Shown: positions 1-64,000 of the stretch, piece after piece
How the letters are laid out: each line of letters opens with the position of its first letter
How positions within the stretch are numbered: the first letter of the stretch is position 1
Source of the DNA: Fervidobacterium nodosum Rt17-B1
GTDB taxonomy: Bacteria > Thermotogota > Thermotogae > Thermotogales > Fervidobacteriaceae
NCBI RefSeq assembly: GCF_000017545.1
Contig: NC_009718.1
Location: forward strand, 496,001-560,000
Length of the DNA stretch: 64,000 bases
Reading direction: 5' to 3'
Position numbers and translations under genes: made by a program
Notes under the pieces: model-generated
The model's database searches: none
Told to the model about the DNA's origin: nothing
What the model saw: only the letters and a program-made list of their open reading frames with translations

Positions 1-2
1 CA

Positions 3-698
3 AATTTCTATAATTTTTATAGTAAAAAATTCATCTCAGACGAAAGATTAGAATATATACTAAAAGATGTAAGTTTACTTACATTAGGAAGTCTCGGTAA
101 TCTATCGTTGATAATCGACGTTGGAAAGTACGTAGGAGCTCATGTTAAAAACCAAGGATACGCATATTATATTATGGGTCCTATCGATTCACTCAGTATA
201 GACGATGAAGATTACTTTTACCGTGTAAACAAATCTCCGTTTATAACAGCTGATGTTTATGAAAAATTCGCAACAGGTTTATCTATCGCAGGTGTAATAC
301 CTGTTTTCGACGGTAGAGGTAAGATAGATACGAATCTCGTCTCATCGCTGATAACTCGAAAGCTTACATACCCTGTAATTGTAGAAAGTTCTGGTAAAGC
401 AAATTTACTAAGAAATTTAGGTTATACCGGGGTTTTTATATTAGAAACAAGTGATGGTTACGAATTTTTGAACGGAAGATACACACCGCTTTATTGGAGT
501 ATAAGTTTACCGAATGGTGAATCTATCAGAAGAAATGTACTTCTAAATTCCATAATATACATCAGTCAAGGAGATATTAAAATTAAAAAGCCGTTTTCAA
601 ATAATGGAATTGTTGTATTTTCAGATGAAGAGTTTGTAATTGAAGAAGCTAAAAAAATTTTGGGAAAAAAAGCGGGACCCGGTAGGATCCCGTGGTAA
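3..698 (+). CDS. 5'-truncated protein, possibly a degenerate GH3-like domain
   Basis: The reading frame is already open at the window edge and runs without a stop to the TAA at 696-698, so the true start lies outside the window; the first internal start-like codon (TTG, 108) has no convincing ribosome binding site. I do not recognise the protein with confidence. The order of elements, a segment near GPIDSLS, then ITADVYEKFATGLS and GVIPVFDGRG, resembles the spacing in the N-terminal barrel of family 3 glycoside hydrolases, where a conserved KHFPGHG-type motif follows a GV segment. Those catalytic-barrel residues are replaced here, so if it is GH3-derived it is probably not an active hydrolase. 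It converges on pyrE, 39 bases away. Confidence 0.45.
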   Translation, partial: NFYNFYSKKFISDERLEYILKDVSLLTLGSLGNLSLIIDVGKYVGAHVKNQGYAYYIMGPIDSLSIDDEDYFYRVNKSPFITADVYEKFATGLSIAGVIPVFDGRGKIDTNLVSSLITRKLTYPVIVESSGKANLLRNLGYTGVFILETSDGYEFLNGRYTPLYWSISLPNGESIRRNVLLNSIIYISQGDIKIKKPFSNNGIVVFSDEEFVIEEAKKILGKKAGPGRIPW

Positions 699-737
699 AA
701 TTGAAAGCATTTTTCAATCCAGTTATTGATTTAAAAA

Positions 738-1325
738 TTATTTTTTTATATTTCTGCTCCCAGGCTTTACAGCTGGAATATTCACTTTGCAAAGTGGGCA
801 TTCTTCTGGTTTATAAGTTGGGAAGTCAAATTTTACAAGATACGTGTATTTTTTACCACTATCTTCGAATGGATTTTCCTTCCCCGATCTGTTTATTATA
901 CTTGCAAAGCCAACGACTTCTGCACTGTATTGATTAACAACTTCAACAACCTCAAATGTAGATTTTCCAGTTGTGACAACATCTTCGACAATCAAAACTT
1001 TGTCATCTGTTGTTAAATCAAATCCTCTTCTTAATTTCATTACTCCATCTTCACGCTCAGTAAACATAGACCTTACTCCAAGGAACTTTGCGACTTCGTA
1101 TGCAACTATGACACCACCAAGAGCCGGACCAATTACAACTGTACACTCTATACCTTGCTCTTTTACTTTCTCAGCTATCAATCTCCCAATTTCTTGACCA
1201 TATTCCGGATATTCAAACACCTTTGCACATTGTACATAATTCGTTGAGTGAAGTCCCGAAGAAAGTATAAAATGTCCTTCCAAAAGTGCTTGTGTTTTCT
1301 TTAAAATTTCGATTACTCTTTCCAT
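738..1325 (-). CDS. pyrE: Orotate phosphoribosyltransferase
   Basis: Transfers the phosphoribosyl group of PRPP to orotate to give orotidine 5'-monophosphate, the fifth step of UMP synthesis. The 195-residue protein has the PRPP-binding signature of type I phosphoribosyltransferases (VLIVEDVVTTGKS, about residues 110-122) and the orotate-side GHFxLxSGxH element near the N terminus (residues 17-25). The C-terminal PLCK...PGS segment is the extension often seen in OPRTases of thermophiles. It is the last gene of the minus-strand operon pyrC-pyrK-pyrD-pyrF-pyrE and overlaps the end of pyrF by 13 bases, which suggests translational coupling with the enzyme that uses its product. Confidence 0.95.
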   Translation of the reverse strand: MERVIEILKKTQALLEGHFILSSGLHSTNYVQCAKVFEYPEYGQEIGRLIAEKVKEQGIECTVVIGPALGGVIVAYEVAKFLGVRSMFTEREDGVMKLRRGFDLTTDDKVLIVEDVVTTGKSTFEVVEVVNQYSAEVVGFASIINRSGKENPFEDSGKKYTYLVKFDFPTYKPEECPLCKVNIPAVKPGSRNIKK

Positions 1326-2005
1326 ATTTTCACCTTCTCTTTAATCTCCCTAATTTTTCCTTCAGGGTCATTCGACTTATAGACTTCCCTACCTATGACT
1401 GCAAAATCAGCTATACCAAGTATATCCCACAAACTCACAACATCTTTTTGATCATCTTTCCCCTGCTGCATCCTTATACCAGGTACAAGAATCTTTCCAC
1501 CTATGAATTTTCTCATAACAACAGCCCAAGTACCAGGTAAGACAAATGATGAACCTAATCTCGAAAGTCCGATGATAATCAGTTTAAAATCTTCTAATTT
1601 TCCGGGCAGTGACGTAAGTTTAATAACCGAAAAGATATGTTTATCAGTTGATTCAAGCGCTGCGCGGACAGCCTCTATTCCGGCATTCGCATGTACGGTA
1701 AAGCCAACTATTCCAGGATGGTCCCAAGATTTTATCGATCTAGCGACAGTCGAGGGAATATCTGAAAATTTCAAATCTAATATAACCTTATAACCCATTT
1801 CGTACAATGTATCGATAACTTTTTTACCGTTCACTGCAAGGTTATGTCCAACTTTTACGTAATCAAAACTTCCATATTTTTTTATAAACTCAATAGGTTC
1901 TTCCATATCCAAACTTAGCACAGGTTCGGTCTTAACGTACAGCTTCGTCTCAAAATTTTCAAGCTTTTCCCCCATGGTGCCAGTATCATTTAAAATACTA
2001 AGCAT
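1313..2005 (-). CDS. pyrF: Orotidine 5'-phosphate decarboxylase
   Basis: Decarboxylates OMP to UMP, the last step of de novo pyrimidine synthesis. The family signature DLKFSDIP (residues 77-84, the DxKxxD catalytic array) is intact, preceded by KVGHNL, which corresponds to the conserved substrate-barrel strand. A GGGAGG ribosome binding site lies about eight bases before the ATG at 2005, which supports this start even though it leaves about 25 residues before the usual N-terminal SLD element. It sits 26 bases after pyrD and overlaps pyrE. Confidence 0.94.
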   Translation of the reverse strand: MLSILNDTGTMGEKLENFETKLYVKTEPVLSLDMEEPIEFIKKYGSFDYVKVGHNLAVNGKKVIDTLYEMGYKVILDLKFSDIPSTVARSIKSWDHPGIVGFTVHANAGIEAVRAALESTDKHIFSVIKLTSLPGKLEDFKLIIIGLSRLGSSFVLPGTWAVVMRKFIGGKILVPGIRMQQGKDDQKDVVSLWDILGIADFAVIGREVYKSNDPEGKIREIKEKVKIWKE

Positions 2006-2031
2006 AAGAACATCCTCCCTTTAGTAAATTT

Positions 2032-2862
2032 TTATAAGAGTTCATTCAAAACCTTTTCATTTTTGAACAAAGCGCTTCCAACACTTACAGCATCCGCACC
2101 CAATTTTAAAAATAATTCAACATCTTCGCGTTTATAAACACCGCCTGAAGCGATGATAAAAATATCACTCAATCTCTTTCGTACTTCATAAACTGCTCTT
2201 AAAGCTATAGGAAGAAGATTTGGACCGGAAAGCCCTCCTAAAATCATCTCACCTTCATCGTTAAACATAAGTCCTCTAATTGTGTTTATAACCGTCACTC
2301 CATCCCAACCAGTATCTTTTACAATTGCCGCGTTTTCCTCCACAAAACCTCCTTCGATACCCAATTTAGCTATGAGAAATACATCAGGTACTTCTGTTCT
2401 AATTTCTTTCAATAAATTTTTCCACTCACCTATATCTGACATTATCGAAAGCCCGCCACGTTTTACGTTTGGGCAAGAGAAGTTATATTCAACAGCTATA
2501 AATTTACTAGTATAAGGCTTTATTATCTTTGTAATCGATAAATATTCCTCGAAGAAATCACCACCTAAACTTAAAATCACAGGCACTTTATCAAATAACT
2601 CATCGTATTCTCCATTCTCAAGAGATTTGATAAAAGAATGCACACCGGGATTTTCTAAACCTATTCTATTTATCAAATAACCACCTTTTGCATACATGCG
2701 AGGTGGCCTATTCCCTTCTTTAGGTTTATAAGTTACAGTTTTCGATGTATAAGCTCCTAATTTATTCCATTCGATACCTTCGATTTTTAAGTACTCCCCA
2801 AATCCACCTGGTCCGGAAGCTATTATCAGTGGGCTCCTAAGATTTAATTTCCTTATAGACAT
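2032..2862 (-). CDS. pyrD: Dihydroorotate dehydrogenase B, catalytic subunit
   Basis: FMN enzyme that oxidises dihydroorotate to orotate. The catalytic segment NFSCPNVKRGG places the active-site base at Cys130, as in class 1 enzymes; class 2 enzymes use Ser. The phosphate-binding end of the barrel reads IIASGGVY, followed by the GADAVSVGSALF element. The 276-residue length is slightly short for the family (about 300). It overlaps pyrK by 10 bases. PyrK is the electron-transfer partner, which makes this the NAD-linked PyrD-PyrK (class 1B) form. Confidence 0.94.
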   Translation of the reverse strand: MSIRKLNLRSPLIIASGPGGFGEYLKIEGIEWNKLGAYTSKTVTYKPKEGNRPPRMYAKGGYLINRIGLENPGVHSFIKSLENGEYDELFDKVPVILSLGGDFFEEYLSITKIIKPYTSKFIAVEYNFSCPNVKRGGLSIMSDIGEWKNLLKEIRTEVPDVFLIAKLGIEGGFVEENAAIVKDTGWDGVTVINTIRGLMFNDEGEMILGGLSGPNLLPIALRAVYEVRKRLSDIFIIASGGVYKREDVELFLKLGADAVSVGSALFKNEKVLNELL

Positions 2863-3593
2863 ACTTCATCACCCCGAAACACAGGTCCATCTGTGCAAAC
2901 ATGTTTTATTCCATATTTACTTTCCACCGCACAACTCTTGCAAGCACCAATTCCGCATCCCATATATTCATTAAGAGAAATGTAAACTATTTTCTTATAC
3001 AAATTTTTAACCGCTATCTTTTCCATATTTTTTGAACCTGAAACAAAAATCCAATCAAAATCAGAATCGTTTAGTCTTTCTGTCAAACCCAAAAATTCAC
3101 TATCTCCAACTATAAATTCCATATTTTTATCTCTAAACTTTTCAACGAATTTTTCAGAAAAAGGCGTTTTTGAAGTCACGTAAAGTGGCACATTAAATTT
3201 TTGAGAAATAAAATATCCTTCAGCAAAACACGAAGGAGCGACAACAACCACTCCATTGCTTTCTCTTGCTCTTTCTGGTTCTCCTGGCATAAATGGATTA
3301 CCTAACGGCGCAAGGATATCTATCAATTCATTTGTTTCAACAATATACCTTGTTCCATCACCAACTATTTTTACAGAAATTGCCAAGTTACCTTCAAATT
3401 TTCCCAAAGTAAATGGTTTTCTTGTAAGTCCGTATGAATCAACATCAATCATACAAAATTGACCACAATCAAAATCGAAACTTCCACCTTCAAAAACTAT
3501 CAAATAGGTATCAGCTGTGATTTGAAAAACTTCCTTCTTCGATAGTTTATAACTTTTAATCTTTTCACTTGATTTATTCGATAAATTCCCCAT
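2853..3593 (-). CDS. pyrK: Dihydroorotate dehydrogenase B, electron-transfer subunit
   Basis: FAD and [2Fe-2S] subunit that passes electrons from PyrD to NAD+. The N-terminal half carries the flavin-binding RKPFTL motif. The C terminus has the cysteine array C213-x4-C218-x2-C221-x11-C233 that holds the iron-sulfur cluster in PyrK. The ATG at 3593 lies inside the 3' end of pyrC (20-base overlap), and its own 3' end overlaps pyrD, so the three genes are tightly coupled. Confidence 0.93.
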   Translation of the reverse strand: MGNLSNKSSEKIKSYKLSKKEVFQITADTYLIVFEGGSFDFDCGQFCMIDVDSYGLTRKPFTLGKFEGNLAISVKIVGDGTRYIVETNELIDILAPLGNPFMPGEPERARESNGVVVVAPSCFAEGYFISQKFNVPLYVTSKTPFSEKFVEKFRDKNMEFIVGDSEFLGLTERLNDSDFDWIFVSGSKNMEKIAVKNLYKKIVYISLNEYMGCGIGACKSCAVESKYGIKHVCTDGPVFRGDEVCL

Positions 3594-4746
3594 CCCAATA
3601 CACCCACCTTCCGTTTCTTCTTACTCCAAGTACTTTTCCTTTAACTTTGTATCCATTAAACGCACAATTTTTACCTTTGCTATAAAAGTTATTTCCATCA
3701 ACGATATATTCAGCTTTTGTATCTATAAGAACTGCATCGCTTGGAAAATTCATATTAAAGTCAGCATAACTTTTGCCTAAAATCTTCAAAGGTTTCACAG
3801 TCAAATTTTTCAAAACCAACTCTATATCTTCAAAAATCGTTAAATAAACTGAAAAGGCAACTTCTATATGCGAACTCCCATAAGGTGCGTCTTCGTATCT
3901 TACCGGCTTTTCTGGATGAGGAGCATGATCTGTCGCAAAAGTATCGATAATTCCACTTCTAACAGCCTTAATAAGTTCATCTCTATATTTGGATATTGGT
4001 GGATTTATCTTTTGATTTGGACTGGAAATCATATCAGGTGTGAAGAATACGTGGTGAGGTGTAACTTCGCAAGTTATTTGAGCATATTTTTTAAGGTAAG
4101 TGATTACTTCTATCGATTGAAGAGTTGAAACATGCTGGATATGAAACTTGTTAAAACCAAATTCTATACCTGTCATTACTGTTCTAAATATAGCTATCGA
4201 TTCGTTGGAGTAAGTTCGAATACTATTAGGAAGGTTTGTGCCAATATAAAAATCTCCTGAAAGCTCATGTAATTGAGAGTGGTCAAAGAGTAAATATGGC
4301 TTTTTATTCTTAAATCCATCTACCAAATCTTCCGAATAATAGTATATGCCATCTGTTGAATATCCAGTGATCTTTTCACCGAATTGACTATTTGCGTCAT
4401 ATAAATCCTCGACTTTTCCAAATAAACTAACTGTGTAATTATAAAGAACAATTTTATCTTCTGATAATTTAATATGTTCATTCAAAACATCCAAAGAATC
4501 TATAACAGGTTTTGTATTTGGTTGCAAATTTACAATAAGAAATCCTCCTACAACAGCTGCTTTTGTTAAAGAATCATAATCTTCCCCATCAATAAGTCTA
4601 ACATGTGTATGCAGATCAACAAACGGTGGTGAAAGCAAAAGTCCATTGGTAGTTGCCGGATTCTCGGGAAAATCAAGTTCGATATCTTTTAGTTCAAAAT
4701 CTTCTATCTTACCTTTGTAAATGTTGTAAACTTTTAAGCTTTCCAC
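3574..4746 (-). CDS. pyrC: Dihydroorotase
   Basis: Cyclises carbamoyl-aspartate to dihydroorotate. The metal-dependent amidohydrolase motif DLHTHVR (residues 44-50) supplies the first two zinc-binding histidines, and the late TDHAPH motif carries the catalytic aspartate typical of dihydroorotases. At 390 residues it is somewhat shorter than common type I enzymes (about 420-430). The start is GTG at 4746 behind GGGGTGAG. It is the first structural gene of the pyr operon, and its transcription is preceded by a leader that ends in a strong terminator hairpin 28 bases before the start. Confidence 0.92.
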   Translation of the reverse strand: MESLKVYNIYKGKIEDFELKDIELDFPENPATTNGLLLSPPFVDLHTHVRLIDGEDYDSLTKAAVVGGFLIVNLQPNTKPVIDSLDVLNEHIKLSEDKIVLYNYTVSLFGKVEDLYDANSQFGEKITGYSTDGIYYYSEDLVDGFKNKKPYLLFDHSQLHELSGDFYIGTNLPNSIRTYSNESIAIFRTVMTGIEFGFNKFHIQHVSTLQSIEVITYLKKYAQITCEVTPHHVFFTPDMISSPNQKINPPISKYRDELIKAVRSGIIDTFATDHAPHPEKPVRYEDAPYGSSHIEVAFSVYLTIFEDIELVLKNLTVKPLKILGKSYADFNMNFPSDAVLIDTKAEYIVDGNNFYSKGKNCAFNGYKVKGKVLGVRRNGRWVYWDGEFIE

Positions 4747-4773
4747 TCTCTCACCCCTATTCTAATTAAAATA

Positions 4774-4807
4774 AAAGCAGGACCTTCATAAAAGAAGGTC
4801 CTGCTTT
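4774..4807 (-). terminator. Attenuator terminator in the pyr leader
   Basis: A perfect 14-bp stem (4774-4787 with 4794-4807) closes a 6-base loop and, read on the minus strand, is followed by a U-rich run. It lies downstream of a good minus-strand promoter and just upstream of pyrC, so it would stop pyr transcription unless it is disrupted. That is the arrangement of pyrimidine-responsive attenuation. Confidence 0.85.
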
Positions 4808-4962
4808 AAAATATATAAAACTATTATTGGCTAACGACAAAGTGGAAAAACAATTCAAGGAAAGTAAGAAATCTTCCCTAAAAACATTCTTTCGCTGATT
4901 AGTTAAAATCCTATTATTTTGTATATTCTTCGCCTCGTTCAAGCGTACACTCAATCGGTCTT

Positions 4963-4976
4963 GGCCTCGCTGGACC
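4963..4976 (-). promoter_or_regulatory. PyrR-type RNA binding element
   Basis: On the minus strand the leader reads GGTCCAGCGAGGCC, followed by AAGACC. This fits the conserved PyrR binding-loop pattern (roughly ARUCCNGNGAGGYU) closely, and flanking GGTC/GACC can close a hairpin. PyrR bound to UMP stabilises this anti-antiterminator and lets the downstream terminator form. No pyrR gene is in the window, so the regulator is inferred from the site alone. Confidence 0.75.
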
Positions 4977-5029
4977 AAATTAACCATATCATACCCACCC
5001 TTTTTTTATTTAAGAAACTCTCGTGTGGT

Positions 5030-5058
5030 ATTGTATCAAATACTTTTTAAAATGTCAA
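5030..5058 (-). promoter_or_regulatory. pyr operon promoter
   Basis: On the minus strand a perfect -35 TTGACA (5053-5058) and a -10 TACAAT (5030-5035) are separated by 17 bases. Transcription would start near 5023 and give a leader of about 275 nt holding the PyrR element and the attenuator before pyrC. Confidence 0.85.
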
Positions 5059-5146
5059 CAACAACTTATAGACAAAACTAAAAGTTGTAAAAATCTTTTA
5101 TTTAAAATAATTTTTGAACATTTTTAAAAGACAACAAACTAAAAAT

Positions 5147-5176
5147 TTGACACACGTTCATGAAAAATGTTATACT
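5147..5176 (+). promoter_or_regulatory. Promoter of a small transcript
   Basis: TTGACA (5147-5152) and TATACT (5171-5176) with an 18-base spacer. It points away from the pyr promoter, and the only thing downstream before the convergent cysK gene is about 100 bases ending in a hairpin terminator. Confidence 0.75.
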
Positions 5177-5181
5177 ATAGG

Positions 5182-5280
5182 CACAATGGGGGTACTGGGG
5201 ATAGGTGGGAGCTGTAAATTTAAAAGTTTAAGTCTGTTTATTTTTGTGTGCACGTCATTGACGTGCACACATTTATTTTA
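5182..5280 (+). ncRNA. Candidate small RNA, or leaderless tiny gene
   Basis: A strong promoter and an intrinsic terminator delimit a transcript of about 95 nt. Its 5' part is G-rich, with runs of five, four, two and three G within 22 bases (about 5188-5209). An ATG at 5186 is only about ten bases after the -10 box with no ribosome binding site; its frame (starting MGVLGIGGSCK) runs through the terminator stem to 5296. That makes a leaderless 36-residue peptide possible but less likely than an untranslated RNA. No known RNA family was recognised. Confidence 0.5.
5245..5280 (+). terminator. Intrinsic terminator of the small transcript
   Basis: An 11-bp GC-containing stem (5245-5255 with 5261-5271) and a 5-base loop are followed on the plus strand by a T-rich run. 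In the other direction the stem is followed by A-rich sequence, so it serves the plus-strand transcript and not cysK. Confidence 0.8.
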
Positions 5281-5289
5281 TCTATTGAA

Positions 5290-6180
5290 TTACTGAATTA
5301 AAGAAAGGTACTTGGTCCCATCATCTGGAAAAATGGTTACAACTCTTTCAAATTTATACTTTTCTTTGATATAAATTGCTCCCAAAAGATTGGCAGCTGA
5401 AGATACCCCCACAAATAATCCCTCTTTCCAAAGTATTTTCATCATATTTAAAGCTTCTTCATCGACAATTAGTTTAATTTCATCTATCAACTGCCTATCT
5501 AATATCTTTGGTACAAACCCAGGAGCTATACCTTGAATTCTATGTTTTCCAGAAATACCATTAGTTAGTACCGGAGACTGCAATGGCTCTAAAGCACAGA
5601 CTTTTACATTCTCTTTAAGTAATCTTTTTAAAACTCTTCCTACACCGGTTATAGTACCACCTGTCCCAACTCCTGCAACAAATGCATCAACTAAAAAGTT
5701 CATCTCTTCCAAAATTTCCGGTCCTGTTGTTATTTCATGTGCAAGAGAATTAGCTGGATTTTCAAATTGATTAGGCATAAACGCACTTCTTTCTGAAACG
5801 ATTTCCAGTGCCTTTTCGACTGCTTTAGTCATATTTTCAACAAGAATTAAATCAGCGCCCAAAGCTTTTAACATATTCATTCTTTCAACTGAAACACTCT
5901 CTGGCATTGTAAGAATAACTTTGAGTCCTAACCGTGCTCCTAGCCAAGCAAGTGCAATACCTGTATTCCCACTAGTTGGTTCCACAAATACAGTATTTTC
6001 ATTTATCTTTCCGGATTTAATAGCATCACGAATCATAAAATAAACAGGCCTATCCTTAACACTCCCAATAGGGTTGTTTCTTTCAAACTTTGCATATATT
6101 CCATACTTATCGATGTATATCAAGGGTGTTTTGCCAATTCTTATACTTGAAATCTTACTTAAATAACTCAACAAAATCAC
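5290..6180 (-). CDS. cysK: Cysteine synthase (O-acetylserine sulfhydrylase)
   Basis: PLP enzyme that makes cysteine from O-acetylserine and sulfide. The PLP lysine is Lys42 in GSVKDR. The substrate-binding loop PTSGNTG is at residues 68-74, and the phosphate-binding loop GVGTGGTITG is in the middle of the protein. The 296-residue length is typical. It follows cysE, which makes its substrate, by 25 bases on the same strand, so the two form a cysE-cysK operon. A cystathionine beta-synthase-like role cannot be excluded, but the context favours cysteine synthesis. Confidence 0.93.
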   Translation of the reverse strand: MILLSYLSKISSIRIGKTPLIYIDKYGIYAKFERNNPIGSVKDRPVYFMIRDAIKSGKINENTVFVEPTSGNTGIALAWLGARLGLKVILTMPESVSVERMNMLKALGADLILVENMTKAVEKALEIVSERSAFMPNQFENPANSLAHEITTGPEILEEMNFLVDAFVAGVGTGGTITGVGRVLKRLLKENVKVCALEPLQSPVLTNGISGKHRIQGIAPGFVPKILDRQLIDEIKLIVDEEALNMMKILWKEGLFVGVSSAANLLGAIYIKEKYKFERVVTIFPDDGTKYLSLIQ

Positions 6181-6205
6181 TTCCCATCAAAATTTTCAAA
6201 AAATT

Positions 6206-6892
6206 TTAAAACGTATATGTCAATTCAAACTTATCTATCTCTTTCCGACAAACTGAATCATCTTCTAAATTGGATTTTGCTTTACTCGAATTGACAATTT
6301 TAGCTGGAATTCCAACAACTGTAGAATTATCTGGTACATTGTGCAGTACAACTGAATTTGCTCCAACTTTTGTATTATTACCAACGTATATAGGTCCTAA
6401 AACCTTACATCCAGCACCTAATATAACATTTTCTCCAATAGTTGGATGTCTTTTACCAGACATTATATACTTCGCACCTAAAGTTACACCATGGTATATA
6501 ACAGTCCATCTTCCCACTTCGGCAGTTGAACCAATTACAATTCCTGTTCCGTGGTCAATTACAACTCCGGGAGCAATCTTTGCGGCAGGATGGATGTCCA
6601 CTGAATAAATAACACGATTTAAATGATAAAAAAGATAACCTAAAAATTTAAACCCTGAGTCATAAAATGCTTTGGAAATTCTGTAAAGCCTTAAAGATTT
6701 GTACCCTGCGTGAAACCAGTATTGATACCAAACTTCAAAAGAAGGATCAAATTTTTTCAAAGCTTCTCTGTCTTCTCTAAGTGTATTTCTAAGACTTGAA
6801 AATTCTTTGAAAAGATTTATAATTTTTTTGCCAAAAATCACTTTGGTATTTAAAACGCCTACTTGAAACATGCGCACCCCATGTGAAATCAC
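6206..6892 (-). CDS. cysE: Serine O-acetyltransferase
   Basis: Acetylates serine with acetyl-CoA to O-acetylserine. The C-terminal half is a left-handed beta-helix of hexapeptide repeats, including HGTGIVIGSTAEVG and GANSVVL, with the catalytic histidine region DHGTG and the ...IYHGVTLGA strand found in CysE. The start is uncertain: GTG 6892, GTG 6877 and ATG 6871 are in frame, and AAAGGAG lies immediately before the first, so 6877 or 6871 fits the spacing better. It is the first gene of the cysE-cysK operon. Confidence 0.92.
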   Translation of the reverse strand: MISHGVRMFQVGVLNTKVIFGKKIINLFKEFSSLRNTLREDREALKKFDPSFEVWYQYWFHAGYKSLRLYRISKAFYDSGFKFLGYLFYHLNRVIYSVDIHPAAKIAPGVVIDHGTGIVIGSTAEVGRWTVIYHGVTLGAKYIMSGKRHPTIGENVILGAGCKVLGPIYVGNNTKVGANSVVLHNVPDNSTVVGIPAKIVNSSKAKSNLEDDSVCRKEIDKFELTYTF

Positions 6893-6928
6893 TCCTTTAT
6901 ATATTTATTTTGTACTTAGTTTTACCTA

Positions 6929-6956
6929 ATTTTATCACTTCTTCAAAATTTGTCAA
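6929..6956 (-). promoter_or_regulatory. cysE-cysK promoter
   Basis: On the minus strand TTGACA (6951-6956) and TAAAAT (6929-6934) are separated by 16 bases, with a TGA just before the -10 (extended -10 form). The leader before cysE is only 30-50 nt. It is divergent from the perR promoter. Confidence 0.75.
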
Positions 6957-6972
6957 GAAATTTTTTAATCAC

Positions 6973-7002
6973 TTGCACAAACTCTAAAAGTTGTGATATA
7001 AT
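6973..7002 (+). promoter_or_regulatory. perR promoter
   Basis: TTGCAC (6973-6978) and a perfect TATAAT (6997-7002) with an 18-base spacer and TGA before the -10. It lies about 80 bases upstream of the perR GTG. A palindromic PerR operator is not obvious by eye. Confidence 0.7.
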
Positions 7003-7081
7003 AAAATTAGATTTTGTCTATAATAAAGTTTAAATACTTAAATCAAAATAAACCAGAGCAAACTAAAAGGAGGTAAAATAA

Positions 7082-7495
7082 GTGAACGTTACCGAACTGT
7101 TAAAGGAAAAGGGAGTTAAGCCAACTGTACACAGAGTTGAGATTCTTGATTATCTTATGAGCACTTATTCACATCCAACAGCTGATGAAATATACTATCA
7201 TTTCAAGAAAGGACAAAAACTTGCTGTTATATCTAGGGCAACTGTATATAACACTTTAAAAGCACTTGCAGATGCCGGTTTGATTTCTATTATAATCACA
7301 CCAGATGCAATAAGATACGACTTTGTAAGAAAAAAACATCATCACTTTTACTGCACCAACTGTAAAACAATTTACGACGTTGAGTTAGAAGTCGAATTGC
7401 CAGAAATTAAATCAATAGACAATCATGAAGTTCATCATGTCCAATTAACGTTAGTTGGAATATGTGAAAAATGTAAAACAAATCAAGAAATTTAA
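7082..7495 (+). CDS. perR: Fur-family regulator, PerR type
   Basis: Metal-dependent winged-helix repressor of 137 residues starting at GTG 7082, six bases behind AAAGGAGG. The N-terminal DNA-binding half contains the recognition segment ISRATVYNTLKAL. The metal residues match the peroxide sensor PerR: His31, Asp80, His86/His88 and Asp99 align with B. subtilis PerR His37, Asp85, His91/His93 and Asp104. Two CxxC pairs (91/94 and 128/131) form the structural zinc site. It stands directly ahead of rubrerythrin and superoxide reductase genes, which supports peroxide rather than iron sensing. Confidence 0.85.
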   Translation: MNVTELLKEKGVKPTVHRVEILDYLMSTYSHPTADEIYYHFKKGQKLAVISRATVYNTLKALADAGLISIIITPDAIRYDFVRKKHHHFYCTNCKTIYDVELEVELPEIKSIDNHEVHHVQLTLVGICEKCKTNQEI

Positions 7496-7596
7496 ACCCA
7501 ATAATAATCCTAAACGAGCGCTTTTTAAAACTTTGTAAAAGGGTTAAAAAGTATTTAAAAACTGTAAAATCATCACTGGAAAGGAGAGGTGTAGTT

Positions 7597-8100
7597 ATGA
7601 GGGAGATGACAAAGAAGTTTTTAGAAGATGCATTTGCGGGTGAATCGATGGCTCACATGAAGTATCTTATATTCGCCGACGAAGCTGAGAAAAAAGGACT
7701 CAAAAAATTAGCGAATGCTTTTAGAGCAATAGCTTACGCTGAATTTGTACACGCAAGAAACCACTTCAGAGCTCTTAAGAAACTCGGTGATACGCCTGAT
7801 AACATTAAATCGTGCATAGCTGGTGAAACATTTGAAATTGAAGAGATGTACCCAGTTTATAAAGAAACAGCTAAGCTTCAAGAAGAAAAAGAAGCGCAGA
7901 TAAGCACACATTATGCACTTGAAGCTGAAAAGATCCACGCAGAGATGTACAAAAAAGCATTGAACCTTGTAAATGAAGGGCAAGATTACGATGCTGAAAA
8001 GATTTACATTTGTCCAGTTTGTGGTTATACGGCAGAAGATGTCGCACCAGAAAAATGTCCAGTTTGCGGTGCTCCAAAATCTGCTTTCGTTGAATTTTAA
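7597..8100 (+). CDS. Rubrerythrin
   Basis: Non-haem di-iron peroxidase that reduces hydrogen peroxide in anaerobes. The N-terminal ferritin-like four-helix domain supplies Glu and ExxH ligands (for example EAEKIH), and the C-terminal rubredoxin domain has two CPxCG pairs separated by 13 residues for the Fe(Cys)4 centre. The 167-residue size is typical of short rubrerythrins. It starts at ATG 7597 behind AAGGAGAGG and lies between perR and the superoxide reductase gene, forming an oxygen-defence cluster. Confidence 0.95.
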   Translation: MREMTKKFLEDAFAGESMAHMKYLIFADEAEKKGLKKLANAFRAIAYAEFVHARNHFRALKKLGDTPDNIKSCIAGETFEIEEMYPVYKETAKLQEEKEAQISTHYALEAEKIHAEMYKKALNLVNEGQDYDAEKIYICPVCGYTAEDVAPEKCPVCGAPKSAFVEF

Positions 8101-8144
8101 CTCTCAAATTTTTTACAACATTTTAGAAGAGGAGGGAATTGGAA

Positions 8145-8501
8145 ATGTTAGGTGAATACATAAAAAGCGGTGATTTTAAAGGTGAAAAGCACGTCCCAGT
8201 TATAGAGGCACCTGATACAGTTAAGAAAAACGAATGGTTTGAAGTTGAGGTCAGTGTTGGAAAAGAAATTCCGCATCCAAACCTTGTAGAGCATCATATT
8301 GCATGGATTGAACTCTACGCAATGCCAGAAGGTGCTCCGTATATTCTTAGAATAGGAAGATATGAATTTTCACCAACACTAGAAGAACCTGTTATAAAGG
8401 CAAAGATTAAACTTGAAAAGAATTCAAAACTCATCGCGTTGTCTTACTGTAATATCCATGGCCTTTGGGAAGGTTCAAAGGATGTAAAAGTCGAAGAGTA
8501 A
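8145..8501 (+). CDS. Superoxide reductase (neelaredoxin type)
   Basis: Reduces superoxide to peroxide without producing oxygen; the peroxide is then handled by rubrerythrin. The 118-residue protein is the one-iron form, lacking the N-terminal desulforedoxin domain. The Fe(His)4Cys ligands are visible as His16, His44, His50, Cys102 and His105, with the catalytic-loop EKH motif (residues 14-16). The ATG at 8145 follows GAGGAGGG. It ends just before a bidirectional terminator. Confidence 0.93.
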   Translation: MLGEYIKSGDFKGEKHVPVIEAPDTVKKNEWFEVEVSVGKEIPHPNLVEHHIAWIELYAMPEGAPYILRIGRYEFSPTLEEPVIKAKIKLEKNSKLIALSYCNIHGLWEGSKDVKVEE

Positions 8502-8522
8502 TTTGAATATGCATTAATAGAA

Positions 8523-8555
8523 AAAAACGGCAGCCACTTTTTGGCTGCCGTTTTT
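8523..8555. terminator. Bidirectional terminator
   Basis: A 14-bp stem (8523-8536 with 8542-8555) including a GC-rich core is flanked by A-run and T-run sequence on the two sides. It separates the convergent superoxide reductase and DUF554 genes. Confidence 0.85.
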
Positions 8556-8572
8556 AATTTTGACAAAATTAA

Positions 8573-9268
8573 TTATTTAAACAAACTTACCAAAGCAACA
8601 ATAATTGGTTCTATAAAAAGCGCAGGTAAAAAGTTACCAACCTTTGTATCTTTGATTTCTAATATCCTTAAACCTATACCAATAACCAACAAACCACCTA
8701 TTGCAATTAAATCGTTTAAATAAAGTGGTTGAGTTAAAAATGAAAGTTTACTTGCAAAAAGCGTAATCGTACCCTGAACAACCAATACACTTACAGCTGA
8801 AACCATAACACCTAATCCGTAAGTTGAAGCCAAAACTATCGAAGAAACAAAATCTAACAATGATTTTGTATAAATTATCGTACCATCACCTTTCAAACCA
8901 GCTGTTATTGACCCAACGATAGTCATTGGACCAACTAAAAACAAAAGAGAAGCTGTAACAAAACCTGTTGAGAAATCCCCCTCTCTCATCGCGTCACCAA
9001 TTTTACTTAAAAATCCTTCAATATTAAGCGCTTCACCAATTACTCCACCTAAAACCATAGAAAACAAAACGATAAGAAAATTATTGACATCCAAAATCAT
9101 CTTTATACCTATTCCGATTGTTGATAAACCTACTGCAATAAACAAAATTTTCCGATAACTTTCAGAAATACCTTTTTTAAACAATATTCCCAAAAAACTC
9201 CCGACTATAACCGCTATAAAATTGACAAAAGCTGGAAGAAATTCTCTCAAATTGTCTCCTCCCAACAT
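8573..9268 (-). CDS. DUF554 family membrane protein
   Basis: A 231-residue polytopic membrane protein with about seven hydrophobic segments and conserved glycines: NFIAVIVGSFLG at the N terminus, VGLSTIGIGIKM, and VLGGVIGEALNIEG. This is the pattern of the DUF554 family, whose function is not established. It is probably cotranscribed with the small exported protein upstream (8 bases away). Confidence 0.82.
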   Translation of the reverse strand: MLGGDNLREFLPAFVNFIAVIVGSFLGILFKKGISESYRKILFIAVGLSTIGIGIKMILDVNNFLIVLFSMVLGGVIGEALNIEGFLSKIGDAMREGDFSTGFVTASLLFLVGPMTIVGSITAGLKGDGTIIYTKSLLDFVSSIVLASTYGLGVMVSAVSVLVVQGTITLFASKLSFLTQPLYLNDLIAIGGLLVIGIGLRILEIKDTKVGNFLPALFIEPIIVALVSLFK

Positions 9269-9276
9269 TCAAGACT

Positions 9277-9684
9277 TTAAAATTTTAAATTGGCTCCAAA
9301 CGTCACAAACGCTTCCGGTTTTTGTGGAATATTTCTTCCACCACCTTCTATAAAAAACTCCATCCCATTTAAATTCTGAATGACTGTTGACCACCCAGCA
9401 ACAAGACCAAAATTGAGATATCCCTTATAATCAACAAAAACCATGGGGCTTAAGTACAAACGATTTGTTGTTTTTGATGAAAATCTAATGCCACCTTTTA
9501 TGTAATTAACTCCTATGTTTAAAAATAAATTGTTATAGCTATCCGTGTATGTCCTTAATTCAATACCAACAAAGTTATCAGCACTAAATGAAACATACAA
9601 ATAACTCTTACTTGATGATGAAAAAACAAGAGAACTTAAAAGTAAAATAAACAAGGTGAGAACAAGTGCAATTTTTCTGAACAT
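9277..9684 (-). CDS. Small exported beta-rich protein
   Basis: No family recognised. The ATG at 9684 follows GGAGGTGGAT. Residues 1-25 are a clear signal peptide (basic FRK, then a leucine-rich core ending LVFSSSS). The remaining roughly 110 residues alternate polar and hydrophobic positions, are rich in Tyr, Phe and Gly, and end in Phe, as expected for a small outer-membrane (toga) beta-barrel. It lies between malic enzyme and DUF554 on the same strand. Confidence 0.6.
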   Translation of the reverse strand: MFRKIALVLTLFILLLSSLVFSSSSKSYLYVSFSADNFVGIELRTYTDSYNNLFLNIGVNYIKGGIRFSSKTTNRLYLSPMVFVDYKGYLNFGLVAGWSTVIQNLNGMEFFIEGGGRNIPQKPEAFVTFGANLKF

Positions 9685-9706
9685 AAAATCCACCTCCAAA
9701 TAACAT

Positions 9707-10861
9707 TCAAATTATTGAATTAACAAATTGTAAGAGCCCATAATAAAGTTCATCATGAACTCTTCTATCTGTTGCCTTTGGTAATATACACTCTTTTTTT
9801 GGCTCTATAACATTTGACAAAATTTCAGCTGCTCTTATCAACATTTCTTTAGTAATCTTTACCTGTTTTTCAACAGCCACTTTCATTATACCAGGAAAAG
9901 CAAGTAAATTGTTAACCTGGTTTGGAAAGTCTGATCTACCTGTCGCAACTATGAATGCACCGTCTTCATACGCTTCATCTGGAAAAATCTCTGGTACAGG
10001 GTTCGCTAGAGCAAAAATTATCGGTTTTTTGCTCATCTTTCTTATATCGGAACCTTTCAATATACCACCTTTTGATACGCCTATAAAGACATCCGCATCG
10101 ATGATAGCATCTTTTAAATTACCTGAATTATTGAGATTACCGGTTAATTCACTTACCTCCAAATGATACTTATGCAAAGCTGTTTTTCTGTTTATTATAC
10201 CATTTATATCGCAAGGTACAATATGTTTAGCCCCTATTTCAATTAGCAATTTAACGATATTGTAACCAGCGGCGCCTATTCCATTGACAACAATCTTGAC
10301 CTCATCAATTTTCTTTTCAGCTAATTTTAAAGCATTCAATAACCCAGCTATAACAACTACAGCGGTACCTTGTTGATCATCATGAAATACGGGGATATTC
10401 ATTTCATTATTCAATCTTTCAAGTACTTCAAAACACCTTGGCGCAGATATATCTTCTAGATTTATTCCACCAAACGAAGGTTCAAGCACTTTTACTATAT
10501 TAATTATTTGCTCAACATCTTGGGTATCTATACAAATTGGGAACGCGTCTAAATCTCCAAATTGTTTAAATAATACCGCTTTTCCTTCCATTACTGGCAA
10601 GGCTCCGTATGGGCCAATATTACCCAAACCAAGTACCGTACTCCCATCGCTTAGTACGGCTATGGTATGCTTCCTTCTAGTGTATATAAAAGTTTTTTCT
10701 GGGTTCTCTGCGCACAATTTCGCAACATCTGCAACTCCTGGAGTGTATAATAATTTTAGGTTCTCCTCTGTAATTTCAATAGTGGGTATTATCCTGTATT
10801 TTCCATTTAAAACTTCGTGAAGTTGAATTGCGTCCATATCGAAATAAGGCCTCCTTACCAT
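9707..10861 (-). CDS. NAD(P)-dependent malic enzyme
   Basis: Oxidatively decarboxylates malate to pyruvate. The 384-residue protein is the short bacterial form without the phosphotransacetylase-like extension. YTPGVADVAKLC is the family N-terminal signature. SDGSTVLGLGNIGPYGALPVMEGKA follows with the catalytic lysine in EGKA, then FGGINLEDI and FHDDQQGTA for metal binding, and a Rossmann motif VNGIGAAG for the cofactor. Cofactor preference cannot be read safely. Confidence 0.92.
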   Translation of the reverse strand: MVRRPYFDMDAIQLHEVLNGKYRIIPTIEITEENLKLLYTPGVADVAKLCAENPEKTFIYTRRKHTIAVLSDGSTVLGLGNIGPYGALPVMEGKAVLFKQFGDLDAFPICIDTQDVEQIINIVKVLEPSFGGINLEDISAPRCFEVLERLNNEMNIPVFHDDQQGTAVVVIAGLLNALKLAEKKIDEVKIVVNGIGAAGYNIVKLLIEIGAKHIVPCDINGIINRKTALHKYHLEVSELTGNLNNSGNLKDAIIDADVFIGVSKGGILKGSDIRKMSKKPIIFALANPVPEIFPDEAYEDGAFIVATGRSDFPNQVNNLLAFPGIMKVAVEKQVKITKEMLIRAAEILSNVIEPKKECILPKATDRRVHDELYYGLLQFVNSII

Positions 10862-10921
10862 ATTTTCTAAAACAATTTTTATCTTTTTTTGATTGAAACA
10901 ATATATTTTTTCTGCAAAATA

Positions 10922-10930
10922 TGATATAAT
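10922..10930 (+). promoter_or_regulatory. Extended -10 promoter of the EAL gene
   Basis: TGATATAAT (TGnTATAAT form) lies about 60 bases upstream of the start at 10992. No good -35 hexamer is at the right distance. Confidence 0.55.
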
Positions 10931-10991
10931 ATTCTTAAAAAGTGAAACTGAATTTTAACATTAGAATAAGAAAACAAAGAGGTGATTGTTT

Positions 10992-13544
10992 TTGAACAAT
11001 TACATTGTTTTTTCCATTTATTTCTCGGTAATTATATCCATTGTTAACTTTATTTATTCTTTAAATAAAAAGATTAGTAATTCATGCAAAGCAATACCAA
11101 TATTGAATTTATCATTGGTTCTTTTCTCTATTTTGGAACTGTTAAAATTAGAAAATAATTCATCAATTTTTGGAATATTCCAGAACGGAATATTGGCTTT
11201 CTTACCAGTCTTATTCACGACTTTCATTTTGAAGTTCCATTCAGAAATTATTCCTAGAAAGATTATTTTGTCTTACTCTATACCTATTATATACATTATT
11301 CTAAAATTTACAAAAGTATTCAAAAATATACCATATAATTATTATCTTTTTGCCTCTCTTTTGATTATATATATAACATTTTTCCCAACAAAAAAATCCA
11401 TGGATTATATTAGAATAAGATATCTTAACAGCAATATTATAACAATTTTCTTCGCAAGTATCTTTTTCTACGTGTTTATATTCATATTTTATAAAAATCA
11501 TCCAGTTCTTTCTATTAGCCTCTCATTTGTAATGATTGTTATTCAATCAATAATTATAAATCGTAAGTTAACGGATCACCCAATTGATAATTTGATTAAA
11601 AGTATTGAACAAGCAAATACAATTTTTGTCTTATTAGATGAAGACGACAACGTATTGTACATTAACGAAGCTGGGTTAAAATTCATAGGATTAAGTAGAG
11701 ACGAAATAATCGGTAAAAAAAACGAAGAAATTATTAAAATAACAAAAACAAGCAATCATTTAATAGAAAAAAATGGAAAAACTTATCGTTTTTCATTGCA
11801 AGAGACAAATGCAGGTAAGGTACTTATAATAAACGATATAACAAGTGGTAATAAATCTTTCTCTTCAATTGATATATTGAGCAATCTATTTGATTCACTT
11901 TTCGACAATGTACCAGATGGGGTAGTGATAATAAAAGAAGATGGCACGATACTAAAGTGTAACAGACAATTTTTAGAAATGTTTGGATACTCCAAAGACG
12001 AAGTTATAGGAGAAATAATAGATAATCTAATAGTACCTGAGGATTTAAGCAATGAACCAAAATTACTGAGAGAACTCGTTAAAAATCAAAAAACACTTAG
12101 AGTTGAAACTATAAGAAAAAGAAAAGATGGAAAAAAGATAGAAGTAAGATTGACTGTTGCAAAAATAAAAAATAATAATACTAATAACAACGATAAAGCC
12201 GAAGATTTAATTTACGCTTTCTATACAGATATAACTTCAGAAAAGGAAGCATTAAACATTGTACGAAACACTCTCCAAAAAGACATGTTAACAGGTTTGT
12301 ACACAAGGTCATATTTTCTGAGAAGACTTACAAGCTTAAGCGAATTCTCGTTAATAGGTGATCATCATGGAATAATACTTATAGATATAGACAATTTCAG
12401 CCAGATTAACATATTAAAAAATCACGCATTCGGTGATGAAATATTGAGACAAGTGGCATTAAGGATTAAAAATTCCCTAAGAGAGGGAGACATAATCTCA
12501 CGACCTTATGCGGATGAATTTTGGATAATCATTGAAAAAGCAGGAAAGAATTACCAACAAGCAAGAGAAGTTATAAACAACATAGTTTCAAAAATATTCA
12601 ATGAAATTTCTAAACCATACTATATCGACGGAGAAGTAATAGAACTCAAATTTTCATCTGGATTGCACGTATTTTCTATTATTGATAATGCCGATGAGGT
12701 TATGAGAAAAGCAAATCTTGCATTAAAACGTGCTAAATCTTCCAAAGATAAAATTATATTCTACAATATCCTAATAGACAATGAACTTCAAGAAAAATCA
12801 ACAAAAGAACGCGATTTAAGAGAGGCTTTCCACAATCGTGAACTGAAAATTTTTCTACAACCAATTTGTAAATACGATAAAACCATCGTAGGAGCTGAAG
12901 CACTCCTTAGATGGGTTAAAAAAGATGGAAGTGTACTACCACCTATAGAATTTATCCAACTGCTTGAAGAAAACGGCATGATAGTTTCTGTTGGCGAAGA
13001 AATATTAAGACAGGTCTGCGAAGTTCTCTCGGAAAACAACGAACTTAAGTTTATAGATATAAATGTTAGCCCAGTACAGTTAAGAGATGAAAAAATGGCT
13101 GAAAGATTCTTTAATATAGTAAGTTCATATGAAATTGACCCGTCAAAAATCGTCATCGAAATAACAGAAAATATACTCATAGATATGAACGATATAGTAA
13201 AGAATAATATAGATAAACTTCTAAAGTATGGCTTTGAACTATGTATCGATGACTTTGGTACCGGTTATTCTTCATTGGCATATTTAACACTCTTACCACT
13301 TAAAAAGATAAAAATAGACAAGTCTTTCGTTTTTAGACTTCCAGATGATAGAAAATCTATTAAACTTCTAGAAGCTATATACAATATAGCTAAGGCTTTC
13401 CAACTAGAGGCCATACCGGAAGGTGTCGAGAACGAAAAACAACTCGAGATTCTTTCAATGATTGGATACAAATTATTCCAAGGATTTTTCTTTGGTAAAC
13501 CTGTTCCAACCTATGAATTTTTGAAAAGATTAACAAAAGAGTAA
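10992..13544 (+). CDS. Membrane PAS-GGDEF-EAL c-di-GMP phosphodiesterase
   Basis: A signalling protein of about 850 residues. The first 190 or so form several membrane helices. Two PAS domains follow (about 200-270 and 300-415, the second with VPDGVVIIKEDG...GYSKDEVIG), then a GGDEF domain (about 425-600) and an EAL domain (about 610-850). The cyclase signature is RPYADEF instead of RxGGDEF, so the first two glycines are gone and cyclase activity is unlikely; the domain may bind GTP as a regulator. The EAL half keeps EALLRW and DDFGTGYSS and should hydrolyse c-di-GMP. The start is TTG 10992 (or 10986), with AGAGGTGA upstream. Confidence 0.9.
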   Translation: MNNYIVFSIYFSVIISIVNFIYSLNKKISNSCKAIPILNLSLVLFSILELLKLENNSSIFGIFQNGILAFLPVLFTTFILKFHSEIIPRKIILSYSIPIIYIILKFTKVFKNIPYNYYLFASLLIIYITFFPTKKSMDYIRIRYLNSNIITIFFASIFFYVFIFIFYKNHPVLSISLSFVMIVIQSIIINRKLTDHPIDNLIKSIEQANTIFVLLDEDDNVLYINEAGLKFIGLSRDEIIGKKNEEIIKITKTSNHLIEKNGKTYRFSLQETNAGKVLIINDITSGNKSFSSIDILSNLFDSLFDNVPDGVVIIKEDGTILKCNRQFLEMFGYSKDEVIGEIIDNLIVPEDLSNEPKLLRELVKNQKTLRVETIRKRKDGKKIEVRLTVAKIKNNNTNNNDKAEDLIYAFYTDITSEKEALNIVRNTLQKDMLTGLYTRSYFLRRLTSLSEFSLIGDHHGIILIDIDNFSQINILKNHAFGDEILRQVALRIKNSLREGDIISRPYADEFWIIIEKAGKNYQQAREVINNIVSKIFNEISKPYYIDGEVIELKFSSGLHVFSIIDNADEVMRKANLALKRAKSSKDKIIFYNILIDNELQEKSTKERDLREAFHNRELKIFLQPICKYDKTIVGAEALLRWVKKDGSVLPPIEFIQLLEENGMIVSVGEEILRQVCEVLSENNELKFIDINVSPVQLRDEKMAERFFNIVSSYEIDPSKIVIEITENILIDMNDIVKNNIDKLLKYGFELCIDDFGTGYSSLAYLTLLPLKKIKIDKSFVFRLPDDRKSIKLLEAIYNIAKAFQLEAIPEGVENEKQLEILSMIGYKLFQGFFFGKPVPTYEFLKRLTKE

Positions 13545-13563
13545 CACGAAATCCAACCTATTA

Positions 13564-13657
13564 GAAAACACCTCTAAGTGGTTATAGAGTATAATTTAGT
13601 AAGAAAGTTGATTACGTTTTGCTCAATAGTCCAATAAATCACCTAAGAGGTGTTTTC
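13564..13657 (+). repeat. 12-bp inverted repeat overlapping the comB ribosome binding site
   Basis: The arm 13564-13575 is the exact reverse complement of 13646-13657, which contains the comB Shine-Dalgarno sequence. The left arm can also pair with a shorter sequence at 13585-13589. If the left arm is transcribed (readthrough from the EAL gene), it could hide the ribosome binding site. A TATAAT at 13590-13595 would instead leave the left arm outside the transcript. Confidence 0.5.
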
Positions 13658-14443
13658 ATGCTTCTTTCAAATTTTCCCAACTATTCTTATAAAATCAATA
13701 ACCAAATCAGCGTTTATTTTTCACACAAAGAATTAAATGGAGAGGTTTTACCTCCCAATTTCCTTTTTGAAGTTTCGGTAGTTATAGATGTTCTTAGAGC
13801 AACATCAACAATCGTTACAGCTCTAAACAACGGTGCAAAGGAAATAATACCGTTTGAAGAAATTAAAGAAGCATTGGAATTCAAAAATAAAATTAATGAG
13901 AGAAATTTACTCTTGTGTGGTGAACGTGGTGGAATAAAACCGGAAGGCTTTGAGCTTGGAAATTCACCACTTGAATTTACCTCCGAAATTGTCAAAGATA
14001 AATCATTAATACTTACAACAACAAATGGCACACGTGCATTTTTAAAAGCTTTCAAAATTTCAAATAAAGTTTATATAGCTTCGTTTTTAAACGTTTCTTC
14101 AACTGTAGAAATTCTTTCAAAGTATAACAACATAGCAATTGTTTGCGCGGGAAACAATGGGAGTGTATCGTACGAAGACACACAACTTGCTGGATTTATA
14201 ATAGAAAAACTTTTATCCAAAAAGGATTATTCTTTATCAGATTCTGCAAAAATTGCTTATAATCTCTGGAAATCGTTGAAAAAACCAGATTTCACAGGTG
14301 AACATGCAAAAAAATTAATAGAGCTAGGATTTCAAAAAGATGTTGATTATTGCCAAAATATAGATAAAATAAGTATAGTTTGTGAGGGAATTAGACAACC
14401 ACAGAATTTATTGAAAGTAAAAATAATAAAAACAAAAATATAG
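13658..14443 (+). CDS. comB: ComB-like 2-phosphosulfolactate phosphatase family protein
   Basis: In the characterised family this Mg-dependent acid phosphatase converts 2-phosphosulfolactate to sulfolactate (coenzyme M synthesis). Many bacteria that do not make coenzyme M carry homologues, so the substrate here is open. Recognisable elements are VVIDVLRATSTIVTAL near the N terminus, LLCGERGG, FELGNSP, LTTTNGTRA and VCAGNNG in order. The ATG at 13658 follows AAGAGGTG and is preferred to an upstream in-frame TTG at 13619. The suf genes follow on the same strand. Confidence 0.85.
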   Translation: MLLSNFPNYSYKINNQISVYFSHKELNGEVLPPNFLFEVSVVIDVLRATSTIVTALNNGAKEIIPFEEIKEALEFKNKINERNLLLCGERGGIKPEGFELGNSPLEFTSEIVKDKSLILTTTNGTRAFLKAFKISNKVYIASFLNVSSTVEILSKYNNIAIVCAGNNGSVSYEDTQLAGFIIEKLLSKKDYSLSDSAKIAYNLWKSLKKPDFTGEHAKKLIELGFQKDVDYCQNIDKISIVCEGIRQPQNLLKVKIIKTKI

Positions 14444-14464
14444 AAAACATAAAGAGGTGACTAT

Positions 14465-15196
14465 ATGCTAGAACTCGAGAATATATCGTACAAGACTCAA
14501 GAAAAAACGATACTAAAAGACATATCGCTAAAATTCATCCCAGGTCACAGATACGCTTTGATAGGTACAAACGGTGCAGGTAAGAGTACGATTGGTTATT
14601 TAATAATGGGACTTGATGGCTATAAGCCTACGACTGGAAGAATTCTTCTTGATGGGAAAGATATAACAAACTCATCAGTAACTGAACGCGCGAAGCTTGG
14701 AATCACACTTATGTGGCAAGAACCAGCCAGATTCGATGGAATGACTATAGAAACCTATCTTACATTAGGTGGAAAATTGCCTGCACAAAAATCAGAAATC
14801 ATTGAAGCTTTGGAATTTGTTGGATTAAACCCGAACATATACTTAAAAAGATTCGTCGATAAGACGTTAAGTGGTGGGGAAAGAAAACGCGTTGAGCTAG
14901 CATCTATTTTACTTATTAAGCCAAAGTACGTTATATTAGATGAACCGGATTCTGGTATCGATTTAATGAGCTTAAACATAATAAATGATATAGTTAATTA
15001 CATAGCACAATACGGTGGGACACCTATAATAATAACCCACCGCGAGGAAATGGCTTACAATACTGACTATGGGTATCTTATATGTTCTGGAAAAATCCTC
15101 ATGCACGGACCAATAAATAATGTTATAACCGCATTTAGAAACAGTTGTGAAGCATGTAATCATCCAAATATTCCTATTCCAGGGGAGTTGAAATAA
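14465..15196 (+). CDS. sufC: Fe-S assembly ATPase SufC
   Basis: ABC-type ATPase of the SUF iron-sulfur cluster scaffold. Walker A GTNGAGKST is at residues 34-42, the Q-loop in MWQEP, the signature LSGGERKR near residue 140, and Walker B VILDEPDSGID after it. No membrane segment is present, as expected for a cytosolic scaffold ATPase. The SufBD partner begins one base after the stop codon. The cysteine desulfurase SufS and SufU are not in the window. Confidence 0.93.
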   Translation: MLELENISYKTQEKTILKDISLKFIPGHRYALIGTNGAGKSTIGYLIMGLDGYKPTTGRILLDGKDITNSSVTERAKLGITLMWQEPARFDGMTIETYLTLGGKLPAQKSEIIEALEFVGLNPNIYLKRFVDKTLSGGERKRVELASILLIKPKYVILDEPDSGIDLMSLNIINDIVNYIAQYGGTPIIITHREEMAYNTDYGYLICSGKILMHGPINNVITAFRNSCEACNHPNIPIPGELK

Positions 15197-15197
15197 A

Positions 15198-16145
15198 ATG
15201 GATGTAAAAAAAGAATTTGAAACGATAGTAAAAACGGCTGAAAAGCTTGGAACAGACGCCTCAAAATTCATGGATAAAAGAATTGCCTCGATAATAATAA
15301 GTGGTGATAGAGTAATCGGTTTAAACAATGTACCAGGTGTTAAACTCATCCATAAACAGATAGAACACGGCGTACAAGTTGATATGGAAATAGAAGAAAA
15401 TACCGAAGTGCCTTTCCCAATACATGTATGTACTGGATATATCGAAAAGAAAGGCTATCAAAAAGTTCTATTTAACATAATTGTTAGAAAGAACGCCAAG
15501 GTAAAATTCACAGCACACTGTGTTTTTCCACAGGCAGAAGATTTTACACACGAGGCTGTTTCAAATGTAGTCGTTGAAGAAGGCGCAATAATGGAGTACA
15601 ACGACGAACATTACCACAGCGATCTTGGGACCATCACCCTTAAAACCACAACAAATGCAAAAGTTGAAAAAGGTGGAGTATATAAAAATAGTTTCCACCT
15701 TACAAAAACACGTGTCGGAAAATTAAACGTCCTTATGAACCTTGAACTTAAAGAAAACGCTGTTGGAGAACTTGTGTCAAAAGTAAGAGCTTCTAGTAAT
15801 GATGAAGTTAATATAAACGAAATTGTTTACCTCAACGGTGAGCATTCAAGAGGACTTGCAAAAACCGTCGTTGTTGGTTTAGATGAGGCGAAAGTAAACG
15901 TCCTAAATGAAGCTTATGGGAATGCGCCGTATTCAAAAGCTCATATATCTTGTGAGGAAATAACGAAAGGAGAAAAAGTAACTGTTTCAACAACACCTGT
16001 TTTAAAAATCACAAACGACCTAGCTGAATTAACACACGAGGCATCTATAGGAAGAGTTAGTCAAAAACAACTTGAAACGCTTATGGCAAAAGGGCTCACT
16101 GAAGAAGAGGCAACTGAACTGATAATTAAAGGATTACTTATGTAA
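15198..16145 (+). CDS. SufB/SufD family scaffold protein
   Basis: At 315 residues this is the short single SufBD protein found with SufC in Thermotogota and archaea, in place of separate SufB and SufD. The C-terminal half has the repeating beta-helix pattern (VVEEGAIMEYND, NAKVEKGGVYKN) and the SufBD ending with THEASIGRVSQKQLETLMAKGLTEEEA, here split for brevity into its recognisable pieces THEASIG and RGL-like turns. It is translationally coupled to sufC and probably forms the BC complex that builds clusters. Confidence 0.88.
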   Translation: MDVKKEFETIVKTAEKLGTDASKFMDKRIASIIISGDRVIGLNNVPGVKLIHKQIEHGVQVDMEIEENTEVPFPIHVCTGYIEKKGYQKVLFNIIVRKNAKVKFTAHCVFPQAEDFTHEAVSNVVVEEGAIMEYNDEHYHSDLGTITLKTTTNAKVEKGGVYKNSFHLTKTRVGKLNVLMNLELKENAVGELVSKVRASSNDEVNINEIVYLNGEHSRGLAKTVVVGLDEAKVNVLNEAYGNAPYSKAHISCEEITKGEKVTVSTTPVLKITNDLAELTHEASIGRVSQKQLETLMAKGLTEEEATELIIKGLLM

Positions 16146-16179
16146 TTGATGCAATCTCAAATGATTCGAGGTTGATAAC

Positions 16180-17538
16180 TTGATCGCAACGATTATAACA
16201 ATTCACTTATTTTTCGCAACTGTTTATCTTGTTATCAAAGAACCAGAAGTTGTTTTGAAAAATAAAAAAATAGTCTTAGATTACGCCCGAGTTTCACTTG
16301 GTGTTCTTGGGCTTTTGATTGCTTCTGGCATAGCTTCATTAACAACAATAAAATCAGCTATAATGCCACAAATGAATATCGTTCCGTGGCAAATATTGAT
16401 AATCTTCTTTGGTTCTGCTTACATCTGTGGTTCTCTTGATGCATCTGGGATTTTGAAAATCATCGCTTACAAATTTGCAAGTTTTTCAAATAACGGGAAA
16501 AAACTCTTTTTTAACTTATTATTTTTAGCTGGAATAATGACTGTATTTACATCTAACGATATTGTCACACTTACACTCACACCGATAGTAATCTACATAA
16601 GTCAGTACGCTGATATCGATCCATTGCCGTATCTAATTACCATCTTCTTTACTTCAAATACATGGAGCATGTTTTTTTACATAGGAAACCCAACGAATGT
16701 TATTGTCGCACAGGCATATTCTTTAACTTTTTTCAACTACGCTAAGTTAATGTTCTTCCCAACTTTGGTCGCAATTTTAACGTCCGTAGCAGGATTTTAC
16801 TTTAAATACAGAGAAAAATTACCTGGCACAATAAATGTTAACCTTGATTTTGATGAGAAAGCTGTTATAAAAGATAAAAGATATACATTCCTTTCGTCTG
16901 GTCTATTTGTTATCTTTTTTTTCACAATAGCAATAGGCGACTTAATAAACCTTCAGCTTTGGAAATCGATAACTATATTTACAGCTATATACGTTCTTCT
17001 AAATCTTGCTTTTTCAGATGTACTATCAGAAAAAGATGAATTTCTAATTGAAATAGGTAAATTTGATTATAATATCACTTTTTTTGTTGATACAATAAAA
17101 AGAGTACCGTGGAAAATGCTTCCGATGGTTGTAACATTTTTCGTATTTGTTCATATATTCACACTATTTGGCATAACAAAATTTGTCGGTCAACTTTTCA
17201 ATTTTAAAAATCAATTAATTGGCACAATCTTTACATCGTATGTAACTGCATTTGCTGCAAATGTTATGATTAACCAACCAATGACGATATTCTTTGCCCA
17301 GGCGTTGTGGAAGAAACCTTTGAACTATGCAATGAGCTTAATTTTAGGGTCAAATATAGGTGGAAATATAACACTAATAGGCGCACTTGCTGGAATTATG
17401 TGGTCAAGAATACTAAAATTCTATGGCGTAGAGATGAACAATAAAAAATTTATGAAAGAAACATTCTCAGTATCTATGCTAACTTTACTCACAACAAGCT
17501 TGGCTATATACATTGTAACTATAATAATTAAATTATGA
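16180..17538 (+). CDS. Anion transporter of the ArsB/NhaD (ion transporter) superfamily
   Basis: A 452-residue protein with about eleven membrane helices. Two similar halves each contain a discontinuous-helix motif: TSNDIVTLTLTPI and FYIGNPTNVI in the first, then VMINQPMTIFFAQ and LGSNIGGNITLIG in the second. This is the ArsB/NhaD/SLC13 fold. SNDI...N-P-T matches arsenite, Na+/H+ and dicarboxylate carriers, so the substrate cannot be assigned. No ars genes are nearby. The TTG start at 16180 follows a weak GAGGTTGA. Confidence 0.8.
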   Translation: MIATIITIHLFFATVYLVIKEPEVVLKNKKIVLDYARVSLGVLGLLIASGIASLTTIKSAIMPQMNIVPWQILIIFFGSAYICGSLDASGILKIIAYKFASFSNNGKKLFFNLLFLAGIMTVFTSNDIVTLTLTPIVIYISQYADIDPLPYLITIFFTSNTWSMFFYIGNPTNVIVAQAYSLTFFNYAKLMFFPTLVAILTSVAGFYFKYREKLPGTINVNLDFDEKAVIKDKRYTFLSSGLFVIFFFTIAIGDLINLQLWKSITIFTAIYVLLNLAFSDVLSEKDEFLIEIGKFDYNITFFVDTIKRVPWKMLPMVVTFFVFVHIFTLFGITKFVGQLFNFKNQLIGTIFTSYVTAFAANVMINQPMTIFFAQALWKKPLNYAMSLILGSNIGGNITLIGALAGIMWSRILKFYGVEMNNKKFMKETFSVSMLTLLTTSLAIYIVTIIIKL

Positions 17539-17577
17539 AATATGATAAATAAGCTAATAACGATTGGAGTGATACAA

Positions 17578-17911
17578 TGTTTGATTTCACTAAGCATGGA
17601 GACATATCTGTGATAAAATTAAATGGAGATTTAAATATCAGCAACTCGATGGATTTCAAAGATTGGATAATAAGTGAGTTTCTCGATAAAAAATAGTAAA
17701 AATATTACTTGATATGTCAAATATCAAAAGCTTAGATAGCTTTGCCCTTGGTGTTTTGATTGGAATTTACAAAAGAGTTATCCTCGCAGGTGGAAGACTT
17801 TGCATTTTATCACCAAATGAAAATATAAAAAGATTGTTTGAAATAACAGGAATGGATAAGTTACTAAAGATTTATAATACAATTAGTGAAGCTTTGTCAG
17901 AAATGAGATAA
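17578..17911 (+). pseudogene. STAS anti-sigma factor antagonist, frameshifted at an A6 run
   Basis: ATG 17578 opens a frame (MFDFTKHGDISVIKLNGDL) that is the first half of a SpoIIAA-like STAS domain and stops at TAG 17694-17696, directly after the A-run 17688-17693. The next frame continues the same domain with KILLDMSNIKSLDSFALGVLIG, where the conserved serine of LDS is the usual phosphorylation site. One extra A would join the two parts into a normal protein of about 111 residues. It may be a true pseudogene, a slippage product or a sequencing error. Confidence 0.85.
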
Positions 17912-17952
17912 TATTATACTATATTATAAAAGCATTGAGAAAGGAGGATACT

Positions 17953-18663
17953 ATGTTTAACCTATTTGTTTTAACTCTTGAATACTTACTCTCAGGAATT
18001 GCAGTACTTCTTGCTTTGCGATTTATGAAAAAAGAAGGGGCTTACGTAGTCTTATCTACATTGATTATAGCTTCAAATCTTGGAGTTGCAAAACTTTTCA
18101 ATTTGTTTGGTCTTGAAGTAACTGCAGCAAATATGAGCATGGGTATGGCATTCGTTATATATTCTATACTTACAGAAGTTTATGGACAATCTGAAGGAAG
18201 AAAAGCGGTATGGGTTGGATTCTTTGCTCAATTTCTCTTTATAATGCTCGGGTTAGTTTACACAATTTACACCCCATCGAAAAACGACTTTGCTCAAAGC
18301 TATTTATCGCAAGTTTTTGCAGTAACGCCAAGAATAGCCATCGCAAGTTGGACTGCGTTTATTTCTTCTGGTTACATCGCCGTCTGGATACACGACTCTT
18401 TGAGAAAGAGAACAAAACTTTGGATGAGAAATAATGCAGCCACTAAGATAGGACAAATCGCAGACAATCTTATATTTGTAACAATTGCTTTTTTGGGACT
18501 CGTTGATTTAAAAACCTACTTCCAAATATTTATAACAACCACAATCGTCGAATTTTTCCTCGATTACGTAGACACCTGGATCGTATACTTAGGTGTTAAA
18601 TTCTTAAAAGATGAAAAGAAAGATTCGGAAAATTACCAAAAAATGGGAATTGTGTCTAACTAA
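17953..18663 (+). CDS. Queuosine precursor transporter family (YhhQ/VUT)
   Basis: About six membrane helices in 236 residues. Family features are the acidic segment ILTEVYG after the second helix and the late KIGQIADNLIF motif typical of YhhQ proteins, which take up 7-deazapurine precursors of queuosine. The ATG at 17953 follows AAGGAGGATACT. No preQ1 riboswitch was seen upstream. It lies behind the STAS gene, with which it has no clear functional link. Confidence 0.85.
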   Translation: MFNLFVLTLEYLLSGIAVLLALRFMKKEGAYVVLSTLIIASNLGVAKLFNLFGLEVTAANMSMGMAFVIYSILTEVYGQSEGRKAVWVGFFAQFLFIMLGLVYTIYTPSKNDFAQSYLSQVFAVTPRIAIASWTAFISSGYIAVWIHDSLRKRTKLWMRNNAATKIGQIADNLIFVTIAFLGLVDLKTYFQIFITTTIVEFFLDYVDTWIVYLGVKFLKDEKKDSENYQKMGIVSN

Positions 18664-18701
18664 ATATTAAATATTGAATCAAATACAGAAAAAACATTAA
18701 G

Positions 18702-18731
18702 CAGAGTCGATTTCTTCGACTCTGTTTTTTT
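18702..18731 (+). terminator. Intrinsic terminator after the YhhQ-family gene
   Basis: A 9-bp stem (18702-18710 with 18716-18724) and a 5-base loop are followed by seven T. Confidence 0.85.
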
Positions 18732-18741
18732 ATTTAAATTT

Positions 18742-18749
18742 GGTATAAT
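18742..18749 (+). promoter_or_regulatory. Extended -10 promoter of the DUF1576 gene
   Basis: TGGTATAAT occupies 18741-18749 about 50 bases upstream of the TTG start. It fits the TGnTATAAT form, and there is no clear -35. Confidence 0.55.
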
Positions 18750-18800
18750 ACTAAAGACTTCAAGGTAACGACAATAAATAAAAATGGGGGCTGATATCTC

Positions 18801-20060
18801 TTGATAGTTTACAAATTTTTGTGCACTATATCACTTGTTTTTGTACTCTTTGGTCTTGTAATAAGTAATGTCGACATATTCGAAGAACTTAAGATAATTA
18901 TAATTTCTCCGGACTATCTAATAACAGATTATTTTGAGATAGCTGGTATTGGTGGAGCGTTTTTAAACAGTGGACTTCTTATGTTCGCTTTTATTTGTAT
19001 CCTTAAGTTACTAAAAATAAATCCCTCAGGAGTTTCAATTGCAGCTATTATGACAATTGGTGGTTTTGCGTTGTTTGGAAAAAATATTTTTAACGTTTGG
19101 CCAATAGTTATCGGCGTTTTTCTATATACAATTATGACAAACGAGAATATTAGAACTTACTTGTACGTCGCACTTTTTGGAACAGCATTAGCACCAGTTA
19201 CAACTCATCTGGTTCTTAAAAACTGTCTTAATTTAAACTGGATTGGATTATTATTTGCTATTTTGATAGGGTTCCTCCTACCACCCCTTGCGAGTTTTGC
19301 TTTGACACTACACAGAGGATATAATTTATACAACGTAGGTTTTACAGCAGGTTTTCTTGGCATGTTTCTTGGTTCGATATTGAAAGCTTACGAGCTTCAT
19401 CCTGAACCACGTTATTACTGGCACACAGAAAATCAATTACTATTATCAATTTTCGTTTACTCTTTATTTTATTTAATACTTCTTTATGGTTTAAAACTAA
19501 ATAATTGGAGCTTTTCGGGATACAAAAATGTTTTTAAATACTCTGGAAAGCTATTAACTGATTTCGTATTGTTAGAAAATGAAGCGATAACATTTATAAA
19601 CGTTGGAATTCTTGGCTTATTAGGAACTTCCTATGTACTTCTAATCGGAGCGCCCATAAATGGACCAACCATCGGTGGAATAATGACATTAGCTGGTTTT
19701 GGAGCATTAGGAAAACATCCTAAGAACATATTCCCTGTAATATCAGGGACAATCATAGGTGCTTTAACTAATTCTCAGGCAATAAATAGCGCCGGAATGG
19801 TCTTAGCAGTTTTGTTTGGTACAACCTTGGCTCCTATAGCTGGTGAATTTGGAATTATTTGGGGAATTATCGCGGGTTTTTTGCACAGCTCCCTTGTTAT
19901 GAACCTGAGTTTCTTGCACCTTGGCATGAACCTTTACAATAACGGTTTTTCCGGAGGATTTGTTGCTATGTTCTTGTTAGCTATAATAGATGCTTGGAAA
20001 AAATTAAAAGAAGCTATTGGTGAAAAGTTGAGAAGATTTGTAAAAATGGGGAGTGATTAA
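18801..20060 (+). CDS. DUF1576 family membrane protein
   Basis: A 419-residue protein with about ten to twelve membrane helices and an internal duplication. MTIGGFALFGKNIFNVWPIVIGV in the first half matches MTLAGFGALGKHPKNIFPVISG in the second, and each is followed by GTALAP or GTTLAP. This is the DUF1576 pattern, whose function is unknown; the repeat-inverted architecture suggests a transporter. The start is TTG at 18801. The stop overlaps the region of the next small gene, so the two are coupled. Confidence 0.78.
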   Translation: MIVYKFLCTISLVFVLFGLVISNVDIFEELKIIIISPDYLITDYFEIAGIGGAFLNSGLLMFAFICILKLLKINPSGVSIAAIMTIGGFALFGKNIFNVWPIVIGVFLYTIMTNENIRTYLYVALFGTALAPVTTHLVLKNCLNLNWIGLLFAILIGFLLPPLASFALTLHRGYNLYNVGFTAGFLGMFLGSILKAYELHPEPRYYWHTENQLLLSIFVYSLFYLILLYGLKLNNWSFSGYKNVFKYSGKLLTDFVLLENEAITFINVGILGLLGTSYVLLIGAPINGPTIGGIMTLAGFGALGKHPKNIFPVISGTIIGALTNSQAINSAGMVLAVLFGTTLAPIAGEFGIIWGIIAGFLHSSLVMNLSFLHLGMNLYNNGFSGGFVAMFLLAIIDAWKKLKEAIGEKLRRFVKMGSD

Positions 20061-20061
20061 A

Positions 20062-20400
20062 ATGGATATCGAAAAGATGATTGTAATAACATTAAGTGAT
20101 ATAGTATACTATTTTTTAAAAAAAGGTGGACATATAGTATCATCTGAAATTATTTCTCTTGAAAATGACTTCCATTTGCTGATTGAAGTTAATATCGATG
20201 TTAACGAAGAGATCAAAAAAGACATCGCATTGATGAAGAAAATAAAAGACCATCCAGAGTTAAAATATTACAGCGCCCTCGGAGAAAACATCGGTAATCT
20301 CCAAGGTATTTATTTAATTGCTCCTTACTTAAGTAAAATAGACACAGAAATCACTGATGGAGAACTAAAAATAGAGCTCTTTGTCAAAAAAGTGAAATAA
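20062..20400 (+). CDS. Small conserved-looking soluble protein, unknown
   Basis: Not recognised. It has 112 residues from ATG 20062, one base after the DUF1576 stop, with no membrane segment or signal peptide. Its pattern alternates amphipathic helices and strands, with many charged residues in the middle (NEEIKKDIALMKKIKDHPELKY, cut here to its first twenty or so residues). Tight coupling suggests that it is a cytosolic partner or regulator of the membrane protein. Confidence 0.6.
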   Translation: MDIEKMIVITLSDIVYYFLKKGGHIVSSEIISLENDFHLLIEVNIDVNEEIKKDIALMKKIKDHPELKYYSALGENIGNLQGIYLIAPYLSKIDTEITDGELKIELFVKKVK

Positions 20401-20424
20401 TGAGAAAGTGAAAGAGGTGAAGAA

Positions 20425-20985
20425 ATGTTTTTCATAGAAAAGGAAAAACACAAGTTCTCTCTAAGTAATCCCGCCTTGCTAGTCATAGACGTACAAAATT
20501 ACTTTTTCGACAAGACATCACCAGCATATTTGCGTGGCTCAGAAAGAGTTTTGGAAAATATAAAAGAAATAACAAACAGTGTGATGGGAAAAATTCCCAT
20601 CATTGGTACTTTGCACATTGGAGGTTCAAATCCATTGAAAAAGTGGTGGGGAAACATTGTTGAAGTCGAATGGACCAAACTAATGGTTGAAGATTACAAA
20701 TTTAATCATATCATAAAGAAAGATACTTATGATGCTTTTTATAAAACATCCCTTGAAGAAATCTTAAATTTTCTTAAAGTTGATCAACTAATAATAACGG
20801 GAGTCATGACACACTTATGTTGTGAAACAACCGCACGAAGTGCGTTCGTGCGGGGATACGAAGTTATTATGGTTGAAGATTGCTTATGGGATAAGGATGA
20901 GTGGTATCATTACGCTTCATTAAAAAATCTCGCACATGGATTTGCTGTAATATCAAATAAAGAGGAGATATTGAAAAATTTCTAG
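20425..20985 (+). CDS. Isochorismatase-family cysteine hydrolase
   Basis: A 186-residue member of the isochorismatase/nicotinamidase superfamily. The catalytic triad is present: Asp in LLVIDVQNYF, Lys in IIKKDTYDAF, and Cys in GVMTHLCCETTARSAF, preceded by the family cis-peptide region GVM. The substrate (isochorismate, nicotinamide or another amide) cannot be told. It follows the DUF1576 pair by 25 bases with a GAGGTG ribosome binding site and probably belongs to the same transcript. Confidence 0.88.
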   Translation: MFFIEKEKHKFSLSNPALLVIDVQNYFFDKTSPAYLRGSERVLENIKEITNSVMGKIPIIGTLHIGGSNPLKKWWGNIVEVEWTKLMVEDYKFNHIIKKDTYDAFYKTSLEEILNFLKVDQLIITGVMTHLCCETTARSAFVRGYEVIMVEDCLWDKDEWYHYASLKNLAHGFAVISNKEEILKNF

Positions 20986-20995
20986 AATAATATGT

Positions 20996-21961
20996 TTACT
21001 CCTCTTTGACGAAAGTATACGCTTCTTCCAACTTCTTTTGCGCATTCAAGTGCCTTTGCACATACTGACCACAGTTACTTCCTATCTTATTTTCCTCGAG
21101 TTCACCAACACTTATTATCACATCGTATCCACTTTCTCTTAACTTATCGACGAATTCTCTATGTTCTAGCACCAAACCCTCACCAGTTACATCAGAATTA
21201 AGGCCGTTTTCTATTGAACGATACGTTGGATTCACTGGAGTAATTTTTATCAAGAATTTTTCCGGATTGAAGAAATTCATAATTACACGTGCATCGGCAA
21301 TGTTTTCTTTCGCTAAGGCAAAGTTCAATGTAATCTTTCTATCTTCGGTTGTGACAAATTTTTCACCGTATTCAGATATTTCTCTAAATGACCATTTTTT
21401 TACCGGAATTATCTCATCTCTTTGCTTTTCATCTGTACTGTGAATAGAAAACTGAAGCTGGAACTTTCCACGATAATGCTTTTCTTTTATTTCAATTAAT
21501 CTCTCAAACCATCCGTTTCTTCCAATTGGCGCAACAGTACTAATCGATGGCATAAGCCCTGGTGCGTCTATTATCTGAGGCAATTCATCTAAAACCTTCA
21601 AAACCTCGTCATTCAACGCAGGTTCCCCTACACGAGCAAATTGAATTTTGAACTTTTCGACAGGAACTTCATCCTCGTAACGACTTCTAATCAAGTACAA
21701 TATTTGAGCCAAAATTTCCTCTTTGGATAATCTTCTTTTATAGTACCCACCAGCATCACACATTTTACAACCAACGGGACAACCATCCATTGTTGAAACA
21801 ATCAGTACCCATTTTTTATCTCTCGGAATCGGTGGTTGGACTGACTCAACAAATTCCACGAGAGCTCCTTGCCTAGTCTTACCCAAATAAACCATCGCTA
21901 TATCTTCTTTACCGTATTTTTCGATAATTTCAAGTTCTTGCGTGTATTTTAAATCCTTCAA
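20996..21961 (-). CDS. RlmN/Cfr-like radical SAM protein
   Basis: Radical SAM enzyme with the cluster motif CPVGCKMC (Cx3Cx2C) followed by AGGYYKRRLSKEEI. The region around ARVGEPALN matches the GEP motif of RlmN-type proteins, in which methylthio- or methyl-transfer to RNA is known. The protein (321 residues) is close to RlmN in length, but the C-terminal methyl-carrying cysteine cannot be aligned with certainty; the segment SNCGQYVQR may hold it. GGAGGTG precedes a TTG at 21961, which I prefer over the upstream ATG at 21985. It lies directly after a flavoprotein gene on the same strand. Confidence 0.75.
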   Translation of the reverse strand: MKDLKYTQELEIIEKYGKEDIAMVYLGKTRQGALVEFVESVQPPIPRDKKWVLIVSTMDGCPVGCKMCDAGGYYKRRLSKEEILAQILYLIRSRYEDEVPVEKFKIQFARVGEPALNDEVLKVLDELPQIIDAPGLMPSISTVAPIGRNGWFERLIEIKEKHYRGKFQLQFSIHSTDEKQRDEIIPVKKWSFREISEYGEKFVTTEDRKITLNFALAKENIADARVIMNFFNPEKFLIKITPVNPTYRSIENGLNSDVTGEGLVLEHREFVDKLRESGYDVIISVGELEENKIGSNCGQYVQRHLNAQKKLEEAYTFVKEE

Positions 21962-21993
21962 AACCAAAACACCTCCAACTTCCATTTATTTTT

Positions 21994-22833
21994 TCATATT
22001 TCTATCTTCTTTAATATTTCCATCGCACATTTAACTCCATCACCTATGGCTATAGAAGATTGCCTAAAGTCCACATGTGCAACATCACCAATTATATAAA
22101 CCTCTTTCCCAATTTCAACATTCTCAATTTCAGGTCTATTCTCAAGCCTTCCAATAGCTATAAGTAAAGCGTCGAAAGTATATCTTCCTTTTGAAGTCTC
22201 TACAATAATTTTATCATCAATGCTATTTTTACTTTCCACATTCAAAATTTCATCATTTATTCTTACTGGAATACCTAATCTTTCAACTTCCTTAACAAGC
22301 TTTGGCACAGCCTTTATTTTATTACCCCTAACAAAAACGGTGGAACTATTACCTCTCATAGCATTTTTGATAGCGCCATCAAACGAAACATCCCCACCAC
22401 CATAAAAAGCGATATTTTTCGCGTCCTTTGGTAAATCTCGGAATTCATACACAATTCTATTAGAAATTTCGAATTTTTCAATTCTTTTCGGCTTAGTTCC
22501 CGTTGCAATTACGACTATATCGGAAAAATAAACATTATTTTTCCCAACCAATTTTATCTTCCCATCGTTTCCATAATTTTCTCTCTTTGTTATTTTAAAA
22601 ATCTCATCGTAAACAATATCTATGTTGTTTTCTTTCACTATATTTCTAAATTTTTCAACTAAAAATTCCCCTGGTGCAGGTTCAACCAAGGGAAAATTTT
22701 CGACAAACCACGCATTTTCAATTAATCCACCTATAGTTCTTTTTTCGTAAATAACAACATCTACATTGTACCTTTTAAGAAAAGCAGCGCAAGAAACTCC
22801 AGCAGGTCCACCACCAACAATTGCTATTAACAT
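21994..22833 (-). CDS. Thioredoxin-reductase-like flavoprotein lacking the CxxC
   Basis: FAD/NAD(P)-binding oxidoreductase of 279 residues. The N-terminal dinucleotide motif IVGGGPAGVSCA binds FAD, ATGTKP is the middle family motif, AFYGGGDVS is the NAD(P)-site glycine motif, and IIGDVAH near the end is the second FAD contact. The redox-active CxxC of thioredoxin reductase is absent from the central domain, so it should act like ferredoxin/flavodoxin-linked or NADH oxidase-type homologues. It is immediately upstream of the radical SAM gene and could supply electrons to it; this is inference. Confidence 0.8.
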   Translation of the reverse strand: MLIAIVGGGPAGVSCAAFLKRYNVDVVIYEKRTIGGLIENAWFVENFPLVEPAPGEFLVEKFRNIVKENNIDIVYDEIFKITKRENYGNDGKIKLVGKNNVYFSDIVVIATGTKPKRIEKFEISNRIVYEFRDLPKDAKNIAFYGGGDVSFDGAIKNAMRGNSSTVFVRGNKIKAVPKLVKEVERLGIPVRINDEILNVESKNSIDDKIIVETSKGRYTFDALLIAIGRLENRPEIENVEIGKEVYIIGDVAHVDFRQSSIAIGDGVKCAMEILKKIEI

Positions 22834-22872
22834 TTAAAAACTTAATGCCTCCTATCAAAAATTTAAATAAAA

Positions 22873-23652
22873 TCAAATTAAAAACTTTTTCTCCTCTTTT
22901 ACAACAACCTTACCTGGTCCCATATCGAATGTGCCACCAAGTGCCAAAACCGTTCCAAGTTCTATTGGTAGTCCAACTCTAACGATTTCTTCTACAACCT
23001 TTTTTATATCATACTTCACATGTAAAAATTCATACCAAAAAACTCCATTATCTATATTTAATATCAGATAAGTGGCCCCCGGTATACCATCTTTTGTTCT
23101 CCCGACACTTCCAGGGTTTAGCACAGTCTTTCCAAAAATGTGTTTAGCCATCATTAAATGCGTATGTCCATTGATTATTATATCCTCTTCAACATCTTTA
23201 GCGATAAACTTAAGTCTTTCTGCGTTAGTTGAAGGTTTAACGTATTCGAGAAGATAATTAAGTGGGCTACCGTGAACAAGCAAAATTTTAACACCTTCAA
23301 CTTCGATTGACAATCTTTTTGGTAAATTCCTCAAAAATTCTTTATTCTCTGGAGTTGTAACTTTTATAGTCCAATTTAAAGATTCATCGCCAACTTCTGT
23401 TTCTCTTCCTGGGTTATAAGAACAACCACAACTTTCTTTCTCGTACCCAACAGCATCATCGTAATTTCCCATAACAGTTATTATATTTTTTTCTTTTATC
23501 AAGCCAATAACTTCATTTGGATTAGGACCATATCCCACAAGGTCACCAAGGCAGTATATTCTATCTATCTGCTTTTTTTCAATATCGTTTAACACACTTT
23601 GAAGTGCTTCAAAATTCGAGTGTATATCTGAAATAAATGCTAGTCTCGTCAT
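22873..23652 (-). CDS. Calcineurin-like metallophosphoesterase
   Basis: A 259-residue phosphoesterase of the YfcE/MJ0936-like group. All metal-binding blocks are present in order: DIHSNFEAL, GDLVGYGPNPNEV, MGNYD, VHGSP and NGHTH. The insertion around YEKESCGCSY between blocks is common in the larger prokaryotic members. The physiological substrate is unknown. It is monocistronic-looking and divergent from the PhzF gene. Confidence 0.88.
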   Translation of the reverse strand: MTRLAFISDIHSNFEALQSVLNDIEKKQIDRIYCLGDLVGYGPNPNEVIGLIKEKNIITVMGNYDDAVGYEKESCGCSYNPGRETEVGDESLNWTIKVTTPENKEFLRNLPKRLSIEVEGVKILLVHGSPLNYLLEYVKPSTNAERLKFIAKDVEEDIIINGHTHLMMAKHIFGKTVLNPGSVGRTKDGIPGATYLILNIDNGVFWYEFLHVKYDIKKVVEEIVRVGLPIELGTVLALGGTFDMGPGKVVVKEEKKFLI

Positions 23653-23798
23653 ATTTAGACCTCCTTAGAAAAATATTTTTGAACCATAAATAGCTTTTGT
23701 CCAATTTTGTATTATAACACAAAATTATTAAGAAATTTTAGGATATTTGTGATAGAATAAAAATGGAAATTTGTGGTTAAAAAAGGAGGCCAAACTAT

Positions 23799-24677
23799 AT
23801 GTATTTGTATATTGCTGATGCCTTTACAGATAAACCTTTCTTAGGTAACCCTGCGGGTGTTGTTTTGCTTGACGATAATCACCAGATTTCAAAAGAGACA
23901 ATGCAATTGTTAGCTAAAGAATTAAGATTTTCTGAAACAGCCTTTGTTAAGAGAAAAGGAAATAGTGATGAATTTACTGTGCTATTTTTCACACCTGTTT
24001 CCGAGATCGACTTATGTGGTCACGCAACTATAGCGACATTTACCGTACTTAGAGAAAAAGGAATCGTATCAACAGGTAAAACATACAAAATGATATCGCG
24101 GGCAGGAACACTTGAGATAGAAATTTTTGATAACCTAGTAATGATGGAACAAGCTGAACCTGCCATGGGTGATATAGTTGAAAATAAAGATATCGAATAT
24201 ATAGCTCAGGCACTTGGAATTGATCCGAACGATATTGGAGATACGAAATATAATTTATCACCAAGACCAGTTACAACAGGTTTGTGGGATCTGATTACAC
24301 CAGTGAAAACCAAGCAAGTTTTATACAGCCTTTCTCCGGATTTCGAAAAAATCTCAGACTTTTGCCGAATAAATAATATAGTAAGCTTCCATGTATTTAC
24401 ACTAGACGAGGAAAAAGCGCTTGCAAATTGCCGAGATTTCGCACCACTTTACGGCATACCAGAAGAATCCGCAACTGGTACGGCAAATGGTGCGCTGATA
24501 TATTATCTTTACAAACATGGCGTTGTTGAACCTGAAAAAACATACGAAATTATCCAAGGTGAAACAATGGGCAGAACGTCAAACATATTCGCAAAAATAA
24601 AGTTGAAAGATGGAATATACAAATCGTATATAGGAGGGAACGCAAAATTAATAGTTGAAGGTTATCTAAAGATTTAA
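23799..24677 (+). CDS. PhzF family isomerase/epimerase
   Basis: A protein of 292 residues with two similar halves, as in PhzF and diaminopimelate epimerase. Signatures are DAFTDKPFLGNPAGVV at the N terminus, the catalytic glutamate in RFSETAFV, CGHATIAT, and EESATGTANGALIYYL in the second half. Family members isomerise small carboxylates, but the reaction here is unknown. A TGATAGAAT extended -10-like box lies 40 bases upstream, and AAAGGAGG supports the ATG at 23799. Confidence 0.88.
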   Translation: MYLYIADAFTDKPFLGNPAGVVLLDDNHQISKETMQLLAKELRFSETAFVKRKGNSDEFTVLFFTPVSEIDLCGHATIATFTVLREKGIVSTGKTYKMISRAGTLEIEIFDNLVMMEQAEPAMGDIVENKDIEYIAQALGIDPNDIGDTKYNLSPRPVTTGLWDLITPVKTKQVLYSLSPDFEKISDFCRINNIVSFHVFTLDEEKALANCRDFAPLYGIPEESATGTANGALIYYLYKHGVVEPEKTYEIIQGETMGRTSNIFAKIKLKDGIYKSYIGGNAKLIVEGYLKI

Positions 24678-24708
24678 ATTTTATTTATCTTAAAAAGAGG
24701 ATGATTTT

Positions 24709-25275
24709 TTGGAAAGCTTAAAAAAGATTTTTTCTCATTACCATATCTATTATAGTATTCTCTGCGATAGCTTTTGGTATATTTGTTACATACGCTCTTT
24801 ATAGAGAGAAAACAAATAACGCAAAGGCTTTAATTTATCAAAAAATAAGTTAATCTCATTTTTGTTGAGAGACATTTTAAGAAATTTTACATCACATTAG
24901 TTCATTAGATATTGTGAGAAATGGTTAAAATTAACAGAAAAAGAGAAAAAATATAGAAGAATTCAAAATTTATATTCTGATATAAATTATCTATATTCAG
25001 GGCACGAAGATAAAACGCTGAAAATAAAACGTTAACGAAAGATGAATTTTTGATATTGGCAGAAGCTTCGAATTTGAAACAAGCGGTTGAAATAGCCGAG
25101 AGAATAAGAAAAATTATTGAAAGTGAATAATTTTATAGAGAAATAAAAATTACTATGAGTATAGGTGTTGCCTCTATCGAAGAATATCCCAACATATTTA
25201 ACATAGATGAACTTATATCAGCTTCGATAAAAAGTTATACAACGCAAAATACAAAGGAAAAAATAGGACAAAATA
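24709..25275 (+). pseudogene. Decayed membrane diguanylate cyclase (GGDEF) gene
   Basis: The sequence has no long frame but pieces are recognisable. It opens at TTG 24709 (MESLKKIFS), shifts frame into a membrane helix (IVFSAIAFGIFVTYAL), and has stops and shifts in the middle. It ends with FLILAEASNLKQAVEIAERI and, after another stop, TMSIGVASIEEYP, which is the C-terminal half of a GGDEF domain (TxSxGVA). The GGDEF motif itself has been lost. It lies between PhzF and a bidirectional terminator and accounts for the roughly 660-base stretch without an intact gene. Confidence 0.75.
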
Positions 25276-25289
25276 ATAAAATTAAGGAA

Positions 25290-25336
25290 AAAAATAAAAC
25301 ATGGCTTCATTCAATCTGAAGCCATGTTTTATTTTT
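25290..25336. terminator. Long bidirectional terminator
   Basis: A nearly 20-bp perfect stem (25290-25309 with 25317-25336) and a 7-base loop have A-run and T-run flanks. It separates the GGDEF pseudogene from the phosphohexomutase gene at the end of the minus-strand operon. Confidence 0.9.
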
Positions 25337-25339
25337 TGC

Positions 25340-26791
25340 TTATCCTTCCGATAATTTTTTAACTATCTCTATCATCTCATTCGAAAGTTTTTCAAGTTTC
25401 GCTTTTGTATCTTCAGAGCTTTCTCCTTTTACCATCACATAGGCTTTCATCTTCGGTTCTGTACCAGATGGCCTTACAAAAATCATACCATAATCAAAAT
25501 CTAACCTAAGCGTTTCATTTGGTATGACACCATCGAACCCTTTTGAGTAATCAACGATATTTTTCAAACCATCTATACTAAATGATTTCATCTTTTCATA
25601 CACTGCATATGACTTTTCAACAGAGCCAAGCTCGAAGTTTAGTAAGTTTTCAAAATAATACCCATACTTACCGTAAAGCTCTTTCAATCTCTCAAGTAGA
25701 TCAACTTTTTTGGCAACCCTTGCAACAAGTCCAGATGCAAGTACAGCGTCTTTGTCTCTCGCTAAATCACCAGTCAAATAACCACAGCTCTCCTCAAAAC
25801 CGATTACAAAATCAAGGTCTTTTCTTTTTTCAACCAAATCACCGATGAACTTAAAGCCGGTAGGTACTTCAAAGAGCTTTATACCATTTTCCTTACACAT
25901 TGGTACAACCATATTTGTACTTACTATGGTTTTTACAAGCATTCCATTGTTCTTGCCACTTTTTCTGTATTCATCTATCAAATTATCGCTTAAAAGTACT
26001 CCGACATTATTTCCAGTTAATCTAACGTTCTTAAATACCACACCAACCCTATCCGCATCAGGGTCCGTTGCTATTCCCAAATCCACGTTGAATTTCACCA
26101 TGTAATCTTTTAGAAGTTCAAGAGCCCTGTCATCTTCTGGATTTGGCGTCTTAACGGTTGGAAAATTACCATTGTGTTCCATCTGCTCTTTCACTTCAAT
26201 AACCTCTGCACCAAGTAATCTTAAAAGTTGTGGTACAAATCTTGCACCCGTACCATGTAATGGAGAATAAACTACTTTCAATCCATCCAATCTTTCACCG
26301 ATTAACCTTGCAACATCTTGAACGTATTCATCTAACATATCATGAGATACAAAGTTATATTTTTCAACAGCATTTATAGGCTCATTCCAGGCATTCTCTA
26401 CTAACTTAGCCAAAACATCGGTAACCTCTGGTATAGCTTGCACACCGTTTGATGTGTAAACCTTGTAACCATTATATTCCGGTGGATTGTGACTTGCGGT
26501 GATAACAATTCCCATATCCATCTTCAATTTTCTCACACCATATGAAAGCACGGGAGTTGGAACAGGTTCTGAGAATAAATAAGCATCAAGACCTTCGCCA
26601 GAAAAAACAGAAGCAGCAATCTTCGCAAACTTTTCAGAGTTGTTTCTTGTATCGTAGGCTATAAGAACTTTGTGTAAGTTGTTCATCTTCATATAATTTG
26701 CCACACCTTTTGACGCAACAGCTACAGTTTTTTCATCGAATTCCCCTTCACGCATAATTCCTCTAATTCCACCGGTACCGAAAAGAATCAT
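25340..26791 (-). CDS. Phosphoglucomutase/phosphomannomutase
   Basis: Alpha-D-phosphohexomutase of 483 residues. It has the four expected blocks: the phosphoserine loop TASHNPPEYNGYK, the Mg-binding loop DPDADRVGV, the sugar-specificity loop EESCGYLTGD, and the phosphate-binding loop RPSGTEPKMKAY. Specificity for glucose, mannose or both is not decided. The ATG at 26791 overlaps the stop of the ABC permease gene (TGATG) and follows AAGGAGGAA. It is the last gene of a six-gene minus-strand run. Confidence 0.93.
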   Translation of the reverse strand: MILFGTGGIRGIMREGEFDEKTVAVASKGVANYMKMNNLHKVLIAYDTRNNSEKFAKIAASVFSGEGLDAYLFSEPVPTPVLSYGVRKLKMDMGIVITASHNPPEYNGYKVYTSNGVQAIPEVTDVLAKLVENAWNEPINAVEKYNFVSHDMLDEYVQDVARLIGERLDGLKVVYSPLHGTGARFVPQLLRLLGAEVIEVKEQMEHNGNFPTVKTPNPEDDRALELLKDYMVKFNVDLGIATDPDADRVGVVFKNVRLTGNNVGVLLSDNLIDEYRKSGKNNGMLVKTIVSTNMVVPMCKENGIKLFEVPTGFKFIGDLVEKRKDLDFVIGFEESCGYLTGDLARDKDAVLASGLVARVAKKVDLLERLKELYGKYGYYFENLLNFELGSVEKSYAVYEKMKSFSIDGLKNIVDYSKGFDGVIPNETLRLDFDYGMIFVRPSGTEPKMKAYVMVKGESSEDTKAKLEKLSNEMIEIVKKLSEG

Positions 26792-28338
26792 CAAAATTCC
26801 TCCTTTTTCGTGGCTTCGTTTATTAAGAACAAAGATACGACAAATATAAAATAAAATGTATTGAGTACCATCGCTATCTCTGTGTTACGCGAACTCATAA
26901 GTCTGAAAACCACTGCAGAGAATGTCATAATAGGTGGTTCCGCTAAGGTTAATGTACCAGACGTCTCTCCCACAGATATTGTAAACGAATAAATGAAAGC
27001 TGTAAATAAAAATCCCTTTAAAAGTGGGATTGCTATCTTTACAATAGTTTTGAATCTCCCAGCTCCATCAACACGTGCAGCATCGATAATAGAATTGGGT
27101 ATACTCCTCCACCCCGATTCTATAATCCCAAAAGATATGGGAAGGGTAATTAAAGAGTGCGTGAGGATTATTTTCAAAAGTGTAGGAATATTTATCAACA
27201 CATACGAAAACGCTATCGTTACAGAAGACATAGCCGCAGGAATTAAAATAAGATATGTTATTTTCTTACCACGTGATGAATAATAACCCGCTATCGTACT
27301 TATTACCAAACTAATTACAGACGCACTTGTAGAAATTAAAATTGTGTAAAAGATAATATCCTTAACCGTGGCACCAACTAAATATTCTAAATTCTCATTT
27401 TTGAAAAACTCAAAGTTTTTTAGTGAGAATCGCCCGTAATAATCCAAAAATCCGGATAATGCGGAATAAATTAAAGGCACAAATATCAACAAAGTTGAAA
27501 CCACAAAAAACACATAACCCCACTTTGGAAATCTTTCCAAATGCTTATGGTAATTTTTTTCGTAAGTCTCCCTTTTTATAGAAAGTACGTAACCTATTAT
27601 TGAAATGAACAGCAATTGGAAAACCATCAATGTTGAAGCGGCTTTGAAATCAAACGTAATACGTGAGTACATGTATATTGCCACTTCTATAGTTGAATAC
27701 TTAATCCCCCCTAAGATAAGCACAACGGAAAAACTCGTGAAGGTATATATATAAGTCAGAAAAAATGCCCTTAAAATCGAAGGCATCAACAAATGCAATT
27801 CAATCTTTTTAAATATTTCCCACTTACCTGCGCCATCTATCTTTGCGGCCTCTATAATATACCCATCTATATTCTCCCAGGCATCGCCAACAATTCTTAT
27901 AAACAATGGAAAGTTGTAAAAAACATGCCCAAGCAAAATCGCAGAGAATGTATAGAGAATTTGCAAATCCAGACCAAACAACCTAAGCAAACGTGTGTAT
28001 ATACCACTTTTCCCAAATGTTAGAAAAAAGCCAATAGCCATTGTTATACCTGGTAATACAAAAGGGATACTCGACATAACTTTAAAAATACGCTTTATAA
28101 CCGGATTTATCTTTGTTCTTCCAACTAAATAAGCTCCGGGAAGACCAAGCAACATTGTCAAAAGCGATGATAAAAAGGCTTGGTATATCGTGAATTTTAT
28201 CTTCGATAGGTTATCGATAAGGGCTTGTAAGCTTAATCCATTTGAAAAGTAAAGATTGAACGAAAAAGGTATAATTAACGCAAATATAATGTAAAAAATA
28301 GGGATTAGCTCGTATATTTTTGACTCTACCTTCCTCAA
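26791..28338 (-). CDS. Fused double ABC permease (ThiP/FbpB type)
   Basis: A 515-residue inner-membrane protein with about twelve helices and two ABC-permease halves. Each has the EAA loop that contacts the ATPase: EAAKIDGAGKWEIF in the first and DAARVDGAGRFKTI in the second. This duplicated architecture is typical of thiamine and ferric-iron importers. No binding protein or ATPase gene is adjacent, so the substrate and partners are elsewhere. Its start overlaps the stop of the GH20 gene by four bases. Confidence 0.85.
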   Translation of the reverse strand: MRKVESKIYELIPIFYIIFALIIPFSFNLYFSNGLSLQALIDNLSKIKFTIYQAFLSSLLTMLLGLPGAYLVGRTKINPVIKRIFKVMSSIPFVLPGITMAIGFFLTFGKSGIYTRLLRLFGLDLQILYTFSAILLGHVFYNFPLFIRIVGDAWENIDGYIIEAAKIDGAGKWEIFKKIELHLLMPSILRAFFLTYIYTFTSFSVVLILGGIKYSTIEVAIYMYSRITFDFKAASTLMVFQLLFISIIGYVLSIKRETYEKNYHKHLERFPKWGYVFFVVSTLLIFVPLIYSALSGFLDYYGRFSLKNFEFFKNENLEYLVGATVKDIIFYTILISTSASVISLVISTIAGYYSSRGKKITYLILIPAAMSSVTIAFSYVLINIPTLLKIILTHSLITLPISFGIIESGWRSIPNSIIDAARVDGAGRFKTIVKIAIPLLKGFLFTAFIYSFTISVGETSGTLTLAEPPIMTFSAVVFRLMSSRNTEIAMVLNTFYFIFVVSLFLINEATKKEEF

Positions 28339-30215
28339 AAAATCAACCCCCGAAGGTCACCACGTCTGACTCTTAGAATCCTCGAAAGTTTATAGATACT
28401 CTGCTCAAGACCACCAGGTCTATTTTGAACCAACCATATTCTTCTGTAAGACTCGATAACTTTATTAAATTCATCCTCAAATTCCATCCATTCATTCTCT
28501 GGAACCGCTTGAATGTCTTTGTATATACTCAAAAACTTCATAACTTTAAGCCCCAGCAATGCAAAATCTATATTATTCAAAATTTGGTCAACAACGAATG
28601 ATAGTTTACTATCTTCATCACTCCTAAACTTTTGAATTTCTTTTCTTAATGAAAGCACATCATTTTCAACTTCTTTGATTTTTTCGAGTTCTAATTTATA
28701 ATTCCCGTTTCTTTCGGGATACAAGAACGCGTAAAAGAAAGGTGTACCGTTGGGCGTATAAAAGAGCTTATTGTGAACTATTCCAAGTTTGTAAATTAAT
28801 TCCGCAATAGGATATTCATCAGGATTAACTTCAAAAATATTGATATCCAAAGCTTTTAAAAATTTATCGATATTAACTTCTGAAACATTCCAACTCATTT
28901 CCGCGCTGTAAGAAAAACCGATCCATGAGAAAGGTAAATGCTGTACGTGACCGTTATCGCCCCAATCGGTAGTGAGTACACCTATCGCACCGTATTTTTT
29001 ACCATTGAAAATTGCGTTCTTTATATTTACCACTGCATTATCGGCTCTTCCAACAAAAGTATTCCAAGTAGAAGTACCAGGGCAAACGTAAAACGAAAGA
29101 CCACTGTCAGCGTACAAACCACATTTTTCTTCGTATGGATGATCTGCTTCATATCCCCAAACCATAGGTATCATATCTTTTGGAAGATACCTGATAAACT
29201 CCGGGTGATTTTCTATGATATCCCCCCAGAACATCACAGACTCCTTGTGCTTTTTAGCAATTTTGTAAATCTTCATCAGAAAATCAAAATATACTTTCCC
29301 TTTCCCATATCTCTCGCAAAGTTCTTTCGATTTACCGACCCCAAGATCGAACGTTTCGTCGCATCCTACATTAGCCTGCTCACTTGAAAACAAAGGCAAT
29401 AGTTCATCAAGAATCTCTTCAACAAACTTTTCCGATTCAGGCACAGCGGGAGAAAGCGAGAACGGGTATTCATAGCGCCCACCCCAAGGTGTTTCATATC
29501 CTTCCGGAGCTTCCGCAAGATGTTTGTATTTATCATGTATAAGCCACTTACTCATATGTCCAAATGTGTTCTGATTTGGCACAAGTTCGATATACCGTTC
29601 CTTGCAATATTTATCAAGCTCAATTATCTCTTCATGTGTTAACGGAGAATAATCCTTCCAAACTTCTTCGTGTTCTTTGTACGCAAACGTATGCTCCATA
29701 TATAATTGAACCTGATTTATTTTTAACTCAGAAAGTTTATCAATAATATATTTCAAAGTATCCAGCTTTGGCATCCTATCGCGACTGATATCTATCATTA
29801 TTCCCCTGTTTGGAAAATCAGGATAATCTTCTATAAAAAGTTTCGGTATTTTTTTGCCAAATTGTCTAATCAACTGCTTTAACGTCTGAACACCGTAAAA
29901 TAAACCCCTTTCGTCGTGACCAAGAATAGTTATATAATCATCCATGAATAATTTGTACCCTTCTTTGTGCGGTACAACGTATGGATTAACACCAATGAAA
30001 ATATCGCCATAGTATAGATTGGGACTTTTGTAACGATCAAATCTATACGAAATACCTTCTTTCTCTAAGAAATTCACTAAACTCGTTCCAATATCTACAC
30101 TCTCAGAAAAAACCCACCGATTTGAGCTTAATAAAAAAGTTCCATCTTTAACTTCCAACTTTTTTGGAAACGGAATAAGGTAAATTTCAAAATCATATCC
30201 ATTAACTTTCCTCAT
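28335..30215 (-). CDS. GH20 beta-N-acetylhexosaminidase
   Basis: A 626-residue enzyme. The N-terminal part (about residues 1-110) is the GH20b-type domain and ends in YGVQTLKQL. The TIM barrel begins near NRGIMIDISRDRMP and carries the catalytic Asp-Glu pair in GCDETFDLG. Tyr and Trp residues of the sugar pocket are visible in MVWGYEAD and TTDWGDNGH. No signal peptide is evident, so it probably acts on imported GlcNAc oligosaccharides or on cell-wall fragments. It lies between uvrB and the permease in an operon. Confidence 0.88.
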   Translation of the reverse strand: MRKVNGYDFEIYLIPFPKKLEVKDGTFLLSSNRWVFSESVDIGTSLVNFLEKEGISYRFDRYKSPNLYYGDIFIGVNPYVVPHKEGYKLFMDDYITILGHDERGLFYGVQTLKQLIRQFGKKIPKLFIEDYPDFPNRGIMIDISRDRMPKLDTLKYIIDKLSELKINQVQLYMEHTFAYKEHEEVWKDYSPLTHEEIIELDKYCKERYIELVPNQNTFGHMSKWLIHDKYKHLAEAPEGYETPWGGRYEYPFSLSPAVPESEKFVEEILDELLPLFSSEQANVGCDETFDLGVGKSKELCERYGKGKVYFDFLMKIYKIAKKHKESVMFWGDIIENHPEFIRYLPKDMIPMVWGYEADHPYEEKCGLYADSGLSFYVCPGTSTWNTFVGRADNAVVNIKNAIFNGKKYGAIGVLTTDWGDNGHVQHLPFSWIGFSYSAEMSWNVSEVNIDKFLKALDINIFEVNPDEYPIAELIYKLGIVHNKLFYTPNGTPFFYAFLYPERNGNYKLELEKIKEVENDVLSLRKEIQKFRSDEDSKLSFVVDQILNNIDFALLGLKVMKFLSIYKDIQAVPENEWMEFEDEFNKVIESYRRIWLVQNRPGGLEQSIYKLSRILRVRRGDLRGLIF

Positions 30216-30254
30216 AAATATCCCCCCATGATTATTAAAAACGAAAAATGGGCA

Positions 30255-32240
30255 CTAATTCCTATTAAGTTCCTCTTTTATTTTGAAAAGCTCATCACGC
30301 AACCTTGCGGCATCTTCATAACGCAATTCAGAGGCAGCTTTGTACATCTCCTCTTCAAGCAAAGCAGCGTATTCTTCCAAAGATAAACTCTCTTTCATTT
30401 GTAAAATAGAGTCCTCGTACACTTTGTACATTTCCTCTTCTTTGTCTCTAAACGGTGCAAATATGTCTTCCATCAGTGGTTTTATAATCGTTTTTGGCTT
30501 TATTCCATGCTTTTCGTTGTACTCCATTTGTATTTTCCTTCTTCTGTTCGTCTCATCAATAGCACGTTGCATAGCTGGTGTTATCCTATCGGCGTACATA
30601 ATAACCTTTCCATTTTCATTTCTTGCGGTTCTTCCGATTATCTGTATCAACGTAGTCTCACTTCTCAAAAAACCTTCAGTATCCGCATCCAATATTGCCA
30701 CCAAAGACACTTCAGGCAAATCAAGACCTTCCCTGAGCAAGTTGACACCCACAACAACATCTATTTCTCCAGCCCTTAGTTTTTTCAAAACCTCCACACG
30801 TTTAATCGCATCTAATTCCGAATGCAAATACAACGCCCTGATGTTGAATTCTACAAGGTATTCAGCCAACATCTCAGCTGTTTTCTTCGTAAGTACAGTG
30901 ACTAACGCTTTCTCACCACGTTTTTTGACTTGTACAATCTCGTTTACTAAATCATCAACTTGATACCTCGTTGGTCTTACCTCAACTTGTGGATCTATTA
31001 AACCAGTTGGTCTGATTATCTGTTCAACAACTTGCTCTGAAACCTCAAGTTCGTAAGGTCCGGGCGTTGCAGAAACGAATATAACCTGATTAACTTTCTG
31101 CATAAACTCATCGAACTTCAACGGCCTGTTATCGTAAGCGCAAGGCAGCCTAAAGCCATATTCTACAAGGCTTTTCTTCCTTGACATCTCACCATGGTAC
31201 ATCGCTCTGAGTTGTGGAATAGTGATATGCGACTCATCTATAAACACTATGAAATCTTCGTCGTAATAATCAAGGAGTGAATAAGGAGGCTCTCCAGGTT
31301 GTCTGCCATCAAAGTGTCTTGAATAATTCTCTATGCCGGTACAATAACCGAGTGTAGAAAGCAATTCTATATCATTCATCGTTCTCTGCCAAAGCCTTTG
31401 TGCTTCCAACTCCTTACCTTCACTTCTTAACTTCTTAACCTGTTCATCCAATTCTGCGCGAATACTCTTAACTGCTCTCTCTATTTTTTCCTCAGTTGTA
31501 ACGTACTCCTTTGTTGGATATATGGTTAATCTATCAAGTCGTTCTATAACATCTCTATTCATCCTATCAAATGTGTACATCCTATCAATTTCATCACCGA
31601 ATAACTCTATCCTTATCCCTTCATCTTGATAAGACGGGAATATTTCCAGCGTATCACCACGGAGCCTGAAACTTCCAGTTAAACCTATATCTTCCTTTCT
31701 TTCGTAACCTATCTTAACTAACTTCTTGACAAATTCAGACAGATTTATCCTCTGCCCAACCTCGAGCTTTATATTGAGCGTATCAAAATCACGTGGGTCA
31801 CCACATGCGTATATCGCAGAGACACTTGCAACAACGATAACATCCCTGCGCGTCATTATAGATTTTATAGCACTCATACGCATACGCGCTATAACATCGT
31901 TTATATCCGCACTTTTCTCTATATACAAATCCTTTGTGGGTACATACGCCTCAGGCTGATAATAATCGTAATAACTTATGAAAAACTCCACCTTATTATT
32001 CGGAAAGAACGCTTTAAACTCCGAATAAAGTTGCGCTGCTAAAGTTTTATTTGGGGAGATTATTAAAACAGGTCTATTAACTTCCTTTATAACATTTGCC
32101 ATCGTAAATGTCTTACCGCTCCCCGTAACACCCAGGAGCGTTTGAAAGCGATAACCTTTATTCAAACCATTTACAAGACTTTCTATCGCCTGAGGCTGAT
32201 CCCCCATCGGTTCATAATCACTTATAAGTTCATATGGCAT
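30255..32240 (-). CDS. uvrB: Excinuclease ABC subunit B
   Basis: Damage-recognition helicase of nucleotide excision repair. The 661 residues include Walker A GVTGSGKT near residue 39, the beta-hairpin region [12 protein letters not shown] that inserts into DNA, the DESH box (FIDESH), the helicase motif IGRTARN, and the C-terminal UVR/UvrC-binding motif ([11 protein letters not shown]). The ATG at 32240 and overall length agree with the family. It lies between rqcH and the hexosaminidase gene in a presumed operon. Confidence 0.97.
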
Positions 32241-32284
32241 AAGTACTTTATGCCTCCTCTTGAAATTTAAAACATTATAAAATA

Positions 32285-33970
32285 TTATCTTTGAATCGGA
32301 TCAACGAACAACGTCTTGAAATTCGAATAAAGCACCAACCCTGGTTTTAATCCTCTCACTTTTTTGACGTACTTGATGTAAGTATAGTCAATTGGCACAT
32401 TACTTGAGTATCTTCCCTTACTGTAAGTGGCCGCTAATCGCGCGGCGTAATACAATGTATCTTCATCAACACTCTTCCCATTTGTTTTTATCACCACATG
32501 GGCTCCAGGCATACCTTGTACATGTAACCATATATCATTATCACTTGACCTTACAACAAGTTCGTCGTTTTGTCTGTTATTCTTACCAACCAATATCGTA
32601 AAACCGTTATAAACATACTTTCTAGGCTCAGAAACCTGTTCACTTTTTTTCTTACCTTTTTTATCAACTTTCTTCTTAATCAAACCATTTTCGACCATTT
32701 CATCTTCTATTTCAAATAATTCCTCCAACCCCTCAGCATTCTCTATAGTCAATTGCAACTGCTGAAGGTAAGAGAGTTCTTTAGATAGAATTTCTTTTCT
32801 TTCCTCTATCCCTTTTGCTTTCCTTTTCAACTTTGAATACAAATTGAAATATTTAACACTATTTTCGATAGGTGATAAATTCTTCTCCAGCGGTACAGAA
32901 ACATGGCTATCACTTTCCCAATCGTAAAGACTCGCCATTTCTTCACCACAATTTATCTGGTAACTGTAAGCCTTAATAAGCTCACCGTATTTTCTGTATT
33001 TATCAGCATCTTTACACTCTTCAAGCTCTCTTTCAAGTTCAGAGAGTAAATTCTCGTAATGGTCTATTTTGCTTTTCACAACACTTATAAGTTGATTTCG
33101 TTTTTCAGTAATTTTATCCTTAACTTCAACATACTCAAAATATTCGTTCACACATTTCACAAACTCAGAACATTTTTTCTCATCTCTGTACTGGTGGAGA
33201 CGTATCACGGAAATATCCTTAGGTTTTTCATCTTCGTAGTACAGTCTTAACGTTCCTTCTTTTAATTCTTCCTTTACACTTATCAATATTTCATATACTC
33301 TTTTCAAATCCTCAAGCGAAACTTCTGATAAACTCTTGTTATCGAGTTCAGATCTATACAAAACCTCCTCAGCTGTGACTTTTGAAAAACCTTGGAATTT
33401 GGTGTATATAAACTCAACAAGACTTTTCTTTTTATCATAAAAACCTTCGAAAACACTTTTCAATTTATCGAATGAATCAATTTCATCGATTGTCAGCTTA
33501 TCTGAAGGATACAAAACAAATTTTTCGCCGGGAAATATATTTCTAAACTTAGTTTGGACCCTTTTGAACGCTTCAAGTATCTCCGAATTCTCAACAATTA
33601 TCGCGTTGGAGTGTTTACCCATAATATCAAAGTACAAAACATAGTTGTGAACAACGCCAATTTCATCAATCTTCTTTAACTCCAAAACAACCGTTCGCTC
33701 ATATTGGATATTTGAAAAATCAACGACCTTCGCTCCCCTTATCCTACTGCGCAAAAATTCGACAAAATTATTTTTCTCTGGATCTTCAACAAAGTGGTTC
33801 ACAAATGATATATACGAAAAATTCGGATTAAGAGATACCTTTAAATCTCCGTTATCGAAAGAAAAATACAAGATATGCTTAGATAAATAAACATTTCTCA
33901 AATTAAATCCAACAATTTTCTTTGCTATTTGCTCAACAGTTCCTCTCATCACAAATCCATCGTACGGCAT
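32285..33970 (-). CDS. rqcH: NFACT-family ribosome quality control protein RqcH
   Basis: Homologue of bacterial RqcH (formerly fibronectin-binding protein A/YloA) and eukaryotic NEMF/Rqc2, which binds 50S-peptidyl-tRNA and adds alanine tails. The NFACT-N domain begins with [15 protein letters not shown]. Long coiled-coil stretches occupy roughly residues 270-420. The NFACT-R domain is at the C terminus ([17 protein letters not shown]...[11 protein letters not shown]), and the basic linker [13 protein letters not shown] precedes it. The 561 residues fit the family. It lies 24 bases after the 2-hydroxyacid dehydrogenase gene. Confidence 0.9.
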
Positions 33971-33994
33971 GAAAGTGCTCCTTTCACGTTCACA

Positions 33995-34975
33995 TCAATA
34001 TTCTAAATCCAAATCAACGATATTTTTCGGAGCTTTTCCCGAGAGAATTAACCTCAGATTTTCTATCGTTTCGTCTATCCTGCCAGTCTGCCCTTCTATT
34101 GTAAATCCACCAACGTGTGGAGAAATGACAACATTTCTAAGAGTATGAATTGGATATTTAGAAGGTAATTGAACAGCATGATCAACATTTGGATAAAGAT
34201 ACCACGTATCTATACCTGCGCCGGCTAAAATATTTTCTTTCAGTGCAAAATAAAGTCCTTCTTCATCAATCAGTTGACCTCTCCCAACGTTTATAAGAAA
34301 TTTACCACGCATTGAATACAATCGTTCTTTATCTATAATTCCATAAGTTGATTTCGTAAGTGGCAAAGCAACAAAGATAACTTCGCCAAACCTTATAGCT
34401 TCATCGATATCTGTGGTAATGTGTTGAACATAATCTACAGATTCGATACTCCTTTTGTACCCCATTATTTCGCAATCAAATCCAGAAAGCAATTTAGCTA
34501 TACTCCTTCCAATGGTTCCCAACCCAAGAATTGAAACCTTTTTCCCTTGGATTGAATACCAAAAATCTTCCTTCTTTGAGCCTGCTTCGTATCCATGCCA
34601 TATACCCTTTGACAAATCGTTATGGTACTCCACGACCCTTCCCATAACAGCTAAAGCAAGTGCAACAGCGCGTTCTGCAACAATCTTTCCATTCCCATGG
34701 TTATTTGAAACAACAATATTTCTCTTTTTAATTGCTTCTATAGGTAAGCCATTAACTCCGGCCCATGGAACAATTATATATTTCAAACGCTCAGCTTTAT
34801 TCAACTGACTTTCACTTAATCCACCAGTTACAATTACATCAGCTATCGGAATAAACTGCTCAGCTTCCATTCTATCTGCTGGAATAGCGAAATCATCGTT
34901 TGGAAATTCAGATTTCAACTCTTCAATTTTCAATTTAAAATAATCAATTAATTTGGTCAGAAAAAGTACGGTCAT
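33995..34975 (-). CDS. D-2-hydroxyacid dehydrogenase
   Basis: NAD-dependent dehydrogenase of 326 residues. The Rossmann motif is GLGTIGRSIAKLL with the acceptor region YKRS. NVGRGQLIDEEGL is the conserved block holding the catalytic-arginine surroundings, and SPHVGGFT supplies the catalytic histidine. Substrate is unclear; glyoxylate, hydroxypyruvate or phosphoglycerate homologues look alike. It is the first gene of the minus-strand run, behind a GGAGGAGAG site and the promoter at 35015. Confidence 0.88.
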   Translation of the reverse strand: MTVLFLTKLIDYFKLKIEELKSEFPNDDFAIPADRMEAEQFIPIADVIVTGGLSESQLNKAERLKYIIVPWAGVNGLPIEAIKKRNIVVSNNHGNGKIVAERAVALALAVMGRVVEYHNDLSKGIWHGYEAGSKKEDFWYSIQGKKVSILGLGTIGRSIAKLLSGFDCEIMGYKRSIESVDYVQHITTDIDEAIRFGEVIFVALPLTKSTYGIIDKERLYSMRGKFLINVGRGQLIDEEGLYFALKENILAGAGIDTWYLYPNVDHAVQLPSKYPIHTLRNVVISPHVGGFTIEGQTGRIDETIENLRLILSGKAPKNIVDLDLEY

Positions 34976-35014
34976 ATTAACTCTCCTCCTAATAATTTAG
35001 ACTATTCTAATAAA

Positions 35015-35023
35015 ATTATACCA
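35015..35023 (-). promoter_or_regulatory. Extended -10 promoter of the hydroxyacid dehydrogenase-pgm operon
   Basis: On the minus strand TGGTATAAT (TGnTATAAT) lies about 40 bases upstream of the first start codon, with no good -35 at 17 bases. Confidence 0.55.
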
Positions 35024-35050
35024 CAATTAAAATAAACGACATTGTAAAAA

Positions 35051-35082
35051 AAACGTAGGTTGCATTTTTACAACCTACGTTT
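35051..35082 (-). terminator. Terminator of the phosphate transporter operon
   Basis: A perfect 12-bp stem (35051-35062 with 35071-35082) and an 8-base loop are followed on the minus strand by a T-run. It is about 30 bases beyond the PiT stop codon. Confidence 0.85.
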
Positions 35083-35114
35083 ACTTCTTTATCGCTATGT
35101 TGACTAAAAATTCA

Positions 35115-36320
35115 TTAAAAGAACGTTGTCAACGCAAGATATAATATCGCGCTCACACCCGCGGAGAATGGAATGGTTATAAGCCAAGATACAACTATTT
35201 CTTTAAGCACTCCCGTATTAACTACTTCTATACCTCTTGCCAAACCAACACCAGTAACCGCACCAACTACCGTATGAGTTGTACTTATTGGAAAACCAAA
35301 TATAGATGAAAGAAGCACCGTTGTGGCTGTACCAAAGTCTATTGAAAATCCCCTTGTATTATTAAGCTCGGTTATATCATGACCTATCGTTTGCATAACT
35401 TTGTACCCGTACAGTAAAACTCCAAGAGCAATTCCGAGTCCTCCAATGAACAATATATACTTTGGCATCTCAACGCTTGAAAAATTTGCCGCTCCGGTTT
35501 GTTGGATCATAAATATGAGCGCTATTGGACCTACTGCATTTGCAACATCATTCGCACCGTGTGAAAAACAAACGTAAGCAGAAGTAAGTACTTGAACATT
35601 TTTAAATATTGATTCAACTGCGTCGTAATCGTTGCTATTTCTCTTTACATACCTAACAACAAGAAAATAAGAAACAAGCCACGCAATGAATCCTAAAACA
35701 AGTCCAACTATCGCGGAATATGCATATGTTTTTTTCAACGTTTTGAATGTAAAAAGGAAGGAAATAAGGAAGAACGTAAAACCAATCATAACAGGAGCAA
35801 CTTTCTTAGCGGCGGTAAGTGGGTTGGGTCTGTGTAAGATTGTAACTGTAAGTATTTTGAAAACAAGATATGCTAAAATACCGCCAACAACAGGAGATAT
35901 AACCCAAGAAAGAACGATTTTCAGCAATTTAGACCAGTAAACAACCTTAAAACCACCACTCACCAAACCAAATCCAATCATTCCACCTATAATAGAGTGA
36001 GTTGTAGAAACAGGCATTCCATAAACAGTCGCAAACATTACCCAAATTCCAGCCGCAAGTAAAGCAGAAATCGCACCGTAAATAACATAATTTGGATTTT
36101 GGATATGCTCAATAGATACGATACCACTGGCTATTGTCTTAGTAACGGCAGCTCCAAACATAACAGCTCCCAAAAATTCTAAAAAGGAAGCCAACAGTGC
36201 TGCTTGCTTTGGAGTTATGGCCTTTGCACCAACGGCTGTAGCCATACCGTTAGCTACATCATTTGCACCAATCGCAAACGCCATAAACATACCTATCAAA
36301 ATTGCAAATAGCGTTATCAT
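35115..36320 (-). CDS. Inorganic phosphate transporter, PiT family
   Basis: A 401-residue sodium- or proton-coupled phosphate permease with about ten membrane helices. The two PiT signature repeats are clear: GANDVANGMATAVGAKA near the N terminus and SHGANDVANAVGPIA in the second half. Each half also has a conserved STTHS or STTHT segment (VSTTHSIIGG and ISTTHTVVGA). It follows a DUF47 gene by 14 bases on the same strand, the usual regulator-transporter pair. Confidence 0.93.
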   Translation of the reverse strand: MITLFAILIGMFMAFAIGANDVANGMATAVGAKAITPKQAALLASFLEFLGAVMFGAAVTKTIASGIVSIEHIQNPNYVIYGAISALLAAGIWVMFATVYGMPVSTTHSIIGGMIGFGLVSGGFKVVYWSKLLKIVLSWVISPVVGGILAYLVFKILTVTILHRPNPLTAAKKVAPVMIGFTFFLISFLFTFKTLKKTYAYSAIVGLVLGFIAWLVSYFLVVRYVKRNSNDYDAVESIFKNVQVLTSAYVCFSHGANDVANAVGPIALIFMIQQTGAANFSSVEMPKYILFIGGLGIALGVLLYGYKVMQTIGHDITELNNTRGFSIDFGTATTVLLSSIFGFPISTTHTVVGAVTGVGLARGIEVVNTGVLKEIVVSWLITIPFSAGVSAILYLALTTFF

Positions 36321-36334
36321 ATCCTAATCCTCCT

Positions 36335-37009
36335 TTATTGGTGTGTAATCATTCTAATTCTCTCAACAACATTCTTCGCTCTATCTTCAATTCTCATAAG
36401 CAATATAATAATACTGTTGAGGAACATTATATCAACAGCATTCATCTCGTACTTTTTAGAGAACAACTTCTTACCAATCTCCAAACCAAGTATATCACTC
36501 GAATGCTCCTCTTTTTCTACGACACTCACCCTTTCGTCTCCTTCCTTTACCTCCTTAGGAGAAAACGCTGATTCAACGATTAATCTTAGTTCTTTAGCAA
36601 TTTCGCTCATGTGAATAACACTTTCGGAAACGAGATCCGATAATTGCAAAATATCTTTTGCCACATCTTCAGGTATATTTTCAACCTTATTCATAGTAAG
36701 CATTTTAAGTACATCATCAGTTATATCAATTATTGAGTCGGTATTATGAAGAATATCGAGAAAATCAGACTTATTAAAATAAGTCCATTTAAGCTTCGAG
36801 TATATCTCTCTAACTTTAATCTTAATTCCATCAGCTTTATCTTCAAACTCATCAATCTTTTTCGAAAATCCTTCTATATTACCACCGTTCAAATAAACCT
36901 TTATGGCTTCTTTCATAACACCCGCAGCTTCCACACACAAAATTGTGTGTTCGATAAACAACTCAAGAGGAGAACGGTAAGGCACTAACTTGTTAAAAAT
37001 ATTCGCCAT
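36335..37009 (-). CDS. DUF47 family PhoU-like protein
   Basis: A 224-residue all-helical protein of the DUF47/PhoU-like group, commonly encoded with PiT transporters and thought to modulate them. Characteristic segments are FEDKADGIKIKVREIYSKLK and LHNTDSIIDITDDV, with acidic ExxxD pairs that bind metals in PhoU. No membrane segments. ATG 37009 follows AAGGAGTGAG. The 300 bases upstream, up to the dipeptidase remnant, are A+T-rich and hold only promoter-like sequence. Confidence 0.88.
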   Translation of the reverse strand: MANIFNKLVPYRSPLELFIEHTILCVEAAGVMKEAIKVYLNGGNIEGFSKKIDEFEDKADGIKIKVREIYSKLKWTYFNKSDFLDILHNTDSIIDITDDVLKMLTMNKVENIPEDVAKDILQLSDLVSESVIHMSEIAKELRLIVESAFSPKEVKEGDERVSVVEKEEHSSDILGLEIGKKLFSKKYEMNAVDIMFLNSIIILLMRIEDRAKNVVERIRMITHQ

Positions 37010-37307
37010 AGACTCACTCCTTTCAAAATTTTATTTTCCCAGGTGATTATATCACAAACTCAATATGGAATCAAATAAAATAAATATTAAATAGTATTTG
37101 AGCAATATTTAAATGAACTTTTTAAGCCAAATAAACTTTCAACCCCAAATTTTAAAATATATTTGTGTTTAACAAGTCAAATTAACAAACCAAAACAGCA
37201 AGGTGCAGTTTTTTCTATTGAAAATATTCCAGAAAATTTGCAATATATTACTACAATTGTCGTATAATATAATTAAATCAATATATCAAAACAATGGAGG
37301 TATTTTT

Positions 37308-37808
37308 ATGTGCGATACAATGGTTGCATTACGCAGCGCAACAGCTGATAATTCTGTAATTTTCGCTAAAAATAGCGATAGGGAACCTGACGAACCTCAT
37401 GTGGGAATATTTGTTAAAAGAAAAAAACATACGGAGAAAAAGGTAAAATGCACTTATATAGAAATAGAACAAGTGCCTGAAACATACTCATGTATGTTAT
37501 TTAAACCATCTTGGATTTGGGGAGCAGAAATGGGGGTTAACGAATACGGAGTTGTAATAGGTAATGAAGCGGTATTTACCAAGTTAATCTCAAAAGAAGA
37601 ATCTTTGATAGGAATGGATTATGTAAGATTGGCTCTTGAAAGATCAAAAAATGCAAAAGAAGCAGTTGAGGTTATAATAAACCTCATTATTTGGAAAATT
37701 TTAGATTTAGTAATTTTTAAAAAATCTATTCGGAATAAAAGATTTAATAATACCTCTGAAGTATATGAATCATCTGAATTAACATTTGGAAGCTACAATA
37801 ACTATTAA
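37308..37808 (+). pseudogene. Peptidase family C69 dipeptidase, truncated at the island boundary
   Basis: ATG 37308 behind GGAGG starts MCDTMVAL, with Cys2 as the N-terminal nucleophile of this Ntn-hydrolase dipeptidase family. Segments SVIFAKNSDREP, WIWGAEMGVNEYGVVIGNEA and GMDYVRLALERSKNAKEA match the first 120-125 residues of the usual 400-500. After about base 37,685 the sequence no longer resembles the family and the frame ends at 37808 in low-complexity residues. The missing 3' part is not in the window. The break marks the left end of the foreign island. Confidence 0.85.
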
Positions 37809-37824
37809 GCAAAGGATGGTGACT

Positions 37825-39349
37825 ATGGATAAGAAAGAAGCCTTGGAACATCTAAGAAACAAATTTGGATTTAATAATTTTAAGGAAAATCAATGGGAGA
37901 TAATTCAAAGGATACTAAATGGTGAAAAGATATTACTAATAGCAAGAACAGGCTTCGGAAAATCTTTATGTTATCAATTCCCTGCAACAGTATTTGATGG
38001 TATCACATTAGTGTTCTCTCCACTAATAGCGCTCATGAGAGATCAAGTAAAGTTCTTAAGGAAAAAAGGTATACCCGCAGCAAGTATAAACAGCAATCAT
38101 TCAGATGATAATGAAGAAAATAGGAAAATAAATAAGAAAATATTAGAAGACGCTGTCAATGGAAAATACAAAATACTGTACATAGCCCCAGAAAGAATTG
38201 ACAATGAAACATGGAAAAAATACTTACCCAACTTGAAAATATCATTCGTCGTAGTTGACGAAGCACATTGCATATCTGTATGGGGTCATGACTTCAGACC
38301 AGATTATAGAAAAATTAGAGAAATAATAAGAGCTGTGCCAAAAAGCATACCTGTATTAGCTGTAACAGCAACAGCCGACGATTTCATCGCAGAAGATATT
38401 AAAGAACAGATGCAATCGTATATTGGAGAAGATATAGAAATAGTGAGAAATGATCTATTTAGAGAAAATTTAAGAATTAGAGTTATAGAAGTAAATGGTG
38501 AAGAAGAAAAACTAGCTTTTTTACTGCGATACCTTAAAGAAAATAACAACGGTAGTGGAATTGTTTACACCGCTTCAAGAGGAAGAGCGGAAAAATACTC
38601 TAGATGGTTAAGATTCAACAACATTAACGCTATATATTACCATTCAGAAATTAAAAGTAAAGATAGAAAAACCATAGAGAAAGAATTTTTCGAAAACAAA
38701 TATAAATGTGTAGTCGCGACAAACGCTTTAGGAATGGGAATAGACAAAAAAGACATAAGATTCATCATTCATACAGAATTTCCTGGATCCTTGATACACT
38801 ATTACCAAGAAATAGGAAGGGCAGGTAGAGATAATAAACCATCTGATATAATATTGTTGTACGATGAAAAAGATATAGAAATACAAGAATACTTTATTGA
38901 TCAAAGCAAACCAGAAAGATATAAATATGAATTAGTTTTAATTTCTTTGAAAAGAAAGAGAGCCACTTTCGATGAATTAGTGAATGAAACCAAATTGCGC
39001 AAAAGAGAAGTTAATAACATATTAGTAGATTTGCAAGACCAAAGAGCTATATTTAAAAACAATTTAGATGGAAAAACATACTACGAATACAATCCAAACT
39101 TTAAAGAAATCAACTATGCCAAAATCGAGGAGATAAAGAGATATAAATTAAAAAAAATTGTACGATTTTAAAGATTTTGTTTATAGCAGAAAATGTAGAA
39201 TGAATTATCTCTGCAACTATTTAGGTAACCATACTACAAGAAAATGCGGCGCCTGTGATAATGATACCAATAGATTTATAAGCGCGAATATATCACAGCA
39301 AGAAAGACAACTGTTAAAAAAGTTCTACTCTATTATTCACAGATCGTAG
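37825..39349 (+). CDS. recQ: RecQ-like helicase, frameshifted at an A8 run
   Basis: Superfamily 2 3'-5' DNA helicase. From ATG 37825 (GGATGGTG upstream) it has the F-x-x-NQW motif 0, Walker A ARTGFGKSLCYQ, DEAH box VVDEAHCIS, TATAD and the RAGRDN motif VI. The first frame stops at 39166-39168 after LKKIVRF. The neighbouring frame from about 39155 continues with KDFVYSRKCRMNYLCNYL and CGACDN, the RecQ zinc-binding domain. Removing one A from the eight-A run at 39150-39157 joins them. The HRDC domain is missing. It sits 61 bases before the DprA-like gene. Confidence 0.85.
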
Positions 39350-39409
39350 ATATGATTATTAATATTTATCTTAAAAAACTAAAAAATTCGAATCAAAGGG
39401 GACTAAAAT

Positions 39410-40534
39410 ATGAATAACGAAGCTACCTGTGTATTATCTTTAATCCGAACTAATCTAACAAAAGAAAAAATAAATAAAATCATAAACTTTGCTTCTGAAA
39501 ACAATATAAGTATAAGCAAAGTACTAAAATTTGATGAAAGTAAATTTCAGGAATTATTTTCATTCTCAAAAGAAGATATACAAGAAGTATTAAAAGCAAA
39601 GGACAATCTTGGAAATTCAAGCTTTCTCTTGGAAGACATAACTTCTAAAGGAATTTATTTAATCACCGTACTAGATGAAGAGTATCCCAAAAAGCTAAAA
39701 GAAAATCTAAGTATAGACGAACTTCCTCCCATGCTATTTTGTAAGGGCAACACGGATTTACTAAATGAAAAGCACATATCCATCGTTGGAAGTAAAAACG
39801 CAAATGAAATATCCATCGAATTCGCCAAAAATATAACAAAAAAGGCCGCAAAAAACGGTCAAGTAGTAGTGAGTGGATATGAAAAAACTATTGATAAAGC
39901 AATTATAGAAAGCACAATAAACAATGGTGGCAGAGCTATCATACTCCTATCCCAAGGAATACTCTTATTCCAAATTCCAAACGAATACTACGAATACTAC
40001 ACAGATGGAAACATACTAATATTAAGCATATACACACCAAATTCCAAATGGGATAATAATAAAACAATAGAAACTGAAAAAATCAAATTCGCCTTCGGAG
40101 ATGAAATATACATCGCAGACATAAAACACGAAGACGAAATTTGGAACAGCACAGTAGCTATAAAAAATAAAACAGAAAACATTTTTGTTAGACAGCCAGA
40201 AGACACAGAAGATACCGCAAACCTAGAATTGATAAACAAAGGATTAAAGGCTGTAAACATAATTGGCGAAATACTAGAAAAAGAAAAAAGCATTGAAGAA
40301 CATATAATAGACATACTAAGAGATAGAAAATTGAAAGCTTCCCAAATAAGAGAAGAGCTAAAAAAGAAAGGAATAGAAATCTCTTCCCAAAAACTTACAC
40401 ACCTGATAAAAAGTATTCCAAATATTGAGACAGAAAAAGATAGTGCTGGTAATAGATACTATCTAAAAGACTCTCCTGAACAATCCCAAATATCTTACGA
40501 AAACCTTCCTTTGTTCAGAGAGGTGGAAAAATAA
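39410..40534 (+). CDS. DprA/SLOG-like protein with C-terminal winged helix
   Basis: A 374-residue relative of the DNA-processing protein DprA. A helical N terminus is followed by the Rossmann-like SLOG core: YPKKLKENL, PPMLFCKGNTDLL, ISIVGSKNAN, VVVSGYEKTIDKAIIE and GGRAIILLSQGI. The DprA RxGSR-type glycine site is changed to VGSKN. A C-terminal winged helix (about 300-360) resembles DprA DML1. Ordinary DprA loads RecA on single-stranded DNA; a version next to recQ in a defence island is more likely an immunity component. The last 132 codons are duplicated at 51,367. Confidence 0.8.
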   Translation: MNNEATCVLSLIRTNLTKEKINKIINFASENNISISKVLKFDESKFQELFSFSKEDIQEVLKAKDNLGNSSFLLEDITSKGIYLITVLDEEYPKKLKENLSIDELPPMLFCKGNTDLLNEKHISIVGSKNANEISIEFAKNITKKAAKNGQVVVSGYEKTIDKAIIESTINNGGRAIILLSQGILLFQIPNEYYEYYTDGNILILSIYTPNSKWDNNKTIETEKIKFAFGDEIYIADIKHEDEIWNSTVAIKNKTENIFVRQPEDTEDTANLELINKGLKAVNIIGEILEKEKSIEEHIIDILRDRKLKASQIREELKKKGIEISSQKLTHLIKSIPNIETEKDSAGNRYYLKDSPEQSQISYENLPLFREVEK

Positions 40535-40566
40535 AATTTCTGTTTTGAAAATGCTCAATTACTTAT
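40139..40566 (+). repeat. 428-bp direct repeat, left copy
   Basis: Identical to 51367-51794 except for four substitutions, all within the last 45 or so bases. It begins inside the DprA-like gene and ends 32 bases after its stop. The two copies bracket 10.8 kb that contain the six-gene cassette. Confidence 0.97.
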
Positions 40567-40942
40567 TCCTTTTCGAACGTATAAAGCTTCATTCATTCTT
40601 TTATTTACTCATCTCCTTCATATAAACCAAAGGTAACAATTTGAATCACTCTCCAATAAAATTTGGTTCATTTGGCTTATAAATAAAGCCTACCTATTTC
40701 TCATTACCTACATTTGAACCATTTATGACCCCATCACTCCAGGTTTGATAATTTCAGAAATATTCTGATGAACATTATTCCTTGATTTCTAAATACTTTG
40801 AATAACAAAATTCTTGAAAGCTGTAAAATAGATTGATTATTGTCCTTTTAATTTATTGTAATAAAATAGAAATAATGTGCTATAATTATGTTTAGTGGGG
40901 GAAATTAGATTGTAGTAAAGATAAAAAGGGGAAATATCGAAT
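40567..40942. other. Intergenic stretch ahead of the defence cassette
   Basis: About 375 bases without an intact gene. Apart from the promoter at its right end, I see only A+T-rich sequence and short broken frames on the minus strand, none long enough to identify. It is not repeated beside the second direct-repeat copy. Confidence 0.5.
40878..40886 (+). promoter_or_regulatory. Extended -10 promoter of the defence cassette
   Basis: TGCTATAAT (TGnTATAAT) ends at 40886, 56 bases before the first gene. A TTGTAA at 40856-40861 is a weak -35 at a 19-base spacing. The AAAAAGGGG site precedes ATG 40943. All six genes that follow are on the same strand with short gaps or overlaps, so this may drive the whole operon. 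Confidence 0.6.
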
Positions 40943-43033
40943 ATGAGCTTTAAAGAGTTATATTTGAAAAGAACATATTCGTCGGAAGTTGATGATATTT
41001 TAAATGACTTTTACATTCCTGTCTTAAAAAAATCCGTTAATTACTTTCGAATTTCCGGATTTTTTACTTCTGAGTCCCTAGCTATTGCTGCAAGAGGTAT
41101 TTTAGGATTAATAAAGAATGAAGGTCAGATGAAGTTAATCGCTTCACCAAAATTAACGTCAGAAGACGTAAAAACAATTATAACTGCCAAAGAAGAACCT
41201 TATAAGTACATTAGCCATATCCTCGACAAAAGTACCGAGACTTTAGAAGATGAATTCACTAAAGACCATCTATTCGCATTAGGATGGATGATAGCAAATA
41301 ACAAACTTGATATTAAAATTGCTATTATCTACAAACCTGAAGGAACTATAATGAGCTTTGATGAAATTGCATCTTCCGGTCTATTCCATCAAAAAATAGG
41401 TATATTCATAGATAATGACGGAAATATTATGTCTTTCAGTGGTTCAGTAAATGAAACACTCTCAGGATGGCAGAAGAATATAGAAGAGTTTAAAGTATTT
41501 AGAAGTTGGGTTGAAGTTGAAAAAGAGTACGCTTTAGAAGATTTAAAGAAATTTGAAAAATATTGGAATAATGAAGCCACTAATTTGGAAGTAATTGATA
41601 TCCCCCAAGCAATTAGAGAAAAATTAATACAAATTGTTCCAAAAGATTTCGACATTAATTCACTTGAAAAATGGTATAAAAACTCAGATAATAAAACTAA
41701 AAAAATACAGCTTTTTAAACACCAAATTGACGCAATTGATAGTTGGGGATCTAATAACTACAGAGGCATTATATCAATGGCAACAGGGACTGGCAAAACT
41801 TACACTGCTATCGGAGCCATTGATAGAGTTATCAGAGAAAATGAAAAAAACTTTATTGTTATATCAGTCCCATATTCACACCTAATCGAACAATGGTATA
41901 AATCCATAAGAACCTACGGTTTAAACATAAATTTTGTAGTAAAATGCTTTTCGGAGAATAATAGATGGTATAGTGACCTTAAAAGATATGTGCGAAAACT
42001 TTTGCTGGGACAAATTAAAAACTTACTAGTTATTTCCACTCATGATACGTTAGTAAGCGACAAAATGAACGAAATCATATTAGATTTAAAACCAGACATT
42101 CAAACATTGATAGTAGCCGATGAAGTACACAGCATTGGATCTCTAAAAAGACGCGAAAATCTCTCAAAGATCTTTGATTACAGACTAGGTTTAAGTGCCA
42201 CTCCGAAGAGAATGTACGATGAATTCGGCAATATTTTCTTGAAAGAATACTTTGGAGAAATTGTTTACGAATTTTCTCTTTGTGATGCTATATATAGTAT
42301 TAACCCTTTAACTTACACATCTTTCCTAAATCCCTATTACTATTACCCCTATTTATGTTTACTAACTAACGAAGAGACAAAAAGATATAACGAACTTACT
42401 AATAAGATATTAAAATTGCTGGGAAATTCTTTCGACAATATTTTTGAAGAAATTGAGAAAAATGAAGAAATCAAAACACTTCTTATAAGAAGGAGCAAGA
42501 TTATAAAATCTGCGAGAAACAAATTAAAAGTACTAGAAAAAATAATTCAGGATATTGAAAGCAAACATGGAGAAGTTAGTAACACAATCATCTTTACAGA
42601 TGATAAATTAATAAACCAAACATTAGAAATCTTAAAATCAAAAAAGATATACGCCGTAAAATTTACACAAGAATTGTCAAATAAAGAAAGAATTGAAATA
42701 TTAAAAGATTTTGGAGAAGGATATATTCAAGCACTTGTTGCAATGAAAATACTCGATGAAGGTGTAGATGTTCCTGAATCAAAAATAGCAGTCATAATGT
42801 CAAGTAGCACAAATCCAAGGGAATTTATTCAAAGAATTGGTAGGGTCTTAAGGATTTCAGATAATAAAGGATATTCCTACGTTTACGATATTATAACAAA
42901 ACCAGCATATGTTGAAGATTCAATATTAAATTTAGAGAGCAATTTATTTAGAGCAGAAAGAGAAAGAGTAAAGATCATTGCAAAGTGTGCTTTAAACTAT
43001 AAAGAAGTAATGGATGAAATAAATAAATTATAA
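40943..43033 (+). CDS. PLD-like nuclease fused to a DEAD/DEAH helicase
   Basis: A 696-residue fusion. Residues about 10-215 form a phospholipase D-like domain with one HxK site (H149, K151) followed by SFSGSVNET (S164-T172), the arrangement of HKD-family nucleases. Residues about 255-690 are an SF2 helicase with Walker A MATGTGKT (279-286), VADEVHS (DEVH box), GLSATPKR, KILDEGVDVP and RIGRVLR. One HKD motif implies that it acts as a dimer. It probably moves along or unwinds DNA and cuts or nicks it. It is the first gene of the cassette. Confidence 0.88.
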   Translation: MSFKELYLKRTYSSEVDDILNDFYIPVLKKSVNYFRISGFFTSESLAIAARGILGLIKNEGQMKLIASPKLTSEDVKTIITAKEEPYKYISHILDKSTETLEDEFTKDHLFALGWMIANNKLDIKIAIIYKPEGTIMSFDEIASSGLFHQKIGIFIDNDGNIMSFSGSVNETLSGWQKNIEEFKVFRSWVEVEKEYALEDLKKFEKYWNNEATNLEVIDIPQAIREKLIQIVPKDFDINSLEKWYKNSDNKTKKIQLFKHQIDAIDSWGSNNYRGIISMATGTGKTYTAIGAIDRVIRENEKNFIVISVPYSHLIEQWYKSIRTYGLNINFVVKCFSENNRWYSDLKRYVRKLLLGQIKNLLVISTHDTLVSDKMNEIILDLKPDIQTLIVADEVHSIGSLKRRENLSKIFDYRLGLSATPKRMYDEFGNIFLKEYFGEIVYEFSLCDAIYSINPLTYTSFLNPYYYYPYLCLLTNEETKRYNELTNKILKLLGNSFDNIFEEIEKNEEIKTLLIRRSKIIKSARNKLKVLEKIIQDIESKHGEVSNTIIFTDDKLINQTLEILKSKKIYAVKFTQELSNKERIEILKDFGEGYIQALVAMKILDEGVDVPESKIAVIMSSSTNPREFIQRIGRVLRISDNKGYSYVYDIITKPAYVEDSILNLESNLFRAERERVKIIAKCALNYKEVMDEINKL

Positions 43034-43053
43034 AAAAGAAAGAGGTGGTAAAA

Positions 43054-43251
43054 ATGCTCAAATACTCAACTAGCAAGCTATATGATAGTTTGGAAAAAGA
43101 AACTATATCAGAATTTGGTGAAGAAGGAAAAGATGTTTTCTTACTAATTTGGGAAATCTTTTCCGAATATATGAACATTTCTGGAAACGAAGAAAATAAA
43201 TTCATAGACAAATCAATAAACCTCATAGACAACTTTTTCGAAAATAAATAA
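43054..43251 (+). CDS. 65-residue acidic helical protein, unknown
   Basis: Not recognised. ATG 43054 follows AGAGGTGG. The product is helical and acidic, with no cysteines, signal peptide or membrane segment, and ends in KSINLIDNFFENK. It fills the short space between the PLD-helicase and the DndD-like ATPase with good ribosome binding sites on both sides, so it is likely a real subunit or adaptor. Its size is close to that of small accessory proteins such as DndE, but no sequence likeness can be shown. Confidence 0.6.
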   Translation: MLKYSTSKLYDSLEKETISEFGEEGKDVFLLIWEIFSEYMNISGNEENKFIDKSINLIDNFFENK

Positions 43252-43289
43252 AAATACTCATACTACCAACTAAAAAGGTGGTGATAATT

Positions 43290-45218
43290 TTGAGGCTGGA
43301 AAAAATTAAATTGTACAATTTCAAACAATACAGAGACTTTGAAATCGATTTTTCAAAATTTCCCCAGGATAATAAAGACTTCCACGTTATTGTTGCCAAA
43401 ATGGGAGTTGGTAAAAGCAACTTACTTGAAGCTATAAATTGGTGTTTGTACGGAAAAGAACTTTTTGGAAATATAGCCAAACCAACCGATCCCAACGTCT
43501 TAAGCAACAGTTGCTTGGACAAAGATGGAACACATACCGTAAGAGTGGTTTTAAACTTAAAAGATACAGATAAAAACGAATACTTTATAAATCGATATTC
43601 TAAATTTAAAGTTAGTGATAGAAAAGCTACTTCATTAAATGAGGTTTATTTAATATTTGGCAAAAACAACGAACTTGTGAGAAAAGAATTAGATGCAAAA
43701 AAGGAAGTCGAAATTTTAATGCCTGAAGACCTTAGGGATCATTTTTTCTTTAATGGTGAAAGATTGGACAACTATTTCGATAACGTACAGAGTGAAAAAA
43801 TTACGAAAGTAATTAAGAAAATGTCAGGACTTGATACTTTAGAAAACTTCAAGGAATTCCTTGAAAAAGTTGAGAACAGATACATAAAAATGATCAGAGT
43901 AAATGAAAAAAGTGAAACTCAAAAAGAAGAATTAGAGAAAAACCTAAACAGAATAAAAGTAGAAAAGAAGGAATCAGAAAAATTACTTGAAAAAACTCGA
44001 GGAGATCTTGAAGCAACAAAAAAAGAATTACAAGACGTAGATTTACAACTAGAAAAACTGAAAGAATATGAAAACATAAAAAAACAAATAGAACTTTTAC
44101 AAAAAAGGTTAAACGATCTAAATAGTACAAGAAAAAATATTCTAAAAGAAAAAGTTCAAACTGTTTTAGAATTATCAACATTGATGTTCGGTTGGTTGGC
44201 AGTAGAAAAAGTTTACCAAGAAAATTTTGAAATCGACTTTAATTACAACTATTTACCTTCAAATGTAATAGAAAACGCTCTAAGTGAAAATAAATGCCCA
44301 GTTTGTGGAAAAGAATTAGATGAATTACACAGAAACCATTTAAAGTATTTTTCTTCGAATAAAGAATTCGTCATTACTAAGAAAGAATATATGGAATTAA
44401 TAAAAAGTATAAAAGATTTGGAAATTAAAAGAAGAAACTTAAATAATCAATTGAGTGACACACTGCCTAAAATTGAAGAAACCGAGCAGGAACTATACAC
44501 TGCCGAAGCCAATATATCTCAGACCGCTTCCGAAGAATTAGGCAAATTATACCGCAGAAGAAATGAACTTGAAAGTCAAATACAACAACTTAATCAAAGA
44601 ATAGGACAATTAGACAGTAAAATTGAAATACTATCAGAAAAAGAAAAAGAGACAGAAATGAAAATTTCTGAGCTCGCAATTCAGGACTCTTCAAACATCA
44701 ATAAAAAAATAGACTTTGTTAGGAAGATAGAACAAATAATAATAAAAACTATGCTCAACAGAAAAAAAGAAATAAGAGACGAAATCACTAGCTACGTGGA
44801 AGAATATTTGAGTAAATTAATGTGGAAAAGAGATCTAATAAAAAAAGTGGAAATCACAGAAAGTTTTTCATTGAATATCTTTGACAGTTATGAAAACATG
44901 ATTTTAAACCGTCTATCAGGTGGTGAAAGATCAGTATTGACGTTATCATTTGCCCTTGCAATGCATAAAGCTGCAGGTGTAAATGCTCCAATAATTATAG
45001 ACAGACCTTTAGCTAATATTTCAGGAGATACATATGACAAATTAATAGAAATGTTTGCAAAAATATCGGAAGAAAAACAGATAATAATAATGCTAACAGA
45101 TAAAGAATACCAACAATCTGCAGAATTGTTGAACAGTCTTGCTAGTACAATACATATTTTAGAAATGAATGAAACCTCAGAAGTAATAATCTCTGATAGA
45201 ATTGCAAAGGGAGAGTGA
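43290..45218 (+). CDS. DndD-like SMC/Rad50-type ATPase with zinc hook
   Basis: TTG 43290 behind AAAGGTGG gives 642 residues starting MRLEKIKLYNFKQY, the usual opening of DndD and SbcC-like ATPases. The Walker A loop is AKMGVGKSNLLEAINW, with Ala for the first Gly. Two coiled-coil arms flank a zinc-hook CPVCGKEL near residue 330. The signature LSGGERSVLTLSFA and the Walker B IIIDRPLANISG end the head domain. Family members sense or hold DNA ends and supply ATP energy. No dndA, dndC or dndE is present, so DNA phosphorothioation is not indicated. Confidence 0.85.
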   Translation: MRLEKIKLYNFKQYRDFEIDFSKFPQDNKDFHVIVAKMGVGKSNLLEAINWCLYGKELFGNIAKPTDPNVLSNSCLDKDGTHTVRVVLNLKDTDKNEYFINRYSKFKVSDRKATSLNEVYLIFGKNNELVRKELDAKKEVEILMPEDLRDHFFFNGERLDNYFDNVQSEKITKVIKKMSGLDTLENFKEFLEKVENRYIKMIRVNEKSETQKEELEKNLNRIKVEKKESEKLLEKTRGDLEATKKELQDVDLQLEKLKEYENIKKQIELLQKRLNDLNSTRKNILKEKVQTVLELSTLMFGWLAVEKVYQENFEIDFNYNYLPSNVIENALSENKCPVCGKELDELHRNHLKYFSSNKEFVITKKEYMELIKSIKDLEIKRRNLNNQLSDTLPKIEETEQELYTAEANISQTASEELGKLYRRRNELESQIQQLNQRIGQLDSKIEILSEKEKETEMKISELAIQDSSNINKKIDFVRKIEQIIIKTMLNRKKEIRDEITSYVEEYLSKLMWKRDLIKKVEITESFSLNIFDSYENMILNRLSGGERSVLTLSFALAMHKAAGVNAPIIIDRPLANISGDTYDKLIEMFAKISEEKQIIIMLTDKEYQQSAELLNSLASTIHILEMNETSEVIISDRIAKGE

Positions 45219-45222
45219 TTTG

Positions 45223-45678
45223 ATGGATTCTAGCACCTTAATCTTAAGAATTAACGAAGAGTATAATAGCATGTTAGATGAAATGACCGATAAAATAAGA
45301 CAAATAGCAAACGTAACAAAAGCAAAAATGTACTTCTTGGCAGGTGCATACGGATATTATTTAAATGAAAGAGAGAAATTGCAATCTAACAATAAAGACG
45401 TTCTTCGTGTAGAATATATAGAGAAACCTGACTACAAAATTCAAGAGACAATTTTAAATAGCATTTATCACAGTCAAAAGGACAAGCTAGATGAAGAAAT
45501 AAATAAATATAAACTATTTGAAGAATACGCCAACGCTGGTGTTAAAAGGTTATATAAAATCTTCAAAGAATCCGAAAATATAGAAGATTTTATCGAAACT
45601 ATCGAGATAAAAATTGATGAAATAATAAAAAAACTAGGTTTTTCAATAAAGGAGGAAGCAGAAAATGAACAGGTATGA
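45223..45678 (+). CDS. 151-residue helical protein, unknown
   Basis: Not recognised. ATG 45223 lies four bases after the ATPase stop, and the 3' end overlaps the methyltransferase gene by 14 bases, so it is translationally coupled on both sides. The sequence is strongly helical and charged. An N-terminal helix (NEEYNSMLDEMTDKIRQIAN) precedes a central FLAGAYGYYL segment and an acidic, lysine-rich C terminus. No catalytic motif is seen. It is probably a structural partner of the ATPase or of the Mod/Res pair. Confidence 0.65.
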   Translation: MDSSTLILRINEEYNSMLDEMTDKIRQIANVTKAKMYFLAGAYGYYLNEREKLQSNNKDVLRVEYIEKPDYKIQETILNSIYHSQKDKLDEEINKYKLFEEYANAGVKRLYKIFKESENIEDFIETIEIKIDEIIKKLGFSIKEEAENEQV

Positions 45679-48205
45679 AAAAGAATTTTACGACACACTA
45701 AAAGACCTCTTCATTGGAGAAGAGATAGAAGGTAAATCTGGTTACATTAACTTAATGAAAATCAAAAGCAATTACTATTCCAAAATCGTCCAACCTGAAT
45801 TGCAACAACTAATCGAAAACGAATTAATTAACAACAATATCCAAGCTTTCAAAGAAGAACTTTTCGAAAAATTGTACACCTTCTTCAAAAGATATTTCTC
45901 TGAGAGTGGTTCAATTTACTTCACTTACACCCCTTGGAGTGAAAGAATATACGAGAGAGTCTACGACCCTGAAAAAGATGTCATCCTCTTTTGGAAAACT
46001 CATATGCTTTACTATGTAAAAACAGAAAAAAACTACAAAAGCTTAGAAATAAAAATTAAAGGTATAAACGGTGAAGACATCAAATTCTACTTCGACGTAT
46101 CAGAACTAGAACACAAAAAAGCAAATGAGAAAAAAGAGATAATGTTTGAATTCAAAGAAATTGATAAAGATAAAAGGATAGTGCTTAGGTGCATTTACTC
46201 AGAACGAGGAAAGCAAACAAAAATTGAGGAAATCACGAAAAATGCAAAAGAAACATACAAAGACATCACAACAGAAGACATAGAAAGAGCGATAAGAATA
46301 TTTAACAAACAAAGTGAAGTAGATTACTTCATAAACAAAGATGCTGAAGGATTTCTAAAAGAACAATTAGACATGTACATATATCAGTACATGTTTGATT
46401 CAGAAAATATATGGAGTGAGAAAAGGATAAAAGAGATCCAAACATTCAAGAAAATAGCAGGTAAGATAATAGAATTCATATCACAATTTGAAAACGAGCT
46501 TGTCAAGATATGGAACAAGCCAAAATTTGTTTTTAACAGTAATTATGTGATAACAATAGACAGAATAGTTGAAAAAGAAAAGGGGTACGAAGTGCTTGAT
46601 AAGATATTGAATCATGAAGGAATGGAAGAACAAATAAAAGAATGGAAAGAATTAGGGATAGTGGATGAAGGGTTCAGCAAAGAAGAGATATACAAACAAG
46701 AGCAAGGAAGTTTGTTTAGTGGAGGAACAAAAATAAACGAAAAATACAAATACTTGCCGTTAGATACGAAATATTTTAAAGACATAGAGGTTGAGATATT
46801 GGAATTATTTGACAATATAGATGAAGAACTTGATGGATGGTTGATAAAAAGCGAGAATTATCAAGCGCTAAATACGATATTACCAAAATTCAAAGAGAAA
46901 GTGCAAACGATATATATTGACCCGCCATTTAACAAGGAGCAAGAAGCAGACTATCTTTACAAAGTAGGATATAAAGATGCAACCTGGATTACAATGCTTG
47001 AGAATAGAACTAGACTTGGAAGAGATTTAATGGATGAAAAGGGAAGTATTTTTGTAAGATGTGATTATAATGGAAATGCTTATTTAAAAATGCTTTTAAA
47101 TGACATTTTTGGGAAGGACAATTTTAGGAACGAGATAAATGTCAGTAGAATCAGCAAGCAAGATCCTAAAGTAAAAAGATTTAATACTGCCGCAGATTCA
47201 CTTTATCTTTTTTCAAAATCCGACAATTTCAAATTCAATTTAATTTTAAAAAAACTAAGTAAAAAAAAGGAAGAAAGATGGCATGCTATGGATTCACAAG
47301 GACAAGGACAAGCAATATATATCTTTGGACATTTATTCGAACCTCCAAAAGGTAGGCACTGGACATATGGACAGGAAAAAATAAAACAGATGGAACAGGA
47401 AGGAAGGATAAGATTAAAATGTAGAAAATGTGGCTATGTTCATACTAATGGAATTTGGAGGGGATGCCCTAATTGTGGAACAGTAGAAGATGTTAAAGTA
47501 GAATATTTATTGCCTCCCACAGAAGAAAAACAAATAGATTCAAATTGGACTGATATCTCTGGTTATACATCAAACTGGGAGTTTCAAACCGAAAACTCCG
47601 AAATCCTTCTTAAGCGTGTCATAGAATCCACTTCCAACGAAGGAGATTTAGTTATGGATTTCTTTTTAGGAAGTGGCACAACAATTGCAGTAGCACATAA
47701 ACTTAGAAGAAAATGGATTGGAGTAGAAATGGGAGAACATTTTTACACAGTAGTTTTGCCAAGAATGAAAAAAGTCTTAGCGTACGACAAATCAGGTATT
47801 TCAAAGGAAAAGGATGTTAAAGAAAAATACAATGAAGACAATGCTGGTGGTTTCTTTAAATACTATGAATTAGAGCAATACGAAGAAGTCTTACGTAATG
47901 CAAAATATGAGCATGGCGATTTAACATTGCAACCATCACCAAGTAAAGATGTATTTAATGAATACATATTCATGAGATCACCGAAGTTTGTAGAAGCTGT
48001 TTTAAAAAGAGAAGGAAATGAATACAAAGTTGACTTGTCAAAAATTTATCCAGAGAAGAAGTTAGATATAGCAGAGACATTGTCAAATGTATTAGGAAAG
48101 AAAATAAGGAAAATTAGTAAGGAAAGCTTTGAATTGGAAGATATTGGAGAAATAAGGTATGATAATATACCAGTAGAGTATATTAAACCATTAATTTGGT
48201 GGTGA
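45665..48205 (+). CDS. Type III-like Mod DNA methyltransferase with zinc ribbon
   Basis: An 846-residue beta-class amino-methyltransferase. The catalytic motif DPPFN (about residue 419) precedes the SAM motif DFFLGSGTT (about 665), the order found in type III Mod and other beta enzymes. About 380 N-terminal residues are unassigned and longer than usual. Between the two motifs, where the target recognition domain belongs, there is a zinc ribbon CRKCGYVH...CPNCGTVED (about 586-605). It is directly upstream of a Res-like helicase, so the two form a type III-like pair. Confidence 0.88.
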   Translation: MNRYEKEFYDTLKDLFIGEEIEGKSGYINLMKIKSNYYSKIVQPELQQLIENELINNNIQAFKEELFEKLYTFFKRYFSESGSIYFTYTPWSERIYERVYDPEKDVILFWKTHMLYYVKTEKNYKSLEIKIKGINGEDIKFYFDVSELEHKKANEKKEIMFEFKEIDKDKRIVLRCIYSERGKQTKIEEITKNAKETYKDITTEDIERAIRIFNKQSEVDYFINKDAEGFLKEQLDMYIYQYMFDSENIWSEKRIKEIQTFKKIAGKIIEFISQFENELVKIWNKPKFVFNSNYVITIDRIVEKEKGYEVLDKILNHEGMEEQIKEWKELGIVDEGFSKEEIYKQEQGSLFSGGTKINEKYKYLPLDTKYFKDIEVEILELFDNIDEELDGWLIKSENYQALNTILPKFKEKVQTIYIDPPFNKEQEADYLYKVGYKDATWITMLENRTRLGRDLMDEKGSIFVRCDYNGNAYLKMLLNDIFGKDNFRNEINVSRISKQDPKVKRFNTAADSLYLFSKSDNFKFNLILKKLSKKKEERWHAMDSQGQGQAIYIFGHLFEPPKGRHWTYGQEKIKQMEQEGRIRLKCRKCGYVHTNGIWRGCPNCGTVEDVKVEYLLPPTEEKQIDSNWTDISGYTSNWEFQTENSEILLKRVIESTSNEGDLVMDFFLGSGTTIAVAHKLRRKWIGVEMGEHFYTVVLPRMKKVLAYDKSGISKEKDVKEKYNEDNAGGFFKYYELEQYEEVLRNAKYEHGDLTLQPSPSKDVFNEYIFMRSPKFVEAVLKREGNEYKVDLSKIYPEKKLDIAETLSNVLGKKIRKISKESFELEDIGEIRYDNIPVEYIKPLIWW

Positions 48206-48211
48206 GAGAAG

Positions 48212-51181
48212 ATGCCAAAGACAAAAAGCTCAAGAAGTGTAAAAAATACAAATGGCTTGAACATTTACCCTCTTTTAAAGAGTTTCATTGATGAAAAAGT
48301 ACCAATGTTTGAAGAATTACCATATGATTGGAGAAACGTTGATTTAGAATCATTTTCGAGTACAAAGAAATTATGGGATTTTCAGATAGAGGCTTTAAAA
48401 TACGCAATAAGAGGATTGTATTATTACTATGATGTTCTAAAGGCTGATAAAGAAAGATTTTGGGATGAACTGATAACATACGACAATGCTTTAGACTTAC
48501 CTTCCATAATGGATATTAAGAAATCAGAAAGTGATGTATGGAAAATTTTAAGCAAATACTTTTACAGTTATGATGATAACATTTCATATAGCAATTTTAT
48601 CAACAGAATGGGATTTTGGATGGCAACGGGAAGTGGAAAAACTTTAGTTATAGTCAAACTGATCGATATACTAATAACTTACATGGAAAGAGAACTCATA
48701 CCAAGTAGGTATATTCTTTTCTTAACATACAGAGATGATTTAATTGATCAGTTCAAGGTTCATTTTGAAGAATTCAATAAGTCTCAAAGAGGAAAAATAT
48801 TGAAATTGTATGAATTGAAAGAATTCCATAGAACTATTAATTCTAAAAAATTTTTTGAATTCCCGATCTTTTATTATCGTTCCGACAACATTTCAGACGA
48901 ACAAAAAGATAAAATAATTAACTATGAACTTTATGAAAACTTTGGTAACTGGTACGTTATATTAGACGAAGCACATAAAGGAGATAAGGAATCAAGTAAA
49001 TCTCAACAATATTTTTCAATTTTGTCAAGGAATGGGTTTTTGTTCAATTTTTCAGCAACATTTACAGACCCAAGGGATATTCTAACAACAGCATACGAGT
49101 TCAACCTCTCTACTTTTATAGAAAACGGCTATGGTAAAGAAATAAGGATTTTTGATGAAAATGTAAAGATAAAAATTAAGAATAATGGAAAAATAGAAGA
49201 TTTCAATGAAAACGAAAAATACAAAATTATCTTAAAAACCTTGATCTTACTCGCCTACTTGAGGAAAAAATCAAGAGAAATAAGATATGTCCCAGAGTTA
49301 AATTTGGAATACCATTCTCCTTTAGCGGTATTTTTGGTGAATTCAGTTAATACAGAAGATTCTGATCTAAAACTATTATTTAGATTGATAAAAGAAATTA
49401 CATCAACAGAAGGTTATGAAAAAATACTAAATTCCGAAATCTTTGAAGATGCGAAGAAAAGTATCACTCAGAACAGTCCTATTAATCCTTTTGATGAAAA
49501 TCACAGCTTTTCTGGGTCAAATATTACAAAAGAAGAGTTATTAGATATCTCTCCTTCAGATATCTTGAGAGAAGTGTTTAACTCTGAAACGGCTGGTGAA
49601 ATAGAAATCGTAAAGTCAAAGTCTGAGAAAGAATTAGTTTTAAAGCTTAGGACTTCAGAAACACCATTCGCTCTTATAAAAATTGGTGACACAAATCAAC
49701 TGCTTAATTCTCTAATCAATGAATTTAACCTAAGAATTCAGGAAACATTTGCCGATGAGGAGTTTTTTTCAAATTTGGATGAAAAAGAGTACATAAGTAT
49801 GTTGCTTGGTTCCAGAGCATTTTACGAAGGTTGGGATTCGAATAGACCAAATGTTATTGTATTTATCAATATTGGAACAGGAGATGCTGCAAAGAAGTTC
49901 GTTTTACAATCCATTGGAAGAGGGTTGAGAGTCCAGCCTATTAAAAACGGTGACAGAAAAAGGTTAGGAATGATGCCTGAATACAGTAAATACAAAAGTT
50001 ATATATTACCAATCGAAACTCTCTTTGTTTGGGGAACTAAAGCAGACACAATTGAAACAATTATCGAGGGTACAAAGAAAATAATTGAGAATTCAGGCGT
50101 AAGAATAGAACTGAAAAAGAACATTGAAAGGATTGACGGACACAAGCTATTTGTTCCAACTTACAGAAAAGTAAGAAAGATAGCAGATTTTGAAAAGATG
50201 TTGGAAGATAAAAAAATTCAAAAGTACGTTATTAACAGTATTGATTTTGAAGATACAAAGAGTGTGTTTGATAACATTTCTGATGAAATGTTGTATTTCT
50301 TTTACCTTACAAACGAAGACGAGCCAGTGGAAAGAATAAAGATTTTAAGAAAATTATTCGAAGATAGTTACTGGGACAAATTTTTCCGAAAAGACAATAA
50401 CAAGAAAAGGCTAGGTTGGTTTGAGTGTATCAAAGATATATTCAGATATATAAACAATCAAATAATCTTTGAAACAATTCCAGATATTGAAGAATGCGAA
50501 GAACCTATAATACATTATAAGGGAATAAAGATAAAATTACCTAGGGAAAAAGAGATAAATGAAGTGAGGGAAGCTATTGAAGAAGTTTACAACGAAGAAT
50601 ACGAAAAGAAAATAAGCATAACAGGGAAAGGTAAATATGAAATTGAAATTGACTTCATAAAAGAACACTATTTTATCCCTGTGATAAAAGCTCTGGATAA
50701 AGAAGCAGTAAAGAATCTGTTGGCGAATATTCTTAGAGAAGAAAGTGAAATAGATTTTATTGATGAATTAAAAAGAAAATCAAAACATTTTGAAAGATTT
50801 GACTGGTGGCTGTTTAGTAAAGTAATTCAAAAAGTTGATGAAATATACATACCATATACAAATGATGATAATGGGGCTCTAGAAAAGTTTTATCCTGATT
50901 TTGTCTTTTGGTTTAAAAAAGATAATAAATATCTTGTTGCCTTTGTTGATCCAAAATCAACTGAATTTACCAGTGGTTATAGAAAGATAGATGGATTTAT
51001 CAGACTATTTTATGAAAATGACAAACCAAAAATATTTGAAAAAGACGGATTTAAAGTAATTTTCGATCTGTATTTATACAATAAAAAAGCTGCCGCACCA
51101 GAAAAATACCAAGATTTCTGGATTAAAAACATAGAGGAACTTGCTGAAAGGTTAACTAAGAGATTTGATAACATGCCATGA
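48212..51181 (+). CDS. Type III-like Res helicase-nuclease
   Basis: A 989-residue SF2 translocase. Walker A is MATGSGKT (about residue 143), the DEAH box is VILDEAHKGD, motif III is FSATFTDP, and motif VI is SIGRGLRVQ. Near the C terminus FYPDFVFWF, then VAFVDPKST, forms a PD-(D/E)xK nuclease core with Asp for the usual Glu. ATG 48212 follows the Mod stop by six bases. It is the last gene of the cassette and ends 10 bases before a terminator. Confidence 0.88.
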   Translation: MPKTKSSRSVKNTNGLNIYPLLKSFIDEKVPMFEELPYDWRNVDLESFSSTKKLWDFQIEALKYAIRGLYYYYDVLKADKERFWDELITYDNALDLPSIMDIKKSESDVWKILSKYFYSYDDNISYSNFINRMGFWMATGSGKTLVIVKLIDILITYMERELIPSRYILFLTYRDDLIDQFKVHFEEFNKSQRGKILKLYELKEFHRTINSKKFFEFPIFYYRSDNISDEQKDKIINYELYENFGNWYVILDEAHKGDKESSKSQQYFSILSRNGFLFNFSATFTDPRDILTTAYEFNLSTFIENGYGKEIRIFDENVKIKIKNNGKIEDFNENEKYKIILKTLILLAYLRKKSREIRYVPELNLEYHSPLAVFLVNSVNTEDSDLKLLFRLIKEITSTEGYEKILNSEIFEDAKKSITQNSPINPFDENHSFSGSNITKEELLDISPSDILREVFNSETAGEIEIVKSKSEKELVLKLRTSETPFALIKIGDTNQLLNSLINEFNLRIQETFADEEFFSNLDEKEYISMLLGSRAFYEGWDSNRPNVIVFINIGTGDAAKKFVLQSIGRGLRVQPIKNGDRKRLGMMPEYSKYKSYILPIETLFVWGTKADTIETIIEGTKKIIENSGVRIELKKNIERIDGHKLFVPTYRKVRKIADFEKMLEDKKIQKYVINSIDFEDTKSVFDNISDEMLYFFYLTNEDEPVERIKILRKLFEDSYWDKFFRKDNNKKRLGWFECIKDIFRYINNQIIFETIPDIEECEEPIIHYKGIKIKLPREKEINEVREAIEEVYNEEYEKKISITGKGKYEIEIDFIKEHYFIPVIKALDKEAVKNLLANILREESEIDFIDELKRKSKHFERFDWWLFSKVIQKVDEIYIPYTNDDNGALEKFYPDFVFWFKKDNKYLVAFVDPKSTEFTSGYRKIDGFIRLFYENDKPKIFEKDGFKVIFDLYLYNKKAAAPEKYQDFWIKNIEELAERLTKRFDNMP

Positions 51182-51190
51182 AATAGTTAA

Positions 51191-51220
51191 AAAGGTGGCT
51201 CTAGCAAGCCACCTTTCTGT
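51191..51220 (+). terminator. Terminator of the defence cassette
   Basis: A 10-bp stem (51191-51200 with 51207-51216) has a 6-base loop and a T-rich tail, directly behind the Res stop codon. Confidence 0.8.
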
Positions 51221-51366
51221 TTTATTACATCCACTAAATATTCATGCAAAAATTCCAAAATTTTAACTGGCAAATTTGAAATAAAGAATATTAAATTAGC
51301 TCATACTAACTAAAATAATAGAAAATATCAACTTTGATATATTAATTTAGTTTTTTAATAGTTCAT

Positions 51367-51762
51367 ATTTGGAACAGCACAGTAGCTATAAAAAATAAAA
51401 CAGAAAACATTTTTGTTAGACAGCCAGAAGACACAGAAGATACCGCAAACCTAGAATTGATAAACAAAGGATTAAAGGCTGTAAACATAATTGGCGAAAT
51501 ACTAGAAAAAGAAAAAAGCATTGAAGAACATATAATAGACATACTAAGAGATAGAAAATTGAAAGCTTCCCAAATAAGAGAAGAGCTAAAAAAGAAAGGA
51601 ATAGAAATCTCTTCCCAAAAACTTACACACCTGATAAAAAGTATTCCAAATATTGAGACAGAAAAAGATAGTGCTGGTAATAGATACTATCTAAAAGACT
51701 CTCCTGAACAATCCCAAATATCTTACGAAAACCTTCCTTTGTTCAGAGAAGTGAAAAAATAA
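51367..51762 (+). pseudogene. 3' fragment of the DprA-like gene
   Basis: Duplicates the C-terminal 131 codons of the gene at 39410, including the winged helix, but has no start region; the frame is closed by TAA at 51343-51345 and only a TTG at 51457 could start a 101-residue piece. Two amino-acid-level differences at most separate it from the intact copy (VEK versus VKK at the end). Confidence 0.9.
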
Positions 51763-51794
51763 AATCTCTGTTTTGAAAATGCGCAATTACTTAT
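51367..51794 (+). repeat. 428-bp direct repeat, right copy
   Basis: Second copy of 40139-40566, offset exactly 11,228 bases, with four substitutions near its 3' end. It is preceded by unrelated sequence with a stop codon in the DprA frame. Confidence 0.97.
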
Positions 51795-51926
51795 GATTTA
51801 TCCCAGACCATCTTATAATACAAAATTTCTTTTAATTTACTAATTTTTCTACCCACGTTTTTTAATAATATTCAAAAGCACCTTGAAAAAATCTTGATTT
51901 GTTTAAAAATATAGAACTTTAAATTT

Positions 51927-52601
51927 TTAGAGCTTTAATAAATACCCATTCTTTTTCAACCAATCTTCATATTTTTTATAGTCAGGCATGAGTGCTTTTA
52001 CTTTTACCCAAAAGGCTTTGCTATGATTTTTCTCCTCAAGATGAACAATTTCGTGCACAATAACGTAGTCTATAACAGAAAGTGGTGCCATAATAAGTCG
52101 CCAAGAAAAATTCAAATTTCCTTTATAAGAGCAGGATGCCCATCTCTTTTGGGCATTTGTTATGTTTATTTTGTTATACTTAAATCCTCTTTTTTGAGCC
52201 CACCAGTTTACCCGTTCTGTAATCTTTTCATATGCAGCCTTTTTGTACCAATCTATGAATACATTTTTTGCGTCATTCAAAACATCTTTTGAAAGATAAA
52301 AACCATTTTCAAATTTAAGTGGGACATCTTGTTTTTCCACTACATGCAATTTATAATACTTACCGAGATACAAAAATCCCTCTCCACTTACAAATTCTTT
52401 TGGCAAGATTTTAGGATCTCTTGCATCTATTTCCTGCTTATTTTTATAAATCCAATTTTTATGCTTATTTATAATTTTCCAAATACTTTCCTCGCTCAAA
52501 TTAAATGGAACTCTAATAATTAATGTTCCATTGTCTGTTATTTGCAAAGCTACCGTTTTTCTTTTTGAACGTATTATTTTTTCAATTTTTATCTCTTCCA
52601 T
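51927..52601 (-). CDS. YgjP-like metal-dependent hydrolase (DUF45)
   Basis: A 224-residue zinc-peptidase-like protein. The active-site signature VHEIVHLEEKNHS (HExxH plus a downstream His) and QKRWASCS are hallmarks of the YgjP/DUF45 (M48-like) family. It is the last gene of the minus-strand restriction operon. AGGAAG precedes ATG 52601; an upstream GTG at 52610 overlaps the hsdR stop. YgjP-like proteins are often encoded behind hsdR and have been suggested to process restriction subunits, but their substrate is not established. Confidence 0.88.
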   Translation of the reverse strand: MEEIKIEKIIRSKRKTVALQITDNGTLIIRVPFNLSEESIWKIINKHKNWIYKNKQEIDARDPKILPKEFVSGEGFLYLGKYYKLHVVEKQDVPLKFENGFYLSKDVLNDAKNVFIDWYKKAAYEKITERVNWWAQKRGFKYNKINITNAQKRWASCSYKGNLNFSWRLIMAPLSVIDYVIVHEIVHLEEKNHSKAFWVKVKALMPDYKKYEDWLKKNGYLLKL

Positions 52602-52606
52602 TACTA

Positions 52607-55600
52607 TCACTTCCTAAAGTGATAATAAGCAAGTTCTATTAGTTTCTGAGCAATTTCATTTCTTTTTTTGTGTACAATATTCTTGATATCAGCCATATAT
52701 GGTTCATGTTCTTCACTTACAGTTTCATGTTTTCTTTTAAAAGCTGGAGATGATAGTTTAATCAAATGCCTGGTTAGATATGATTTAAGATTATTTTGTT
52801 TCGTTGGATTTTCCCAAAAGTCAACTTTTTGAACTTCTCTTTTGATTATCTCTATAACATCTCTGGTTGTATTAACAAGAAAATCTATTTCACTATCAGT
52901 TAATTCGTTAACAGTTTTTTTACCAAATATTTCACTTTTAATCAAACCAAAAAATGGCATTTCCTTCTTAGGTTCAAATCCAAACGTTTGTTCAACTTCT
53001 CTACCTTTTTTAACTTCTTCTCTTAATTTCTTAAGTTCTTCATATAGAGCATCCCAATTTTCCTTATACTCCTCAAGTATCTTCTTCAATCTATCAGAAA
53101 ATCTTTCATAAAATTCTGGGTCTTCTTCCCAATATTCTTCAATATGTTCAATGATTGCATTCTTAAGTTCTTGAGTTTTTACTTTACTTGTTTTTCTATG
53201 AAGCTTTTCTAAAAACTTGTCTTCTAAAAGAGGAGTAGGTGGTATTTTGGGATCTATCCCTTTTGAAATCAGATACTCTTCAACAATTTCTCTTATCTTA
53301 TTACTTGCATCTTTTATGCTTAACTTATCATCTCTATATACATTTCGTGCTGACTCTTTTATGAAAGCAAGAATTTTCAAGTCAGTAAGGTATTTTAATG
53401 CTGCGAAGTCAGGAAGAACCTCGTCCATACAATGATTAAACCGCCTAACAAGAGCTATAAACTCGTTTCTAATATTTTTATCAACAAGAATATCAATACA
53501 CTCATCTATATCCTCACGCCAATTTCTAATGCCATGTTTTTTAAAAAATTCTTCAATAAGATTATGAACATACTTTAACTCATCGATGCTTTTTGCTTTG
53601 TCCTTTACAACCTGTGAAATTTCTTCGATATCCTCATCAGCGTAAATAGCCAGAGCCTCTTTTAAATGTTTTAGAACTCCTACATAGTCTACAACAAAAC
53701 CACATGACTTATTTTTATAAACTCTATTCACTCTTGCAATAGCTTGTAGCAAGTTATGTCCTTTAATCACATTATCAAGATACATAACTTGCTCTATAGG
53801 TGCGTCAAAACCAGTTATCAGCATGTTTTGAACAACCAAAATACCAACATTTCCACTGATACCATTTTCATTTACCTTGTCAAATGGAAGCCTAAAACTT
53901 TTTATTATTCTCTCGTGCTCATTGGGGTCTGTGTAATTACGATACTCAGGTGGATCATTTTGAGCACCTGAAATAACCACTCCAACTTCCAATTTTTTCA
54001 ACGTTTCTAAATCTATTTTTGAGTTATTTTCTTTTTCCAATTCAAAAATTTTCTCCTTGAGAGATTCTTCAAGCGCTCTTTTATACCTTATCGCTGCAAG
54101 ACGCGATGCCGTAACAACCTGGGCTTTAAATTTATTTGGGAATATATGAGCTATGTAATGTTCTATCATATCTCTAGCCTTGTCACGAATTACCTCTTCC
54201 GCTTCGAGATATGCTTTCCATACGAATTTTCCCATTATCATTCTCTTAGTATCTTTATCAGCGTCGCTAAAAACATCCTCAAATTTTGCATTTGCCGCTT
54301 CTTCATCTGAAATCTCCGCACTATGAACTCTTCCTTCATATACAATATCAACGGTTACACCATCTTCAACTGCCTGTTTTATGCTGTACTTGTCTATATA
54401 ATCGCCAAATGTTATCTCAGTCTTTTCTATAGGTGTACCTGTAAACGCTATTTTTGTTGCATTTGGAAGAGCTTTTCTTAAATTTGCGCCTAGCAACTTG
54501 TATTGAGTTCTGTGTGCCTCATCTATCATTATTAGAATATTAGATGATGTATTTAATACAGGAAATTCTCCTTCTAATTCCCTCTCTTGAAATTTATGAA
54601 CAATAGCCATAACAAGTTCTGGTGTGTTAGTTTTTAAAAGCTCTTTGAGTTCATTAATGCTTCTAGCTAACCTAACAGTAAAACCCACACTTTTTGATGT
54701 TTCATTCAACTGCTTTTCAAGATCTCTTCTATCTGTAACAAAAACAACTTTGTAATTCCCAAACTCAGGATTATGATATAACTCGCGAACCATAAACATC
54801 ATTGTCAAAGACTTACCTGAACCTTGGGTATGCCAAACTATGCCCCCTCTTTCGTCCGGTGTTTTACCTTCTTTTAACCTTTTTACCATCTTCTTTACCG
54901 CTCTAAATTGCTGATATCTCGCAACAACCTTTACCATTTTACTCTTTGGATCTTCCTTAAAGATGGTGAATGTGTGGAGCAAATCAAGAAGGTTTTCTTT
55001 TGAAAGCATACCATGAATCAAAACTTGCTGGCTTGTTACATTTCCATCTGGATTTACATCTGACAATGAAAAAGGATAAGGGTCTTTCCACTCAACAAAG
55101 TGCTCATACTCTGAGGTTACTGTGCCATACTTTGCGACCTGATTGGATGTAGCTACTACAAATAGGTTGTACCAGAAAAGCTTTTCATTTCCCTCACTTA
55201 CGCCACGTCTGTTACAATAGCGCATAAGCTGAGTAATTGCTTCAGAAATTGGGTCAGCAACTGCTGGAGATTTGCATTCAACCACCACAAGAGGCAAACC
55301 ATTTACAAAAAGAACTATATCGGGAACAATATGTTTTTCAGTTCCCGTTATATTCACTTTAAACTGTGATATAGCAATGAATGAATTATTGTCCGGATTT
55401 TTAAAATCAATAAACTTAACAGTTGGGCTTTTTTCTCCTGTTTTTCTATTTTCAGAAACTGAGGTGTTCTCTAAAAGCAAGTCATGGATTTCTTTATTTG
55501 CCTCTAAAAGAGAGTTTGACTGTGGTGTTATAATTCTTCGAACAACTTCACTTATTTGGTCATCTTCTATCCATGGGTTTATTCTCTTTAAAGACTCCCT

Positions 55601-55810
55601 TAAAACTCCCTCAAGGATTACTTCTTTAAAGCTTTCTCTGAATTTTTGGCTTTCACCATATTCAGGTTCTAATGAAGAAGTGAACGATATTATTTCTTTT
55701 GTATCCTCAGGGTTATCTTTGTTTTGTCTATAAATCTTCCATCCAAGCCTTTGAAGGTGAAAGAGGAATGAATTTTCAACATAATGTTCTTCGTCAAGTT
55801 TGTAAAACAT
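52607..55810 (-). CDS. hsdR: Type I restriction enzyme, R subunit
   Basis: A 1067-residue motor-nuclease subunit. The N-terminal PD-(D/E)xK nuclease has VPDIVLFVNGLP then VVVECKSPA. The SF2 translocase follows with Walker A HTQGSGKS (about residue 330), the DEAH box MIDEAHRTQ, FTGTPIE, and motif VI QAIARVNR. A helical C-terminal region mediates contact with HsdM and HsdS. ATG 55810 lies behind AAAGGAG, two bases after the hepT stop. The gene appears intact and should be active. Confidence 0.95.
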   Translation of the reverse strand: MFYKLDEEHYVENSFLFHLQRLGWKIYRQNKDNPEDTKEIISFTSSLEPEYGESQKFRESFKEVILEGVLRESLKRINPWIEDDQISEVVRRIITPQSNSLLEANKEIHDLLLENTSVSENRKTGEKSPTVKFIDFKNPDNNSFIAISQFKVNITGTEKHIVPDIVLFVNGLPLVVVECKSPAVADPISEAITQLMRYCNRRGVSEGNEKLFWYNLFVVATSNQVAKYGTVTSEYEHFVEWKDPYPFSLSDVNPDGNVTSQQVLIHGMLSKENLLDLLHTFTIFKEDPKSKMVKVVARYQQFRAVKKMVKRLKEGKTPDERGGIVWHTQGSGKSLTMMFMVRELYHNPEFGNYKVVFVTDRRDLEKQLNETSKSVGFTVRLARSINELKELLKTNTPELVMAIVHKFQERELEGEFPVLNTSSNILIMIDEAHRTQYKLLGANLRKALPNATKIAFTGTPIEKTEITFGDYIDKYSIKQAVEDGVTVDIVYEGRVHSAEISDEEAANAKFEDVFSDADKDTKRMIMGKFVWKAYLEAEEVIRDKARDMIEHYIAHIFPNKFKAQVVTASRLAAIRYKRALEESLKEKIFELEKENNSKIDLETLKKLEVGVVISGAQNDPPEYRNYTDPNEHERIIKSFRLPFDKVNENGISGNVGILVVQNMLITGFDAPIEQVMYLDNVIKGHNLLQAIARVNRVYKNKSCGFVVDYVGVLKHLKEALAIYADEDIEEISQVVKDKAKSIDELKYVHNLIEEFFKKHGIRNWREDIDECIDILVDKNIRNEFIALVRRFNHCMDEVLPDFAALKYLTDLKILAFIKESARNVYRDDKLSIKDASNKIREIVEEYLISKGIDPKIPPTPLLEDKFLEKLHRKTSKVKTQELKNAIIEHIEEYWEEDPEFYERFSDRLKKILEEYKENWDALYEELKKLREEVKKGREVEQTFGFEPKKEMPFFGLIKSEIFGKKTVNELTDSEIDFLVNTTRDVIEIIKREVQKVDFWENPTKQNNLKSYLTRHLIKLSSPAFKRKHETVSEEHEPYMADIKNIVHKKRNEIAQKLIELAYYHFRK

Positions 55811-55812
55811 TT

Positions 55813-56160
55813 TTAACTCTCCTTTTCAAGAAGGAATTTTACTGCCTTTTCAAGTTCCGGCAGCTTCTTTTTGATAACCTCCCAGATTATTTCAGCATCT
55901 ATTCCAAAATACTCATGAATAAGAATATCCCTTAAACCAGCGATTTTCTTCCATTCTATTGGATAAAGCTCTCTTTTATCATCCGGAATCTGCTTAACAG
56001 CTTCACCAATATTTTCAAGAGCTTTTAAAACTGCATAAAAAACCAGTTCATTTTCAACAAAATTGTTGTATTTTTCAATTCCTTGTGTAAACTTTTTAAT
56101 GCGATCAATCTCTTCAATGATGTCTTCAAGAATTACTTTTAGTATACGCTTTTTAGACAT
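55813..56160 (-). CDS. hepT: HEPN toxin HepT
   Basis: A 115-residue all-helical protein of the HEPN/DUF86 family. The catalytic RNase motif Rx4-6H is present as RDILIHEYF, which also provides the tyrosine that the antitoxin AMPylates in the characterised HepT-MntA pair. The ATG at 56160 overlaps the mntA stop by eight bases. It lies between hsdS and hsdR in the same transcript rather than as a separate locus. Confidence 0.9.
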
Positions 56161-56443
56161 ATATAGCTTCCTCCATTATGAAAGGTTTTATGCGGGGATT
56201 TATAGCCGATTTAATCACAAGGTCAACCTTTTTACCAAAAAGTTCTTCAAGGTAGAATTTCAAATTCATGTAATTATCAAAAGTTTTGTAACCCTCTTTA
56301 AAATCAACTATGATATCTACATCACTATCTTTTCTTTGTTCGCCTCTTGCATAGGAGCCAAAGATAGCAATTTCAATTACTCCGAACTTTTCCACTAAAT
56401 AATTTTTACGTTCTTGTAGAATTACTTGTATATCACTGTTCAT
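56153..56443 (-). CDS. mntA: MNT-type nucleotidyltransferase antitoxin MntA
   Basis: A 96-residue minimal nucleotidyltransferase. The signature [15 protein letters not shown] fits GSx10DxD, and the third acidic residue follows in a later strand (KVDLVI). In characterised pairs this protein neutralises HepT by adding AMP residues to the tyrosine of its motif. Its start overlaps the end of hsdS by four bases (ATGA type), and its end overlaps hepT. Confidence 0.92.
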
Positions 56444-57729
56444 TTTTCTTCCTCCTCAATAAGGTGATTTACTCTAACTTTGCCTGTCAGCAAATCTTCC
56501 ATTAAGCCTTTTTTGACTCTTTCAAGTTTTTCCTTATAGGCTTGCTCTTTTTCTATGACTTCATCTATTTGGGATAAAATTGAAGCTATGCGGTGTTGTT
56601 CGGAAAGCAAACAAGGAACTTTCACCTCTAACTTTGCTAGCTGACTTTTAGATATCTCGTTAAAAGTAGTTCCTGAACCCAATGAAATCATTTTGTTTAT
56701 ATATCGATGCAAACAATAGTAAAAAAAATCTTCATCATAATAGTTTTTGTTTAAGATTATACTTTTGCAACCCTGATTTGTTGCATAATTAGTTTTAACA
56801 ATAGATAAATATCCTATTGGTGCACGGCTTGACAAAACAATTGAATCCCTAGGTATAATCTTAGCAGCACAACTATTTAATCCATCTTTACTAATTTTTC
56901 TTTGGGATGTATAAATGTACTTTTTTTGCTTGCTCAAGTCATCGGGTGTAACCCAAACTATATCACCATTCCAAAATTGAGGCTTAGAAGTATCTGGAGT
57001 AGCACCTGATACAATTCTGCCTGTTTCTCCTAACCTTACCACTTCCCACTCCTCTGGAATCCTCCCAAGCGGTGAGTCCTTGAATTTATCAATCTTCTCA
57101 TTCCTCAATCTCCACTTCTCACTCTCACCTTCACCCTCACTTACCACTCCTTTAGTAAGCAAATCTTGCATCAAACCTTGCTTTATGCGTTTGTACTTTT
57201 CTATAATTTTGCCCGTTTTTTCAATTGCACGGTCAACAGTTTTAAGTATCTCAGCAATTTTTTGCTGCTCAAAGATGGGAGGTAGGAATATTTCAAAACT
57301 TAAAAAATCTTTTTCATGAACTCGTTTTGAACCAGTACCTTTTTCATAGAGAGAAAAAGCTTTATATAAAGTGCGTAGTGTATAATCTAAATAATAAACA
57401 TCCAAATTTTTACTTACATCAAATGAAGGCACATCAGAAGTAGAACAATAACCATCCAACTCTGGTGGTATAACACCAAAAGCACCACGAACTAAATTTT
57501 GTTTTCCATAAATAAATTGTCCCGCTTTTCTCTTATAATATATTGTAGATTCTTTTTCTCTATTCAATTCTACCTCTCTAACTTCTCTTGCAAAAACTCC
57601 TTTGTTCCATAATCTAACTGTTATTCGCTTATTTGGATCCTTTTCATTATCAGGTATCCTAGAAATACTTAAAACTTCTCCCAACTTTACCCTTTTCCAT
57701 CCCTCAAGTACTTTCACATTTTCGCTCAT
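56440..57729 (-). CDS. hsdS: Type I restriction enzyme, S subunit
   Basis: Specificity subunit with two target recognition domains of about 150 residues, each followed by a conserved helical spacer: PPIFEQQKIAEILKTVDRAI with IKQGLMQDLLTKG, and then LLSEQHRIASILSQIDEVI with VKKGLMEDLLTGKVRV. The second TRD starts with PEEWEVVRLGE. ATG 57729 lies six bases after GGAGGT; an ATG two codons earlier is too close to it. It is separated from hsdM by a 350-base gap, which is unusual. Confidence 0.92.
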   Translation of the reverse strand: MSENVKVLEGWKRVKLGEVLSISRIPDNEKDPNKRITVRLWNKGVFAREVREVELNREKESTIYYKRKAGQFIYGKQNLVRGAFGVIPPELDGYCSTSDVPSFDVSKNLDVYYLDYTLRTLYKAFSLYEKGTGSKRVHEKDFLSFEIFLPPIFEQQKIAEILKTVDRAIEKTGKIIEKYKRIKQGLMQDLLTKGVVSEGEGESEKWRLRNEKIDKFKDSPLGRIPEEWEVVRLGETGRIVSGATPDTSKPQFWNGDIVWVTPDDLSKQKKYIYTSQRKISKDGLNSCAAKIIPRDSIVLSSRAPIGYLSIVKTNYATNQGCKSIILNKNYYDEDFFYYCLHRYINKMISLGSGTTFNEISKSQLAKLEVKVPCLLSEQHRIASILSQIDEVIEKEQAYKEKLERVKKGLMEDLLTGKVRVNHLIEEEEK

Positions 57730-57735
57730 TTTCAT

Positions 57736-58086
57736 ACCTCCATTTTTTCAATCGATTCATTATCAGTAAGCAAATTAATCTAACTTGATGGCACAATTGT
57801 TTTAAAATCGTATTTTAAACAATTCCACTAGTTGATAAATACACCAGCGATTTTAAACTTATCAAATACTGTAGCATTGACTGAAATCAATATGAAACTT
57901 TCAAAAGCTATATTTAAATGTTTTGCGATATAATTAAAATTTAATTCTTGGCTGTCTTGTAAAAAAGCTTTCCACTTCTTCTATATTGTATGATTCATTT
58001 ATTGTATGATTCACTTGGCGAAAATTGTCCCAATAAGTATTACACAATCGCTATAATCACTAACTTATAATCAATATGTTTGATGT
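57736..58086. other. Gap between hsdM and hsdS with a possible HsdM-like remnant
   Basis: About 350 bases interrupt the restriction operon. On the minus strand an open stretch of roughly 50 codons (57980 down to the stop at 57828) ends in FDKFKIAGVFIN, which closely resembles [12 protein letters not shown] inside the HsdM C-terminal region. The sequence may be a decayed fragment of that kind. Two nearly identical 13-base repeats (TTGTATGATTCA) are at 57986-58012. No promoter is obvious. Confidence 0.4.
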
Positions 58087-60531
58087 TTAAACTTTCTCGT
58101 AATATCCAAGTTCCTCCAAAAATTTGTTTAGCTTACTGACTTCCTGTTCTCGTTCATTTAGAAGACGGTCAAGAGACACACTATATTTATCCCAAAGATT
58201 TTCAAAAATCTTTATCAGTTCTTTTTTCTCTTCATTTAAGTACTTTTCAAGTTGATTGCTAATTAATTCAAAGAACTTTTCGAGCAATAGCTCTTTTGCT
58301 TCTTCTTCGGTAATAGATTCAATCTTTTCACCTATCTTATTTTCAAGTTCCTTTTGCTTTCCGCTTATCTCACTTCTTACCTTTTTAATTTCCTTTTCTT
58401 TTTGAACAATATTTTCTAACAAATCTTCCCATTTTTTTACTTCTCTTCTTGCAGCCTCGCTGTCTTTTGATTTTAAATCTTCAACCAAGTCCTTCAGAAA
58501 CTCTTTGACTTTGCTTGCAGTTTTATCTCCCTGCTGCTCTTCATCCCAATCTTCAACCTCTTCTAAAAGCTCACTTAAATCCGCTTCAATTTCGGCAAGC
58601 CTGCTTTCAAGATCTTCAATTTCTTCTATGTCTTCTTTAAAATATTTTTCTTTAATTCTTTCTCTTTCAACCAAATCCTTGTTCCAACCCGCAGAAACTA
58701 TACTTTTGAAATCATAGACAAGCTCTTCCCACCAATTTGCAAATATGCCTGCTATTTTGAATTCATCAAACGTTCCGATTGGTAAGAGATATTCTTTCAA
58801 TTTTTTCAAAGCTTCATTTCTAAATTTCCAAAGATTATTTCTACCAAAAAATTGCTCAATTTCAGGTTTTACAATCTGCCACCATTCCAAAAGCTTTTCT
58901 TTGTGTTTTTCTATTACACCCTTTACTTCGGTGGAATTATTAATTACTTCTCTAATTTGGTTTTTATCAGTAACGTCCTTTTTAAACTCCAAATAATTTT
59001 CGCTTTTCTCTGTTAGCAAAATATCATAGTTTAAGCTAAATTTTTTCAATTGATTTTCGTAAAGCATTACCTCTTGTTTTGTAATACCACCAAAAAGGTG
59101 TGCGTGAACATCTTCAATTTCAGGATCTGGAGAATTGTCAACATAGCGTCTAATATTTAGATTAAAGTCGTTTTCCTCTATCTCCTTTATATCAACTAAT
59201 TTGGAATATTTGGGTATTTCCTTCTTTTCTTCAAACACTGTAACTATCTTCTCTATATCTTCTGGTCTCAAGAAATTCTGATTTCTACCTTCTCCGTACT
59301 CTCTGTCGGCGTTAATGAACAAGATCTTATTTTTCAAATTTTCTGGTTTGTTTTTATTAATAACAATAATACAAGCTGGTATTCCAGTGTTGTAGAAAAG
59401 TTTAGGTGGAAGCCCTATTATTGCCTCAATCAAGTCATCTCTTACTATTCCTTCCCTTATAACTTTTTCCTGTCCGCTCCTAAACAAAACACCATGAGGC
59501 ATAACTGTTGCCATTACTCCGTTATCTTTCAAACTGGCAATCATATGTTGCAAGAACATAAGGTCAGCTTTTTTTCCATTCTCAGGAGTAAAACCATATT
59601 TAAATCTTTCTGTAAATTGCATATTTGCGCGTGAATAGTTTTCTGAGAAAGGTGGGTTGGCTAATATTCTGTCAAACTTTTTTATATATCCATTTTCCAA
59701 AAACATGGGATTTGTCAATACATCTTCATTTTCTATCTGCGCATCATTAATGCCGTGTAGAATCATATTCATTTTACAAATAGACCATGTCAATCCATTA
59801 AGTTCTTGCCCATATAGTGCTAAATTTGCTGAGTTTTGTCCTTGTTCTTCAACATAGTGGAACGCTTCAATCAAAAAACCACCAGAACCTACAGTTGGGT
59901 CATAAATCGACATACCTTCACGGGGTTTGACCAACCTTACCATCAATTTTTTTACGTGAGATGGTGTGTAAAACTCTCCGCCTTTTTTTCCAGCTGAATC
60001 AGCAAATTCTTTTAGCAAATATTCATAAGCAGCGCCAAGTAAATCCGGGAATTCAAAATTTGAAGGTATTAGTTTATAGTTATTGAAATGATTAATAAGA
60101 TCAATAAGTTGCTGATCTTTGAGGCGTGTTTTTCCTTTCACCGCGTTAAAATCTATGTGTTTTAAAACCCCTTCGAGCCCTGTATTAGCTTCCTCTAAAG
60201 CACTTAAAGCTTTATTAAGCTGATTACCAACATCTTCCTTCAATTTCAAAATATTCTCCCATCTTGCCCTTTCAGGAACAAAAAATGTATCGCCGTAAGA
60301 GTTTGGATCTTCTAATAGTTCATTTATTTGTTCTTCAGAATACCCCATATCTCTGAATTCATTTTTTAACTCCCGTCTTTTTTCTTCAAAAACATCCGAA
60401 GCGTATTTTAAAAATAACATACCAAAGATATATTCTTTATATTCAGAAGCATCCATTTTACCTCTGAGTTTATCAGCAGCTTTAAAAAGATGTGCTTCTA
60501 GCTGTCTTAATGTTATTTTTTCTCCAGTCAA
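58087..60531 (-). CDS. hsdM: Type I restriction enzyme, M subunit with long C-terminal extension
   Basis: N6-adenine methyltransferase subunit. The HsdM N-terminal helical domain ([17 protein letters not shown]) is followed by the SAM motif [10 protein letters not shown] and the catalytic motif NPPF. From about residue 500 a further 300 residues of charged coiled coil extend the protein to 814, against about 500 for ordinary HsdM; this part contains [24 protein letters not shown] start at 60531 follows AGGAGGGG. The insertion sequence begins within about 15 bases of that site. Confidence 0.92.
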
Positions 60532-60547
60532 GTCAACCCCTCCTAAT

Positions 60548-61610
60548 CAAACCTTGATGTTGTTAACCAAAGGTATTGATAAATTTCAAAAATCATATTA
60601 TCTTCTTAAAGAGGGGACACCCCCCAATATACTCTCAATAAGGAGGTATCCCGACATGACTAATATCCAACTCAAATGCCCTCATTGCGGCTCTTCTAAC
60701 TTCATCAAAAATGGTCATGATAAATTCAAAAACCAAATCTTCTTTTGCAAAGACTGCAAGCGTTACTTTAAACTTTCTTTCACCAAAAAACACAAACTTT
60801 TCTCTTTCCCTTACCCTCGTTGTGTTCATTGTAACCATGTCATGGAAATTTACAAAATCCGCCGTTATTTCGTTCGTTTCAGATGCAGAAAGTGCAACTT
60901 CAAAACTTCTGTTCCACTTTCTCTTCCTCAGCCTGTGCCTTTCAACTTTCATCCTTTCAAATTCTTCCGTTTCCCTATCTATATCGTTCTCAAAGCTTTC
61001 ATCTTGTACTTCAAATACAACCTTTCTCTTCGTGCTATTAAAGCTTGCTTGAATATCAATGTCTCTCATGTCGCTATTTACAAATGGATTATCAAGTTAT
61101 CTTCTGTTATTTCGCTTTTTGAGTTTGAGAATGTATTTAAAGTTCACGGTGATGAAACAGTTATTGTATTTCGAGACAAAAAGTACTATGTGTGGCTATT
61201 AGTTGAGCATGGTACGAATTTAATAGTAGCTTGGCATGTATCAAGATATCGTGATATGTCACAAGTAAAGATATTGTTAGATAAATACTTTAGTCAAAGA
61301 AAACAAAACACACAAATAGAGTTAATAACCGATGGACTAAAAGCGTACGAGATAGCAGTGAAACTAAATTTTGATAATGTTGAGCACAGAGAAGTAAGAC
61401 TAGGTAAAAACAACGAATGTGAATCGAAATTTTCGTTATTTAAGATGTTTGTTAGAGCAAAAAGGAGCTTCAAGAAATTTAGCAACATACGGTACTATGT
61501 AAATGGTTTTTGTGTAGTAAGGAACCTATGCAAGTTATATGAGAACGAAAATGAGATGATTACAGCTTTAGCTTCCATCATCACTACTAGTTAACAGCAT
61601 CCAAACCTTA
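60548..61610 (+). mobile_element. Insertion sequence with DDE transposase
   Basis: About 1.06 kb. The ends hold imperfect inverted repeats: left TTGATGTTGTTAAC (60554-60567) against right GTTAACAGCATCCAA (61590-61604), with partial matches continuing outwards by a few bases. A target duplication could not be defined. The transposase stop lies inside the right repeat. A diverged second copy of the transposase starts at 63,742. Confidence 0.6.
60656..61594 (+). CDS. Transposase with N-terminal zinc ribbons and DDE domain
   Basis: ATG 60656 behind AAGGAGGT gives 312 residues; an upstream in-frame start at 60554 has no such site. Two zinc-ribbon pairs (CPHCGSSNF, CKDC and CVHCNH, CRKC) precede a helix-turn-helix. 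The DDE catalytic residues fit VHGDETVI, ITDGLKAYE and NECESKFSLFK. The plan resembles IS6/IS240-type and related IS families, but family assignment is uncertain. The frame looks intact, so the element may be mobile. Confidence 0.88.
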   Translation: MTNIQLKCPHCGSSNFIKNGHDKFKNQIFFCKDCKRYFKLSFTKKHKLFSFPYPRCVHCNHVMEIYKIRRYFVRFRCRKCNFKTSVPLSLPQPVPFNFHPFKFFRFPIYIVLKAFILYFKYNLSLRAIKACLNINVSHVAIYKWIIKLSSVISLFEFENVFKVHGDETVIVFRDKKYYVWLLVEHGTNLIVAWHVSRYRDMSQVKILLDKYFSQRKQNTQIELITDGLKAYEIAVKLNFDNVEHREVRLGKNNECESKFSLFKMFVRAKRSFKKFSNIRYYVNGFCVVRNLCKLYENENEMITALASIITTS

Positions 61611-61885
61611 ATAACTTAAGAAAAATTCTACATAATTATTTAAATTCTATACAATTTTAGTTGTAGCAAACGATAATGATGTTGTCAGTATTTTCTATTT
61701 GTCTCGTATTGTTTATTATATCACATTAAGGCCTCAGACCAAAAAATCACTGAATATTTTTAAGCAATTAATTTTTTGAAACTTTTCTTCGACTTTACAA
61801 ATATTATATAATTAAAATTAATAACAATATTTATGAACCTAAAGTAAAACGGTAAAATACTTAGAATGTGCAAGGAGCTAAGAAT

Positions 61886-62935
61886 ATGAAAGATGAATTG
61901 CTCAAGCTAATTAATAAATTTAAAAAGAACAAGGATATCTTTAAGTTCGGAGAAGAAGCAACAAAACAAGGAATAGTTTTAAGAATCTTAAAAGAATTAG
62001 GATGGGATTTCTTTAACATAAGCGAAGTTCAACCAGAATACTCAGTTGGGAATCAAAAAGTAGATTACGCTTTAGGATATAATGGGAAGATTAAAGCTTT
62101 TATAGAAGTGAAAAAAGTCAATGAGGATTTGGAAAAACACCAAGAACAACTTCTAAATTATGCATTTAAAGAAGGTGTGAAATTAGCTATATTAACTAAT
62201 GGAATTAGTTGGTGGTTTTATTTACCTTTGCGTGAAGGAAGTTGGGAACAAAGAAAATTTTATACCATTGAAATACTCGACCAAAAAAGTGGAGATATTG
62301 TGGAAAAATTTGAGGAATTTTTATCCAAGGATAATGTGATTTCTGACAAAGCCGTAGAAAATGCTGAAAAATTATACAATAGTAGGCAAAAAATAACTTT
62401 GATAACCGAAACACTCCCCAAAGCATGGGATAAAATAATTTCCGAACCTGATAAAAGACTTGTAGAGATTTTAGCTGAAACAACTGAAAGATTGTGTGGA
62501 CACAAACCTGATGACAGAATAGTTGAAGAGTTTTTAGGAAAAATTAGTCAAGAAAAATCAACACCAAAAACAATGCCAACTTACTCTGAAACTCAAAATG
62601 TTGAAGATTTTACTGAAAAATCCATTATAGGCTTTACTCTAAGAAAAAAGGAATACCAAGTTAACTCTTGGAGAAACTTATTAATGAGTATTATCGAGAT
62701 CGTCTTAACAACAAACAGAAAACAATTTGAAAAAGTACTTAGTTTAAAAGGTAGAAAAAGACCATATTTTTCAAAAATGCCTAGTGAGTTAAGAGAACCT
62801 GAAAAAATCAAAGACACGGATATTTATGTTGAAACAAATCTTAGCGCAAATAGTATTGTTTCGCTTTCAAAAAAGGTTATAAAGCTTTTCGGATATGACG
62901 AAAATGAGCTTATAATACATACAAAAGAAAGCTGA
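61886..62935 (+). CDS. Stand-alone PD-(D/E)xK nuclease of type I HsdR N-terminal kind
   Basis: ATG 61886 lies behind AAGGAG; the GTG at 61868 precedes that site and is rejected. The first 150 residues match the predicted type IV/HsdR N-terminal nuclease group: a helix, then LRILKELGW, QPEYSVGNQKVDYAL and AFIEVKK, giving the E-D-ExK core, followed by LTNGISWWFY. The next 200 residues are helical and charged and may recognise DNA. There is no helicase domain. It stands alone, next to an IS, and could be a modification-dependent or accessory restriction enzyme. Confidence 0.78.
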   Translation: MKDELLKLINKFKKNKDIFKFGEEATKQGIVLRILKELGWDFFNISEVQPEYSVGNQKVDYALGYNGKIKAFIEVKKVNEDLEKHQEQLLNYAFKEGVKLAILTNGISWWFYLPLREGSWEQRKFYTIEILDQKSGDIVEKFEEFLSKDNVISDKAVENAEKLYNSRQKITLITETLPKAWDKIISEPDKRLVEILAETTERLCGHKPDDRIVEEFLGKISQEKSTPKTMPTYSETQNVEDFTEKSIIGFTLRKKEYQVNSWRNLLMSIIEIVLTTNRKQFEKVLSLKGRKRPYFSKMPSELREPEKIKDTDIYVETNLSANSIVSLSKKVIKLFGYDENELIIHTKES

Positions 62936-63387
62936 TGGCTGAGAATAACGTTTATATGAGTACTTAAAAAAATCATTATATGAATATACAAATTTTGCAA
63001 ATTTTTATTGAGCCATTTGAGTTTAAAATTATTTTTATAGCTAGTAATAATATTATTAAACTCATAAATTTTAATTAATAAGATTAATTTATTACAATTA
63101 AAATAGTAAGATATATTAGACTCATTTTGTTTTTTTAATCTTACTGAATAATTCAAAATAATTTGATTGTTTTAATCAAATAAGTTTGGATAATCTTGAT
63201 AACTTAGATTAAACTAATTAAATTTTACGTTTTTCACGCATTCCAATAGCAAATTTTGCTATTTTATTTTTTGGATACAAAATGCAATATAAGGTTTCTT
63301 ATATTGCATTTTTTATATCACCCAGGGTAATAGTTTTAACGTTTCAAAAATCGTTTATTTATGCGGTTTTTCGCAATTTATTTTTCA
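62936..63387. other. A+T-rich spacer with two hairpins
   Basis: About 450 bases, with no supported gene on either strand. Besides very A+T-rich sequence it holds a 9-bp palindrome at 63245-63263 and the strong hairpin at 63279-63312. The dense thymine runs on the left side resemble decayed sequence. Confidence 0.5.
63279..63314. terminator. Perfect 15-bp hairpin, terminator
   Basis: The stem 63279-63293 pairs exactly with 63298-63312 around a 4-base loop. The plus-strand side continues in T. It lies 75 bases beyond the DUF190 stop and could end that minus-strand transcript or a plus-strand one from the nuclease gene. Confidence 0.7.
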
Positions 63388-63723
63388 TCATCTGAAGAAC
63401 ATACCATGTATGTCTCTGAAAACAAGTAAGGCCGACTCTTTTAAATAAGGTTTGACTTTTTCAATAAACTTTTGTGCGGTGTCGTCGTCTGTGAAAATTT
63501 CGATTATAATCGGAAGTTCAGGTTCGACAATTTCACGTAGTGCTGTGTGGAGTTTCTTATCGAATACGTATCCTTCCATTGCTTTGTATTCAATAAAATC
63601 CGAAATTCCTAGCTCAATAGCAAATTCGGCAATGATTTTGTTGAGTGGTTTGTTGTGCAATTCCTTACAACGCACATTTTCTTTTACAAAGATTCTTATA
63701 TACGTTCCTACAAATTCTTCCAT
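63388..63723 (-). CDS. DUF190 family protein
   Basis: A 111-residue PII-like protein. The family pattern is seen in GTYIRIFVKENVRCK at the N terminus, the central SDFIEYKAMEGYVF (the glycine-containing turn of DUF190), and PIIIEIFTDDDTAQKF near the end. DUF190 genes are usually next to crcB (fluoride exporter), which is not visible here, so it is either orphaned or its partner was displaced by the IS remnant. Function is unknown. Confidence 0.85.
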   Translation of the reverse strand: MEEFVGTYIRIFVKENVRCKELHNKPLNKIIAEFAIELGISDFIEYKAMEGYVFDKKLHTALREIVEPELPIIIEIFTDDDTAQKFIEKVKPYLKESALLVFRDIHGMFFR

Positions 63724-63741
63724 ACTATCCCCCCAATTTAG

Positions 63742-64000
63742 ATAGAAATTACAAAATCCGTCGTTACTGCCTTCTTTTCAGATGTAAAAAGTGTAATTTC
63801 AAAACTTCTATCACTATTTCAGTCTATCAATCCGTTCCTTTCACTCTTCAACCTCTCAAATTCTTCCTTTTCTCTATCTATATCGTCTTTAAAGCTTTTT
63901 TACTTTACTTCAAATAAAACATTTCTCTTCAAGCTATTAAATCCATTTTGAATATAAACATCTCTCATGTCGCTATTTACAAATGGATTATTAAGTTACC
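63742..64000 (+). pseudogene. Degenerate transposase copy, truncated at both ends
   Basis: Corresponds to about 60844-61100 of the intact transposase, with many substitutions over the whole length. A TAA replaces a tyrosine codon (after LYFK, near 63915), and the 5' third is missing. The right end runs past the window. It must be an older insertion of a related element, now dead. Confidence 0.85.

Follow-up and report, generated by a model that had tools for sequence, protein, structure and literature searches.

A HepT-MntA toxin-antitoxin pair in a probable cargo slot between hsdS and hsdR of a type I restriction operon

Results

The window analyzed here is a 64-kb stretch of the Fervidobacterium nodosum Rt17-B1 genome. 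Gene calls and Pfam searches placed six genes on its minus strand in the order hsdM, hsdS, mntA, hepT, hsdR, and ygjP, confirming an earlier note on this DNA, according to which a HepT-MntA pair lies inside a type I restriction operon. The type I methyltransferase gene hsdM (positions 58087 to 60531; 814 aa; TTG start) encodes Pfam HsdM_N and N6_Mtase domains with an NPPF motif and matches PADLOC MTase_I. The specificity subunit gene hsdS (56440 to 57735; 431 aa) contains two stretches of PF01420 and matches PADLOC Specificity_I; the end at 57729 given for it earlier corresponds to an in-frame second ATG, while the called start is at 57735. These genes are followed by mntA (56153 to 56443), encoding a minimal nucleotidyltransferase antitoxin of 96 aa (PF01909, E = 6e-21; PADLOC PDC-S09, E = 4.9e-37), and by hepT (55813 to 56160), encoding a HEPN ribonuclease toxin of 115 aa (PF01934, E = 5.5e-28). 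The restriction/translocation subunit gene hsdR (52607 to 55810; 1067 aa) comprises HSDR_N and SWI2_SNF2 domains with PD..ExK, Walker A, and DEAH motifs; like those of mntA and hepT, its assignment was backed by alignment. The last gene of the operon is the metallopeptidase gene ygjP (51927 to 52610; PF01863), which overlaps hsdR by 4 nt. The domains and motifs of hsdM, hsdS, and hsdR are all intact, as expected of a type I restriction-modification system.

The junction letters agree with the tight spacing reported earlier: hsdS and mntA overlap by 4 nt, mntA and hepT overlap by 8 nt, and hepT is separated from hsdR by 2 nt. A Shine-Dalgarno-like sequence could be read from the letters before each of mntA, hepT, and hsdR, and the ribosome site of hsdR is the end of hepT. 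Because of their co-orientation and overlaps, hsdS, mntA, hepT, and hsdR likely share one message. To this extent, the previous claim that the toxin is part of the restriction transcript is partly supported, but an insertion sequence (60556 to 61601, plus strand; PF13610 transposase) leaves the present expression of the operon uncertain, because it ends 24 nt before the hsdM start. Thirteen other near-full copies of this element are present in the genome at 98 to 99% identity. Its edges were set where most genome copies stop matching; inverted repeats did not resolve its ends. The region contains 33 promoter-like matches, compared with 22.9 (SD, 4.0) in shuffles. The minus strand had no such match between hsdM and hsdS, and the four within the insertion sequence that point at hsdM are all weak (9 of 12). 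The insertion sequence may have altered the promoter of the operon.

Two further features of the window were recorded. Upstream of the insertion sequence, positions 61868 to 62935 encode a protein whose start is HSDR_N-like and whose end weakly resembles the SeqA C terminus; a relative of this protein adjoins a stand-alone HepT-MntA pair in another genome of the comparison set (G015, locus L014). In addition, a perfect direct repeat of 300 nt (40139 to 40438 and 51367 to 51666), originating in the 3' portion of a DprA-like gene (39410 to 40534), flanks an 11-kb block with helicase-like, SMC-like, and type III-like mod and res genes (labels read from their sequences). This block has the appearance of an island that was either inserted at the end of the DprA-like gene or duplicated together with that end.

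Class I HepT/MntA pairs are defined by neighboring PF01934 (or PF08780) and PF01909 genes with the motifs RX4HXY and GSX10DXD, HepT being an RNase that is neutralized when MntA puts AMP units on the tyrosine of RX4HXY (accessible text of PMC7641770). In the window, the PF01934 and PF01909 genes adjoin. The RX4HXY motif spans aa 77 to 84 of HepT, with R77, H82, and Y84 invariant in all 20 aligned HepT sequences, and GSX10DXD spans aa 29 to 43 of MntA, with G29, S30, D41, and D43 invariant in 15 of 15 aligned MntA sequences. The antitoxin gene comes first, and the overlap is short (8 nt); an 8-bp overlap is also described for a Legionella pair in the accessible part of PMC11586414. On these features, the window pair is a class I HepT/MntA (type VII) system by the published definition (PMC7641770, as far as its accessible text goes). 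A profile built from the 20 HepT sequences matched the HepT-type PDB chains 6m6u, 5yep, and 6m6w, in the motif region only (profile positions 68 to 105 of 110), while the single HepT sequence had no match in the PDB. By Pfam, HepT is a lone domain of 115 aa, with PF01934 only and without a sensor or NTPase part. MntA also matched PADLOC PDC-M05A (E = 9.1e-6), and HepT had no PADLOC match. PDC-S09 and PDC-M05 reportedly go back to Payne 2024.

The distribution of the pair was analyzed in a comparison set of 101 genomes, including that of the window. A HepT match was found in 28 of them and in none of the eight other same-genus genomes (two of which are <90% complete), which rules out conservation of the pair within the genus. 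The same hsd operon is nevertheless present in three of these eight (G004, G006, and G008; HsdR identity, 86 to 87%) as well as in two further genomes (G068, 76%; G022, 71%), each time with ygjP matched 3' of hsdR. In all five, hsdS stands directly against hsdR. A common hsdS end, in which the three same-genus operons have the ribosome site GAGGAGG, runs into hsdR there and into mntA in the window. Thus, the pair is a co-directional module between hsdS and hsdR with empty sites in relatives. Because hsdS abuts hsdR in these five related operons, the pair was most simply inserted at the junction; its clean loss from all five would be the less simple scenario. In one of the same-genus operons (G004; L062, 505 to 2933), hsdM appears split over two reading frames.

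Elsewhere in the comparison set, no HsdR, HsdS, or HsdM match was found beside any of the 29 other HepT loci, within flanks of approximately 1.5 kb, some of which end at contig ends; the queries were the subunits of the window, with which distant type I families could be missed. The nearest stand-alone pair (G028), whose hepT has a frame break, showed no hsd match within 12 kb. One weak HsdM-like match (25% identity; E = 6e-4) was detected approximately 3 kb from the pair of G042.

For a broader survey, an HsdR alignment was used to scan named genomes; the best 80 of 537 HsdR relatives were taken, and hsdS was sought upstream of hsdR with its own profiles. This resolved 61 of the 80 loci; 12 had <1.5 kb of upstream sequence, and 7 had more but hsdS was not found. 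The pair was searched for with profiles of class I (PF01934-type) HepT, by which other HEPN-MNT classes could be missed. Between hsdS and hsdR, where it recurs in other phyla, mntA-hepT is a minority cargo: of the 61 resolved loci (from the best 80 of 537), it was found in 3, one of which lacks hepT. In Thermosulfurimonas dismutans (L071), a complete pair (HepT, 68% identity; MntA, 53%) follows an OLD-like gene and a scar. In a Crocosphaera metagenome-assembled genome (MAG; L127), a complete mntA-hepT lies among other small genes. A further case was found on plasmid pSYN7502.01 of Synechococcus sp. PCC 7502 (L060), with mntA-hepT accompanied by two PIN-family genes in the space between hsdR and an hsdS annotated in two pieces around transposase genes. 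This was the one of five examined contexts, taken from 92 plasmid records matching HepT, that contained hsd genes, the other four being without annotated hsd genes. MntA was also matched by 3 phage records.

The third of the 61 loci, in Caldanaerobacter subterraneus DSM 13054 (L073), contains an mntA that is 96% identical to that of the window, with its last codons changed and extended. An IS607-like element (L073, 5698 to 7930), consisting of a MerR/resolvase gene and a gene for a 499-aa protein, takes the place of most of hepT. The 499-aa protein had no Pfam match; we take it to be TnpB-like. Approximately the last 21 hepT codons remain, followed by hsdR. Judged by this locus, the toxin is lost and the antitoxin largely kept. 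Directly 3' of ygjP, the same locus contains a second, different mntA-like gene (11976 to 12257) without an adjoining hepT.

The outcome that the earlier note had named as speaking against its reading, namely a gene order confined to this genome and a toxin motif degraded in relatives, was in the main not observed, as the pairs of L071, L127, and L060 keep the HepT and MntA motifs, with extra genes in each slot. Half of it holds, since Caldanaerobacter lacks most of hepT and the G028 hepT has a frame break. A chance overlap of small open reading frames is ruled out by the intact catalytic motifs, the empty sites, and the recurrence at the same junction. The antitoxin-first order and the intactness of both genes in the window fit a live pair, as does the loss of the toxin with retention of the antitoxin in Caldanaerobacter.

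What else occupies the junction was analyzed in the same survey. In the 61 resolved loci from the best 80 of 537 relatives, the distance between hsdS and hsdR was <200 nt in 17 and at least 200 nt in 44. Slot proteins were scanned for families in 36 of these 44 loci (all except L078, L094, L096, L108, L126, L131, L134, and L146). In these 36, again from the best 80 of 537, GmrSD_N was found in nine loci; OLD-like AAA_15 in four; TIR, RhuM, and reverse transcriptase in three each (for reverse transcriptase, L101 was just below the cutoff); SIR2 and NYN in two each; and KwaB, Cap15, a YhcG nuclease, Schlafen AlbA_2, and Bro-N in single cases. The two NYN proteins, encoded just before hsdR (L112, 6647 to 7276; L135, 7310 to 7939), are identical letter for letter and perhaps represent one case. 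The two MAGs are labeled as different phyla, so that the identical protein reflects either a recent transfer or a binning error. Some slots run against a defense pattern: a weak Y1-transposase-like match was all that L070 yielded, L114 encodes a helicase, the L116 proteins have domains of unknown function, a DUF4258 gene occurs in L133, and in L073 the transposon adjoins mntA. The varied and unrelated cargo at one junction argues against a coupling that would be special to HsdR or HsdS. Between hsdM and hsdS of one same-genus operon (G008; L064, 9776 to 11098), we observed a gene that is Schlafen/RecG-like, judged by its sequence, and that marks a second cargo junction.

Traces of recombination were found at some of these loci. 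In Thermosulfurimonas, the order is hsdS, the OLD-like gene, approximately 35 codons of an hsdR start, approximately 34 codons of an hsdS end, mntA, hepT, and the full hsdR, so that the scar (L071, 7998 to 8216) lies between two stacked cargo modules. Its hsdR-start piece is 90% identical to the hsdR of the locus itself (101 nt), and its hsdS-end piece is 83% identical to the hsdS (88 nt). Partial hsdR starts were detected in 3 of 43 slots tested, from the best 80 of 537 relatives (L071, L103, and L146), and no such scar is present in the hsdS/hsdR slot of the window. Within the 351 nt that separate hsdM from hsdS in the window (57736 to 58086), the minus strand contains a decayed hsdM fragment (57744 to 57869), which corresponds to HsdM aa 587 to 628 with two stops (blastx, E = 1.7e-8; tblastn, E = 4.4e-10). 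Its best DNA match was to the hsdM of G022 (L066; 78% over 68 nt), and it did not match the corresponding place of the window's own hsdM (blastn, word size 7). The fragment is thus nearer in DNA to the hsdM of other operons than to its own and is likely a recombination scar.

In line with exchange, identity to related operons peaks around the junction. Mean identity to L073, L064, L062, and L063 was 91 to 94% over the last 745 nt of hsdM and 95 to 97% over the first 800 nt of hsdR, compared with 84 to 85% in the rest of hsdM, 79 to 81% over the last 1,200 nt of hsdR, and 78 to 83% in ygjP. The alignable parts of hsdS were 87 to 91% identical, and the recognition domains were mostly not alignable. 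This peak is not simply a slowly evolving stretch, because three more distant operons lack it (hsdM end, 66 to 69%; hsdR start, 73 to 76%; hsdR end, 71 to 72%). As it is common to relatives without cargo, it fits an exchange of hsdS as well as of cargo. Together with the few scars, this suggests that hsdS and cargo may be swapped when the stretches on either side recombine.

The slot members need three label changes in trees of 35 MntA and 35 HepT sequences, where the window pair stands next to the stand-alone G028 pair. The MntA tree omitted two long-branch rows; the HepT tree carried a long-branch warning and included the two pieces of the broken G028 hepT as separate rows. Independent captures of the pair into slots are suggested by these trees, in which holding the slot members together was not rejected (AU test, P = 0.125 for MntA and 0.107 for HepT).

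Discussion

In our view, this type I family probably has an exchangeable cargo slot at its hsdS/hsdR junction, and in the window this slot probably holds a complete, autonomous HepT-MntA pair. mntA would be translated just before hepT from the shared message, and MntA would attach AMP to the RX4HXY tyrosine, rendering HepT inert. If MntA output or activity falls, be it by phage takeover or by loss or swap of the operon, unmodified HepT would cut RNA and growth would stop. The pair would act autonomously, with the operon providing coexpression and cotransfer, and recombination within the conserved end of hsdS and start of hsdR would let cargo enter and leave. An autonomous pair is favored because the slot takes many unrelated defense-type genes and because the restriction genes live without any. 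In a widespread restriction family, the pair is one option among many defense-type genes for a fixed slot, which supports a defense role. The same operon with the pair, without the pair, and with the antitoxin alone forms a natural comparison set, and the scars suggest one possible route by which the slot may be refilled.

A possible, albeit rather doubtful, alternative is that the pair chiefly stabilizes the restriction operon by killing or slowing cells that lose or replace it. A HEPN-MNT pair stabilized a plasmid in Escherichia coli (accessible text of PMC4621449), the slot region seems subject to recombinational exchange, a setting where addiction pays, and the lost toxin and kept antitoxin of Caldanaerobacter fit a toxin that cannot be left alone. 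However, five close operons persist without the pair, and 17 of the 61 junctions from the best 80 of 537 relatives hold nothing sizeable. Moreover, AMPylation is covalent and premade HepT would stay inactive, so that killing after operon loss would need fresh HepT or a de-AMPylase; de-AMPylation is only proposed in the accessible part of PMC11586414.

It seems unlikely that HepT is restrained by the restriction complex in addition to MntA and is set free once HsdR or HsdS is blocked by a phage, in the manner of PrrC and EcoPrrI. In favor of this reading, PrrC, too, is a HEPN ribonuclease encoded in a type I locus, the same logic was proposed by Anantharaman in 2013 for HEPN genes linked to restriction-modification (PMC3710099, in its accessible portion), and genes that overlap or nearly touch make a coupled output likely. 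A HEPN nuclease joined to an ABC/SMC-type NTPase sensor, as in the PrrC/EcoprrI guard, is nevertheless not what the window encodes: HepT is a single domain of 115 aa with PF01934 only, without a sensor or NTPase and with its own antitoxin. Furthermore, relatives have the same hsd genes without HepT, unrelated defense-type genes occupy the same slot, and the nearest stand-alone pair (G028) has no hsd match within 12 kb. Least probable is a passive hitchhiker, a silent or decaying mobile module that sits in a permissive site without benefit. In its favor, Caldanaerobacter has lost most of hepT, the hepT of G028 is broken, an insertion sequence lies just upstream of the operon, and none of the eight other same-genus genomes (two <90% complete) has a HepT match. 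Against it, mntA and hepT of the window have open frames, complete motifs, and ribosome sites, and the motifs are also retained by three other slot pairs.

A bolder proposal, which we put forward with little confidence, is that the hsdS/hsdR junction is a recombination-loaded slot with cargo read out together with restriction and that HepT acts as a fail-safe, held back by an MntA brake that depends on the operon output. Phage shutoff or inhibition of restriction would then switch HepT on, and a PrrC-like second line would arise from a plain AMPylating toxin-antitoxin pair with no dedicated sensor.

The literature already describes toxin-antitoxin pairs located between hsdS and hsdR as well as HEPN genes within restriction operons, as the accessible parts of the sources cited here show. 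A linkage of HEPN families to restriction operons, along with the idea of a second line, is presented in the available text of PMC3710099, and PDC-M05, a nucleotidyltransferase with a HEPN protein, is a guilt-by-embedding candidate (PMC12988326, accessible text). For class I HepT-MntA between hsdS and hsdR, no identifiable description was found among the matches listed in the literature searched, which comprised accessible text without supplements. Compared with the PADLOC entries PDC-S09 and PDC-M05, which rest on guilt by embedding, the window pair is similar in that MntA matches both and differs in that HepT has no PADLOC match.

With respect to class I pairs, the window resembles SO_3166/SO_3165 of Shewanella oneidensis, which likewise combines PF01934 and PF01909 with RX4HXY and GSX10DXD (PMC7641770, accessible text). 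In contrast to the window, a link to hsd was not seen in that paper, the main text of which does not contain the word "restriction." Similar to EcoprrI, a type IC system, the window has a HEPN ribonuclease gene within a type I hsd locus, but PrrC, which includes an NTPase of the ABC type, has its activity gated by the restriction complex, whereas the HepT of the window is a single-domain protein paired with MntA (accessible portions of PMC3710099 and PMC12707154). The closest layout is that of the coli type I system with RptR and DarTG2, in which hsdS and hsdR flank a toxin-antitoxin pair, a metallopeptidase gene follows downstream, and the junction was seen as a potential hotspot (PMC12255303, as far as accessible). 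DarT ADP-ribosylates DNA, while the window combines a HEPN RNase with an AMP-transferring antitoxin, and, as a further difference from the RptR-controlled island, an insertion sequence lies directly upstream of hsdM in the window. The locus in the window is thus a clear, well-preserved further example of a described pattern.
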